Source of the DNA: a virus
DNA length: 43,050 bases
Virus record (IMG/VR): IMGVR_UViG_3300020169_000031
Location: 1 to 43,050 of that record
Strand: one strand, 5' to 3'
Shown piece by piece: positions 1-43,050 of this stretch. A program made the translations under genes and the position numbers. Numbering within the stretch: the first letter of the stretch is position 1; every line of letters begins with the position of its first letter. Below the pieces are notes generated by a model that worked only from the letters and a program-made list of their open reading frames with translations, did not search any database and was not told the origin of the DNA.

Positions 1-248
1 ACCATTTCATAACCTTCTAACATTGCTCCAATGTCAGCCAAAGTTGAGTCAAAATGCGCCAGCTGGGTTCTTAGTATCTCTATTTGTTTTAGCGAGCCCT
101 TTAGGCTCTCCTCCCCTAATTTTGTTTCAAGCGTTTGAGAATTGGTATAAATCTGTTGTAATACATCTTCGTTCTTTCTCACGTGAAGCAAAGCCAGTTC
201 TTTAAAAACGTCCTCTAGTTCAACAGAATATTGTAAATTCACTCTCAT
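1..248 (-). CDS. Partial coiled-coil protein, runs off the left edge
   Basis: A reading frame opens at an ATG at 248 and stays open to base 1, giving at least 82 residues beginning MRVNLQYSVELEDVFKEL. The start is preceded by GGAGATAAATAA, a usable ribosome binding site. The visible part is rich in Glu, Lys, Leu and Gln with heptad-like spacing, so a long helix or coiled coil is likely. A near-consensus sigma70-type promoter sits about 65 bases upstream, so this gene probably starts its own transcription unit. The C-terminus lies outside the window. I do not recognise the family. Confidence 0.75.
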   Translation of the reverse strand, partial: MRVNLQYSVELEDVFKELALLHVRKNEDVLQQIYTNSQTLETKLGEESLKGSLKQIEILRTQLAHFDSTLADIGAMLEGYEM

Positions 249-312
249 TTATTTATCTCCTTTAGTTTGTTTTACACCAAGTGAAAAACCACAGCCGCTT
301 GACTATGGTTTC

Positions 313-340
313 ATTATAACACACCAGTTCTTTTTGTCAA
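313..340 (-). promoter_or_regulatory. Sigma70-type promoter
   Basis: On the minus strand TTGACA (340-335) and TATAAT (318-313) are separated by 16 bases. It lies between the end of the 97-residue gene (344) and the start of the partial gene at 248, the right place and direction to drive the latter. Confidence 0.8.
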
Positions 341-343
341 GCA

Positions 344-637
344 CTATCCGGATAAATCAAAGCCAAACTTTATAAGGATACCAGTCATACCCGAAGTAAT
401 AATCCAAAGAAACTTTGTAATGTTTGCTTTAAACTCTTTTAAGTCTTCAAGATCTGACTCTTGCTCTTTAAGGCGAGCATAAAGCCCTTCATCTGGATTG
501 TAGATTGCTTTTTCAATGTTAGTGACCTTTTCATACATATCTGTTTGAGCAAATCTAATTGACTCAATCGTGTCTGTTAGCCGATCAATCTTCCCATCTA
601 ACTTAGTTACCGTAACTTCAAACTGTTCCTGTGGCAC
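344..637 (-). CDS. Small coiled-coil protein with C-terminal membrane segment
   Basis: 97 residues. Residues 1-70 are charged and helical with heptad-like hydrophobics (coiled coil). Residues about 72-92 (KFLWIITSGMTGILIKFGF) form one hydrophobic membrane segment close to the C-terminus. This is the layout of a tail-anchored protein. Small phage proteins with one membrane helix include holins and spanins, but there is no lysozyme or endolysin next to it, so that role is only a possibility. It starts 11 bases after the upstream nuclease-like gene ends and is probably co-transcribed with it. Confidence 0.75.
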   Translation of the reverse strand: MPQEQFEVTVTKLDGKIDRLTDTIESIRFAQTDMYEKVTNIEKAIYNPDEGLYARLKEQESDLEDLKEFKANITKFLWIITSGMTGILIKFGFDLSG

Positions 638-648
638 AACTTTATCTC

Positions 649-1449
649 CTAGATTTCTTTAATAAGTTTATTTGCGTCTTCTTTTTTTGATATATCCAAT
701 CTTGACATTTTGCTTCTGTCCTGATCTAAATCATCAGCACGAAAAGCAATGTTGAAAGTAAAAGAATCGCCGTGGTTTTTGATATGAAACTTTGCATCCG
801 CTCTGAACACCAATTCACTAAAGTAGGGAATGGCTATATCAAAGCGGTCAGATAATTTATACAAGCCCAAGCCGTTGATCTGGATTAGATCATCTCCCTT
901 GGTGTTATAATACTTTTGTAGAATGGCTGGGGATAACTCTATTCTGTGTTCCTTGCCTTCTCCAAACCAAGAATTCTGCATTGCCTCAAGTGTTTTCTTA
1001 TGCCCCGGTTCCTTGTAAAGCCCAACAACTATTTGATCTCGCTCTCCTCTTTTCTTTAGGATGTTGTTTGATCCTGCGGGAGGTTTAAGATCTTTTAGGT
1101 ATGGTTGAAGATACTTTACAAAGAACCGGTCCATATACTTTTTATTTTCTTTACTCTTGTCTTTGTTAAAGTTCGAGTTGTGGATCACCCATCGTTCTCT
1201 TTCTGTGTCGTAGCCGACTGTTAATTGACCGAACTCTGTATCTAACGTTGTCTTTACTTCAATTCCAATTGGGTCTTGGTGGCCCGGAACTTCAATCACA
1301 ATGTCGGACTTTACTCGATCATTCTTTGCTGTCCCGTCCTGAACAAGATACTGTGAAAAGTAAGATTCAATCTTGTTTTCATTTTTGTATCCTGTTTCGG
1401 TGGAACGCTTGTCTTCAGTTAACAGTTTTCGAAAGATGGAATGAAGCAC
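649..1449 (-). CDS. Candidate PD-(D/E)XK-fold nuclease
   Basis: 266 residues, starting 2 bases after the groEL stop codon, so translation is probably coupled. Residues 20-70 match the core of the PD-(D/E)XK nuclease fold: an N-terminal helix with Glu (NENKIESYF), then SDIVIEVP with an Asp at the start of a strand, then GIEVKTTLD, the classic E-x-K strand. The rest matches nothing I recognise. Nucleases of this fold serve phages in host DNA breakdown, recombination, packaging or restriction. The motif is visible, the fold is inferred, and the role is unknown. The operon with groEL and clpP does not help to assign a job. Confidence 0.6.
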   Translation of the reverse strand: MLHSIFRKLLTEDKRSTETGYKNENKIESYFSQYLVQDGTAKNDRVKSDIVIEVPGHQDPIGIEVKTTLDTEFGQLTVGYDTERERWVIHNSNFNKDKSKENKKYMDRFFVKYLQPYLKDLKPPAGSNNILKKRGERDQIVVGLYKEPGHKKTLEAMQNSWFGEGKEHRIELSPAILQKYYNTKGDDLIQINGLGLYKLSDRFDIAIPYFSELVFRADAKFHIKNHGDSFTFNIAFRADDLDQDRSKMSRLDISKKEDANKLIKEI

Positions 1450-1451
1450 AG

Positions 1452-3038
1452 TTAGCCCTCTACAATAGCATAGTCTGTAGTAATTAGTGTGCCGGCAACA
1501 GAAACTGCGTTCAAGACAGCATTTTTTGTAACCTTGACCGGATCGAGGATGCCTGTTTCATAAGCATCAACAACTCCTTCCTTTGTAAAGTCCCAAGAAC
1601 GGCCTTCCTGATGGAGCTGCCTACTGATCAAATCAAAGGACTCTCCAGCATTATCACACATAATCTGTAAAGGAGCTTTTGTTGCTTCTCTCATAATAGC
1701 CACTGCGGTTCTTTGATCCGGATGATCCATCTCCCAGTCATCGTAACCAAGTGATTCACGACTACCCAGACGGCGACCAATACGATAAAGGGTAGAACCC
1801 CCACCAGCAATGATTCCTTCAGCCTGCGCTGCGCTGACTGCTTCTAGGGCATCTTCAATGCGGTGCTTTTTCTCGGTCATTTCTACTTCTGTTGAAGCAC
1901 CAACACGAATAATAGCAACGCCAGAAGCAAGGCGAGTAATTCTTTCCTGGATTCTTTCACAAAGAACCATGTCATCGCATAGCGCAATTTCGTTTTTAAG
2001 GGTGTCAATACGTTCCTGTACATCTTCTAGATCTCCTTTTCCGCCGACAACGACAGTTTGAGCACGACCAATGCTAATAGACTTACAGAGGCCCAGATCT
2101 TTCAAAGCTAGATCTTTCACGAGCACTCCAGCATCAACAGAAGCCAAGGTTGCGCCTGTTGATGCGGCTAAGTCCTTAAGAATGTTCTTTCTTTCTTCTC
2201 CGTATCTTGGTGCTTTTACGGCAACCACTTTCATTGTGCCTCGCTGCGAGTTCATAATAAGCGCAGCAAGAGCCTGTCCGTCAATCTGATCGGCAACAAT
2301 AACTAGTGGCCTTCCTTCTCTAGCGACCAACTCAAGCACTGGAAAGATTTGTTCGACTGTATCGATCTTCTCATCAGCAACCAAAATCAGGGCATTCTCA
2401 TAGTTGCAAGTCCCTGCTCTTTCGTTTGTAATGAATGCTGGAGAAACAAACCCAGAGTCAAAACGGAAGCCTTCTAGGATGTCGACAGTTGTATCAACTG
2501 AACGAGCTTCTTCAATTTGGACTGATCCATCGTTTCCAGCCTTATCAATTGCAGTTGCAACAATGTCGCCAATCACACTATCGTTATTAGCAGAGATGGT
2601 TGCGATGTGCCTTACGTCTTCCAAGCTCTCAACAGGTCGCTTGTTTTCTTCTAACTCATCAACAATCGCTGCGGCCACTTTGTCTAGACCACGTTTGATC
2701 TCAATGGGCGCTGTTCCAGCAAGAACGTGTCGGCGTGCTTGCTGATAGATTGCGTTTGCTAGAACTGTTGTTGTTGTAGTTCCATCACCAGCATTCTGCG
2801 CAGTTTTACGAGCAGCCTGTTTTACAATCTGTGCTGCCGAGTTTTGGAATGGATCTTCAAACTCAATAAACTCTGAAATGGTTACACCATCTTTCGTAAT
2901 GATGGGTGGCGCATCCTTCTTGTGAAGAATAACATTTCGTCCTCTCGGACCTAAAGTTGTTTGGACGTTCTCAGCTAAAGTCTGAACTGCTTCTGAGATA
3001 CTATTAGATAGATTTTGTTTGCTTTGATAGTTCTTCAT
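1452..3038 (-). CDS. groL: Phage group I chaperonin (GroEL-like, 60 kDa)
   Basis: 528 residues, about 20 shorter than bacterial GroEL. The ATP-binding segments are intact: TLGPRGRNV near residue 30, ITKDGVTIS near 48 and NAGDGTTTTTVLANA near 83, including the Asp of the DGTTT motif needed for ATP hydrolysis. The C-terminal equatorial part ends AVSVAGTLITTDYAIVEG and lacks the flexible Gly-Gly-Met tail of bacterial GroEL. GroEL refolds proteins in a double ring closed by GroES; a GroES-like gene lies at 21294-21590. The ATG is preceded by TAAGGAG, which overlaps the clpP stop. In phages such chaperonins are thought to fold capsid or other phage proteins. Identification is firm. Confidence 0.96.
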   Translation of the reverse strand: MKNYQSKQNLSNSISEAVQTLAENVQTTLGPRGRNVILHKKDAPPIITKDGVTISEFIEFEDPFQNSAAQIVKQAARKTAQNAGDGTTTTTVLANAIYQQARRHVLAGTAPIEIKRGLDKVAAAIVDELEENKRPVESLEDVRHIATISANNDSVIGDIVATAIDKAGNDGSVQIEEARSVDTTVDILEGFRFDSGFVSPAFITNERAGTCNYENALILVADEKIDTVEQIFPVLELVAREGRPLVIVADQIDGQALAALIMNSQRGTMKVVAVKAPRYGEERKNILKDLAASTGATLASVDAGVLVKDLALKDLGLCKSISIGRAQTVVVGGKGDLEDVQERIDTLKNEIALCDDMVLCERIQERITRLASGVAIIRVGASTEVEMTEKKHRIEDALEAVSAAQAEGIIAGGGSTLYRIGRRLGSRESLGYDDWEMDHPDQRTAVAIMREATKAPLQIMCDNAGESFDLISRQLHQEGRSWDFTKEGVVDAYETGILDPVKVTKNAVLNAVSVAGTLITTDYAIVEG

Positions 3039-3046
3039 AATACTCC

Positions 3047-3715
3047 TTAGATTACTTCGTCAGCGATCCCATACTCAACAGCTTGTTCTGCTGAGATGTA
3101 ATGATTTGAGTTTGACGAAAACATTTTCTTGATCTTCTTGATGGATAAGTTTGAGTTCTCGGCAACGCAGCGAACATACATATCCTGCAGGACCTTTACT
3201 TCTTCCAGTTCGTTCTCCATGTTGTGCACAGAGCCCATTGTCCCTGCGGACGCTTGGTGAAGCATAAGACGACAGTTTCGGGCAACAAGACGCTTACCCT
3301 TTGTCCCAGCAGCTAGAATAGCTACGCCGGCAGACATTACTTTGCCTAGGCCAATAGTCTCAATGTCGACACCACTAGACTTTGTCATGTTCATAAGGTC
3401 AATAATACCAAACATCTCTAAGACCTCTCCGCCATAAGTTGAGATGATCATACGAATGTCTTGTTCGGGTTGCAACAACCCTTCGTGTTCTGCTAACTCC
3501 TCCTCGGTAAACAACTCTGGGGTGTTCTGCCAAAGATAATAAATGCCTGATGTAACATCTGCGCACTTCTCTTCGTTGATTGCTCCAAAAACGGCTACGG
3601 TTCGGAGGTCCTTCTCGGCTGGTTGTGCTGGCAGCGAGAAATGGATTGCGCCAGGGGATTCTTCTTCTACTGTCTCTTCATGCTCTTCGTTTAGATTGTT
3701 CTTCTTCTTCTTCAT
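3047..3715 (-). CDS. clpP: ClpP-like serine protease (family S14)
   Basis: 222 residues. The nucleophile segment is GKVMSAGVAILAAG near residue 127 (ClpP: GQAAS-G, Ser in the centre), and the histidine segment is RLMLHQAS near 150. In the third segment, SNSNHYISAEQAVEYGIADEV, the position that normally carries the catalytic Asp (D-x-F-[LM]-S in ClpP) reads Asn. The N-terminal 35 residues are highly charged (KKKKNNLNEEHEETVEEE) and are not part of the ClpP fold. Two jobs are known for such proteins in phages: prohead maturation protease, or a ClpP analogue for regulated proteolysis. The groEL neighbour fits either. No Clp ATPase is seen in the window. Confidence 0.92.
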   Translation of the reverse strand: MKKKKNNLNEEHEETVEEESPGAIHFSLPAQPAEKDLRTVAVFGAINEEKCADVTSGIYYLWQNTPELFTEEELAEHEGLLQPEQDIRMIISTYGGEVLEMFGIIDLMNMTKSSGVDIETIGLGKVMSAGVAILAAGTKGKRLVARNCRLMLHQASAGTMGSVHNMENELEEVKVLQDMYVRCVAENSNLSIKKIKKMFSSNSNHYISAEQAVEYGIADEVI

Positions 3716-3742
3716 TTTACCTCGTTTTGTGAAGAATAAATT

Positions 3743-4117
3743 TTATTTGTTTACCTCGCTAAAGGCATCCTTGATCTTATCACAGATCTCATTAGTTTTC
3801 AAGACTTTTGAGAACTCTTTTGGAATAACGGCAACAACACGGACAAACGTAACAGATTGCCAGTCATTGAGAGTTTTTTCCATTCTTTTTTTCATGACTT
3901 CTTTTTCTTTTTCCGGAATGTCTAGATCTTCCATTTGCTTAATTAGCCTTTCTTTAACTGTTACTACATCTTTTCCAAACGATCTAATCATAGTCAAGCA
4001 AGAAGCAAGGCAGTATGTTAGAAAGTTATAGGAATGTGTATAGTTTAAGAGTGATGCTAGAAAGCGATAAGAGAATACTCCTAGAAAAAACACGCCAATG
4101 ATAGTCCACGTATCCAT
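3743..4117 (-). CDS. Membrane-anchored protein of unknown function
   Basis: 124 residues. Residues 4-22 (WTIIGVFFLGVFSYRFLAS) are a hydrophobic N-terminal anchor, and a second moderately hydrophobic stretch at 30-45 contains two Cys. The remainder (from about 50) is charged and helical. It lies between the acidic 189-residue gene and clpP, separated from the former by a terminator hairpin. I do not recognise it. Confidence 0.7.
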   Translation of the reverse strand: MDTWTIIGVFFLGVFSYRFLASLLNYTHSYNFLTYCLASCLTMIRSFGKDVVTVKERLIKQMEDLDIPEKEKEVMKKRMEKTLNDWQSVTFVRVVAVIPKEFSKVLKTNEICDKIKDAFSEVNK

Positions 4118-4130
4118 TTTTTCCTCTAAT

Positions 4131-4160
4131 AAAAAAAGACCGCATAATCTGCGGTCTTTT
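4131..4160 (-). terminator. Rho-independent terminator
   Basis: An 11-base stem (AAAAGACCGCA / TGCGGTCTTTT) with a 5-base loop is followed, reading on the minus strand, by a run of T. It lies about 34 bases after the stop of the 189-residue gene and would end that transcript. Confidence 0.88.
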
Positions 4161-4193
4161 AAAGTTAAACACTTATTTTTCTAAGTCAAGGTC

Positions 4194-4763
4194 TTAGCCA
4201 AGTTTTGCTGCGATCTTCGCTGCTAGAACTTCGGCAAGTTTGTCCTGCTTTGACTCTTTGACTAGTCGCTCCGCAACTCTGCGGGTGACTTTCTTTACGA
4301 TGTCCTGAGTATCGACAACCTCAACGGTTTCGTTTAGCTCTTCGTACATGTCTTCTTCCATATGGTCACCACATGATGTCTCTTCCATTGGGTGAGCCAT
4401 TTCTTCCACTGGCTCGGCCATTTCGTCCATCTCATCGGCTGCGTCAACAGCGATGTCTGTTTCCGGAGCGGCTTTGATGGCGTCAATGAGTTGCTCAAGA
4501 GCGGCTTTGATTGCGTCCTCGCCGTCGTCGGCAGGTGCGTCCATTTCCATCTCCTCTTCACCCATTTCCATTTCCATGTCGCCTTCAGGAGCGTCCATTT
4601 CCACTTCTTCCTCTTCCTCGACTTCTTCAGCTTCGGTGAGTTCGGTTGCTTCTTCCATTGGCTCTTCTTCTTCTGAGAGGAAGTTTTCGGTAAGAGGCCC
4701 AATAGCCGCAAGCTTCATGAACTTACGAATGTGTCCCTCTGAAAGTAGTGTCTTCTTAGCCAT
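4194..4763 (-). CDS. Highly acidic protein, probably virion or scaffold associated
   Basis: 189 residues. Residues 1-30 (LLSEGHIRKFMKLAAIGPL) form an amphipathic helix, residues 30-90 are almost only Glu, Asp, Met, Ala and Pro with EMEME-type runs, residues 95-145 remain acidic, and residues 150-189 form a basic-acidic helix. The extreme charge resembles phage scaffold or internal core proteins, but there is no clear homology. It is a single-gene unit: its own upstream region carries two copies of an octamer also found before tail genes, and a terminator follows. That suggests strong, late, separate expression. The overlapping frames opposite this gene are produced by its Glu-rich composition. 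Confidence 0.8.
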   Translation of the reverse strand: MAKKTLLSEGHIRKFMKLAAIGPLTENFLSEEEEPMEEATELTEAEEVEEEEEVEMDAPEGDMEMEMGEEEMEMDAPADDGEDAIKAALEQLIDAIKAAPETDIAVDAADEMDEMAEPVEEMAHPMEETSCGDHMEEDMYEELNETVEVVDTQDIVKKVTRRVAERLVKESKQDKLAEVLAAKIAAKLG

Positions 4764-4805
4764 TTGTTATAACTCCTTTGTTATATTAAAAATAAGTGTT
4801 TGTAG

Positions 4806-4870
4806 TAAATAGTATGATAAAAATAAAAAAACTTTTTATTCCACCAGTTATAAATAGTATGTTATTTATA
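4806..4870 (-). promoter_or_regulatory. AT-rich upstream region with two copies of a candidate late motif
   Basis: The minus strand shows ACTATTTA at 4858-4851 and again at 4813-4806, both upstream of the acidic protein gene (start 4763). The same octamer occurs upstream of the genes at 39376 and 41037. Bases 4849-4870 also form an inverted pair TATAAATA / TATTTATA around six bases; TATAAATA is the T4 late promoter core. Which strand is read is inferred only from the gene direction. Confidence 0.45.
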
Positions 4871-4874
4871 AAAA

Positions 4875-5228
4875 CTACAAGTCAGGCATTTCTATTTCAA
4901 TAATGTCAAAAATAGATCCTAACTCTTCTTCTGAAAGAGAGAAACTTTGTCTCACTTTCTTTGTTTTTTCTTTTTCCTTGCGGATCTTTTTTTCACGGGT
5001 TTTGGAAAGGTTTCCGTTGTCTTTCTTGTATTCTTCAATCAGCTTCTCTAAGAGTGATGTTTGATTTACGAACTGGAGAATAACCCAACGAAGAAACTTT
5101 CCTTGGCCAATGCCTTCATACTTTAGTCTAATACGAAAATCAGCGTGGAGCTTTTCGCCAATAGAGAAAGTTAAGTTTTTATACTTTGGCTCATACTCTA
5201 CTATGTTTGGCTTTTGATCTTCGCTCAT
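4875..5228 (-). CDS. Small basic protein, possibly DNA-binding
   Basis: 117 residues. Residues 15-55 (KNLTFSIGEKLHADFRIRL then a helix with GQGKFLRWVILQFVN) resemble a strand followed by two helices, as in ribbon-helix-helix proteins. Residues 70-95 are a very basic helix (Lys/Arg/Glu) and the tail is acidic. The start overlaps the stop of the upstream IMPDH/GMPR family gene (ATGA-type overlap), so the two are translated together. The DNA-binding reading is a guess from the pattern. Confidence 0.7.
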   Translation of the reverse strand: MSEDQKPNIVEYEPKYKNLTFSIGEKLHADFRIRLKYEGIGQGKFLRWVILQFVNQTSLLEKLIEEYKKDNGNLSKTREKKIRKEKEKTKKVRQSFSLSEEELGSIFDIIEIEMPDL

Positions 5229-6247
5229 CGATGTAAGATGTGGGTGCTGGACTCAACTGCTGCGTTGTGGGACTGGCGAATGAATGTTGCTTTGCTTTGT
5301 AGCTCAACAATGTCTCTCGCTCCGGAATAGGAAAAGCCTGACCTCACACCAGTAAGTAGTTCTTCTACAACATTGTATACAGAGCCTTTACAAGGAATAG
5401 TGGTAGATACGCCTTCTAAGGACGAAGTTTTTCCACGCCAAGCTTTTTGTGCTTCGGCAGATGCCATACCACGATAAGCTTTAAAGCAGCGACCATCACG
5501 ATTGCGGAAAGTTTCACTGGGCGTTTCATCAGTTCCGGCCAATAACGAACCCAACATTACAGCATCAGCGCCAGCAGCCAAAGCTTTTACAATGTCACCA
5601 GAGTTTTTGATACCGCCGTCAGCAATAAGAATGGCGCTGCGATCTGTTTGAGCACAGTCAATAATAGACTGAAGGGTTGGAACGCCGTGGCCTGTTTGGA
5701 TACGGGTTGAGCAAATACTTCCTCCACCAATGCCTACACGAATAGAGTCAGCACCCCAATCGGCCAATCGGTTGAAGCCTTCAAGCGTCGCAACATTGCC
5801 GGCCATAATGTGAACGTTCATTCCAAGCTCTCTTCGCAAGGAATCAATAGCCTCGCTTACAAGAGAATGATCGCCGTGAGCAACATCAATACAAATAACT
5901 TTTGCTCCTGACGCATAACATTCAATGGCTCGCTCAATAAAGTCTCCACTCACACCAACTGCTGCTCCAACAACAGAACAGTTTGGTACATCCAAGGCGT
6001 CTTCTACCTCGGCTGCTTGTTCAGCGATTGTATTGTATCTATGAACAACAGCCATTCCTCCAAGCTTAGACATTGCTGCAGCCATTTCCCATTCACTTAC
6101 TGTGTCCATCGGAGAAGCAATAATGGGAATCTCTAGATTTAGTTCATAATCCAAAGGCGTTGCTAGTGAAATTTGTTTCCTTGATATAATGTCGGAGTAT
6201 TGTGGTTCCAACAAAACATCCCCAAATGTGATTGTTTGTTTATACAT
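5225..6247 (-). CDS. IMP dehydrogenase / GMP reductase family enzyme
   Basis: 340 residues. A TIM barrel with [13 protein letters not shown] near 44, the phosphate-binding [15 protein letters not shown] loop near 173 with the catalytic Cys, [11 protein letters not shown] near 209, [10 protein letters not shown] near 232 and YRGMAS near 259. There is no CBS domain pair, and the flap is short with no Arg-Tyr pair typical of IMP dehydrogenase, as in GMP reductase (about 345 residues). By contrast [13 protein letters not shown] and the tail VESSTH look more like IMP dehydrogenase. The enzyme either oxidises IMP to XMP or reduces GMP to IMP; both act at the IMP branch point, as does PurA at 8039-9079. 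The ATG overlaps the end of the upstream gene and follows GAGG. Confidence 0.9.
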
Positions 6248-6449
6248 TTTTTTCCTCTTGATCGATCATTCTTTCTAGATACCATTTGGCTTTCTTGAGA
6301 TCTTCTGGGCCGCCTTTCATTGAGTATCGTGAAACATACTTGATCACGTTTCCTTGATTGAAATCCATTTTCCAGCTTTCAATGTAATCAATTGTTTCAA
6401 TGCCTTTATTGTAGTGGTCGGGGTGATCTACTGCTTCTTTTGATTTCAT
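6240..6449 (-). CDS. DUF3310 family protein
   Basis: 69 residues from the ATG at 6449, which overlaps the stop of the methylase gene as ATGA and is preceded by GGAAAGAGC; a longer in-frame start at 6482 would overlap far more. The sequence DHPDHYNKG, GNVIKYVSRYSMKGG and EDLKKAKWYLERM is the signature of the small phage family DUF3310 (T7 gp1.1 region proteins belong near it). The molecular function is not established. It is coupled to the methylase before it and to the GuaB/GuaC family gene after it. Confidence 0.85.
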   Translation of the reverse strand: MKSKEAVDHPDHYNKGIETIDYIESWKMDFNQGNVIKYVSRYSMKGGPEDLKKAKWYLERMIDQEEKNV

Positions 6450-6943
6450 GCTCTTTCCATCATTGAGACAACCGGGCCACAAAGATTTTGCTGTCCATTG
6501 TGACCGCCTCTGAAAACAACGACTGCTGACGGGAATGGTGCTGGATCGTTTGCTTCACCACCACCAAACTTTAGACGACCTTTCACAAAGCGGATTTCAT
6601 TGGCTTGCATAACATATTCTGCCCAATACTTTGTGTCTGGGCGTGCCGGGATAAGCATAACTACAGTAGTTCCTGAGTCCTTGCTTTCTTCATAGGCCTT
6701 ACGAATCCATTCTTTTAGCACTCGGCCATAAGGCGGATTAACATAACAAGTCTCGCCCTTCCACGATTGGACTAAGGCATCTTCTGCTTCTGTGAAATAG
6801 TTTGTACATAAAGCATTTGAGCCATTTGTTGCCGGGTCTAGTGTAAAGCTAAACTCCTTGTTCAATTTGCTATAAAATTCTTTTGGTGTTTGCCAGTCCA
6901 TCTTTTTTGATGACATCATTGTGTTCATTGTTTGCTTATTCAT
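6446..6943 (-). CDS. Phage DNA N6-adenine methyltransferase (Dam type)
   Basis: 165 residues from the ATG at 6943, chosen because AAGGAG lies seven bases before it. The protein opens with DWQTPKEFYSKLN, then FTLDPATNG (AdoMet side), then the catalytic CYVNPPYG motif, and later VMLIPARPDTKYW and FVKGRLKFGG. This order is typical of the phage family DNA N-6-adenine-methyltransferase (Dam). It probably methylates adenine in phage DNA, which can protect against restriction or mark replicated DNA. It overlaps the upstream membrane protein gene by 8 bases. Confidence 0.9.
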   Translation of the reverse strand: MNKQTMNTMMSSKKMDWQTPKEFYSKLNKEFSFTLDPATNGSNALCTNYFTEAEDALVQSWKGETCYVNPPYGRVLKEWIRKAYEESKDSGTTVVMLIPARPDTKYWAEYVMQANEIRFVKGRLKFGGGEANDPAPFPSAVVVFRGGHNGQQNLCGPVVSMMERA

Positions 6944-7190
6944 TGATCTCCTTTTGATTGTTTTGAGAAGTTTGTGTTGCTTGGGCGCATACCCAAGCAA
7001 CATCGCTGCCGGCCGGAATGATTTGTCCTTCCTGTTCTAAACATTCGATCCGGGCTTGCGCATCCTTGCCTGATGCGACCAAACCCAAGCCAAATAGTGC
7101 TAGAAGGAAAAGCCCCGTGAAAGCGTAAAGTATGAGCCTTGTTTCCTTGCGGCGCTGTTGGATAAGTAACTGTGCGTGATAATCATTCAT
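6936..7190 (-). CDS. Small single-pass membrane protein
   Basis: 84 residues from an ATG at 7190 that overlaps the last codons of the dUTPase gene. Residues 1-17 are polar and basic, residues about 18-40 (LILYAFTGLFLLALFGLGLVA) form one membrane helix, and residues 45-84 include two Cys (IECLEQEG, VAWVCAQA). The positive N-terminus favours N-in topology with a periplasmic Cys pair. Function unknown; the position inside a nucleotide-metabolism operon may be only transcriptional convenience. Confidence 0.65.
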   Translation of the reverse strand: MNDYHAQLLIQQRRKETRLILYAFTGLFLLALFGLGLVASGKDAQARIECLEQEGQIIPAGSDVAWVCAQATQTSQNNQKEINE

Positions 7191-7638
7191 CTCGCACCCC
7201 TGTTGATCCAAAACCACCTTCTCCACGGTTGCTATCATCTAGATCTTCCACAAACACAAAGTCTTCTTGTGAAATGTGTTCTGGAATCATTTGTGCGATA
7301 CGATCACCACGATTGATGATAAATGCTCCGGTGCTCTCCTCGGTCGTAACAGAATGGTTTCTCAAAATAACTCCAATCTCTCCACGATAAGAAGAGTCAA
7401 TAACACCGGCCATTACATCAATGCCGTTTTTATAGGCAAGACCAGAGCGTGGCGCAATACGAAGATAGTAATCAGCTGAAAACGAAACAGAGATGCCTGT
7501 TTTTACCAGTGTTTGTTCTCCTGGTCGGACAATACAATCTTCTGTTGCGTAAAGATCAATACCAGCATCGCCTTGTCCTCTTTGCTTGAGGTTGTAAAAG
7601 TTCTCAAGTTGTTTTACTTTTAGGTTTAGTTTAGTCAT
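7183..7638 (-). CDS. dut: dUTP pyrophosphatase
   Basis: 151 residues, normal for the trimeric dUTPase. All five motifs are present: DAGIDLYA (I, near 24), APRSGLAYKNG (II, near 63), AGVIDSSYRGEIG (III, near 77), GDRIAQMI (IV, near 109) and RGEGGFGSTG (V, near 138). It hydrolyses dUTP to dUMP and PPi, keeping uracil out of DNA and feeding ThyX (20242-20946). The start follows AGGTATAAAAA. Confidence 0.97.
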   Translation of the reverse strand: MTKLNLKVKQLENFYNLKQRGQGDAGIDLYATEDCIVRPGEQTLVKTGISVSFSADYYLRIAPRSGLAYKNGIDVMAGVIDSSYRGEIGVILRNHSVTTEESTGAFIINRGDRIAQMIPEHISQEDFVFVEDLDDSNRGEGGFGSTGVRDE

Positions 7639-7641
7639 TTT

Positions 7642-8037
7642 TTATACCTCTGTTAGTTTGTATTTCTTTCCATCAATCTCGACAACCTTTGCGGAAAGTG
7701 TTTGGGCGCATGGGGTGCTGGGTGGCTTGGTTGGTGTGACTAGCCAGTGTTCATCTTCGGTCAGTTGTTGTCCATCTAAGAACCACATTTTGTCTCCGCT
7801 GGCCCTCTCAACAGCCGGGCCATCTTCACGGTGACGCTTTCCGTTTAGATACCATTCTTTGGTTCCGCTGGCATACTCAACAGCAGGACCATCTTCACGG
7901 TGAAGCTTGTCGTTTAGCCGCCATTCTTTGTATCCGTTGGCCCTCTCAACAGCAGGACCATCTTCACGGTGAAGCTTGCCGTTTAGGTACCACACTTTGC
8001 TTCCGTTGGACCATGCTTTTACTTTATATTCAATCAT
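7642..8037 (-). CDS. MORN-like tandem repeat protein
   Basis: 131 residues from the ATG at 8037, one base after the purA stop; a longer in-frame start at 8127 would lie inside purA. Residues 11-79 are three 23-residue repeats of the form NGxKxWYLNGKLHREDGPAVE, and a fourth degenerate copy runs to about 100. These resemble the short beta-hairpin repeats (MORN-like, W-x-x-N-G-K) found in many phage and giant-virus proteins. The C-terminus has KVVEIDGKKYKLTEV, a further hairpin. The likely role is binding a partner protein or surface; nothing in the sequence says which. Confidence 0.85.
   Translation of the reverse strand: MIEYKVKAWSNGSKVWYLNGKLHREDGPAVERANGYKEWRLNDKLHREDGPAVEYASGTKEWYLNGKRHREDGPAVERASGDKMWFLDGQQLTEDEHWLVTPTKPPSTPCAQTLSAKVVEIDGKKYKLTEV
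7801..8007 (-). repeat. Three tandem 69-bp coding repeats
   Basis: Three 69-bp units encode the 23-residue repeats; the stretch GACCATCTTCACGGTGA recurs on the plus strand at 69-base spacing near 7889 and 7958, and with one change near 7820. The DNA similarity suggests recent duplication or homogenisation. Confidence 0.85.
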
Positions 8038-8038
8038 T

Positions 8039-9079
8039 TTATGCTGCCTCCTGTGAAAGAATAGAATAGGGGTTGTCTGAGAAGTAAACTCGTGGAACGC
8101 CGCATTGTTCGGCAACGTTTGATACACGATGGCGGAAGTCGCTTTCCCACTCTTCGTCTCCCATTACCTCACGCATAACATCCATCTTGTTGATCACGAG
8201 GTCAGTTACACCATTCATTCTACACGATTTAGCGAGAAAGTCAAGATCAATCCAGTTTGTTTGGCGCTTTCTTCCTGTGGTTGCTCCAAACTCTTGGCCG
8301 GCCTCTTGTAGTTGTCCTAAAAGAGGATCGTCACCTTGGAAATTTTTTGCTCCAACATAAGTTTCATAAACCTTCGCAGCACCCCAAACACGGTTGATTG
8401 CTTGTGGTGGAATACCGTTCAGAAGCGCACCAGCCGTCGTACAGTGGCTTGATGTAACATAAGGGTAATCACCCCAGTCAATGTCAATACCAAAGCCTTG
8501 TGCGCCCTCACAGAGCACATAAGTGTTTTTGTCGCTATAAAACTCTTCGTAAAGATCAATAACCAAATCTTTCATAAAGGCCAGCTCACCTACAAAAGAG
8601 CATCCACCAGCATGTACGCCACTTCGACCATATTTATCACGATAAGCAGGACCACAACCTCTTCTAGTCGTTCCAATCTTTTCGTCTCTTTTATCTTCAT
8701 TTTTATGTTCCTTTGTAATAATGTGTGCGTTTTGAGCAATGCGAAGGTTTGATACAACATCAATACCAGCCGCCTCAAGATCTTTGATTTCTTGTAGGAG
8801 GGCATAGGGGTCAATAACGCATCCGTTGCCAATAATAGATTTGATCCCAAAGAACACTCCACTAGGAATGTGATGAGTTACAAGCTTTTGGCCTTCATGA
8901 TAGATTGTATGACCGGCATTTGGACCGCCGCCAAACCTCATAACGTGAGTGTAATTGCCGTTCTTACATAGATCGTGTGTAATTTTTCCCTTACCACAAT
9001 CACCATACTGAAGCCCAACAACAACATCTGCTGTGATTTCGCCGGCTGGCTTTACGCCGCCCATTGTTTCTCTATACAT
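8039..9079 (-). CDS. purA: Adenylosuccinate synthetase, short form
   Basis: 346 residues from the ATG at 9079, chosen because AAGGAG lies just before it; the frame is open further upstream but that part overlaps another gene. Motifs: VVGLQYGDCGKGK near 26 (P-loop, catalytic Asp in the place of E. coli Asp13), GGPNAGHT near 53 with the catalytic His, IPSGVFFGIKSIIGNG near 74, IGTTRRGCGPAY near 137, EGAQGFGIDIDWGDYPYVTSS near 205, GATTGRKRQ near 275 and the NKMD guanine motif near 305. It condenses IMP and Asp using GTP. It is about 85 residues shorter than the usual bacterial enzyme, the size of phage PurZ, but keeps the Asp that PurZ proteins replace. Confidence 0.92.
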   Translation of the reverse strand: MYRETMGGVKPAGEITADVVVGLQYGDCGKGKITHDLCKNGNYTHVMRFGGGPNAGHTIYHEGQKLVTHHIPSGVFFGIKSIIGNGCVIDPYALLQEIKDLEAAGIDVVSNLRIAQNAHIITKEHKNEDKRDEKIGTTRRGCGPAYRDKYGRSGVHAGGCSFVGELAFMKDLVIDLYEEFYSDKNTYVLCEGAQGFGIDIDWGDYPYVTSSHCTTAGALLNGIPPQAINRVWGAAKVYETYVGAKNFQGDDPLLGQLQEAGQEFGATTGRKRQTNWIDLDFLAKSCRMNGVTDLVINKMDVMREVMGDEEWESDFRHRVSNVAEQCGVPRVYFSDNPYSILSQEAA

Positions 9080-9125
9080 TCTCACTCCTTTTATTTCTTT
9101 TACGTTTTGGTAAGTATTTTTCATG

Positions 9126-9590
9126 TTAATAAGGGCCGTTCGGTTCTCCAACATCCTCCATCCAATGGCCGCACGCCCTTGCCCAATCATCTTGCAAGGA
9201 AATTGTGTTTTCGGCGGCCTCTCTGAACCCGTCGTCAGCGTGAACTCTATGCCAATGTTTTTTCTGCGGGTCCCACCAGAAGCCATGTTCTTTAAGCGCC
9301 TGGACCACGAGATCTCCCGGCCAATTGACAAAGGAAATATAGTCTCGCTTGTGTCTAGTGCCTGGTACGAGCCTGGTTTTAAAGTTGATGGTATTGCGTT
9401 CGCTAACTGGAATAAATCCCATTTTGCTAATAACGTCAAGCATGGAATGGTGGTGCTTCTTTGTTCTACCTTTCTCCTTTTTAGCGGAGAGTTCATTTTT
9501 TTCGTCACAGCAGGGATTGGGGCATGATCGCCATCCGAACACCCCCGGATCAGCAAGGCATTCCCCGTCCCAATAATCATTAAGATACAT
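9126..9590 (-). CDS. Unknown protein with Cys and Trp-rich motifs
   Basis: 154 residues; the start is supported by AAAGGAGAAAAGAAA directly before the ATG. The N-terminal half has FGWRSCPNPCCDE, a cluster of three Cys that could bind a metal, followed by a basic KKEKGRTKKHHH run. The C-terminal half has ALKEHGFWWDPQKKHWHR, a pattern seen in small phage proteins (helix, then a W-D-x-x-x-K-x-W hairpin), then a helix ending WMEDVGEPNGPY. I do not recognise the family. It sits directly before purA. Confidence 0.75.
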   Translation of the reverse strand: MYLNDYWDGECLADPGVFGWRSCPNPCCDEKNELSAKKEKGRTKKHHHSMLDVISKMGFIPVSERNTINFKTRLVPGTRHKRDYISFVNWPGDLVVQALKEHGFWWDPQKKHWHRVHADDGFREAAENTISLQDDWARACGHWMEDVGEPNGPY

Positions 9591-9603
9591 TTTCTTTTCT
9601 CCT

Positions 9604-9861
9604 TTATTCTGTAAGTCCGAGTCGGTTGTATTTTTTTAGGACTTTTTCGATAACGTATTCGTGCGCAGGCTCTGAAGAGAATGCGACAACCAAGTCTATC
9701 CAATCCACAACCTCTCCCTCGGCGTTGGCATAGAATGCCGCCGTTTCGTACGAAGCGACGACCTTGTCTGAGAAGGATGTTTGGATATACACACCATCAG
9801 GCATTTGCCATAACTTTCTATTGCTGTCAATGTCTTTTATAAACCTTGCGTTAGTTTTCAC
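9604..9861 (-). CDS. Small hypothetical protein
   Basis: 85 residues. It starts with GTG at 9861 in a GTGA overlap with the stop of the preceding gene, so translation depends on that gene. The sequence has a strand-rich N-terminus (LWQMPDGVYIQTSFSDKVVA) and a helical C-terminus (HEYVIEKVLKKYNRLGL). No recognised motif. Confidence 0.65.
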   Translation of the reverse strand: MKTNARFIKDIDSNRKLWQMPDGVYIQTSFSDKVVASYETAAFYANAEGEVVDWIDLVVAFSSEPAHEYVIEKVLKKYNRLGLTE

Positions 9862-10145
9862 TGGGCGGTCGTATCAGACTGCTTGCTTTGATGAAGAGCC
9901 TCAATAAGAGCCTCGGCGTTTACATTGATCAACTTAGAACAGCGAATCCATTCAGTTTCTGGGTTGTAATCTTCTCTTCGGATCTCCAACAAGCTCTCAA
10001 GGTTTGTTTCGATCCCTTGTCGTGCCTCTGTCGGAACCCAATCTACCCGAGCAAAAAGCCATCCGTTCTCCTTCTTTGTTTCGCTGACTGTGCCAACAAG
10101 CAAAGAGTTTCCTTGGACCTGCATTACTGTATCATTAATAATCAT
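9858..10145 (-). CDS. Small beta-barrel-like protein
   Basis: 95 residues from the ATG at 10145, preceded by AGGAG. The first 40 residues (VMQVQGNSLLVGTVSETKKE then LFARVDWVP) alternate strands and turns in the manner of a small SH3/KOW-like barrel, with a G-x-V turn and a closing R-V-D-W strand. The rest is helical. The same arrangement recurs in the genes at 10174-10374, 10483-10809 and 26207-26602. Function unknown. Confidence 0.65.
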   Translation of the reverse strand: MIINDTVMQVQGNSLLVGTVSETKKENGWLFARVDWVPTEARQGIETNLESLLEIRREDYNPETEWIRCSKLINVNAEALIEALHQSKQSDTTAQ

Positions 10146-10173
10146 TTTTCTCCTATTAGTTATTTCCATTGTT

Positions 10174-10374
10174 TTATTCACTGATCAAGTATAGTCTTTT
10201 ATCAAACCTACTTATTGTATTGGGGGTCAATACTTTCTTATCTTTTCTTCCAAACCAATCAACACGAATAATGTGTGAGGTTCGAGGATCGCTGCTGCCT
10301 CCAACGACGATCCCGTAATCGCCACGAGGGCTGTCCCAGCCAACGAGCGATCCGATTCTAATTTCGGTGTCCAT
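10174..10374 (-). CDS. Small beta-barrel-like protein
   Basis: 66 residues from an ATG at 10374 after GGAGG. The whole protein is strand-rich: IRIGSLVGWDSPRGDYGIVVGG, then HIIRVDWFGRKDKKVL. The G-x-V-V-G turn and the I-R-V-D-W strand match its two neighbours and suggest a shared SH3-like fold. A promoter lies about 37-66 bases upstream, so this gene begins a transcription unit that leads into the purA operon. Function unknown. Confidence 0.65.
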   Translation of the reverse strand: MDTEIRIGSLVGWDSPRGDYGIVVGGSSDPRTSHIIRVDWFGRKDKKVLTPNTISRFDKRLYLISE

Positions 10375-10410
10375 ACGCCTCCGAGCGTTGTTTTTCCACG
10401 ATAGAGCCGT

Positions 10411-10440
10411 ATTATACCACGGTTCAGGGCCGGATGTCAA
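10411..10440 (-). promoter_or_regulatory. Sigma70-type promoter
   Basis: Minus-strand TTGACA (10440-10435) and TATAAT (10416-10411) with an 18-base spacer. It lies between the genes ending at 10483 and starting at 10374 and would drive the operon from the small barrel protein through purA, dut and onward. Confidence 0.85.
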
Positions 10441-10482
10441 GCATTCCGTGCCCGCCGTGGGGTTGAATATAATACTAGTGGT

Positions 10483-10809
10483 TTATTCTTTTCCGGCTAA
10501 AAACCTTGCAGCGTAAGCCGAAACACACATCCTTTGCAACCTAGGGAGAGCATTATAGTCCTCCCGGTAAAGTTCACTTAGGCTTTCAAAAAGCTCTTCT
10601 GGATCAAATACAACTAGTTTTTCACCGTCAACCCACTCTAGATCTTCGTCTTGGCTGCAATTGTTTGTGCTGCTTCCGGAAGACACAGGCCTGATCCAAT
10701 GCACTCTTGCACTGATGGGCCTATAAAAACTACTTTCTTTCACCTCTTTGACTTCTCCTAGGTAGATCGCACCTTCTTGAAGCTTGATTACTTTTTGGCC
10801 CTTCTCCAC
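10483..10809 (-). CDS. Small beta-barrel-like protein
   Basis: 108 residues. The N-terminal 50 residues (GQKVIKLQEGAIYLGEVKEV, then ISARVHWIRP) repeat the strand-turn pattern of the two following genes, with G-x-V and A-R-V-H-W. The C-terminal half is helical and ends in an Ala/Arg-rich helix (MCVSAYAARFLAGKE). It follows dnaE closely and lies before a promoter. Function unknown. Confidence 0.65.
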   Translation of the reverse strand: MEKGQKVIKLQEGAIYLGEVKEVKESSFYRPISARVHWIRPVSSGSSTNNCSQDEDLEWVDGEKLVVFDPEELFESLSELYREDYNALPRLQRMCVSAYAARFLAGKE

Positions 10810-10848
10810 ACTTCCTCCTTTGTCTTAGTTAGTTGGCTGATGTTCTTA

Positions 10849-13800
10849 TCAGGAAAGCAACTTGAAGCGATGTTTGATTGAGCGAGTTGAAAAGCCCCAG
10901 TTGTCGCAATAGTCAAGCTTTGCTGCGTAGGGTCTGTTTAGATGAACAACATCATTCTTTTGGACAGCCCAGCACTTGATTGCGATCATCTCACTGTTGC
11001 TGTCTGTAACATCAACAATCCAGTATGTTTTTCCTTTCTTTGTCTTGCGCTCAGTTACTTTGCGAGGAATGAACCAGCAAACCAAAAGCTCAGGATCGAA
11101 CTCAGAGATAGGGGGCACACCTTGATGGTGAAGATCTTGGAGCAAGTTATCATCAACAACTAGCGACATTGGGAACACCCCGGTCAGATCTGAGAGATAC
11201 TCAATCCTTTCAACATCTGAGAAGTCCTTTTCGGGAGCATACTCTTTGATGTTCTCGGCTAGTTTATCGTGTGACTTTTGGATCTTCTTATAGATCTTTG
11301 GCCGATCGACACACACAGCAGACCAAAAGTGTTTCAGTCCTGTAAACCTTTCATCGACCAAAGAGTTTAGAGCCTGAGCCCGACAAAGAACATCGAGCGC
11401 TTTCTTGTTTAGCTTGGAGTATGAAATCTCTTCTGAAAAGATAAGGTCTTCTACTTTGTGAAATGGGCGATGAGCCATAATTTCATTGATAGCAGCGTCA
11501 CCCAACCCCTTGATAGAAGATAGTGGCTGATAAAGAGTTTGACCATCTTGAGAGATTTCCCAGCAACGACCGGAAGAGTTGATGCTGATCTTCTCTACAT
11601 TAAATCCTGCTCCTTTCGCTGTCGCAATCGCTGCTTCCTTTTTCGCATCCGGTTCGTTATCCAAAAACGCAGCGGTCCATTCGGATGGAAAATACTTATA
11701 AAGCCAAGCGCACTGATAGCTAATAACAGAATAACAAACAGCGTGAGACTTGTTAAAGCCGTAGCCAGAGAAGTACTCAAACTTTCTCCAAAGCTCTTCG
11801 CCGCCCTTATAACCCTTTTCATAACAGCCCTCCAAGAACTTTTGTTTAATGTCTGCTTTCTCCTTCATCTTCTTTTCAGAGAGGCCCTTCTTTGTAAGCA
11901 ACTTTCTAAGCTTGTTTCCATCATCAAGAGTAAGGCCCTTTCCAAGTTCAGCAGCCAACTGAGCAATCTGCTCCTGGAAAATCATAAAGCCGTATGTTGG
12001 CTCCAAGATCGTGCGAATGATTGGATGGTCGTACTTGATGTACTGAGGGCTTTCCTTTGCTGCGATATAATCTTTATCAACACCAGCCGAAAGAGGCCCA
12101 GGTCGATAAATGGAAGTCACGGCGGAAAGATCAATAATGGACTCTACTTTTGAGTTTGAGCAAAGCTTTTGTGCTCCTTCATTGGCGAATTGGAAGATGC
12201 CGGCCCACTTTCCTGCTTGGAAAATGTCATTGTATACTTCTGCATCGTCTAGATCGATCTTGTCCGGATGAAGGTTTTTATCATAAAAGTCTCGGATCTG
12301 ATCGAACGTTGGCTCTTCAATGCCGTGATGCCTACGAAGAATGTGATAGATCGCACCTTCCATAATGGCTAGTGTTGTTAGGCCAAGAACATCAAACTTG
12401 ATAAAGCCAAGTGGCTCCAAGTGGCGAACGTTTTGTCCTTCTGACCACGGGGTTTGTACAACTCCACCAGATGCGATAAGGGGCATCCACTTCTTTAGAT
12501 CGTCTCCAACAACAACACCACCGGCGTGCCTAGAAAGAGAACGGACTTGTCCTAATAAAGCACTAAGGCGCTCACCAACTTCAGGATACTTTGCTAGGAA
12601 ACTCTGTAAGCTTTCGGAATAGAGAACTGTTTCTTCATAAGTTGGTACATACATACCGGCAGTCATACCGTGCGCTGCCTTTGCTAGTGGCGTGGCTTCC
12701 TTGATCATAACAGAAGTTACTTTGTTGACCTCTGTGAAGGGAATACCATAGAACTTTGAGACATCTTTGATTAGAGATCTTAGTTTGAGAGTGTTGAAGT
12801 TTGAGATTGGTACAACCGAATCCTCACCCCATTCTTTTGCCAACACTTCTTTGATCTCCATACTGCGTGAGACATCAAAGTCAATATCCGGATAGTCTGT
12901 TGCGTCTTTCGTCATAAAACGAGAGAACAAAAGCCCGTGCTTGATTGGATCGATCTGTGTAATCTTTAGCACATAAGCCAAAAGAGAGCCTGCTGCTGAA
13001 CCACGACCTGGGCCTGAAAGCATCATCTCGTTGGCTCTATCAGCAATTGCCTTCATTGTAAGAAAGTATTTTGCAAAACCTCGCTCTTTGATTACTTCTA
13101 TCTCTTCACGGATCCTGGCAACATACTCGTCATTATCAGCGAGGCCAAACTCTGTCATTCCTTCAATCGCTAGTTTCACCAACTGGCTATCAGCTGTTTC
13201 ACTTTCCGGCACAACAAAGTCAGGAAGGCGAACTTCAGCATCCGGCTCAAAGTCAGAAATCAGTTCGTGTGTGATCCAGTGAGTTCTTTCAATACTACCA
13301 CGGACTAGATCATCATCGTAAGTTTCTCCAACTTCAGCAGAATAGTCTTTGTATGCCTGCCACATCTGATCGCCATTCTTAGGATACAGCTCATACCCAA
13401 CTTCCTCTAAGGTTTCAGGGATGCTGATCTCATAGTCTGGATTGGACTTTCTGTTCATCCAACCCAAGTTCCTGTAAAGCAAGCGGTCCTTCCAAAGCTC
13501 TGGGCTGGGATAGTGTGCATCCGCAGTTGATACAAGCTCAATGTTTAGTTCTTGAGCCACAGCAATAATAATCTTGTTTAGTCTGTGCTGCTCTGGGATA
13601 GAGTTCCACTGTAGTTCTAGAAAGAATCGCTCTCCAAAGATCTCAAGCATTTCTTTGGATTGGCTTACCGCTTCTGCGATGATCTCCTCATCAGATTGAT
13701 CTAACATCTGCCACATAATCTTAGCAATGTATCCGCCAAGACAAGCAGAAGTTACAATAACCCCTTCGGAGTGCTCACGAAGAAGATCGTAATCCATTCT

Positions 13801-14292
13801 GGGATATCGATAATAGTTGTCCCCTTGGTGTGACTTAGAGACAAGCGAGAAAAGATTGTTTAGACCGGTCTGGTTCTGCGCCAAGAGCACAAGGTGACGT
13901 CGGTGATTGATTGGAGAGTTTCTTGAACGAGTCGATCCCTCATCCTCAATAGACATTCCTTCAGCCTTGGCCAGCTTCTTTGCTTGCTTCTTGTCTTCTT
14001 CGATACGAAGCTTTTCTTCTTTCCAATCTTTGATCGAAGGATGGAAGTAAGCCTCAACCCCATACACGGCCTTAAACTCTTTTCCTTCGTTCTTCATCTT
14101 CTTCCAATGAAGGTATTGATGAGAAAAGCCGTTCATGTTTCCATGATCGGTTAGAGCAACAGCATCACACCCATTGTTGTAGCTGAAGTCCATGTGCTCA
14201 TCCGGATAGCCTAGAGCGTCAAAAGGAGATCCAACACAAGAGTGCCCATGTAAGTTTACAAATTTAAGTTTTGATTCAGTTCTTTCTTTCAT
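10849..14292 (-). CDS. dnaE: DNA polymerase III alpha subunit (family C, DnaE type)
   Basis: 1147 residues, full length for DnaE. The N-terminal PHP domain begins FVNLHGHSCVGSPFDALGYP and continues with VALTDHGNMNG. The polymerase palm has SGPGRGSAAGSLLAYVL near 430 and DYPDIDFDVSRS near 464, where two of the catalytic Asp sit (PDIDFD). Further on are GGVVVGDD, the fingers segment EPTYGFMIFQEQIAQ and the YGFNKSHAVCYSVISYQCAWLK-type region near 865. The C-terminal 90 residues hold an OB-fold (KGKTYWIVDVTDSNSEMIAIKCW). This is the replicative polymerase type of bacteria and is unusual in a T4-like phage, where family B is typical. A second, family A polymerase is at 29859-31043. Confidence 0.97.
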   Translation of the reverse strand: MKERTESKLKFVNLHGHSCVGSPFDALGYPDEHMDFSYNNGCDAVALTDHGNMNGFSHQYLHWKKMKNEGKEFKAVYGVEAYFHPSIKDWKEEKLRIEEDKKQAKKLAKAEGMSIEDEGSTRSRNSPINHRRHLVLLAQNQTGLNNLFSLVSKSHQGDNYYRYPRMDYDLLREHSEGVIVTSACLGGYIAKIMWQMLDQSDEEIIAEAVSQSKEMLEIFGERFFLELQWNSIPEQHRLNKIIIAVAQELNIELVSTADAHYPSPELWKDRLLYRNLGWMNRKSNPDYEISIPETLEEVGYELYPKNGDQMWQAYKDYSAEVGETYDDDLVRGSIERTHWITHELISDFEPDAEVRLPDFVVPESETADSQLVKLAIEGMTEFGLADNDEYVARIREEIEVIKERGFAKYFLTMKAIADRANEMMLSGPGRGSAAGSLLAYVLKITQIDPIKHGLLFSRFMTKDATDYPDIDFDVSRSMEIKEVLAKEWGEDSVVPISNFNTLKLRSLIKDVSKFYGIPFTEVNKVTSVMIKEATPLAKAAHGMTAGMYVPTYEETVLYSESLQSFLAKYPEVGERLSALLGQVRSLSRHAGGVVVGDDLKKWMPLIASGGVVQTPWSEGQNVRHLEPLGFIKFDVLGLTTLAIMEGAIYHILRRHHGIEEPTFDQIRDFYDKNLHPDKIDLDDAEVYNDIFQAGKWAGIFQFANEGAQKLCSNSKVESIIDLSAVTSIYRPGPLSAGVDKDYIAAKESPQYIKYDHPIIRTILEPTYGFMIFQEQIAQLAAELGKGLTLDDGNKLRKLLTKKGLSEKKMKEKADIKQKFLEGCYEKGYKGGEELWRKFEYFSGYGFNKSHAVCYSVISYQCAWLYKYFPSEWTAAFLDNEPDAKKEAAIATAKGAGFNVEKISINSSGRCWEISQDGQTLYQPLSSIKGLGDAAINEIMAHRPFHKVEDLIFSEEISYSKLNKKALDVLCRAQALNSLVDERFTGLKHFWSAVCVDRPKIYKKIQKSHDKLAENIKEYAPEKDFSDVERIEYLSDLTGVFPMSLVVDDNLLQDLHHQGVPPISEFDPELLVCWFIPRKVTERKTKKGKTYWIVDVTDSNSEMIAIKCWAVQKNDVVHLNRPYAAKLDYCDNWGFSTRSIKHRFKLLS

Positions 14293-14303
14293 TCTTCTCC
14301 TTT

Positions 14304-14543
14304 TTATGTAATTTCGCCAGACACGAGAGTTTTCTTAATCTCTGTGATTGGGGCTCTCGACAAGGCAAAATAAAGCTTCATTTCTTCATCTTCTGCCAAG
14401 TCTTGTTTAAGTTCTTTAATCAAAACAGAAATCAGTTTGTTTAGATTCTTCTTTCTTTCTGTCTTCTTTCTTGGTGCGTCCATCATCTTTCGAAGTGTAT
14501 TCAAGCTTGATTCACGCACCGTTCTATCATTTAGTTCTGCCAT
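14304..14543 (-). CDS. Small helical protein before dnaE
   Basis: 79 residues from the ATG at 14543, preceded by GGAGGAGTG. Almost all helical, basic in the middle (PRKKTERKKNLNKLI) and acidic later (LAEDEEMKLYF). It lies 12 bases before dnaE and after the tRNA gene. A role with the polymerase is possible from position alone. Confidence 0.65.
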   Translation of the reverse strand: MAELNDRTVRESSLNTLRKMMDAPRKKTERKKNLNKLISVLIKELKQDLAEDEEMKLYFALSRAPITEIKKTLVSGEIT

Positions 14544-14560
14544 CACTCCTCCTTATCTAA

Positions 14561-14632
14561 AGCCGCCGATCGGATTTGAACCGATAGCCTACGCATTACA
14601 AGTGCGTTGCTCTGCCGTTGAGCTACGGCGGC
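14561..14632 (-). tRNA. tRNA-Thr (anticodon UGU)
   Basis: The minus strand gives a full cloverleaf of 72 bases: acceptor GCCGCCG paired with CGGCGGC, D arm TAGCTC...GAGCA, anticodon stem ACGCA/TGCGT around the loop CTTGTAA (anticodon TGT, reading ACA and other Thr codons), and T arm ATCGG-TTCAAAT-CCGAT. The CCA end is not encoded. It lies between dnaE's leader gene and a copy of the DnaA-box repeat. A single tRNA here is likely to help translation of phage codons that the host reads poorly. Confidence 0.96.
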
Positions 14633-14648
14633 GTTCCGGGTCCATCTA

Positions 14649-14698
14649 TTAGACGAACGAGCCGAGGATCTTATCCACACTCACGTGCGTTTTTTCGG
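14649..14698 (+). repeat. DnaA-box repeat, copy A
   Basis: About 50 bases starting TTAGACGAACGAGCC and containing the consensus DnaA box TTATCCACA at 14671-14679, ending in a T run. Forty-seven bases are identical to copy B at 16271. Strand is given for the DnaA box. It lies between the methyltransferase stop and the tRNA. Confidence 0.9.
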
Positions 14699-14699
14699 A

Positions 14700-15665
14700 C
14701 TACTGGCTGCATAGCTCATTTTTCCTCTTTGTTTGTTGTGGTTCTAAACTTTCTAGAAAAACTTCTTTTGCTTTTTCGTTGACGTCGATTACCATATATT
14801 GTCGACCCAAGTTTAAAGCGGCTCGGGCAGTTGTGCCTGACCCTCCAAAGGGGTCTAGCACGCTGTCTCCCTCATTGCTGTAAAGATAGATAATCCTTTC
14901 TAATAGTTTAACGGGCTTTTGTGTTGGATAGTCTAGTTTCTCATTGCCTTGTATTTGAGGAATGTCTAACCACAAGTCTTTTATTGGGATCCCGTCCATC
15001 TCATCCAAGTATCTTTTGATTCTAGGTATACCCTTAGCATTGTAAACCAACCTTTCATTATGATGAAGGTGTTTCATTTTCTCTTCTAACACATACCACT
15101 GCTTATGATGCCCATTCCAAGAATATCTCAAATTCTTTCTCGGGTTTACATCTGGTTGTGAATTATGTATTGCTGTCGTAACGAACCAACGTCCTGTTTT
15201 TTCACATCTCTTTGCGGATGACCTTTTCTTGTATTTTTCATCATACGGAAGATATAGGGGATTATAAATAGATTTTTTAGATTTCGAATAAACGATTATT
15301 GTATCGTGATATCTTCCTAGTTGCTTTTTGTTTTTTGCATTTCCGCCACTTTTCCAGGCTATTTCGTTTCGGAATAGTTTCTGACCAAAAACATCATCCA
15401 GAACAAGACGAACATAGTGGCTGTTTTTTGGTTCTACGTGAACAATAATGTTGCCATCTTTCTTTAAGATCCTGTGGCATTCTTTGATTCTTGGCGCTAA
15501 AAACCCCTGTGCATACTCTGCCATAGATCCAAACTTGTCATCAAACTCTCCAAAGTTCCTACCGGTATTGTAAGGAGGATCTAGATAGACCATACTAATA
15601 CTTTCTTCTTCTAGCCCCTTCATCGCTTCTAGGCAATCTCCTACAAAAAAACTATTTTCTTTCAT
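14700..15665 (-). CDS. DNA methyltransferase, beta class (DPPY)
   Basis: 321 residues. Catalytic motif IV YLDPPYNTG is near residue 28 and precedes the AdoMet motif DPFGGSGTT near 271, the order of beta-class amino-methyltransferases (N6-adenine or N4-cytosine, as in type II enzymes and type III Mod). VGDCLEAMKGLEEESI at the N-terminus is motif III-like, and a variable region between 130 and 240 would recognise the target. It overlaps the nuclease-like gene by 14 bases, and the two genes lie between identical 47-bp repeats. The pair looks like a restriction-modification cassette. Confidence 0.93.
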   Translation of the reverse strand: MKENSFFVGDCLEAMKGLEEESISMVYLDPPYNTGRNFGEFDDKFGSMAEYAQGFLAPRIKECHRILKKDGNIIVHVEPKNSHYVRLVLDDVFGQKLFRNEIAWKSGGNAKNKKQLGRYHDTIIVYSKSKKSIYNPLYLPYDEKYKKRSSAKRCEKTGRWFVTTAIHNSQPDVNPRKNLRYSWNGHHKQWYVLEEKMKHLHHNERLVYNAKGIPRIKRYLDEMDGIPIKDLWLDIPQIQGNEKLDYPTQKPVKLLERIIYLYSNEGDSVLDPFGGSGTTARAALNLGRQYMVIDVNEKAKEVFLESLEPQQTKRKNELCSQ

Positions 15666-16230
15666 TCTGCTTCTCCCGTTCTAACTCTTCTAGAACCTCT
15701 TTAGCTTTCCCGATATAATCTTTATAAACTTTCTTCGGAACACTTCTCTTCAAGAAGCCAGGGTGTTTTGGGTCTTCTAGTGCTTTAGCTGGAATCGCTA
15801 ATATCTCTGCATTTTCAGGATCTTCATAATTACCATGGGGGCGAGTGAACACAAATACATCTGCCTCATCAACACCATAGGCTACATGCCCACTAGCGGA
15901 AGCTGACCCTGTGTTTTTCTTGCTGATCCTTCTGGTGCACTCTAAGTGAAGTGTGCTGGAGCGAAATTTACTTTGAATTCTTAATTTATTTAAAGAAAGT
16001 AGATCATACCCTGACCGGTTCTTATCATTGTCGTTTCCTAGAGTCTCTGCAGTAACATGTAAGCTTGTATTAAAATTAATCCAATCTCTTTGAAAATATT
16101 CATTAGCTTGTGCTAGAAACTTCCCTAGTTCTCTTGTGTCGTTCTCTTTTAGCATCCCTTTATAAGCTTCATCAACATAGGACGTCCAGTTCTCCTTGAT
16201 TCTCTCTTTTTGATTATTTGTCAATGACAC
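15652..16230 (-). CDS. Candidate restriction endonuclease partner of the methyltransferase
   Basis: 192 residues from a GTG at 16230 with AAAGGAGAGAAA before it; no ATG is suitably placed. SGYDLLSLNKLRIQSKFRSS near residue 90 resembles the core of PD-(D/E)XK restriction enzymes: an Asp, then a strand ending in Q-x-K (Gln replacing the usual Glu, as in several restriction enzymes), followed by LHLECTRR. EADVFVFTRP then gives another core strand. The rest is helical and charged. The pairing with an overlapping methyltransferase gene supports the reading; the exact specificity cannot be read from sequence. It could instead be another DNA-binding partner. Confidence 0.55.
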   Translation of the reverse strand: MSLTNNQKERIKENWTSYVDEAYKGMLKENDTRELGKFLAQANEYFQRDWINFNTSLHVTAETLGNDNDKNRSGYDLLSLNKLRIQSKFRSSTLHLECTRRISKKNTGSASASGHVAYGVDEADVFVFTRPHGNYEDPENAEILAIPAKALEDPKHPGFLKRSVPKKVYKDYIGKAKEVLEELEREKQNERK

Positions 16231-16270
16231 TTTCTCTCCTTTGGTTTGGGCGCTAAGGCCGGTGTATTTG

Positions 16271-16320
16271 TTAGACGAACGAGCCGAGGATCTTATCCAC
16301 ACTCACGTGCGTTTTTTTCG
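16271..16320 (+). repeat. DnaA-box repeat, copy B
   Basis: Identical over 47 bases to copy A and in the same orientation, with TTATCCACA at 16293-16301. It lies in the leader of the nuclease-methyltransferase pair. Confidence 0.9.
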
Positions 16321-16384
16321 ATTGGCCGGTGTCGGCGGGGCGGTGGGTAAGCTAGTGAGCCACCAGAATCGGCGGGCTCATCTA

Positions 16385-16432
16385 TTAGACGAACGAGCCG
16401 AGGATCTTATCCACATTTATTTACGTTTTTTC
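16385..16432 (+). repeat. DnaA-box repeat, copy C
   Basis: Same orientation as copies A and B and identical for the first 31 bases through the DnaA box (16407-16415), then diverging before an ACGTTTTTTC end. It is 114 bases from copy B; the 64 bases between them are GC-rich and hold no gene that I can see. Confidence 0.85.
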
Positions 16433-16445
16433 ACGCCAGAGCCGT

Positions 16446-16474
16446 ATTGTACCACGGCCAGGGTCAGAAGTCAA
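16446..16474 (-). promoter_or_regulatory. Sigma70-type promoter
   Basis: Minus-strand TTGACT (16474-16469) and TACAAT (16451-16446) with a 17-base spacer. Its -35 lies over the stop of the split methyltransferase gene. It would transcribe through repeats C and B into the nuclease-methyltransferase pair. Its context (AGAGCCGTATT-TACCACGG) closely matches the promoter at 10411, so one may be a copy of the other. Confidence 0.8.
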
Positions 16475-17357
16475 GCGTTCCGAGGACATCGTTCTGCTGG
16501 GCGTAATACAGATACAAAGCATTGTCATCGATAAATTCTTTCCAAAAGTCTTTTCGAAACAAAGCGATAACTCTATGGTTGTATGTAACTTTTAAACCAC
16601 CAACATCACAAAACTTCATTAGCTCAACAAACTTCTTGCTTTGCATTGCTTGTTTGACCAGTGGTAGTGCTAATTCTTTATCAATAATTGCTCTACCATC
16701 TTCGCAAAGGCCGTATTCTCCTTTGGCGTCGACAAGAACATTGGCGCCTCGTTTACCGAAGATAACTTTCTTTTCCCCAAAGTGGCCTTTCTTGCGCTTC
16801 GACCACCATAATGATAGTTTATCTTCTTTGGCAACGTTTATTATACAAGGGTAAACAAACGTTGATGTCTTTTCTTTGTTCATCCATTCACGCTGACTGT
16901 GGTAAGATGAATCATATATCATTTCTACAGTATCTTGCTGCTCGGTGGCTACTAGTTTGAAGATCTCCTCAAACTTACCACTGGGAATGAAATCTAAGTT
17001 TGATATATCGTAGGTATATACCTTGTTGTTTTGATCTTTGATCAGTGTCTCGCCGCCGGCTTCTTTGTTTTGGAGGACATACCAGTCATATCTTGTCTGA
17101 ACGTCGAAAGTTGCGATGCCGGCCTTTACATCGTTGATATCTAAATATAAAAACTTTCTTTCTAACATCTTGTTGGCTAGTTTTTTCCATCGTCCTCCAT
17201 AGTTGCGCCAACCAGCCGGATGGACTAAGCAAAGATAAGCTTCTTTATTTAGGAGATCTAATGTTCTATCAACAAACTTATCCCAGATCTTTTTTGAGGT
17301 TTTGTTCTCGGCTTTCTTTTCTTGATAAGGTGGATTTCCAACTATAACGTCAAACAT
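16464..17357 (-). CDS. C-terminal part of a split NPPY DNA methyltransferase
   Basis: 297 residues from an ATG at 17357 that overlaps the stop of the preceding gene (ATGTTTGA). It opens at once with FDVIVGNPPYQEKK, catalytic motif IV of N6-adenine methyltransferases, followed by LCLVHPAGWRN and a long target-recognition-like region. AdoMet motif I is missing here but present in the upstream gene (17350-17730) in another frame, so the two together make one normal enzyme of about 423 residues. Either they act as two subunits or this is one frameshifted gene. No nuclease domain is visible. Confidence 0.85.
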   Translation of the reverse strand: MFDVIVGNPPYQEKKAENKTSKKIWDKFVDRTLDLLNKEAYLCLVHPAGWRNYGGRWKKLANKMLERKFLYLDINDVKAGIATFDVQTRYDWYVLQNKEAGGETLIKDQNNKVYTYDISNLDFIPSGKFEEIFKLVATEQQDTVEMIYDSSYHSQREWMNKEKTSTFVYPCIINVAKEDKLSLWWSKRKKGHFGEKKVIFGKRGANVLVDAKGEYGLCEDGRAIIDKELALPLVKQAMQSKKFVELMKFCDVGGLKVTYNHRVIALFRKDFWKEFIDDNALYLYYAQQNDVLGTLDF

Positions 17358-17730
17358 TGAAAAACTCAACAAAATCATCAATCTCTAAGAAATTGCCTTG
17401 TCGAATGTTTCTGTCTACAATCTCCCTAGCCGCCTCATCATCAACGTTTAGACCTGCTGCTAAGATTGCTCGCCACTTCATTTTTATAACGTTGTCTTCC
17501 ATTAGTTCGACTGCGTATGTGGTTTGTAGTGCTTTGTGCGGATCGTGGCCTCGTGACACTTTCTCTTTGATAATAGCCTCTACAAAGTTTCCGTCGCCTC
17601 CTGCTGGCTCTAAGAATGTTTTATCTGGTTCCCAAGCATCTTCTGGAAGCTTGCCTAACATTTCTTTTACTAGCCAGTCAGGTGTGAAGACCTCTCCGTT
17701 CTTTTTTATTCGATCTTCTGTCTTGATCAT
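17350..17730 (-). CDS. N-terminal part of a split NPPY DNA methyltransferase
   Basis: 126 residues. KNGEVFTPDWLVKEML near 10 and KTFLEPAGGDGNFVEAII near 39 are the N-terminal helix and AdoMet-binding motif I of N6-adenine methyltransferases, and TTYAVELMEDNV near 70 is motif II. The frame ends at IDDFVEFFNV just where the sequence should continue into FDVIVGNPPY; that motif is found in the +1 frame immediately after. A run of five T in GAGTTTTTC at the junction is a likely site of a one-base change or of ribosomal slippage. The start overlaps the stop of the upstream gene (TAATG). Confidence 0.85.
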   Translation of the reverse strand: MIKTEDRIKKNGEVFTPDWLVKEMLGKLPEDAWEPDKTFLEPAGGDGNFVEAIIKEKVSRGHDPHKALQTTYAVELMEDNVIKMKWRAILAAGLNVDDEAAREIVDRNIRQGNFLEIDDFVEFFNV

Positions 17731-18164
17731 TATTTTTTCAGTTCGTCTAGTTTTCGAAGCGCCAACCCTAATACAAAGTTAGCATTCTCTGTGCTTAGTT
17801 GTGCTTTGTTGTCAGGTGGAAAGCTTCCGTAAACAAAATAAGTTGCGTCTTGAAGCTTGTTGTTTGCTTTTTCGGCTAGCTTCGTATAAAGAATCTTTGC
17901 TTCTTTTTTTAGCTTGGTATTCCATTTACCCTCAGCAAAGTCATCAATCACTTGTTTTACTTGTTTTCCATTCTTTTTGCCTTGACTAAACTCTTCAGCT
18001 AGTCTTGCAAGGTCCTGATAGGCATACCAGCCCTCTCCGTCGGCTCGGACCAAGGCAAGGGTAGTGCTACAAATCCAAATCCTTCCAGCGTTGATATGCG
18101 GAAGAATGTGACTAATGTAAATAAACATTTTAGCGTGGATTGGATTTGTTCTTTCAATAGCCAT
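17730..18164 (-). CDS. Unknown protein upstream of the split methyltransferase
   Basis: 144 residues, overlapping the methyltransferase start by one base (TAATG). Mostly helical, with AYQDLARLAEEFSQGKKN and KQVKQVIDDFAEGKWNTKLKKEAK in the middle and ANFVLGLALRKLDELKK at the end. No known motif. Tight coupling suggests it belongs with the methyltransferase, perhaps as an accessory subunit, but there is no direct evidence. Confidence 0.65.
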   Translation of the reverse strand: MAIERTNPIHAKMFIYISHILPHINAGRIWICSTTLALVRADGEGWYAYQDLARLAEEFSQGKKNGKQVKQVIDDFAEGKWNTKLKKEAKILYTKLAEKANNKLQDATYFVYGSFPPDNKAQLSTENANFVLGLALRKLDELKK

Positions 18165-18184
18165 TTTCTGATATACCGGATATG

Positions 18185-18484
18185 CTAATAGCAGTTATGT
18201 GGACTTACGTATTCTCTGATTCGCCACTCGTTATTGTATTGCTCTTCAAAGCGAATCTCTAAGCTTACTCTATACTGGCCATCATAAGATGCGCAGTGCC
18301 ACTTACAAACGTGTGAGTCATAGCCCGTTGTATGTTGAAGATCTGAGTTATAGCAATCAGGCCCATACCACGTATCAAAAGAATAATGTGGGACTACTGG
18401 ATCTCTCATGTAAACTTGGTTAGTATAGATTTCGCAACTCGTCATAAACAACGTTGCTAAAAGTAAAGCAAATAACTTATTCAT
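18185..18484 (-). CDS. Predicted lipoprotein
   Basis: 99 residues from the ATG at 18484, preceded by AAAGGAGAATAAAA. MNKLFALLLATLFMTSC is a type II signal peptide with the lipobox [M-T-S]-C, so the mature protein would begin at Cys17 and be lipid-anchored. The mature part is short and has four Cys (DCYNSD, HVCKWHC, HNCY) and many aromatic residues. Phage lipoproteins include superinfection-exclusion proteins and outer-membrane spanins; no second spanin component is adjacent. A lipoprotein anchored in this way implies that it is made and exported in the infected cell. Confidence 0.75.
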   Translation of the reverse strand: MNKLFALLLATLFMTSCEIYTNQVYMRDPVVPHYSFDTWYGPDCYNSDLQHTTGYDSHVCKWHCASYDGQYRVSLEIRFEEQYNNEWRIREYVSPHNCY

Positions 18485-19316
18485 TTTTATTCTCCTTTGT
18501 GCTTGTTCGGTCAAACCAAACTTTTGGTACGAGCCAGTTCTTCTTTTTATAATCAAAAGCTAGGCTGGACCCATAATAGTTTCTTAGATCTTGGAATGTT
18601 CTTAGGGGATAAAACTCCTCTATAGTAATTAGCTCGTAATCTTTGTTTTTTATGTTATCAAAGACCCATTTTGTTCCTTCTTCGTATATTTCTTTGCCTT
18701 TTTCGGTAAAAAGCCGACGAAGGTTTCTTCGGGACTCGATAAAATCTTCTGCGGTAAAACAAAAACCAAGCGGTATGTCGTGTGTTGCGTCTTTGTTGTC
18801 GTATTGTAAAAAGACATTGTTTTTTCGGATGATCTCTCGCTTTTCTCTTAGGACCTCAAAGTCATACACCCCAAAAGGAGAAGAAACATAAACTTTATCG
18901 TATGTTGTCCATTTTGAGATAAACTTTGATACATAATAAGATGAATGTGCTGCCCAAATGATTTGCCAAGCAACACTCTCCATTTTGTTTATGTGCATTG
19001 AGTTTATAGGCACATAAAAAATTGGAATATATCTTTTGAGTTTCCATCCTTCTTTCTCAAAAGGCCGCCTTGCCCAAACTGGGTCTAATGCGACCTCCCC
19101 TATCCTTTCTTTTGTTAGAGGAATCATGTGAGGGTCGCAACAAATCCAAATACTGGAACATCCAACAGTTGCGCACTCCATTACCGACCTTTCTAGAAGG
19201 GTATAGTCGTGTTCTAATGGTGTTAGGCAATCATCCCATTCAAAACCAAAGTCAATGCGTCGGTCAAAAGAAGGAATAACTCCAACCATGTTTGTTACTG
19301 TTCCTAGTCCTGTCAT
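18477..19316 (-). CDS. Unknown enzyme-like protein, possible nucleotidyl/glycosyltransferase fold
   Basis: 279 residues from the ATG at 19316, an ATGA overlap with the preceding gene; an in-frame start at 19361 would overlap that gene by 49 bases. The segment TLLERSVMECATVGCSSIWICC has the helix-turn-strand pattern of the first Rossmann unit of GT-A type transferases, and FDRRIDFGFEWDDCLTPLE precedes it. Later segments (YVPINSMHINKMESVAWQII, YDKVYVSSPFGVYDFEV) look like further alpha/beta units. The fold reading is weak. It is coupled to the 284-residue gene before it, and the two may act in one pathway. Confidence 0.7.
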   Translation of the reverse strand: MTGLGTVTNMVGVIPSFDRRIDFGFEWDDCLTPLEHDYTLLERSVMECATVGCSSIWICCDPHMIPLTKERIGEVALDPVWARRPFEKEGWKLKRYIPIFYVPINSMHINKMESVAWQIIWAAHSSYYVSKFISKWTTYDKVYVSSPFGVYDFEVLREKREIIRKNNVFLQYDNKDATHDIPLGFCFTAEDFIESRRNLRRLFTEKGKEIYEEGTKWVFDNIKNKDYELITIEEFYPLRTFQDLRNYYGSSLAFDYKKKNWLVPKVWFDRTSTKENKNE

Positions 19317-20167
19317 AGCGCCGGTAAATCCAATTTTAGTAAACTTTCGCAAACACCCCATCTATGTTGGACGTTTGGGAAGCGAAAATTATCCACATTT
19401 TTATAATTTTTTTTCTCTAAAGAGTAAATTTCTCTTTTTTGAGGTCTTAATGAGATGCCACGAAAAAGGTGTGGCTTGTCTGCTCTAGCGTATCCTGTGA
19501 TGCCGGCAGCCTTCATTATGTCTTGTGCTTTGAAACGAACAGAATAGTCAGCATAGTTGTGTCTGTTTATCTGACGGCTGTTTAGATAAGAGATCGCATA
19601 ATGTTCTCTAACGTTTTTTGTGATGATCTCATTTACAAAAAAGTCATTGCCCTGAACTCCATTGCCTGGATATCTCAGTGGCTTCTTTGCTATAAGATAA
19701 TCAACTATTCGAAACTCTTTTTTATTTTCGATGCTCTCGACCTCAAACGATTTGTTTTTTATCTGTTCAGCATCGAAAACGTGGTATGTGTTGGCTTTTA
19801 CGTGAAAGTCAAACTTGTTGCTTGCGATAATCCTCATCTTTCCTTTGTGGAAATACATTCCATCGTTGAAAGGGCAATAGATTTTTGGGTAATGCCTTCC
19901 ATGATACAAATGAAGAATCCCAAGCAGCTCTGATAAGCCGGAACTCATTATCTTTTTTGTATGAGTTTTATAATCGGCTTCCCAGTGATCGCTTGGGATC
20001 CCCACTTTATCAAACGTTTCTACCCATCTTTCATCGTATTCTAATCTATCATACATCTGAAAGTCTTCCCATCGGGTTGAGATGATTGGAAGTTTATTTT
20101 CTATGGCAAAAACCAATGAAGAAATGTTGCCCCCAACAACAACTTCATCGTATTCATACTCAATCAT
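19313..20167 (-). CDS. Unknown protein with Rossmann-like N-terminus
   Basis: 284 residues. It opens YEYDEVVVGGNISSLVFAIEN, a strand then G-G-x-x-x-S-x-x-x-A helix like the dinucleotide-binding start of FAD/NAD(P) enzymes such as the amine oxidase or UDP-galactopyranose mutase group, followed by a strand (LPIIST). No second dinucleotide-binding motif is evident and the rest is rich in aromatic and basic residues. The ATG is contained in the last codons of a 29-residue peptide gene. Base composition of this gene and the next looks more AT-rich than the surrounding replication genes. Function unknown. Confidence 0.7.
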   Translation of the reverse strand: MIEYEYDEVVVGGNISSLVFAIENKLPIISTRWEDFQMYDRLEYDERWVETFDKVGIPSDHWEADYKTHTKKIMSSGLSELLGILHLYHGRHYPKIYCPFNDGMYFHKGKMRIIASNKFDFHVKANTYHVFDAEQIKNKSFEVESIENKKEFRIVDYLIAKKPLRYPGNGVQGNDFFVNEIITKNVREHYAISYLNSRQINRHNYADYSVRFKAQDIMKAAGITGYARADKPHLFRGISLRPQKREIYSLEKKNYKNVDNFRFPNVQHRWGVCESLLKLDLPAL

Positions 20168-20249
20168 CCCCTTTCAGTGCTGAAAGATAGGCAAAGCCAA
20201 AAACGAGAACGAACGATGCAGTCAGTCCAAAAATAAAATAATCAATCAT
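20160..20249 (-). CDS. 29-residue membrane peptide
   Basis: An ATG at 20249 lies in the thyX stop region (ATGATTGA) and is preceded by GGAGG at seven bases. It encodes 29 residues, MIDYFIFGLTASFVLVFGFA then YLSALKGDD, one membrane helix with a charged tail. Its stop overlaps the start of the next gene. Good ribosome binding site and overlaps on both sides support expression. It bridges thyX and the 284-residue gene, so it could also serve to couple their translation. Confidence 0.6.
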   Translation of the reverse strand: MIDYFIFGLTASFVLVFGFAYLSALKGDD

Positions 20250-20946
20250 AACCAGCCTCCATTGCTTTTGCTGTGTGTGGGAACTCTCTTTCTAAGAACT
20301 TTTTCATTGCTTGTGCTAACACCCGAATCTCTTGTTGTGCTTCCGGCTTGTCTCTAAGCCCAATGAACTTTATAATGTTTGAGACATTAGCCGATGCATA
20401 GTAAGTTGTGTAGAGGTTCTGAGGCAGTACTCCTCTTGCTTGTTCTCGACAAACTCCTGCTCCAATCATTGTATCGAAAAGCTCAATACTTTGAACATGG
20501 TGGACCCGAACGTGATCGCTGACCCTTCGGGTTCGTAAGCAATGTTGTAGCTCTGGGTTGATCAGATCTTTATCGTTTGATGCTTGCCTGTTGCTTTTAT
20601 GCTGGGTTCTAAAGCTTTCTGGCTCATAGAACTGCAGGTTGACGTTTGTGTATCGCCTTGAGATCTCGTTATAAGACCAAGTCCTATGGCGATGATGTTG
20701 AGAGCGTACAAACAAAGGCACAACACATCTAAAAGTGATTCCGCCGTGCTCAAACACTGACGTATGTTTATGCTTCACTAAAAAGTTGATAAGTTTTTTA
20801 TCTTTTTCATCTAGATCTTCTTTCTCAACGCCAAATGAGGCTCTGGCCGCATTGACAGCCATAATGTCATTTCCCCATGATTGTATAAAGTCGCATCTTC
20901 CGATCTCATCTCCATACAAATAGATTGTTTCATCTTTGATTTCCAT
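20242..20946 (-). CDS. thyX: Flavin-dependent thymidylate synthase
   Basis: 234 residues from the ATG at 20946, which overlaps the stop of the gene before it (TAATG). The ThyX signature HRHRTWSYNEISRRY (R-H-R-x-x-S-x-N-E-x-S-x-R-Y) is near residue 85, and HTSVFEHGGITFRC near 60 contributes to FAD and dUMP binding. The C-terminal part has REQARGVLPQNLYTTYY, also typical. It makes dTMP from dUMP using methylenetetrahydrofolate, FAD and NADPH. Together with dUTPase and dCMP deaminase it supplies dTTP independently of a host ThyA. Confidence 0.97.
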   Translation of the reverse strand: MEIKDETIYLYGDEIGRCDFIQSWGNDIMAVNAARASFGVEKEDLDEKDKKLINFLVKHKHTSVFEHGGITFRCVVPLFVRSQHHRHRTWSYNEISRRYTNVNLQFYEPESFRTQHKSNRQASNDKDLINPELQHCLRTRRVSDHVRVHHVQSIELFDTMIGAGVCREQARGVLPQNLYTTYYASANVSNIIKFIGLRDKPEAQQEIRVLAQAMKKFLEREFPHTAKAMEAGYD

Positions 20947-21284
20947 TAGCAACCCTCGATTGTATCAACAAGGCGTCGCCTCATTGATGGTCTAACATTA
21001 TCACAGTCATAAACAGCAGTCCCGCATTCACTACAAGTATGTTGATCACAGACCAGCTCAGTCAAGCCGGATGGCCACTCTCCAATTGGAATGATCTCCC
21101 ATACTCTATTGTCTTCTCCGATAACTTCTGGTATTTGACAAGGATCGGTATCCTGCAGGCATTCTAAAGTTGCATACTCATAGTCTGATTGCCAGTTAAT
21201 ACCGTAACAAATACAATCGGCTGCTGCTTTACGGGAAAACCCTAGCGCCAATAAGAGGGTACCCACTACTATTAGTTTTCTCAT
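20946..21284 (-). CDS. Secreted Cys-rich protein
   Basis: 112 residues. MRKLIVVGTLLLALGFSRKAAAD is a standard signal peptide with an A-x-A cleavage site. The mature part of about 90 residues has eight Cys (CICYG, ECLQ, DPCQ, LVCDQHTCSECG, YDCDN, EGC), a number and spacing suited to disulfides in the periplasm. No family recognised. It shares a TAATG overlap with thyX and follows the GroES-like gene, so it sits in an otherwise cytoplasmic operon. Confidence 0.75.
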   Translation of the reverse strand: MRKLIVVGTLLLALGFSRKAAADCICYGINWQSDYEYATLECLQDTDPCQIPEVIGEDNRVWEIIPIGEWPSGLTELVCDQHTCSECGTAVYDCDNVRPSMRRRLVDTIEGC

Positions 21285-21293
21285 TTATCTCCT

Positions 21294-21590
21294 TTATCGG
21301 TAAGTGCCTAAAATGTGACTTTCTAGAATGAAAAACTGCTCTTTTCCGCTTGGATCGACAAAGCTTTCCATCATAGTTGTATCGACTACGACCAAGGTAC
21401 TACCAACGTCGCTAGAAGAAAACACTGTGCACTGCTCTCCAACACCAAGAAGGCTAGCTGTTCGGTATCTTTGTTTTACTTCTTTCAGGTAGTCGTCTGG
21501 AAGCAGCACTTTTGCTTCTTTAGTTTCTTTTTCAGGCTCAGGCTCAATCAATGAAATATGCAAGAACCGATTGCAAGGGTTAAGATGCAT
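21294..21590 (-). CDS. GroES-like co-chaperonin
   Basis: 98 residues, the length of GroES. The pattern follows the GroES barrel: MHLNPCNRFLHISLIEPE (GroES: NIRPLHDRVIVKRKE), a mobile-loop-sized insert with KVLLPDD, then LLGVGEQCTVF, GSTLVVVDT (GroES: VGDIVIFND) and the ending FFILESHILGTYR (GroES: VLIMSESDILAIV). Similarity is in the pattern and not high in identity, as is normal for phage co-chaperonins such as T4 gp31. It would cap GroEL, probably the phage chaperonin at 1452-3038 although that gene is 18 kb away. It overlaps the upstream gene by 11 bases. Confidence 0.75.
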   Translation of the reverse strand: MHLNPCNRFLHISLIEPEPEKETKEAKVLLPDDYLKEVKQRYRTASLLGVGEQCTVFSSSDVGSTLVVVDTTMMESFVDPSGKEQFFILESHILGTYR

Positions 21591-21849
21591 CTGAATAACC
21601 TCGCTTTGTTGAGATAGTAGTCAAAAGCTTACTATACATTTCTTGTAGTTCTTCTAGGTTTTCATCCTTCTTGAGCATACGATAGGCCCTTACTGCTAGT
21701 CGCATCTCATCTCCGGTAAGCCATTCGTTTTCTTTGTAGTTCGCACGAAGATCTCGCTTTGCGTCCTTGTAGGGTTCCATTTCTTGCTCAATAGCATCAA
21801 AAGTCTGAATGAACTCTCGGATCTTTTCTGTCTTTTCTTCTTCTTTCAT
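21580..21849 (-). CDS. Small helical protein
   Basis: 89 residues, all helical and highly charged: EKIREFIQTFDAIEQEMEPYKD then AKRDLRANYKENEWLTGDEM, and a second helix ending in the GroES-like overlap. The layout slightly recalls small phage and alphaproteobacterial nucleoid proteins (GapR/DUF2312 type), but I am not confident. First gene after the promoter at 21917-21945. Confidence 0.65.
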   Translation of the reverse strand: MKEEEKTEKIREFIQTFDAIEQEMEPYKDAKRDLRANYKENEWLTGDEMRLAVRAYRMLKKDENLEELQEMYSKLLTTISTKRGYSDAS

Positions 21850-21916
21850 AATTGTCCTCCATTTATGTTAGTTTGCGAGCCGGGGGCGACGGGCGCTCCT
21901 CCACTCAACAGATATC

Positions 21917-21945
21917 ATTCTAGCACGCATCCGGCCGGAAGTCAA
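21917..21945 (-). promoter_or_regulatory. Sigma70-type promoter
   Basis: Minus-strand TTGACT (21945-21940) and TAGAAT (21922-21917), spacer 17. It lies between nrdJ (stop 21984) and the gene starting at 21849, driving the operon with the GroES-like gene and thyX. Its -35 overlaps one arm of an inverted repeat. Confidence 0.8.
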
Positions 21946-21968
21946 GTGTTATTTGCTTCCGGCCGGAT
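21929..21968. repeat. Perfect 13-bp inverted repeat over a promoter
   Basis: ATCCGGCCGGAAG (21929-21941) and CTTCCGGCCGGAT (21956-21968) are perfectly complementary across 14 bases. On the minus strand the hairpin would follow the nrdJ stop by 16 bases; no T run follows it. It covers the -35 of the promoter above, so it could be a transcript end, an operator, or both. Confidence 0.85.
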
Positions 21969-21983
21969 CGAGCAGAGCGGTCG

Positions 21984-23843
21984 TTATTTTACTTCGCAGC
22001 TTCCGGCGACGCAAGCTAGTTCGCCTGCTAAGTCTGTATTGTCTTCTGTTTCAATGATCTTTGTAAGGTCAACATCTTTTAGCGCTCCAAGCAAAGCATT
22101 GTATTCTTCTTTTGAGCACTCTTGGAAAGGTAACTGAACGTGCGTGTGATCAGAATAGGGAAGAACAGAGAGACCGTTATAGACATTCCTGTTTTCCCAC
22201 ATCCATTCACCAACATCATCCCATTCACTTTCACGAACTGAGACAGTTGCTGAAACGTTGTGTGTGTTCTCTCCCTTCCGGTGTCCGGACTTTACCCAAT
22301 CACGTGAAACTCGTTCAATGCGCTTGAGTAGTGATAGGGCGCTTTCTGTTCGGTAGATAGCCCCTTCAGGAGCCTTTTGAGGAACTGAAACAACTGCTGT
22401 GTCGTGTGGTCGGAAGTATTCATCCTCAACTAACTCTGGATGGTTCTCCGAGAGATAAGAATAGATTGCTTCATTCTTGCCCAAGCGAAGCCGACGAATG
22501 TAATAGTCACTATGCCACGCATGAATACCTGATGATGTTCCAAGCGTTAGTGAAGTTGTACCAGCCGGCTTCACACAAGTGGTTCTTGCGGCTTGTCGAA
22601 TACCAATAAGATCGGCAACTCTTTTATTTTCTTCTTTTACTGATCTTGCGCCTGCTTCCATATCCAGATCCAACACTGCTCCTGATGCGATGCCGGTCAT
22701 TGATACGCCAATAAGTGCGTCTTTCTCTGTTGTTCTTCGCCAAACATCACGCAAGTAGTGAAAGTCTGTATAGCCGGCTTGGAGCGTGCCTAGGAAAGCA
22801 GCAGCACGGCAACGAGCTTCATACTCTTCTTGTGAGTCAAGATCTGAAGCATTGATCTCAGTTAGGTTACAGAACTGATAAGGGCGAAGTGCGATTTCAC
22901 AACAAGGGTTTGTCCCCCAATCCTTATCGTTTGATAGGTAGATACCGGGCTCACCTGAACCTGACTTTTGGATTCGATCCCAAAGTGAAAGAAAATAATC
23001 TTTATCAACTTTGTGGCGTAGGATTACAGCTGAGTTGTTTGCTCGACCACGGTGTGGGTTTGCTTCCCACCAGTCTCCAACCTTTGAAGCAATCATTTCA
23101 TCATCATCAGCTGAGAAAAGAGCGATAAGAGCGGCACGGCGAATGCCTCCCGCAAGGACAGCATCCGCAATATGGCAAATCATATCATGGACTTCGATTG
23201 GGTCAAGCTTATCACCATCTTCCTTCTGTGAAAGAATGCCTTCAAGCTTTACAAGACACTCACGCAAAGGCTGCGGTCCTGGCGCTTTGCCTCCTGATGT
23301 AACTAGACGAGCACCTTTTGGTCGGATGTCTGAAAAGTCAAAACGAATCCTAGAAGTACCACGATAGTAAGATAAGATTAGTGCTTTTACAGAATCAGCC
23401 CAGCCTTCAATTGAGTCGCCAATAAGAAAACGACGGGTTCTTTTTTCATTTGGCCGGCGGATCTCAGGAAGCTTTTCAACGTGGTGAGTTTGTACTGAGT
23501 ATCCCACACCTGTTCCTCCAAGAAGAAGAAACATTGTCTCGGAAAAAGCTGCTGAGTGGTCGATAGGCAGGTAGGCGCAGTTGTATACTCTGTTTGGCGC
23601 AACCTCAATAGGCTTTCCAGCAAACTGCATTGAGCGCATTGAAGGAAGAACCTTTCTAGGTCTTACATAGTCCTCATAAACATTGACGATCTCCCCGGCT
23701 AGATCTGGGTATTTCTTAACATGCAAATACATATTTCTATTTACCAACTCGTCCCAACTTTCCCTACGCTGTTGGACCGGGTCGTATTTGGCGTACTTCA
23801 TGTGCACCGTGATGTCTGATAAAATCTTTGTAGCAAGTTCCAT
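21984..23843 (-). CDS. nrdJ: Class II (adenosylcobalamin) ribonucleotide reductase
   Basis: 619 residues. VLPSMRSMQFAGKPIEVAPN near 66, YNCAYLPIDHSAAFSETMFLLLGGTGVGYS near 87, NPCCEIALRPYQFCNLTEIN near 312 and the tail LACVAGSCEVK (the redox Cys pair) match the monomeric B12-dependent reductase typified by Lactobacillus RTPR. The first Cys of YNCAY and the NPCCEI and FCNLTE Cys correspond to the radical and reducing Cys. It reduces ribonucleotides to deoxyribonucleotides without needing oxygen or a second subunit. It is shorter than RTPR (739). It is coupled to the helicase gene (overlap at 23843). Confidence 0.95.
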   Translation of the reverse strand: MELATKILSDITVHMKYAKYDPVQQRRESWDELVNRNMYLHVKKYPDLAGEIVNVYEDYVRPRKVLPSMRSMQFAGKPIEVAPNRVYNCAYLPIDHSAAFSETMFLLLGGTGVGYSVQTHHVEKLPEIRRPNEKRTRRFLIGDSIEGWADSVKALILSYYRGTSRIRFDFSDIRPKGARLVTSGGKAPGPQPLRECLVKLEGILSQKEDGDKLDPIEVHDMICHIADAVLAGGIRRAALIALFSADDDEMIASKVGDWWEANPHRGRANNSAVILRHKVDKDYFLSLWDRIQKSGSGEPGIYLSNDKDWGTNPCCEIALRPYQFCNLTEINASDLDSQEEYEARCRAAAFLGTLQAGYTDFHYLRDVWRRTTEKDALIGVSMTGIASGAVLDLDMEAGARSVKEENKRVADLIGIRQAARTTCVKPAGTTSLTLGTSSGIHAWHSDYYIRRLRLGKNEAIYSYLSENHPELVEDEYFRPHDTAVVSVPQKAPEGAIYRTESALSLLKRIERVSRDWVKSGHRKGENTHNVSATVSVRESEWDDVGEWMWENRNVYNGLSVLPYSDHTHVQLPFQECSKEEYNALLGALKDVDLTKIIETEDNTDLAGELACVAGSCEVK

Positions 23844-25231
23844 TAACTATTTTCTCCTTCAGTTTTCATTTGTTTGTATTGTTCTCGCAGATGATTCATC
23901 TGTCTTTTTGCTGTATTCTTTTTTAGATCTTCGATTGATTCATTTGTTGGCTCCAAAACTCGAATCTTAACATTGCTGGTATCCATATATAAAGGAAAAA
24001 CTAGCCCATCCGCACCGTTTCTGTTTTTTGCGACATACAAACGGCCGGTATTATTGTTTCGATCATCGATTGTCCTAGAGAGCGAGCAAATAAAATCAGC
24101 AACAAAGCACTTACTAAATGCTTCTGAAATAGCTTCCATCGTTACGATTTCGGCATTAACACCAGAGCGGTTTGTCTGAGATGCGGTCCAAATAGGACAA
24201 GCGTATTTTTGTGCTAGACCTCGTAGGTTTTCATAGATAGATTCAAGTTCAAATCTTTTGTCCTTATAACTAGTTACGGACTTTAAAAGATCGGCATAAT
24301 CAACAACGATTGTTCCAATAGGAATGCCTCTTGATACTAGCTTTTCCAAGTGGCGGTCAAGAGTCGCAACAGATGCTGATTTTGTTGGATACTCCTTTAC
24401 AATAATGGCGCCCTCAATCTCTTTAATCGAGTCTAAAACATCTTCTTTTCTATTTCTTAGTTCGTTTAGTTTGATCTCGGAAATACAAGAATCGTATCTT
24501 TGTGCTACCACCTTATCAGACAGCTCTAGTGTATAATGAACAACAGTCTTACCTGCTTTCGCAGCTTGTGCTCCTAGATGGGCCAAGGCCATTGATTTTC
24601 CTGCTCCTGTTGGTGCGATAACTACACCTAGTTCTCCAATACCGTGGCCACCTTGTGTTAGATCGTCAATAAGCGACCATCCTGTTGTAACGGGGTGCCT
24701 GGGCTTTTCCACATACCGAGCATCAAAGTCCTTGATAAAGTCGTGACCAAAGTCATTGTCCATTCCAAGCTTTAGTGCTTCGTCGATAACTCCTTTCACC
24801 TCGTCAAACGAAGAGCTTTTGATCAAAGAGATAGAATGTAAAATAGCTTCTTGGAGTTTCTGCTTCTTGCAAAAGTCTAATGCCTGATTCTTAATATAAT
24901 CAGAATCTGCTACAATCTGGTTTCCAATAGATTTTGCAACAAAGTTTCGAATCGTTGCCTGGACTGACTCTGGAAGATCTGTGATTTCAGTTCTTACCAA
25001 AGTCTCTAAGGTTTCTTCGGACGGATGAACACTGTATTCTGTTCTATGTCTGAAAATAAGCTTTGTTAGTTCTTGTAAAGCTTTGTTCTCGAAAAAAGAC
25101 ACGTCCAGGACTTCTTCCATTTGATCGGCAAAAGGACGATCGAACATAATAAGTTTGCAAAGCTTTTCTTGGAAAGACTTACCAAACTTCTCGAACCCGT
25201 CTTTATTACCAAATGTTGTATCTTTAATCAT
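23843..25231 (-). CDS. Replicative DNA helicase (DnaB / T4 gp41 type)
   Basis: 462 residues. An N-terminal all-helical domain to about 160 is followed by the RecA-like motor: TGWSLIDDLTQGGHGIGELG, Walker A IAPTGAGKS near 208, HYTLELSDKVVAQR (H1a) near 236, Walker B TIVVDYADLLKS near 318, and WTASQTNRSG (H3) near 352. The late basic segment YVAKNRNGADGLVFPL carries the arginine finger and loop region of DnaB helicases. It unwinds DNA ahead of the polymerase as a hexamer. No primase gene was recognised in the window. Confidence 0.95.
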   Translation of the reverse strand: MIKDTTFGNKDGFEKFGKSFQEKLCKLIMFDRPFADQMEEVLDVSFFENKALQELTKLIFRHRTEYSVHPSEETLETLVRTEITDLPESVQATIRNFVAKSIGNQIVADSDYIKNQALDFCKKQKLQEAILHSISLIKSSSFDEVKGVIDEALKLGMDNDFGHDFIKDFDARYVEKPRHPVTTGWSLIDDLTQGGHGIGELGVVIAPTGAGKSMALAHLGAQAAKAGKTVVHYTLELSDKVVAQRYDSCISEIKLNELRNRKEDVLDSIKEIEGAIIVKEYPTKSASVATLDRHLEKLVSRGIPIGTIVVDYADLLKSVTSYKDKRFELESIYENLRGLAQKYACPIWTASQTNRSGVNAEIVTMEAISEAFSKCFVADFICSLSRTIDDRNNNTGRLYVAKNRNGADGLVFPLYMDTSNVKIRVLEPTNESIEDLKKNTAKRQMNHLREQYKQMKTEGENS

Positions 25232-25233
25232 AG

Positions 25234-26217
25234 CTATGCTCCTTGTTTCGCTAGGGTTCTTTGGTTGTTCATTACCATTCTAGAAAAAAGACGGAGTGAG
25301 GACCAGTCATAGGCACCCAACCCTTCTTTAATCAGTTTCGCATCAAAGTCTTTTTGACTATACGAGAACGGTTCATTATACACTTCTTTTGTGCCGTCCG
25401 CAACCCCAATCGGAATGTCTGGCGCATAAAGTTGCATCATTTTGTAATTGCTGTATAAAAGGTCCTTGGACTCTAGCAGCTTTTTATGGACAGACATTTT
25501 CTTTTCTACCTTTCTACAGCCTTTGAGAATGTCATCAACCCCATAGAACTTATCCTCTGAAAGGAACGGAAAGGCCTTTACAAGCGTCTTGATGCCGACA
25601 CCCTTCACACCGGGTAGGTTGTCTGATTTGTCGCCCTCTACGGCCCTAGCCAGCGCCATATTGGTTGGGTGAACTTTATACTTTTCTGTTACTGTTTTAT
25701 GAGTCTCAAAACTATCTGAAATGGGACGGTATAAAATAGTATCATTAGAGCAAAGCTGTAAAAAGTCCTTGTCGCTGGATACAATGATCTTTACTGCGTC
25801 TTTCGAGCCTGGGAAAGTACATAAATAAGCAATAATATCATCAGCCTCTATTCCTTTGTGGAGGTATTGCTTTACCGGCAAGGTCTCCAAATACTCTATC
25901 AAGCGCAGTTGTTGCCAAACTTTGTTTTTTAGTTTGTCATCGTCAGTAAGATGGTTATAGTTCCAATTCATTTTGATTGGCTTACGACCTTCTTTGTATC
26001 CTTTGTTCTCGGATCTTTTGCGAACTGCCCCTCCTGGTCCGTCCCAACAGATGTGGACTTCTTGCGGATCGATCTCACGAATACATTTCTGCATTGACTT
26101 GAGAAAGCCATAGAACCCACCGATCGGATCCCCATTAGGTCCAAGAGAGGGGTTTACAACATATGACCTCAAAAACATATTGAGGGCATCGATGATCATA
26201 ATCTTTTTATTCGGCAT
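25234..26217 (-). CDS. 5'-3' exonuclease / flap endonuclease (T4 RNase H, Pol I N-domain family)
   Basis: 327 residues from the ATG at 26217; a longer in-frame GTG start at 26235 lies inside the preceding gene. Motifs: MIIDALNMFLRSY near 7, QYLHKGIEADDIIAYLCTF near 129, IIVSSDKDFLQL near 155, and the GDKSDNLPGVKGVGIKTL helix-hairpin-helix near 196, all acidic metal ligands present. It removes RNA primers and flaps from lagging strands. The separate family A polymerase gene lacks this domain, so the two may together replace a Pol I. Confidence 0.94.
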   Translation of the reverse strand: MPNKKIMIIDALNMFLRSYVVNPSLGPNGDPIGGFYGFLKSMQKCIREIDPQEVHICWDGPGGAVRKRSENKGYKEGRKPIKMNWNYNHLTDDDKLKNKVWQQLRLIEYLETLPVKQYLHKGIEADDIIAYLCTFPGSKDAVKIIVSSDKDFLQLCSNDTILYRPISDSFETHKTVTEKYKVHPTNMALARAVEGDKSDNLPGVKGVGIKTLVKAFPFLSEDKFYGVDDILKGCRKVEKKMSVHKKLLESKDLLYSNYKMMQLYAPDIPIGVADGTKEVYNEPFSYSQKDFDAKLIKEGLGAYDWSSLRLFSRMVMNNQRTLAKQGA

Positions 26218-26602
26218 TTGCAAACCATCCCTCACTCAGAAAATAGTCGACTAGTTCTTCGGCCATCTGGGCTGGTAAGAAACTAATCTCTCCTTCAAGT
26301 GTCCCGTCTGCTAATGTGTTCGCAAATACAAGGGTCTTTGTAGGGGCCACACCCCCATTTCTTGTCTTCCAAAGTCGTTCAAAATGGTCTTGGATTGACC
26401 CTTGACGAGTATACATGTCTTCTGGTGTTAGTCTAATAAAAGCTTTTTCGCCTGACGTTCTTGTTGTCGGCCCGAACTTGCCTCCGGATAATGCGTGCCA
26501 GCTTGTCGCAATCAACGTTTTTCCATCTTTTCGCATTTCTTTTACAACACCATACCGCTCGCCATATGATGGGTTGTGGTATTCAACTAGTTGTCCGTTC
26601 AT
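26207..26602 (-). CDS. Unknown protein with N-terminal small beta-barrel pattern
   Basis: 131 residues from the ATG at 26602, an ATGA overlap with the dCMP deaminase gene; a longer in-frame start at 26710 is unlikely. The N-terminus GQLVEYHNPSYGERYGVVKEM then LIATSWHALSGGKFGP repeats the strand-G-x-V-strand-W pattern seen in the three small proteins near 10 kb. After a basic linker the C-terminal 45 residues are helical. The function is unknown. Confidence 0.65.
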   Translation of the reverse strand: MNGQLVEYHNPSYGERYGVVKEMRKDGKTLIATSWHALSGGKFGPTTRTSGEKAFIRLTPEDMYTRQGSIQDHFERLWKTRNGGVAPTKTLVFANTLADGTLEGEISFLPAQMAEELVDYFLSEGWFANAE

Positions 26603-27030
26603 AATTTCATTTCTCCTATAAATTTTTCGTCGACAGAGTAAATCACTCGTCTGATACCAACGTGCCGCATTGCGGCTTGGCACATACAACAAGGCTTTGA
26701 CATACGCCATTCTCCTTGTGGGCTAATGCGCACGACATAAATGGTTGCTCCAGAGGTTGAACGTCTGTCAACCCCTAGAATACAACCAAGTTCTGCGTGA
26801 ACAGTAGCGTGTTCTGGTTTTTTCTTGAACTTAGCCGCAAAAGAATTAAACTGATTCTTATTGACGCCCAAACTCAAAACTTTTGATCCCTTCGCTAAAA
26901 CAGCACCGTGCCTAAACACAGGGAAGTTAGAGGTGCTGGCCTGCTTTGCAGCAAGGCCCAGCATCCTCCTTTCCCTACTCGTCGGTGCTCTCTTCGTCGT
27001 AGTAATCTTCTGCGTTTCCTGTTCTTTCAT
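26599..27030 (-). CDS. Deoxycytidylate deaminase family protein
   Basis: 143 residues. The zinc-binding signature is complete: ATVHAELGCILG (H-A-E) near 78 and SKPCCMCQAAMRHVGI (P-C-x-x-C) near 112, with NFPVFRHGAVLAKG near 33. It probably deaminates dCMP to dUMP for ThyX; a cytidine or other deaminase specificity is not excluded. I kept the start at 27030, which has AAGGA seven bases before it but overlaps the recA-like gene by 56 bases. A start at 26964 has a poorly spaced site and would cut the first helix. Confidence 0.88.
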   Translation of the reverse strand: MKEQETQKITTTKRAPTSRERRMLGLAAKQASTSNFPVFRHGAVLAKGSKVLSLGVNKNQFNSFAAKFKKKPEHATVHAELGCILGVDRRSTSGATIYVVRISPQGEWRMSKPCCMCQAAMRHVGIRRVIYSVDEKFIGEMKL

Positions 27031-28060
27031 CGAATTTCCTTACTACTACTTCGTCCATGATATCTAAGATCTCACGTCGGAATAAAGGATCTTCTAGCTC
27101 TTTGAGCCAATCAGCAGCACGGAACTTTTTCTCGGTCCCATCACGGAACGTTAGAGTATACCACGCACCGGACTTTACTCGATCGGAAATCTTAATTGCA
27201 TCCAACCAAGACTCCTCATCAAGAATACCTGGGCTGTCTGTCCCAAACATAATCTTGAACTCACAGTTTCGACCTTCGGTTCCAAACCTTGACTTTTCTA
27301 GCTTACAGCGCACAAGCTTACCAAGGCGGAAGCCAGTTTCATCTGTAATAAAGTTTTTCTTTGCTTTTGAACCTGTAAGCCAAATCCGAAGCGAATAAAC
27401 ATACGAAAGTGCTTTGCCGCCTGGAGTGAAGAAAGGTGTGGTCATTGCCTCAGCGATGTTTGAGGTAATGTTTGTTTTGAGCTGATTTAGAATCAAAACA
27501 GTTGCTTGCTTGTCTGCGACTGGAATTGAAAGCTTTTCTGTTCCCTTTGCTAGCACTCTTGGCTTCATTGCCATTGTTGCTTGAGGGTTGAAATCTTTCT
27601 CTAGATCTGCTCTTGCTGGTGTCATAGCCAACGAGTCCCAAATAAACAAAACACGATCTTCGGTTTGTTCTAGGATTGTTTCTATTGATCCAAGCACATC
27701 TTCAACGGTAGTTGCCTGAACATAAAGCAAATCCTCTAGCTCACAACCTGCCGACGTCAAGAAAGCAGGATCGATTGATGATTCTGAATCAAAATAAACA
27801 ACCTGAATACCTTTACGTTGAGCCGAAGCAGCAATCTGTGCCGCCATGTAAGACTTACCCGTCGACTCCAGGCCGGCGATTTCAGTCCACTTCCCAACAG
27901 GGATCCCGGCAACTTGACCCTTACAAATAATAGAGTCAAGCCACCGAGAACCTGTGGGGATCCAATCTTTCACCTCTGTTGGGTTTTCCTTTGTAAGATC
28001 GTGAGCGACGATTGCGCCCATTTTCTTATTTAGGATATCTTTTAGATCTTTGATCCCCAT
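26975..28060 (-). CDS. RecA/UvsX-type recombinase
   Basis: 361 residues from the ATG at 28060, after TAGGGGGTTT and 7 bases after the SSB stop; a longer in-frame start at 28129 would overlap SSB. Walker A IAGLESTGKSYMA near 63, VVYFDSESSIDP near 88, Walker B DRVLFIWDSLAM near 134, and VLILNQLKT near 186 (the L2/DNA-contact strand) match UvsX and RecA. It forms filaments on ssDNA and drives strand exchange for repair and recombination-dependent replication. The acidic C-tail (EDYYDEESTDE) is typical of RecA. Confidence 0.94.
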   Translation of the reverse strand: MGIKDLKDILNKKMGAIVAHDLTKENPTEVKDWIPTGSRWLDSIICKGQVAGIPVGKWTEIAGLESTGKSYMAAQIAASAQRKGIQVVYFDSESSIDPAFLTSAGCELEDLLYVQATTVEDVLGSIETILEQTEDRVLFIWDSLAMTPARADLEKDFNPQATMAMKPRVLAKGTEKLSIPVADKQATVLILNQLKTNITSNIAEAMTTPFFTPGGKALSYVYSLRIWLTGSKAKKNFITDETGFRLGKLVRCKLEKSRFGTEGRNCEFKIMFGTDSPGILDEESWLDAIKISDRVKSGAWYTLTFRDGTEKKFRAADWLKELEDPLFRREILDIMDEVVVRKFDERTGNAEDYYDEESTDE

Positions 28061-28067
28061 AAACCCC

Positions 28068-28805
28068 CTATACCAAGTCGGCAATTGCGTTGGCCACTCG
28101 ACTGCCGCCACCAGAGCGGATAGTCTCACTAGCCATCTCTTCCGGATCTACGTCGTCAGACATAAGAAAGGCATCTAGGATTTCCTGAACCTCTGCCGGA
28201 GTCTTTCGGGTTTGCATTCCATCAATGTCCGGAAGGTTTGCGAGCCACTCTTCGGTCTGATTCTCATCCTTGGAAAGCTTTGTAGCCTTTGGTCGAGGAC
28301 GAACCACGGTCTCAGGATACATCTTACCATTCGGCTTATCGTAAGTAACCTTGAGATCGAATCCAGCACTTGGGTCTGTGATGTCACCAAAGTCCGGATC
28401 CAGCACAGTCTTTAGAAGCTCCTGGTATACAGTCTTCGAGTAAGACCAAACCTTTGGACCATCATCTTCCTGTCCACGAACAATTACAGGTGAGAAGAAA
28501 CGAGCCTTAGCAGACAAGTCACGAGCCATGTTTCGGCTTTCTTCCGAACCCTCATCATAAAGTTTTCGCACGAACCGATCAAGCGCATCATCCTCGTTGA
28601 AGTTCTTCTTTGGCGAGAGGAACGGTTGAGAGTCGCCCACACGATAGTGGACAAAATACTGCTTGAATGGATCGCCATCAGGCGTAGGAAGAATACGAAT
28701 CTCATAAGTATTCCCGATCTCCATCTTTAGATACCGACCTCCGCCGTTACCCTTGTTGTTCAGCTTGTCAAGCTTCTTCTTCATTTTGCTCATATCAATA
28801 GCCAT
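28068..28805 (-). CDS. Single-stranded DNA-binding protein (T4 gp32 type)
   Basis: 245 residues. An N-terminal basic strip (SKMKKKLDKLNNKGNGGGRYLK) precedes an OB-fold-like core with IGNTYEIRILPTPDGDPF near 30, FVHYRVGDSQPFLSPKKNF near 50 and VVRPRPKATKL near 175, the pattern of phage gp32-like SSBs. The C-terminal 60 residues are acidic (ILDAFLMSDDVDPEEM) and would contact helicase or polymerase. A promoter with perfect hexamers lies 54-82 bases upstream, and the gene heads the SSB-RecA-helicase operon. Confidence 0.85.
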   Translation of the reverse strand: MAIDMSKMKKKLDKLNNKGNGGGRYLKMEIGNTYEIRILPTPDGDPFKQYFVHYRVGDSQPFLSPKKNFNEDDALDRFVRKLYDEGSEESRNMARDLSAKARFFSPVIVRGQEDDGPKVWSYSKTVYQELLKTVLDPDFGDITDPSAGFDLKVTYDKPNGKMYPETVVRPRPKATKLSKDENQTEEWLANLPDIDGMQTRKTPAEVQEILDAFLMSDDVDPEEMASETIRSGGGSRVANAIADLV

Positions 28806-28858
28806 GTGTACCTCCTATGGTTGGCTGCGGCGACCCGAATGGCCACCGAATTTAGTTT

Positions 28859-28887
28859 ATTATACACCAGAGAGTGGCGAATGTCAA
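28859..28887 (-). promoter_or_regulatory. Sigma70-type promoter, consensus hexamers
   Basis: Minus-strand TTGACA (28887-28882) and TATAAT (28864-28859) with the optimal 17-base spacer. It drives the SSB, RecA, deaminase, nuclease, helicase and nrdJ operon. Repeat copy D lies 47 bases upstream. Confidence 0.9.
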
Positions 28888-28933
28888 GCACTCGTTTCTC
28901 ATCGGTCAGACGCCCTTGAGCGCCTCACATTAG

Positions 28934-28975
28934 TTAGACGATCGAGCGCCGGATCTTATCCACGTAAAAACGAAA
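28934..28975 (+). repeat. DnaA-box repeat, copy D
   Basis: Shares TTAGACGA-CGAGC and GGATCTTATCCAC with copies A-C, with several substitutions; the DnaA box is TTATCCACG (28956-28964), one mismatch from consensus. Same orientation as the others, 47 bases upstream of the promoter that drives the SSB operon. A further degenerate TCAGACGCC...GAGCGCC is seen at 28906-28924. Confidence 0.75.
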
Positions 28976-29001
28976 AAATGTCCGGCGGCGATCGTGGTGC
29001 C

Positions 29002-29862
29002 TCAGTTCTGGTTTTCTATCAACTGTTCTTGGATCATCGTGCTGTATTGAACAATATATCCATAGTTGTGTTCTAAGTCCGAGCGATAAATAACAAATGA
29101 TGATGCATTTGATGGCTCTGTATTGTTTGCTGCTGTGTTGATGTCTTTAATGTTCATCAGCCTAGCCGGTTCCTTTAGCGCCTCATCGTTCAGAACATAA
29201 GTATAGCTCGTCTCTCTCGGGAAGTCAAGAGAATAAAAAAGTTTTTTTTCACCGTTCTCGACGTTAAAGGCTCCAAACGTTGCGATGCGGGCGGTTTCCA
29301 CCGGATCGTCCGTCGTATTTAGCACGGGGCGCTGGTCCTTACAGAAGTTGATCATGTGAAAAGTCGAAACAATAAGATCGTTTAGTTGTTCATAATAGTT
29401 TAGAATGTTGACTTCTGGGCTGATCTTCTCTAAGGCCATATTATCAACAATAAACATTTTTTCGATCAATCCGGAGCGAGCAAACTCCTGCATAACCATC
29501 AGGGCGGCTCTTTGTTGTAATTTTGCTGTTCCGTTGATTGTATTTGGGTCTGATTTAACAAAGATAACCGTTTTTGGGTTTTCTTTGACTTCTTCCATCA
29601 AAACCAAGGAAGTTGCTGCTGACCTTGCTGCTCCATTAACAACAAAAAGCAACTTATCGTCTGCAGCAAAGGTTTTTAATGTTTTTGACCACTTTTTCTT
29701 GGTCTCGAACATCTTACTTTCTAACTCTTCTACTTTTTTCGTTTTCGGGATCTTGATATCACCTTTTTCAGAAACGCAAAGAACAGAATAATCATAATAC
29801 TTTTTAAAATGTTCGGCAATCTGGCTTCCGCCGTCGCCAATACCAATAACTTTTTCAATCAT
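29002..29862 (-). CDS. Divergent tubulin/FtsZ-like protein (candidate)
   Basis: 286 residues. The order of elements follows the FtsZ fold: MIEKVIGIGDGGSQIAEHF (FtsZ: IKVIGVGGGGGNAVNRM), a DDKLLFVVNGAARSAATSLV segment in the place of the GTP loop VFVTAGMGGGTGTGAAPV, TVIFVKSDPNTINGTAKLQQ (FtsZ: VGVVTRPFTFEGRKRQLQ), then MFIVDNMALEKI (FtsZ: LIVIPNDRILEI) and a helix NYYEQLNDLIVSTFHMI. The Gly-rich T4 loop is altered, so GTP use is uncertain. It is coupled to the polymerase gene by an ATGA overlap. Some phages use such proteins to centre or move DNA in the cell. The assignment is mine from pattern alone; a non-GTPase role is possible. Confidence 0.55.
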   Translation of the reverse strand: MIEKVIGIGDGGSQIAEHFKKYYDYSVLCVSEKGDIKIPKTKKVEELESKMFETKKKWSKTLKTFAADDKLLFVVNGAARSAATSLVLMEEVKENPKTVIFVKSDPNTINGTAKLQQRAALMVMQEFARSGLIEKMFIVDNMALEKISPEVNILNYYEQLNDLIVSTFHMINFCKDQRPVLNTTDDPVETARIATFGAFNVENGEKKLFYSLDFPRETSYTYVLNDEALKEPARLMNIKDINTAANNTEPSNASSFVIYRSDLEHNYGYIVQYSTMIQEQLIENQN

Positions 29863-31043
29863 AAAGCAATCTCCTGCATACCGCCGAGTGTCTTACCTGC
29901 CTTGAGGGTCGTTCGAAAGTCTCCAAAGCGAGTGTTAGAGAAAGTATGCACCAAATCGTCGATCAAGTCAAGATCTTTTTTGCTTAGGTCCAAAATAATA
30001 CAGTCGTGAACGATAAAGGCTAAGCTTGTTTGGCGTCCTTTCAGAAGTTCATTGACTTTGCTTGCATTCTCATAAACAACGTCTGCGGTTGTTGACTGAA
30101 TAACATAATTGATTGCGTGGTCGTCATCACACTCAATCGCACGACCAAATGGTGTCTTGATAAAATCGTGATGGAACCAGTCAGTTTTGATCTTATCTTT
30201 ATCGTAAACCTTTTCCAAAGTTTTGTTTGCGGCGGTTTTACCGTAAAGCCACTGGAAAGCTTTCTTCTTTGCTTGATCACGATCCTCAATGCGAGAGAAC
30301 ACGTTTTTCATGTTCCATTCGTGGATGTCTTCTTCGGGCTGTTCTTTACCGGCCAAAGCCAACATTGTGCGAAGTTCAGCTGCGTTATAGTCCAACTCAA
30401 CAAAAAGATCGTTATGCGGACGCACTGCTGTTTTGAACTCGTGCGGGAGGTTGAGAATCGGGAACGTATTTGGCTTTGTGCTCAACCTTCCTGTGATTGT
30501 GCCATAAGGATCGTAGTGAACCCACTTGTTTATACCTCTCAGGCTTCGTAGTTTGCCTTGTAAGGCCTTTGTCGTGCTTACCTGTGCCGCCACATCAAAG
30601 TCAAAAAGAACTTGCTTGTGGTTCATCTCAGAGAGAAGTCGGTGTACTTCCAATAGGTGGTCATAAGATCTTGGCTTGGTATAGTTTTGTAGAACGTTTT
30701 CAGTTATTTTATTTTTTACCTCGCAAAGATCAATCAGGAAAGAAAGCGGCATAAAGTCGTATACGCACCATTCTTGGACGTTAAAGTCGACGGCGCCAAA
30801 AGCCATGTTAAAAGCTTGGAGTTTTTTCTCAATCTCCAAGTATTCTGGCATAACATCGGCTGGGCAACATTCTTTTAGAGAGCGACCACCAGCCCAAATG
30901 TTTCCAACCTGTAGCTCTTCTTTGTCGGTTGCGTGGTGATAAGACCAAGTTTTTGCGGCTTTTGTTTCAGCACCGTCAAAATGAAAAACGCCGTCTTCAT
31001 AGACAGCGTGGCATTTGTTTTTCGTATCAAGGGTTTGGAACAT
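29859..31043 (-). CDS. Short family A DNA polymerase with altered motif C
   Basis: 394 residues, only the polymerase domain. YGTITGRLSTKPNTFPILNLP near 182, motif A FVELDYNAAELRTML near 215, motif B RDQAKKKAFQWLYG near 257 with the Arg, Lys, Phe and Tyr of the O helix, HAINYVIQSTTADVVY near 310 (Asn and Gln of the template-binding helix) and motif C AFIVHDCIILDL near 345. The second acidic residue of the usual H-D-E is Cys. Residues 1-150 match no 3'-5' exonuclease motif that I can see. It would act with the separate 5' nuclease, perhaps in gap filling, or be a second replicase beside DnaE. Confidence 0.9.
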   Translation of the reverse strand: MFQTLDTKNKCHAVYEDGVFHFDGAETKAAKTWSYHHATDKEELQVGNIWAGGRSLKECCPADVMPEYLEIEKKLQAFNMAFGAVDFNVQEWCVYDFMPLSFLIDLCEVKNKITENVLQNYTKPRSYDHLLEVHRLLSEMNHKQVLFDFDVAAQVSTTKALQGKLRSLRGINKWVHYDPYGTITGRLSTKPNTFPILNLPHEFKTAVRPHNDLFVELDYNAAELRTMLALAGKEQPEEDIHEWNMKNVFSRIEDRDQAKKKAFQWLYGKTAANKTLEKVYDKDKIKTDWFHHDFIKTPFGRAIECDDDHAINYVIQSTTADVVYENASKVNELLKGRQTSLAFIVHDCIILDLSKKDLDLIDDLVHTFSNTRFGDFRTTLKAGKTLGGMQEIAL

Positions 31044-32125
31044 TAAAAAACCGGGGTGAGCGTGGTGGTCTTGGACGATCTCCTGACTTGGGCTACAGTA
31101 TAGCGCATTGCGGACGGCATGTCAAGAGAATTCGCCACGGCCAAAGCGTTATGAAATACCTTGTCTTTATTTGGCATCTCGTTTTGGTTTGTTTCCGATA
31201 GAAGCGCAAAAAAGTAAAGTTTTAGTTTTTGCTCTTTTGTTAATGTTCCTTCTTTATTAATGTTTTCTTTTATTGTTCTTATTTGGTTCTTGCACATCTC
31301 GTTTGGAAAATAGATCTTGTCCTTGTCAGAGAAGTGGTTCGCAAAACGGTCTTTGTTGTATTGATTATACATTGTTGTAATCATCATGTCAAGATAACTA
31401 AACTCTAAATCAAAATAGTTAAAAAAGTTGTCAGTATAGAACTGCTTGATGTCAACGTTATTTATCTTTCTGTATGGATTATACACCAAGCGATAAGGAT
31501 TTGCAAGATCAACCTCAAAGCCTTGTAAATTTGCTATCTTTACATAATCGTTGGTGCTTCTGGTATTTCTAAGAAAGTCTGTAAAGATCCCTGTTGGGCT
31601 ACCAGCGCCTTTTTGCTTTATGACTATTGATAATCCGGTGTTTTCGAAATACAACCGTTTCTTAAAGTTTAAGTTGTAAAAAGTCAAGGGCAAGATGTTA
31701 GAGTATTTTCCAATGTAATCTAGAAAGGTATTATAAAAATCTGTGACGTTTCTTATCTTTATATTTCTTCCGTCTATGTAATTTACAAGTAAGCCATAAT
31801 AAGTATTTAGATTGTTTGCGTATGCTTCTAATAAGTTGTTATTGGAAAAGTCTGGTTTTTTTGTAAAGTTATAAAACTCGAAACCAACTTTCTTCTGAAG
31901 CATTTTTCTTGTTATTAGATCTGTAAACTTTTTGTATTGTTCGGCTACTTCTTCTAAAACAAAAGAATCTTGACTAAACCCAATAAGTTTGTCGTCTTTT
32001 GGGATAAGTGGAAACAAGTCTGTATCTAAGAAAAGCTTATAGTCTAGATCACTATTATAGTTTGTTCTAATCCTTCTTGAGGAGTTTTGTATGATTTTGC
32101 CTATGTTAAATTCTTGTATGGTCAT
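31043..32125 (-). CDS. Unknown protein at the end of the tail module
   Basis: 360 residues. Rich in Asn, Phe, Tyr and Lys, with NNLLEAYANNLNTYYGLLVN and FSYLDMMITTMYNQYNKDRF among its helices. It follows the hub gene by 7 bases and overlaps the polymerase start by one base (the stop and ATG share a base), so it may be read in the tail operon. No motif is recognised. The promoter for the polymerase gene lies in its last codons. A virion or assembly role is inferred from position only. Confidence 0.7.
   Translation of the reverse strand: MTIQEFNIGKIIQNSSRRIRTNYNSDLDYKLFLDTDLFPLIPKDDKLIGFSQDSFVLEEVAEQYKKFTDLITRKMLQKKVGFEFYNFTKKPDFSNNNLLEAYANNLNTYYGLLVNYIDGRNIKIRNVTDFYNTFLDYIGKYSNILPLTFYNLNFKKRLYFENTGLSIVIKQKGAGSPTGIFTDFLRNTRSTNDYVKIANLQGFEVDLANPYRLVYNPYRKINNVDIKQFYTDNFFNYFDLEFSYLDMMITTMYNQYNKDRFANHFSDKDKIYFPNEMCKNQIRTIKENINKEGTLTKEQKLKLYFFALLSETNQNEMPNKDKVFHNALAVANSLDMPSAMRYTVAQVRRSSKTTTLTPVF
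31097..31125 (-). promoter_or_regulatory. Sigma70-type promoter inside a coding end
   Basis: Minus-strand TTGACA (31125-31120) and TATACT (31102-31097) with a 17-base spacer, 54 bases before the polymerase ATG. It lies in the 3' end of the 360-residue gene, letting the polymerase and FtsZ-like genes be expressed without the tail operon. Confidence 0.8.
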
Positions 32126-32132
32126 TTAATTA

Positions 32133-35100
32133 TTAAAATCCGAGATCTGAGAGTGTTGAGTTCACGTTTCGGCCGGCTTGTGTGGTCGCTGCGGCTGCTG
32201 GCTGGCTAACATTGTTGTTTAAGGTCTGGCCGGCTTGTGTAACCGCTGCAGCTGCTGGCTGGCTATAATTGTTGTTTAAGGCTTGGCCGGCGCTTGTAAC
32301 TATGTCGCTAGCAGCCGACGCAAGTCTCTCAAGGGCGGTGGGCGGTTCTTGAAGTACTTCATCCGCTGCGCTGGAACCGGCCTGAATGATTTCCAATTCA
32401 GGTCTGTTGCAACTGGTGCCGGAAAACGCCTCCCAACTAGCTTCAACTTCTGTTTCAAATTTTCCATCGGATCCAATTGAGTTTATAACTTTATTAATAA
32501 AATAATACCCACCCAAGCCTAAAACTCTTGCTGCAGAAGTAGAACCGTGACCATAGCCGACCATTGATGGGTTGATATATATATACGTCCCTGGAAAAAT
32601 GAAAGGGGCACCAAAGATTGTTATCGTAGCATCATACTTTTCTCTTAGTGCTGACAGGTTTAAACCACCAGCACGGACAATCCTGCCTTCTCGGCGTCCT
32701 TCAATTTCATCTTTTCGAAATTTAATTGATTTTAAAATACCTCTGTCTGAACCTAACTTCACGTGATATATCCCTACCCGAGCATCCTCTTCTTCATCAG
32801 CTTTGCGCTCTATGGTCTGACCATTACTGCGTAGGATAAAATAAGAGATTAACCTTTGATCGCCAGACGATGGAGCGGCGGATATCACATTGCCAACACT
32901 TCCTGCATAGACAGGCTCCTTGTCAGCAACGCTATTCCTATAATCTATACCGGCCTGGAGGTCAGGCGCCAGGCCGGGACCGCCGAATATAGCGTCTCGG
33001 GTTGCAGCGTCTCGAAGCTGGTCGCTTATACCTATGTCCGGACCTTCAAAAGAAGCAACATGCGGCACTCCTTCAGGGCTAACAATGTCACCAGATGAAG
33101 CCAATCTAATTGAGTTGACATAGGAAAACTTACTTGCCAAATCCTTAATAAAAGCAGTCAAGCTGTACCTTGTTTTTAATGGCCTTATGATATTTTCAAT
33201 AAAGAAAGATCTAAAGCCATCAATTGAAATGAGCATATCGGAATAATTATAAGCTTTTCTAGTGTTGTCCATATCTCTATAGGTGTAGAGCCCGGTAATA
33301 AATTTAAAATCGTCCGATCTTTCCTTCAAAGCAGTGCCTTCTGTGTTTTTTAGGCCCTCAACAACTCTGTCTATGAGGTCTCCTAATCTTATAAAGTTTA
33401 TTACAAGCCGGGCGCCGTCGTTCTCGCTATAGTTTTCTAGAAGTCTTTCTCGTTGAGCTGCATCCAGATCAGCATCAGAAAGGTTCGGTGTGTCGGCGGC
33501 GGCGGCGCTAGCAGCGACTTCGCCGGGGTCGATTCCAGTTCCCTGGTGGAAGAACCCCTGGCTGACATTGAATTGGGAATTAGCGCTAAGGTTCATTAGG
33601 ACACTTTCTGTAAGGCGCCTTATTTCGAGGCTTCTGAAGTCATCGTTAAACGGAACCCGAGATTCCTTAACTTCGGCGGCTCTTATTTCTTCAATGACGT
33701 CTGCGTTTATTGTAACTTTCCAAACCTTGTTGCCTTCCAGCAGTCCAGTAAATATATTATTATAATTTTGAATAATATTATCATTTCCAGTAGTTCTCAA
33801 CGCATCCAATAGAGCAACCTCTCGTTCGTTCAACTCGTCGGTGTCGGTGTCAGTATCGGCAGAGTTGTCGCTAGTGCTAGTTCTAGAAGTCGCACAAGGA
33901 TCCAATTCTTGCTTGTCGGCTGGAGATTCTTGCTCCGTTTGGCCGGCAGTATTTGCAGCTGCTTGATTAACTGACTCGATAGCGGGAGGAAGACCGATTC
34001 TTAGTATGTTAAGCGACTCGTCAGAAAAATACTCATCGATAGCTGAAAAATAGCTAATGTCTAAAGTTAATGTGCCGTCGGCATTGAAGTTTAGGCTATG
34101 ATCCTTTAAAGATAGACGCAATCTGGTATTTGTTTGGTTGATGATCTCTTTTAGTGCTCTTACACTTTGATCGTTGGCAAGGTCGTGGTTGATTTTATGA
34201 TCAATTTCCCAACCTACATGTGCTAAAATTTCATATTTATAAAGAGGTTGCGCAGATTCATCATCACCGTTTGCGATTCCAACACCAGCACCAATAAGGC
34301 TGATCAAGTCAGTATTTCTGGGGTCCTCTAGGGCAGCTTGTGCATCATTGGCACTAATTCCAATAAAGTCGCTTAAGCTTTGAAAGAATAACGATATATC
34401 AAAATTAACAAACGATCTAACGGTTTCTGGATTGTTGCCTTCGTACGACCAATTAACACTTTTAATTCCAGCGCCGCCGGCTCTTCCAGATTTAGATTGA
34501 GTTATTCTTTCAAGTGATTTATTTTCTGTAAATGATTTAAATTTAAATTCTAATATCCCGTTGTCGATTTCACTGTATGACCCATCGTTGTTTTTTTTAT
34601 ATATTTTTTTATACAGTCTTATTTTTGGCACTAATAAAGATAGATAAGGAGTTCTGATCGCAAAAAATGGAAGAAGGTCGGGTCTTCTTAAAAGAAAATT
34701 GATCAACAGGTGCTCATCTGGTGTGCTTACTTGCACGATGTTTGTCTGACTGGTGTTTTCTAAATCAAAAAAGCTCTCAATTATTCGTTCGTTAAGACAT
34801 GCCAACACTCCTTGCTGCCTGTTTAACAGAAAGTTTGCCGCTTCGTTTTCGTCGGTTGTTTCGAATTGCTCTGAAGTACTGGTTACGCTACCAGGGTCGT
34901 CTCTGATTTGAATTTCAAGTTCACGCACTTCATCGGCGTCGTGGCCACTGGTGACGACCAAGTCTCGGTTTGCCTTGCGTTCGTCGAGGGCGTCTTCCCG
35001 CATCCTACGTGTAACCAGCTCCCCTTCAAACCTCGGCCGGCCGCTCCGGAGCACGTCTCGAAATTCCCAAGTGAAATTTTGTTCCTGGAAGCTGCCTAGT

Positions 35101-35222
35101 TCAAATGTGGCTCCTTGTCTCTGCTTCGCCTGGGTGAAAGCCAACCAAGGTTCTATGATGTCCCGAGTCAACCTTACATTTTCCCTTAGCAGCTCTCGGT
35201 CACTATCTGAAAGCGCAGCCAT
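32133..35222 (-). CDS. Large baseplate hub-type structural protein
   Basis: 1029 residues. Positions about 190-260 (VPKIRLYKKIYKKNNDGSYS, then EFKFKSFTENKSLERITQSK) and near 930 (GYGHGSTSAARVLGLGGYYF, then INKVINSIGSDGKFETEVEA) follow the pattern of phage hub/gpD-like proteins, where a barrel domain ends in a GGYY-x-V-x-K strand. The middle is acidic and low in complexity (SADTDTDTDELNE). The C-terminus has 19-residue Ala/Gln repeats. Position between the LysM wedge gene and the end of the tail module fits a hub or tail-tip role. Identity of the family is inferred, so the exact part is not certain. Confidence 0.7.
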   Translation of the reverse strand: MAALSDSDRELLRENVRLTRDIIEPWLAFTQAKQRQGATFELGSFQEQNFTWEFRDVLRSGRPRFEGELVTRRMREDALDERKANRDLVVTSGHDADEVRELEIQIRDDPGSVTSTSEQFETTDENEAANFLLNRQQGVLACLNERIIESFFDLENTSQTNIVQVSTPDEHLLINFLLRRPDLLPFFAIRTPYLSLLVPKIRLYKKIYKKNNDGSYSEIDNGILEFKFKSFTENKSLERITQSKSGRAGGAGIKSVNWSYEGNNPETVRSFVNFDISLFFQSLSDFIGISANDAQAALEDPRNTDLISLIGAGVGIANGDDESAQPLYKYEILAHVGWEIDHKINHDLANDQSVRALKEIINQTNTRLRLSLKDHSLNFNADGTLTLDISYFSAIDEYFSDESLNILRIGLPPAIESVNQAAANTAGQTEQESPADKQELDPCATSRTSTSDNSADTDTDTDELNEREVALLDALRTTGNDNIIQNYNNIFTGLLEGNKVWKVTINADVIEEIRAAEVKESRVPFNDDFRSLEIRRLTESVLMNLSANSQFNVSQGFFHQGTGIDPGEVAASAAAADTPNLSDADLDAAQRERLLENYSENDGARLVINFIRLGDLIDRVVEGLKNTEGTALKERSDDFKFITGLYTYRDMDNTRKAYNYSDMLISIDGFRSFFIENIIRPLKTRYSLTAFIKDLASKFSYVNSIRLASSGDIVSPEGVPHVASFEGPDIGISDQLRDAATRDAIFGGPGLAPDLQAGIDYRNSVADKEPVYAGSVGNVISAAPSSGDQRLISYFILRSNGQTIERKADEEEDARVGIYHVKLGSDRGILKSIKFRKDEIEGRREGRIVRAGGLNLSALREKYDATITIFGAPFIFPGTYIYINPSMVGYGHGSTSAARVLGLGGYYFINKVINSIGSDGKFETEVEASWEAFSGTSCNRPELEIIQAGSSAADEVLQEPPTALERLASAASDIVTSAGQALNNNYSQPAAAAVTQAGQTLNNNVSQPAAAATTQAGRNVNSTLSDLGF
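32171..32299 (-). repeat. 57-bp tandem coding repeats in the hub protein tail
   Basis: GGCCGGC marks unit starts at 32171, 32228 and 32285, exactly 57 bases apart; two full units and a partial third encode 19-residue repeats AGQxLNNNxSQPAAAAxTQ. The DNA is nearly identical between units. Confidence 0.85.
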
Positions 35223-35558
35223 TTAGATAAACCTCTCGTAGATTTGCTCCAAAGGAAAAGGAATCAAAACTTCATCCCCCACAGAAAAGTGTGCGTCGGT
35301 TGGCTTTTGATTGAACCAAGCAATAACCCACCAAAGCTTTGAGTCTCCATAAAATTCAAAAGCTAATTTAAACAACCTTGTTCTTCTTTGCCAAATAGCA
35401 GTTCGCATTGAATATTTTTTCCTTTCCTCGTTGGAGAGAGGCTGGATATGAGCTGTTTCAATCAACCTGGTGTTTATTAGGTCTCTGGATCTTAGCATTT
35501 CTCTTGTTGCCGGCGCTCTATTGGCTTGGAAAATTCTTTTGTTTAAATATCTTGACAT
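35223..35558 (-). CDS. Baseplate wedge protein with LysM-like end (T4 gp53 type)
   Basis: 111 residues. The C-terminal 45 residues (YGDSKLWWVIAWFNQKPTD, then FSVGDEVLIPFPLEQIYERF) have the LysM-like pattern of T4 gp53 and related baseplate wedge proteins, where W-W-x-I-x-x-x-N and G-x-x-L-x-I-P are typical. The N-terminal half is basic and helical and would contact other baseplate parts. It lies directly upstream of the hub gene. The LysM pattern is clear; the gp53 role is from position and size. Confidence 0.75.
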   Translation of the reverse strand: MSRYLNKRIFQANRAPATREMLRSRDLINTRLIETAHIQPLSNEERKKYSMRTAIWQRRTRLFKLAFEFYGDSKLWWVIAWFNQKPTDAHFSVGDEVLIPFPLEQIYERFI

Positions 35559-35573
35559 TGTTTAACTCTTTTG

Positions 35574-36362
35574 CTAGTCGGTTCCGGATTCTGTTATCCC
35601 GCTTGTATCACCGGCCGTACTTGCCTCGGATAAGGCATTCGTTGCTGTGAAGCCAAGAGCGACAGCTGCTTGGCCAGCTTCGGTAGCGCCGGCAGCTGCG
35701 GAATCAATACTTGCCAAGGCCCTTCCAATGCGACCTTCGGAAGTTGAGGGTGTAGAGTCGGATATAAAATAAGGAAATTCGGTCATGTTTGTTGCTGGCA
35801 TACCTTCAACATATCCCAGGTCGTGGGTGTGAAGGATTGTGGCTGAAAAACTTATTGAGAAGAAAGCAGGAATTGCCGAACCAACTTTATCAACCCAGCC
35901 GGCAGACCCATCAAATTTAAAACTATGGGAAAAGTTGTTTATGCCGCAAACTAGTCCAGATTCTGGGCTGTCACCGGAAATTCCTTTTGAATGGTCATAA
36001 ATCAAATTTGCAAACTTTATACGCAATAAAGGAGATGCTGATATCGTATTTGAAGTGCCACTAGTTGAATATGCTGGATAAAGAAAACTAATCAATCGGT
36101 TGAGATTGGTTAAGTTTCTTTCTGCCGTTTCGATACTGTCGGAGGGCACATCAAAAGCAACATCGATTGTTCTTTCAGTGTTTTGAAAAGTTAAGATTGG
36201 ATCCTGTCGTCCAAAAACGTTCTCAGAAGTCCAATTCGGAGAAAACTTATCTTCCAACTGAGTTATCAAGGCCGGGAATGCAACAAACATACCGGAGATT
36301 ACAGAATAGAATTGAAAATAATATTGCTTTTTTTGCGCATATGTAGATATATAATTTGCCAT
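35574..36362 (-). CDS. Tail tube / baseplate-associated protein
   Basis: 262 residues. The N-terminus is FYSVISGMFVAFPALITQLED, then WTSENVFGRQDPI near 45, FQNTERTIDVAFDVPSDS near 60, a helix SIETAERNLTNLNRLISFLYPAY and SPLLRIKFANLIYD. This is a strand-rich domain like those linking tail tube and baseplate in contractile phages (tube-initiator proteins such as gp48/gp54). The C-terminal 50 residues are Ala/Ser/Thr-rich and possibly disordered. It lies between the tape measure and the gp53-like gene. The specific part is not certain. Confidence 0.65.
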   Translation of the reverse strand: MANYISTYAQKKQYYFQFYSVISGMFVAFPALITQLEDKFSPNWTSENVFGRQDPILTFQNTERTIDVAFDVPSDSIETAERNLTNLNRLISFLYPAYSTSGTSNTISASPLLRIKFANLIYDHSKGISGDSPESGLVCGINNFSHSFKFDGSAGWVDKVGSAIPAFFSISFSATILHTHDLGYVEGMPATNMTEFPYFISDSTPSTSEGRIGRALASIDSAAAGATEAGQAAVALGFTATNALSEASTAGDTSGITESGTD

Positions 36363-36376
36363 CAGTTTCTCCTATT

Positions 36377-39007
36377 TTATCGAGCGAGAGCGGCGCCCGT
36401 AAATCTTGCAGTATCATAGCGGTCAAGCCACTTAGCCAACACTCGCCCATCAAGCTCTATCACGTTCGTTGTTCCTTCATTGTTGGCTCGCTCGTTGACC
36501 AGTCTGCTAATTGCTGCAACCAGCTGGTTAGTGCTTTCAGCACCTTCAGCGTTTGAGACGGCGCCAATAATCGTCTCTATTCTTGCTACTTGTTCAGCTT
36601 CGACGGTTGAGGCAATTCGCATTAGGTTGGCCAATGAGTCTGCTGTTGCCTTGAAAGCAACCGTTTTTTCTGTGCTATCGGGGAGTTCATCTAAAGCTTT
36701 ACCAATAGCAGCTATATATTCAGGCACTCCCGTATCTGTTAAGGACATTGATGCTAGTTGCGCCATAGAAGAAAGGACTGTGGCAAAGGACGATACTTTT
36801 TCAACATTTAATAGATCTATCTGCTCTCTAACCTTCCGGAACATTTTTCCTAACTTTCTAATCCCGAATCCGGCGCCGGGTATAGCTAGAACTGCTACAG
36901 CTGCTGCGAGGGCTAGCGCCCCAAGGGACATTTTAAGCAAACTTTCTCCTATTGCCAAAATGTTTCCTGCATCCATCCCTGCAAAGCTCGCAACTAGTTT
37001 TGACACCCCAAGAGCAGCGACGAACGTGCCGGCACCGACCGCAAGCATAGCGACGCCAAATGCCGAGAACCCGGCAATTGCGGGCGCACCTGCGGTCGCC
37101 ATTAGATAGCCAAGGCCAACAATTGCGGCACCAAGCAGCCCAATTGCAAGAACAGCACCGGCGATCTGGCCACCATTTAAATCACCGAACGCCGCAACCA
37201 ATGTCGACATCCCCCAAGCAGCCAAACCAATGCCGGCGCCGACCATAAGCATTGCTGCGCCAAACGCCAGCAAGCCCTTGGAGCCCTCGGCGGCTTTCTT
37301 ACCGAAGCTTTTAACTGCATCACCGGTATTTCCTGCAATCTCTTCAACACCTTCAGAAGCCTCTGCGGCAGAACCTACTAGACTTTTAAATTTCGACGAG
37401 ACTTTGTCGACCAGGAACTCGACGCTAGCGCCCGCCGCCTTGGAAAATAGTATAAATGCTGCCTTCGCACCGATCAAGCCGAGGGTCAGAGCAGCGAAAG
37501 AGCCAATTATTGAACCGCCGAGGGCGTCGGAAAGTTTCAAGAGACCATTAACCAGCCCGTTTAAAGTTTGCACAATAGGCCCAACAATGAGCGCCAAGTT
37601 GCCCATAAGAACCTTAAACTTATCCATTGCGGTTGAAGCTTCTCTTGTCCTATCGGCTAACTCTTCTGCAGACATCCCGGCATGCATTAGCTCTGCGGCT
37701 GTTTCGTGCACTTCTTCACGAGTTGCTCCAAATAACTGTGCTGCCTCTTCCATCGAGATGTTAAGTGCATCTGAAACTTCCCTTTTCTGGAAGCGATCCA
37801 TTTCGTCAAAAGTCATTGAAGACTGTTCCATTGCTCTTTGTAATAGTTCTATTCTTTCTTCTTCTGTAGCATTCAAAAGAGAATACGTATCAAGCAAGTT
37901 ACCACCTAAGACCATGTTCAGGCGTCCGGCTGCTTGTGATGAGGCCTCAAAGGTATCGTATTGGCCCACAATGTTATAAAGGCTCTGAACGGACATTCCG
38001 GTTGCTTTTGCGGCTGCTTGTAGTTCCAAGAAAACGTCAAGTGCGCCATCACCCATCTTTGCAAACAGCTCGCCCATTCCGACAAGGTCAGCCGACACTT
38101 GACTAAAAGGTATACCAAGAGCATCTGCTGCGCCGGCAACTTCTCTCATTGCCGTTTCTGTTTCAGCTAATGACATTCCTGCGACTTTTGTAAATGTCTG
38201 TGCCATACCTGCGGCGTCGCCACCAAGTTTCTCTATTTGCGCAGATAACTCTATAAAGCCTTGCTGTGAGCCTCGTGACAACTCTGAGAACTCGCTAAAG
38301 TTTGAGTAAAGGTCTCCCATTACCCCAACGGCTTCGGCGCCGCTGATGCCCACAAGACCCAAGGAATCTCTAGTCTCAAATGCTGCTCTTGCAAAGTCAC
38401 GAGAAGCCCCTGTGTTCTGAACGAAAGAAGCACCGGCGCTATCAAGGGCAGAAACTGCCTTTATGGTTGTTTCAGCAAGGAGTTCCAAACTTGAAAAGAA
38501 CATCTTTGAAACACTTAGGCCCTTAGCAGCGTTAAAAGCATATGCCCCAAATGCGGCTTTAAGTGCGGCGCCCAGGCCTTTAGCTCCCTCTCCAGCTTCA
38601 AGACTAGCTACTGCCGCTCTGGAGAAAGAATTACTTATCGGGGCAATTTTATCAGCTAAGAGGCCGCCTTGTGTTGCAGAGTCATTAATTGCGCTTGAAA
38701 GGTTTTCTGTTAATTCTAGCGTTTTTTGGAGGCCTGCGAGGCGCTCGACGTCGATCTCGGCTTGGCCTTCCGAAAGCTCATAAATTTCCTTTTTTGTTAA
38801 TGCTATTTGTCTTTCAAGATCCGCTTGCCCTTGTGTTAGTTGGCCGGACTTTACTTGGGCTTCAAGTTCTTTTAGCGAGAGATCTAAACTTTTTTTCTTT
38901 TCTAAGTTTAAAAGCTTTTGTTCTTCAAGGGAGAGCTTTTTTCCTTTTGCAACTTTTTTAGATATCCCAGCTAATTCCTTTGTTTTATTTTGATCATCAT
39001 TCGCCAT
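36377..39007 (-). CDS. Tail tape measure protein
   Basis: 876 residues. Residues 1-110 form a long charged coiled coil (KKVAKGKKLSLEEQKLLNLE). Residues 110-480 are helical and Ala/Gly-rich. Residues 480-720 contain alternating hydrophobic blocks (SIIGSFAALTLGLIGAKAAF, FGAAMLMVGAGIGLAAWGMS, AGAVLAIGLLGAAIVGLGYL) of the kind that insert in the host membrane. The tail end is helical. Long, helical and placed directly after the assembly-protein pair, it fits a tape measure; its length would set the tail length. Structural role is inferred from these features, since such proteins share little sequence. Confidence 0.9.
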   Translation of the reverse strand: MANDDQNKTKELAGISKKVAKGKKLSLEEQKLLNLEKKKSLDLSLKELEAQVKSGQLTQGQADLERQIALTKKEIYELSEGQAEIDVERLAGLQKTLELTENLSSAINDSATQGGLLADKIAPISNSFSRAAVASLEAGEGAKGLGAALKAAFGAYAFNAAKGLSVSKMFFSSLELLAETTIKAVSALDSAGASFVQNTGASRDFARAAFETRDSLGLVGISGAEAVGVMGDLYSNFSEFSELSRGSQQGFIELSAQIEKLGGDAAGMAQTFTKVAGMSLAETETAMREVAGAADALGIPFSQVSADLVGMGELFAKMGDGALDVFLELQAAAKATGMSVQSLYNIVGQYDTFEASSQAAGRLNMVLGGNLLDTYSLLNATEEERIELLQRAMEQSSMTFDEMDRFQKREVSDALNISMEEAAQLFGATREEVHETAAELMHAGMSAEELADRTREASTAMDKFKVLMGNLALIVGPIVQTLNGLVNGLLKLSDALGGSIIGSFAALTLGLIGAKAAFILFSKAAGASVEFLVDKVSSKFKSLVGSAAEASEGVEEIAGNTGDAVKSFGKKAAEGSKGLLAFGAAMLMVGAGIGLAAWGMSTLVAAFGDLNGGQIAGAVLAIGLLGAAIVGLGYLMATAGAPAIAGFSAFGVAMLAVGAGTFVAALGVSKLVASFAGMDAGNILAIGESLLKMSLGALALAAAVAVLAIPGAGFGIRKLGKMFRKVREQIDLLNVEKVSSFATVLSSMAQLASMSLTDTGVPEYIAAIGKALDELPDSTEKTVAFKATADSLANLMRIASTVEAEQVARIETIIGAVSNAEGAESTNQLVAAISRLVNERANNEGTTNVIELDGRVLAKWLDRYDTARFTGAALAR

Positions 39008-39031
39008 TACAAAATTACCTTAAAACCCAAA

Positions 39032-39376
39032 TTACTTAATGGGCCACTTCATTCCAGTTTCACGCTCAAAGTTCCTGACAGCTGTGTTCAACTTTGACTT
39101 TGAAGCGTAAGTGCGAGGGTTGTTCAAACCGTATTTTTCAACAGCTTTCATATATCTTTTTTCACCACCGATGGCCCTTGTAAAAGAGTCGACTTGAGAT
39201 CTTGTTCCGGTAATGTGGGAAACATCAAAAATTCTTGAATAATCTTTAAATCCAAGCATCTTTAATATTGTTGATTTTAACTTAGCCCCTTGACGGGCAG
39301 CATAATATTCTTGAACCAAATCACCTGAATTTAAATTCAATGTGTTCTCTTCATTAATTTCTTTTCGTTCAGACAT
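39032..39376 (-). CDS. Small protein before the tape measure
   Basis: 114 residues; the ATG follows AGGAGG. Helical and basic in the second half (GGEKRYMKAVEKYGLNNPRT, then NTAVRNFERETGMKWPIK). No family recognised. A motif shared with other late genes lies 20 bases upstream of the start and a terminator precedes it, so transcription of tape measure and following genes could restart here. Confidence 0.75.
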   Translation of the reverse strand: MSERKEINEENTLNLNSGDLVQEYYAARQGAKLKSTILKMLGFKDYSRIFDVSHITGTRSQVDSFTRAIGGEKRYMKAVEKYGLNNPRTYASKSKLNTAVRNFERETGMKWPIK

Positions 39377-39395
39377 AATTTTCCTCCTAACACAG

Positions 39396-39403
39396 TAAAT
39401 AGT
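39396..39403 (-). promoter_or_regulatory. Candidate late motif ACTATTTA
   Basis: Minus-strand ACTATTTA, preceded by TATAA, 20 bases before the ATG at 39376 and just after the terminator at 39413-39436. Same octamer as upstream of the genes at 4763 and 41037. Confidence 0.45.
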
Positions 39404-39412
39404 TTATAAAAG

Positions 39413-39436
39413 AAAACCCGCCATAAAGCGGGTTTT
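39413..39436 (-). terminator. Rho-independent terminator
   Basis: Stem AAAACCCGC/GCGGGTTTT with a 6-base loop, followed on the minus strand by a T-rich stretch. It starts 2 bases after the stop of the gene at 39438 and ends the sheath-tube-assembly transcript. Confidence 0.88.
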
Positions 39437-39437
39437 G

Positions 39438-39674
39438 TTATTTGTTGCTTTTTCTAGCTTTCTCCGTTGCTTCTTTTTCGTCTTCCTTTTGTTTAATCAA
39501 TCTTTGAATAAACCATTTTCTGAGGCCGACTGGAATTGAATAAGATTCGAACAAAGAAAAGCCGCCATGGTATTTTAGGGCAAACAACTCTTCGTAGATT
39601 GCTTCTTGGTAACTAGATGTCAGGCCAAAGGAAGCGAAAGTTGATTGGTAGATCCATTTCAACCTCCGTATCAC
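39438..39674 (-). CDS. Second frame of the tail assembly pair (T4 gp51-like position)
   Basis: 78 residues if started at the GTG at 39674, which overlaps the gp26-like gene by 62 bases. YQEAIYEELFALKYHGGFSL is the start of a compact helical protein ending in a Lys/Glu-rich tail. There is no good ribosome binding site before the GTG. The downstream frame is +1 relative to the gp26-like frame. Its position between tube and tape measure is where many phages make a second chaperone by ribosomal frameshift, so this may be a fusion product and not a separate protein. Confidence 0.7.
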   Translation of the reverse strand: MIRRLKWIYQSTFASFGLTSSYQEAIYEELFALKYHGGFSLFESYSIPVGLRKWFIQRLIKQKEDEKEATEKARKSNK

Positions 39675-40461
39675 AGGAAGGGCAAGTAAAGTCGCCCTTC
39701 ATCTCAACCCCTGGCTGGATGTCTTTCATTACCTGCTTGAGCTTCTTGGAGTCCCGAAGAGGCATGTTTTCTACATAAGATCCAACTAAGTCCGGATTAT
39801 CATTTACAGAAACAATAACGAGCCTGTAAGTTTCTAGGCCGGCTGAAAAGTCAACGTTATGCTTTTTATATTTCTTTTCCTTGTCGGCTAAGGCTTTTTC
39901 ATCCTTGCCTGTTAGAAAGCGTATCTCAACTTTGGCTTTTGTCTTTGGTGCTGTAAAGGTAAATGTTCCTTTCCCTGTTGCCTCAACGCCTTCGGACAAA
40001 GTTAGAGGTTTGTTGCGAACACATTCCTCCAAGTCAAAAGTTACTTCGGTTTTTTTCATACAAGAGCGGCAAACTGCCTCAACTGGGTATTCATCACCAT
40101 AAGCAGATCTTCGCACTTGGGTCAAGATCGCATTCTTGTCTCCAATCAAAAGGTCGTCTAAGTCAAAGTCTTTTGTTACCATCAAAGAGCGTAAAAGCTT
40201 TTCAACAACAGTGCCTTGCTTTAGGTATGATTGGTTTAGAAGAATGTCTTCCTCCTTAGCGGTCATTTGTCTTACTTCTATTGTTGGGTTCTTTCGAAGA
40301 GGATGACCCTCTGGATAGAACTCACCATTTGATGGAAGCTCAACAATATCATTTGCGGCCACAAAAGAAAAGTCAGCACCCTGCTGGGCCATTGCAGGTG
40401 CTGGTTCCGGGGATGCCTGGGGGACTTCGGGAGCCCCCAAACGGTCTTGGTTATTTCTCAT
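39613..40461 (-). CDS. Baseplate/tail assembly protein (T4 gp26 type) with zinc-ribbon Cys pairs
   Basis: 282 residues. After a disordered Pro/Ala N-terminus, VELPSNGEFYPEGHPLRKN and EVRQMTAKEEDILLNQSYLK are characteristic of the T4 gp26-like baseplate family. CRSCMKKTEVTFDLEEC near 131 and CPSCDTEVEMDLP near 260 are two Cys-x-x-Cys pairs that could bind one zinc. The protein lies after the tube gene and before the tape measure, the usual site of tail assembly chaperones. The stop TAG overlaps a second open frame. Confidence 0.85.
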   Translation of the reverse strand: MRNNQDRLGAPEVPQASPEPAPAMAQQGADFSFVAANDIVELPSNGEFYPEGHPLRKNPTIEVRQMTAKEEDILLNQSYLKQGTVVEKLLRSLMVTKDFDLDDLLIGDKNAILTQVRRSAYGDEYPVEAVCRSCMKKTEVTFDLEECVRNKPLTLSEGVEATGKGTFTFTAPKTKAKVEIRFLTGKDEKALADKEKKYKKHNVDFSAGLETYRLVIVSVNDNPDLVGSYVENMPLRDSKKLKQVMKDIQPGVEMKGDFTCPSCDTEVEMDLPINFRFLWPDI

Positions 40462-40488
40462 TATACTCCTATGAGGTTAATAAACTTT

Positions 40489-41037
40489 TTATGAGCCGCC
40501 GAAGCCTTTAATTGGGTCGGCGCCGTCAAGGAAATTGAAAAAGTCGTAACGAAGTTCAACTTTAATTTCACTTAAATCTTCATTATCGTAAGACAAAGAC
40601 TGAGGGAATTCAATGTTTTTCACCCAAGCATTTTGAAGGGTAAACCCTATTTTATTTTTTTCACCATCCTCACCAGACCCTAGCTGCTCAATCGTTACTT
40701 CTCCTAATGCCCCAACGGACCCTCTTTTGGTTAGTAATGATGTAGCGGCGGGCGTTTGACCATCGGGAACCTTATATCCTGAATTAACAAAGCTTTTAAT
40801 AATTGTCTGCGAAGTCGATTCATTAATGGCGTCGACCACAGTAAAGGAAATAGTGTTGTATTCTATAGTTCCAGGAAAATAAAACCTGTGATTTAAGAAA
40901 TGATGTGTTGCTTCGCCAACTGTTATCGTTGGAAGGTTAACTCCTTTCACTACCCAAGTATCTAGATTGTTTACACGAAGTAAAAACTTAAAATTACGAC
41001 GGGGTTCGGTCTCTGTGCTGCTGCTCCAAAATGCCAT
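40489..41037 (-). CDS. Tail tube protein (T4 gp19 type)
   Basis: 182 residues. NFKFLLRVNNLDTWVVKGVN near 15, VGEATHHFLNHRFYFPGTIEYN near 41 and a C-terminal VKNIEFPQSLSYDNEDLSEI then VELRYDF follow the gp19/Hcp-type tube fold: a beta-barrel subunit that stacks in rings. It comes directly after the sheath gene. Identification is firm from pattern and position. Confidence 0.9.
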   Translation of the reverse strand: MAFWSSSTETEPRRNFKFLLRVNNLDTWVVKGVNLPTITVGEATHHFLNHRFYFPGTIEYNTISFTVVDAINESTSQTIIKSFVNSGYKVPDGQTPAATSLLTKRGSVGALGEVTIEQLGSGEDGEKNKIGFTLQNAWVKNIEFPQSLSYDNEDLSEIKVELRYDFFNFLDGADPIKGFGGS

Positions 41038-41057
41038 TTATTATTTCTCCTTTATCT

Positions 41058-41065
41058 TAAATAGT
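41058..41065 (-). promoter_or_regulatory. Candidate late motif ACTATTTA
   Basis: Minus-strand ACTATTTA 20 bases before the tube ATG, between the sheath stop (41067) and the tube gene. Fourth copy of the octamer in the window, always between genes. Confidence 0.4.
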
Positions 41066-41066
41066 C

Positions 41067-43050
41067 TTAGCTATCAAAACTTGCGCCGGAGCGGAAAATT
41101 TCGAAGTCGATTGCAATAAACTCAACTGCCCTGGTCGGCTTGAGGAGTACTTTTGCATACAGTATGTTCCGATCGACTAGATCAGGTGTTGTTGTTGTCT
41201 CATCAAGAATGAGCCTATAATCTTCTAAGCCAAACTTAGCCTTGACATCATTCAAGAGCGGCCGTGCCCTAAGAAGGAACTGAGCCCAAGTGTCACGAAC
41301 ATTCGGCTGGAATAAAGTTGTACTTGCGATTCTTGAAATTTCCTTCTTGAGGAAAATAAGAAGTCGACGAACATTGACTCGGTCAAGCGCAGAAGCACTA
41401 GCCTGAAGTGTTTTCTGTCCGAAGATAACGATTCCTTCTTGTGGGAACTGCGCAATCGGGTTAACGTTTACGCCGTATAAGTCATCTCTCTCCTTTGAGG
41501 ATAGTCGCTTAGAAACGCCAGTTGCTACAATGCCGGTTGAGCCATCTGAGAGGCCGCCACGGTTAAAGCCAGCTGGTGCGAACCAAGGCTCCGCAACTCT
41601 TTCTGTGTAACCAAACGCTGACATTGCTGCCACTGTCGCAGGAACATACAACACAGTGTTTGATCCTCGGTCTCTTATCTGAACTGCTGGGTAGTAAGCA
41701 GCGCCGTAAGAACTATCAAAACCTCGTGTCTTCATAGTGGTTACAGCAGTGCTAGGATCAGGAAGTGCAGTTCTGTTTGTTCCTATATCGCCGGAAGTTA
41801 GCTCAAAACGAGGCTTGTAATCGTTTTCGATATCGATAATAGCCAATGTGTCTTTTCTTTCCTCGGCCATATCAACCAAGTAGTCAGTTACAAGAGGGTC
41901 GGACAAGCCCGGCACGGCTACAACATTGTGCTCAACCACATCAGGGTCTCTAAGCATGTCGATTGCCTTACGAACTGAGTATAGCTCATATGACTTTTGC
42001 TCAGTCTGATCGTTGATTAGTCGGTTTGCAAAAGGCTCTGGTTCTGTAATGTCCAAACCGTCTGTTCCGCCAACTAGTGGTAGTGTGAATGAGTTGATGC
42101 CAGCGTCAAGAAGAGAGCCTGTAAAGCTGCCTACACCTCTGAGAGATTCTCCCTCTGCTCGTGAGCCTGAAACATAAACAGGGACTGTGGCTGAACCTGA
42201 AACATCATCTAGTGAGAAGATATAAGAGTATTCTAGGCCGGCGGCTAGCGTGCCTCCTGAGCCGTAAGGATCCCCTATGTCTGAAGAGATGCGCCTGGTG
42301 TAATCACCATAGCCGTTATCACGTCTGGCGAATGTGCCTTGTGTGCGTGCGCCGTAGAATGCGCTCTTCGGTGTTGAGACGCCATAAGCGCCTGACTCAC
42401 GAAGTGAGATCCGAGGGAATTCGACTCGGGCGTTCATACTAGAAGTGAAGGCATTTCCGGAATACTGAGATCCGGTTGTAAGTGTTACGCCGGCAAACAT
42501 TGAGGCTGCGGCAACAGCCAAGCCTGCGGCGGGAATGGGCGCCCCGCTGTCTATTTGAGTCGCTGTTCTTATTGGTCCAAAGTAACCAAACGGAAGAACT
42601 GCCGGGTTAGCAGTAGCGTTGTCGACTTCGTCATTCATTTCCATACGAATATATTTTGAGACATTGTTATATGTTCCATATTCTTCGTAGTATTTTTCAG
42701 TCGTGTTCCAGCTTAGGTACCTGTCGCCAATTCGACGAGCAACATAGTCTGGTGATGCTGGATTTAGATTTAGACCCGTGAATGACTCTAGGAGGTTTAG
42801 GGCGTTATCTGTATCACTAGCATCTCGCACAAAAACATCAAAAGTGCCGTAAGCGTCGACAGTTGGGTTGACTGCTGCTTTTACGTTTGCGATTGATACC
42901 TTGATGTTGCTGTTGTCCCAGTCTCCTCGAACATCAGTAGCAGCAAAACGGAAAAGTTTTTGCTGATCCTGGGGCTGGTAGGAGCCGGTTTCTTGTGTAA
43001 GGTCCTGTGCGAACACTAGACCGCTCTTTGCCACGGCTGCAGCTGCGGCA
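41067..43050 (-). CDS. Tail sheath protein, start outside the window
   Basis: At least 661 residues; the frame stays open to the right edge as an Ala run (AAAAAVAKSGLVFAQ), so the GTG at 43034 is probably internal. The C-terminal domain has RDTWAQFLLRARPLLNDVKA, then FGLEDYRLILDETTTTPDLV and RNILYAKVLLKPTRAVEFIA, the conserved C-terminus of contractile sheaths such as T4 gp18. GIVIFGQKTLQ near residue 527 is also typical. It contracts around the tube to drive DNA entry. The size is close to T4 gp18 (659). Confidence 0.92.
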   Translation of the reverse strand, partial: AAAAAVAKSGLVFAQDLTQETGSYQPQDQQKLFRFAATDVRGDWDNSNIKVSIANVKAAVNPTVDAYGTFDVFVRDASDTDNALNLLESFTGLNLNPASPDYVARRIGDRYLSWNTTEKYYEEYGTYNNVSKYIRMEMNDEVDNATANPAVLPFGYFGPIRTATQIDSGAPIPAAGLAVAAASMFAGVTLTTGSQYSGNAFTSSMNARVEFPRISLRESGAYGVSTPKSAFYGARTQGTFARRDNGYGDYTRRISSDIGDPYGSGGTLAAGLEYSYIFSLDDVSGSATVPVYVSGSRAEGESLRGVGSFTGSLLDAGINSFTLPLVGGTDGLDITEPEPFANRLINDQTEQKSYELYSVRKAIDMLRDPDVVEHNVVAVPGLSDPLVTDYLVDMAEERKDTLAIIDIENDYKPRFELTSGDIGTNRTALPDPSTAVTTMKTRGFDSSYGAAYYPAVQIRDRGSNTVLYVPATVAAMSAFGYTERVAEPWFAPAGFNRGGLSDGSTGIVATGVSKRLSSKERDDLYGVNVNPIAQFPQEGIVIFGQKTLQASASALDRVNVRRLLIFLKKEISRIASTTLFQPNVRDTWAQFLLRARPLLNDVKAKFGLEDYRLILDETTTTPDLVDRNILYAKVLLKPTRAVEFIAIDFEIFRSGASFDS

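What the first reader, a model, noticed from the sequence alone, without database searches (positions are those of the whole stretch)
14649..16320. Nuclease-like gene and methyltransferase flanked by 47-bp exact direct repeats
Two overlapping genes, a beta-class DNA methyltransferase (14700-15665) and a gene with a QxK-type restriction nuclease core (15652-16230), lie exactly between repeat copies A and B, which are identical over 47 bases and in the same orientation. The repeats begin 2 bases past the methyltransferase stop and about 41 bases before the nuclease start. This is the structure expected if a restriction-modification cassette were gained, lost or swapped by recombination between the repeats. 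The repeat and gene layout is seen directly; the nuclease role and mobility are inferred.
Basis: partly seen in the sequence, partly recalled or inferred. Interest (0 to 1): 0.78.

Follow-up and report, generated by a model that had tools for sequence, protein, structure and literature searches.

The report
Swappable restriction cassette in a phage
A virus of bacteria carries a DNA-cutting and DNA-protecting gene pair lying between copies of a repeated signal that looks like the virus's own gene-start switch; a close relative has one copy of the signal and no pair, which suggests how viruses swap such weapons.

Summary
The repeats and gene pair are real. The window is a fragment of a large phage. 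A near-identical 154.9-kb record has 19 copies, between genes or at gene ends. The element (GGATAA-N15-CGTCTAA) resembles ECF-sigma promoters, and the phage encodes an ECF-like sigma factor. So the repeats are most likely phage promoters, not cassette ends.

A relative (95-98% identical flanks) has one repeat and no cassette: left side like C, right side like A.

The nuclease has no family match, but two predicted models give a PD-(D/E)xK fold (I-Ssp6803I, Hjc, NhoI/PvuII). E44, D76, Q86 and K88 are invariant in 13 of 13 distinct homologues. It lies just upstream of its methyltransferase in 19 of 20 subfamily loci, in at least three genomic settings. This is most likely a mobile type II restriction-modification pair. 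Other methyltransferase genes occupy the slot beside DNA polymerase III alpha in relatives. Promoter use, enzyme activity and direction of exchange are untested.

The parts
15652..16230 (-). PD-(D/E)xK (QxK-type) endonuclease-like gene, 192 aa, GTG start
   Evidence: models and fold searches; E44, D76, Q86, K88 invariant in 13 of 13 distinct full-length homologues, window's own included
14700..15665 (-). beta-class DNA methyltransferase (N6_N4_Mtase), 321 aa; DPPY before FGGSGTT
   Evidence: Pfam PF01555 4.9e-50; PADLOC MTase_II 1.4e-56
14640..14696 (-). element copy A (promoter-like), upstream of tRNA-Thr
16262..16319 (-). element copy B, upstream of the nuclease gene
28926..28981 (-). fourth element copy, upstream of the SSB-like gene
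16446..16474 (-). sigma-70-type promoter-like site TTGACT-N17-TACAAT upstream of C; also present at the empty site
   Evidence: 3 sites found in the region against 4.4 expected by shuffling, so weak on its own
14561..14632 (-). tRNA-Thr (tgt) downstream of copy A
14697..16432 (.). about 1.74 kb segment (C + B + gene pair) absent from the single-copy relative
10849..14292 (-). DNA polymerase III alpha, conserved flank of the slot
16464..17381 (-). C-terminal part (GNPPY) of an Eco57I-type methyltransferase, conserved flank on the other side

Best explanation
The segment is a mobile type II restriction-modification cassette of a large phage. A PD-(D/E)xK endonuclease and a beta-class methyltransferase lie in one transcription direction with overlapping ends. 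The 47-bp repeats are copies of a promoter that the phage uses at many genes, probably read by host RNA polymerase carrying the phage's own ECF-like sigma factor (inferred). Copy B would drive the cassette and copy A the tRNA-Thr and polymerase genes. Because the element is scattered through the genome in the same orientation as the genes, units that start with it can be added, lost or replaced by homologous recombination between copies without breaking a gene and with a promoter ready made. SHOWN: filled and empty alleles with matching junctions, dispersed element, conserved gene pair, predicted fold and invariant residues. INFERRED: promoter activity, sigma-element pairing, recombination as the route, cleavage of unmethylated competitor or host DNA with self-protection by methylation.
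For: Empty site: one element; left of its core it follows C for about 70 bases with one change and not A, right of it it follows A for 108 bases with two private changes and leaves C after 24; blastn blocks around it 94.8-98.3% identical. A second filled/empty pair: record G005 has element, tRNA-Leu, tRNA-Lys, HNH-like gene, element, tRNA remnant where G001 has one minus-strand element and tRNA-Lys (HNH and remnant named by eye). 7 of 18 hand-listed ends of similarity blocks between G001 and G005 lie within 50 bp of an element, against 11% of positions (33 of 20000 simulations). Element: 19 copies in G001 and in the near-identical G002, 11 in G005. 1 of 19 lies in a same-strand open frame of 100 codons or more against 82.7% of random stretches (partly built in, as the element holds stops). 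A start codon with Shine-Dalgarno follows within 160 nt in 16 of 19 against 39.6% of random positions. Phage sigma factor: Sigma70_r2 in 3 of 3 long records, two of them near-identical; best solved relatives sigma-H and sigma-E over residues 50-226. Meningococcal sigma-E -10 CGTCTAAH (PMC2893595, passages); a promoter listed for S. meliloti RpoE4 has GGAATAA and CGTC 15 nt apart (PMC6180224, passages), the element GGATAA and CGTC 15 nt apart. Nuclease pair.
Against: No transcription start or enzyme activity is measured. Foldseek E-values for the nuclease are weak (best 6e-3), and the models rest on 6 sequences (pLDDT 73 and 77); the NhoI/Eco15I Z values (about 7.5) are in the range that models without a clear match reach by the tool's own note. 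The meningococcal sigma-E spacer is 12-13 nt, unlike the 15 here, and the -35-like box differs from the usual GGAAC. Pfam Sigma70_r4_2 is not found in the phage records. A crude ORF caller put 6 of 19 elements wholly inside ORFs; I judged these over-extended starts or antisense frames. One of 19 copies (G001 91357) has no recognised gene downstream. Part of the core's conservation is built in by the search pattern. Block ends favour gaps between genes in any phage, so one search is confounded. None of 20 other cassette loci, some duplicates, carries the element, so the element is not needed for the cassette to move. Mantel support for co-inheritance of the pair is moderate (r 0.45, 56 of 5000 permutations).
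Confidence: 0.62

Rival explanations
1. The nuclease is a homing-type endonuclease: it cuts co-infecting sibling phages that lack the cassette or its methylation, and repair across the flanking elements copies the cassette into them. The methyltransferase marks the owner.
For: Best structural match in both models is the PD-(D/E)xK homing endonuclease I-Ssp6803I (Z 11.8 and 10.9). Filled and empty alleles exist.
Against: No group I intron reached threshold in the window; the gene is paired with a methyltransferase in 19 of 20 loci, which homing endonucleases usually are not (recalled). I-Ssp6803I shares its fold with many restriction enzymes and resolvases.
Confidence: 0.14
2. The repeat is not a promoter but another phage-wide site (replication initiation through the DnaA-box-like TTATCCACA, RNA processing, or a site for a dedicated recombinase).
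For: Complement contains TTATCCACA (DnaA box, recalled). Some copies lie downstream of, or a little upstream of, sigma-70-like promoters (seen by eye).
Against: Two conserved blocks with ECF-like spacing and a CGTCTAA box; 18 of 19 copies read towards a same-strand gene or tRNA; no constant RNA structure in the four window copies.
Confidence: 0.17
3. The single-copy allele in L013 is an assembly collapse between repeats, so presence/absence is not real.
For: Metagenome contigs often break or collapse at repeats (recalled); L004 ends 31 bases from its element core.
Against: The single copy carries two bases (AC for GG) found in none of A, B or C, and its flanks differ from the window by 2-5%, so it is a distinct allele; C and A are only 88% alike.
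Confidence: 0.05
4. The gene pair no longer restricts; it is kept for methylation (protection from the host) or is decaying.
For: Lone methyltransferases are the commoner state in phages (PMC4176335, passages); L123 has a relative of the methyltransferase without the nuclease directly upstream.
Against: Nuclease frame intact and the putative catalytic residues invariant in 13 of 13 distinct homologues.
Confidence: 0.1

Closest known systems
Type II restriction-modification systems with PD-(D/E)xK nucleases (PvuII, NhoI, Eco15I)
   Same: Nuclease plus separate methyltransferase in adjacent overlapping genes; PvuII/NhoI-like fold; E...D...QxK residues
   Different: Window nuclease has no Pfam, PHROGs, NCBIfam or PADLOC match and only noise among solved sequences; one homologue, L058, has a weak PADLOC match to a methyl-directed restriction enzyme over its D...QxK core (E 0.0073). 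NhoI and Eco15I were solved with methylated target DNA (entry titles), whereas this nuclease travels with a methyltransferase. Carried by a phage
I-Ssp6803I homing endonuclease
   Same: Best structural alignment of both models (Z 11.8 and 10.9)
   Different: No intron seen; paired with a methyltransferase
PeSL promoter/stem-loop cassettes of T4-type phages (Arbiol 2010, Comeau 2014; titles seen in a reference list, papers not held, content recalled)
   Same: Scattered promoter-bearing repeats between genes, proposed to let gene modules shuffle
   Different: Polymerase is Pol III alpha, not T4-type; ECF-like rather than sigma-70 early promoter; no terminator-like stem-loop around copies A-C, although one copy elsewhere follows a terminator-like hairpin (last sequence)
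Phage sigma-factor promoters of phiEco32-like phage 7-11 (PMC4331800, passages)
   Same: Well-conserved promoter repeats between genes, read by a phage-encoded sigma factor
   Different: ECF-like motif and more copies here, and a link to gene gain and loss

Membership tests
Type II restriction-modification system | DNA methyltransferase with catalytic motifs | tested here: met
   PF01555 4.9e-50; DPPY and FGGSGTT
Type II restriction-modification system | Endonuclease with a restriction-type catalytic core | tested here: met
   E44, D76, Q86, K88 in 13 of 13 distinct homologues; fold matches (E-values weak)
Type II restriction-modification system | Nuclease and methyltransferase inherited as a pair | tested here: met
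   19 of 20 subfamily loci: strict motif search 14 of 20; the other 5 (L108 truncated, L109, L119, L120, L121) from the ORFs printed, three of them confirmed in the alignment; L123 lacks it; 0 of 27 control methyltransferases (27 of the 58 more distant loci)
Type II restriction-modification system | Cleaves unmethylated sites, methylation protects | not testable with these tools
   needs enzymes
ECF-sigma promoter | -10 CGTC/TCTAA box at ECF-like spacing from an upstream box | tested here: met
   CGTCTAA in 25 of 25 aligned copies (CG partly set by the search pattern, TCTAA not), spacer 15; compared with passages
ECF-sigma promoter | -35 box of GGAA type | tested here: inconclusive
   GGATAA resembles GGAATAA of an RpoE4 promoter but not the commoner GGAAC
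ECF-sigma promoter | Transcription starts there with the cognate sigma | not testable with these tools
   no RNA data
ECF sigma factor (phage protein) | Sigma region 2 | tested here: met
   PF04542 9.2e-11, phrog_1740 7.3e-8
ECF sigma factor (phage protein) | Sigma region 4 | tested here: inconclusive
   Sigma70_r4_2 absent, but sigma-E and sigma-H align over both regions, residues 50-226
PeSL cassette of T4-type phages | Promoter plus stem-loop | tested here: not met
   no terminator-like site in 14500-16700; element alone folds no better than shuffles at A, B and the 28.9-kb copy (z -1.3, 0.0, 0.8), C z -2.4
PeSL cassette of T4-type phages | T4-type phage | tested here: not met
   polymerase is Pol III alpha
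Intron-borne homing endonuclease | Gene within an intron or intein at its target | tested here: not met
   no intron family above threshold in the window; site lies between genes

The most novel reading that the evidence does not exclude
In this phage group the promoters of a phage ECF-type sigma factor double as docking sites for weapons: restriction-modification cassettes and other units move into and out of the genome by recombination between promoter copies, and the cassette's nuclease drives its own spread by cutting unmethylated co-infecting relatives, a restriction-modification pair that behaves as a homing element.
Probability: 0.14. Interest if true: 0.85.

Novelty: new variant of a known kind. 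Interest (0 to 1): 0.6.

Why it matters
Complete restriction-modification systems were found only nine times in 831 phage genomes (PMC4176335, passages read), and how phages gain them is unclear. Here filled and empty alleles of one slot, a named exchange sequence and a candidate regulator (the phage sigma factor) make the route testable. It also adds an unassigned nuclease family that travels with its methyltransferase, and a slot beside the phage polymerase gene where other methyltransferase genes, some with nuclease-like partners, are found in relatives.

Tried and rejected
Repeats as ends of an insertion sequence or att sites: rejected because the same element occurs 19 times through the genome, mostly at gene starts. 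Repeat as a coding motif (it reads VDKILGSFV-stop in one frame): rejected by eye, as the variation is not codon-like and the frame is not kept upstream. Repeat as a tRNA fragment or structured RNA: ARAGORN and Rfam find only tRNA-Thr above threshold, and a possible CUC/GAG pairing is not kept across copies (by eye). T7-like RNA polymerase promoter: PF00940 search found nothing in 8 records, but its controls were silent too, so it decides nothing. Element in plasmid and phage collections: only short partial matches, best E 7e-3 (34 bases at 88% in two Phaeobacter plasmids, inside a gene), not followed up. Nuclease: no match in phages or plasmids; two scans of bacterial genomes found no relative. 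The 40S ribosomal protein matches (E 0.28 and above) are taken as noise. Host not identified. Literature searches (listings only) showed no description of such a cassette in the held library, which lacks most subscription journals.

Rows dropped: one search lists 27 stretches; alignment A1 uses 25 (L004 lacks upstream sequence, L018 is a chance match). Copies were first found with a pattern that fixes GTGGATAAGATC and CTCG-N-TCG, so those positions look more invariant than they may be; the model search then added copies that differ in CTCG. One search used 20 of 21 subfamily loci (L104 duplicates L103) and 27 of 58 more distant ones as controls; one search used 13 (also without L108 truncated, L111, L116-L118, L120 duplicates, and L123). 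One search used 18 block ends copied by hand, leaving out a tandem gene array and the outermost ends.

Full report
OBSERVATION. The two genes and the repeats are as described. Repeats A and B match over 47 of 47 bases. Two more copies lie in the window: C at 16375-16432, 114 bp beyond B, and one at 28926-28981. The window is a virus record of 43,050 bases. Stretches fetched from two longer records, 3300020165_000008 (154,885 bases, G001) and 3300020595_000009 (168,882, G002), are 99.99-100% identical to it. Its genes include tail sheath, tail tube, baseplate hub, Pol III alpha, UvsX, DnaB, RNR and GroEL relatives, as in a myovirus-like phage. No isolate is close: the polymerase is under 60% identical in all 1356 phage records that match.

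THE EMPTY SITE. Searching with the polymerase and with the Eco57I-type methyltransferase brought up IMGVR_UViG_3300031972_002613. There the Eco57I gene and tRNA-Thr are separated by one element only. blastn matches the window up to the end of C and again from the start of A, the two matches sharing the single element. Base by base, left of the core it follows C for about 70 bases with one change and departs from A within a few bases; right of the core it follows A for all 108 bases compared except two private changes, and departs from C after 24. Contig 3300030376_006982 also carries A and tRNA-Thr but has other sequence just before the element, where the contig ends; this hints at a third allele but may be an assembly edge.

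WHAT THE REPEAT IS. A pattern scan and a 60-column sequence model built from 25 copies show a dispersed element: 19 copies in G001 and 19 in G002, 11 in G005, 4 in the window, at least 1 in each of 15 of 15 records, which were chosen because they held one. It was not found in 31 other loci of polymerase, Eco57I-type and methyltransferase relatives or in 20 cassette loci, some of them duplicates. Of the 19 copies of G001, 18 read towards a same-strand gene or tRNA; the exception, at 91357, has no recognised gene. One divergent pair (87.3-87.6 kb) stands between divergent genes; a second (91.2-91.4 kb) has no recognised gene on its plus side. Two copies stand before tRNA genes. 16 of 19 have a start codon with Shine-Dalgarno within 160 nt (random positions 39.6%). 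Some copies overlap the end of the gene before them (86244). A crude ORF caller put 6 of 19 wholly inside ORFs, judged over-extended starts or antisense frames. The consensus has two blocks, GTGGATAAGATCC and TCGTCTAACTAATG, nine bases apart, with CTCG in between mostly kept, in part by the search pattern. Read as GGATAA-N15-CGTCTAA it resembles ECF-sigma promoters: the meningococcal sigma-E -10 is CGTCTAAH, though with a 12-13 nt spacer (PMC2893595, passages), and a promoter listed for S. meliloti RpoE4 has GGAATAA and CGTC 15 nt apart as here (PMC6180224, passages; spacing counted). The phage encodes a 383-aa protein with Sigma70 region 2, found in 3 of 3 records tested, two of them near-identical. 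The best solved relatives are sigma-H and sigma-E, E about 1e-6 over residues 50-226. Sigma70_r4_2 did not ring. That this sigma reads this element is inference from motif class and co-occurrence.

THE GENE PAIR. The methyltransferase is beta-class (PF01555; motif order). The window nuclease matches no family; one homologue has a weak PADLOC match to a methyl-directed restriction enzyme over its core (E 0.0073). A scan with the methyltransferase alignment kept 79 loci of 379 relatives; 21 form a subfamily at 48% identity or more, the other 58 lie at 25-39%. In 19 of 20 examined, a nuclease homologue directly precedes the methyltransferase, mostly overlapping; in 27 of the more distant loci, none. 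E44, D76, Q86, K88, R90 and T99-R100-R101 are invariant in 13 of 13 distinct full-length sequences. AlphaFold models of the window protein and of a homologue (pLDDT 72.9 and 77.2) find NhoI, Eco15I, PvuII and EcoRV at or near the top of Foldseek, with E not below 6e-3. VIA-align puts I-Ssp6803I first (Z 11.8 and 10.9), then Hjc resolvases (about 9), with NhoI/Eco15I near 7.5, a level the tool warns may be common. All are PD-(D/E)xK nucleases (recalled). The fold alone does not decide between restriction and homing; the conserved methyltransferase partner favours restriction.

MOBILITY BEYOND THIS SITE. In relatives sharing core genes the pair sits elsewhere: between Pol III alpha and the dehydrogenase gene (L105; L107 and L108 also have the dehydrogenase 1.1-1.4 kb downstream), or after the exonuclease and UvsX genes (L106). 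L123 has the methyltransferase without the nuclease, just before Pol III alpha. Conversely, among seven polymerase relatives of 72% identity or more with over 300 bases upstream, five have a methyltransferase gene within 2.3 kb upstream: L013 Eco57I-type, L014 and L019 D12, L016 N6_N4 (partial), L017 type II-like; L018 and L020 do not, L020 holding only 441 bases. L014 and L017 also have small proteins with a D...ExK motif seen by eye, without family match above cut-off. A second element-bounded difference: G005 carries tRNA-Leu, tRNA-Lys and an HNH-like gene (named by eye) between two elements where G001 has one minus-strand element and tRNA-Lys. Block ends between the two records are enriched at elements (7 of 18 within 50 bp, 33 of 20000 simulations), with the caveat that indels favour intergenic DNA.

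MECHANISM. Most likely, homologous recombination between promoter copies brings in or removes units that begin with the same promoter. The cassette becomes expressed at once, and genes on both sides stay intact. The enzyme pair would cut incoming or host DNA that lacks its methylation. Steps shown: alleles, element, pair, predicted fold. Steps inferred: promoter use, recombination route, activity, purpose. Whether L013 lost or the window gained the cassette is open.

KNOWN AND NEW. Phage restriction-modification systems, phage sigma promoters and promoter-linked module shuffling (PeSL; recalled, papers not held) are each known. The combination, the ECF-like promoter family with its sigma, the unassigned nuclease family and the polymerase-side slot were not seen in the listings of searches; that library is partial, and I read only passages of the papers cited.

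Noticed in passing
window 16464-17381 and 17350-17730 (-): Eco57I-type methyltransferase split in two overlapping frames (motif I half, then GNPPY half, sharing ATGTTTGA); the same sequence stands in the long record (L001). Split enzyme or frameshift not resolved.
   Followed up: partly
window 5225-6247, 8039-9703 (-): Dehydrogenase (phrog_9582) and a relative of phrog_1211 (2-aminooxy adenylosuccinate synthetase): the phage might make base Z; not tested.
   Followed up: no
window 10390-10448 and 16425-16482: A sigma-70-like promoter stretch repeated at 83% over 59 bases; in L015 a block of other small genes ends at this promoter.
   Followed up: partly
L015:2790-3620: GIY-YIG-like gene (named by eye) interrupting the polymerase III alpha coding region in a relative.
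   Followed up: no
L087 (G005 about 72,375-73,375): Element followed by only a 3' tRNA remnant, next to an HNH-like gene and two tRNAs.
   Followed up: partly
L089:688-1839 (-): The phage sigma protein is 383 aa, longer than the roughly 190-220 aa ECF sigmas it matches best in the PDB, with extensions of unknown role.
   Followed up: no
L086:5308-7124 (-), G001 101,307-103,123: Tandem array of five ORFs of 120 aa with repeated sequence; similar stretches elsewhere in these records.
   Followed up: no
window 7789-8009: Three tandem copies at 69-base spacing, in a stretch held by open reading frames.
   Followed up: no
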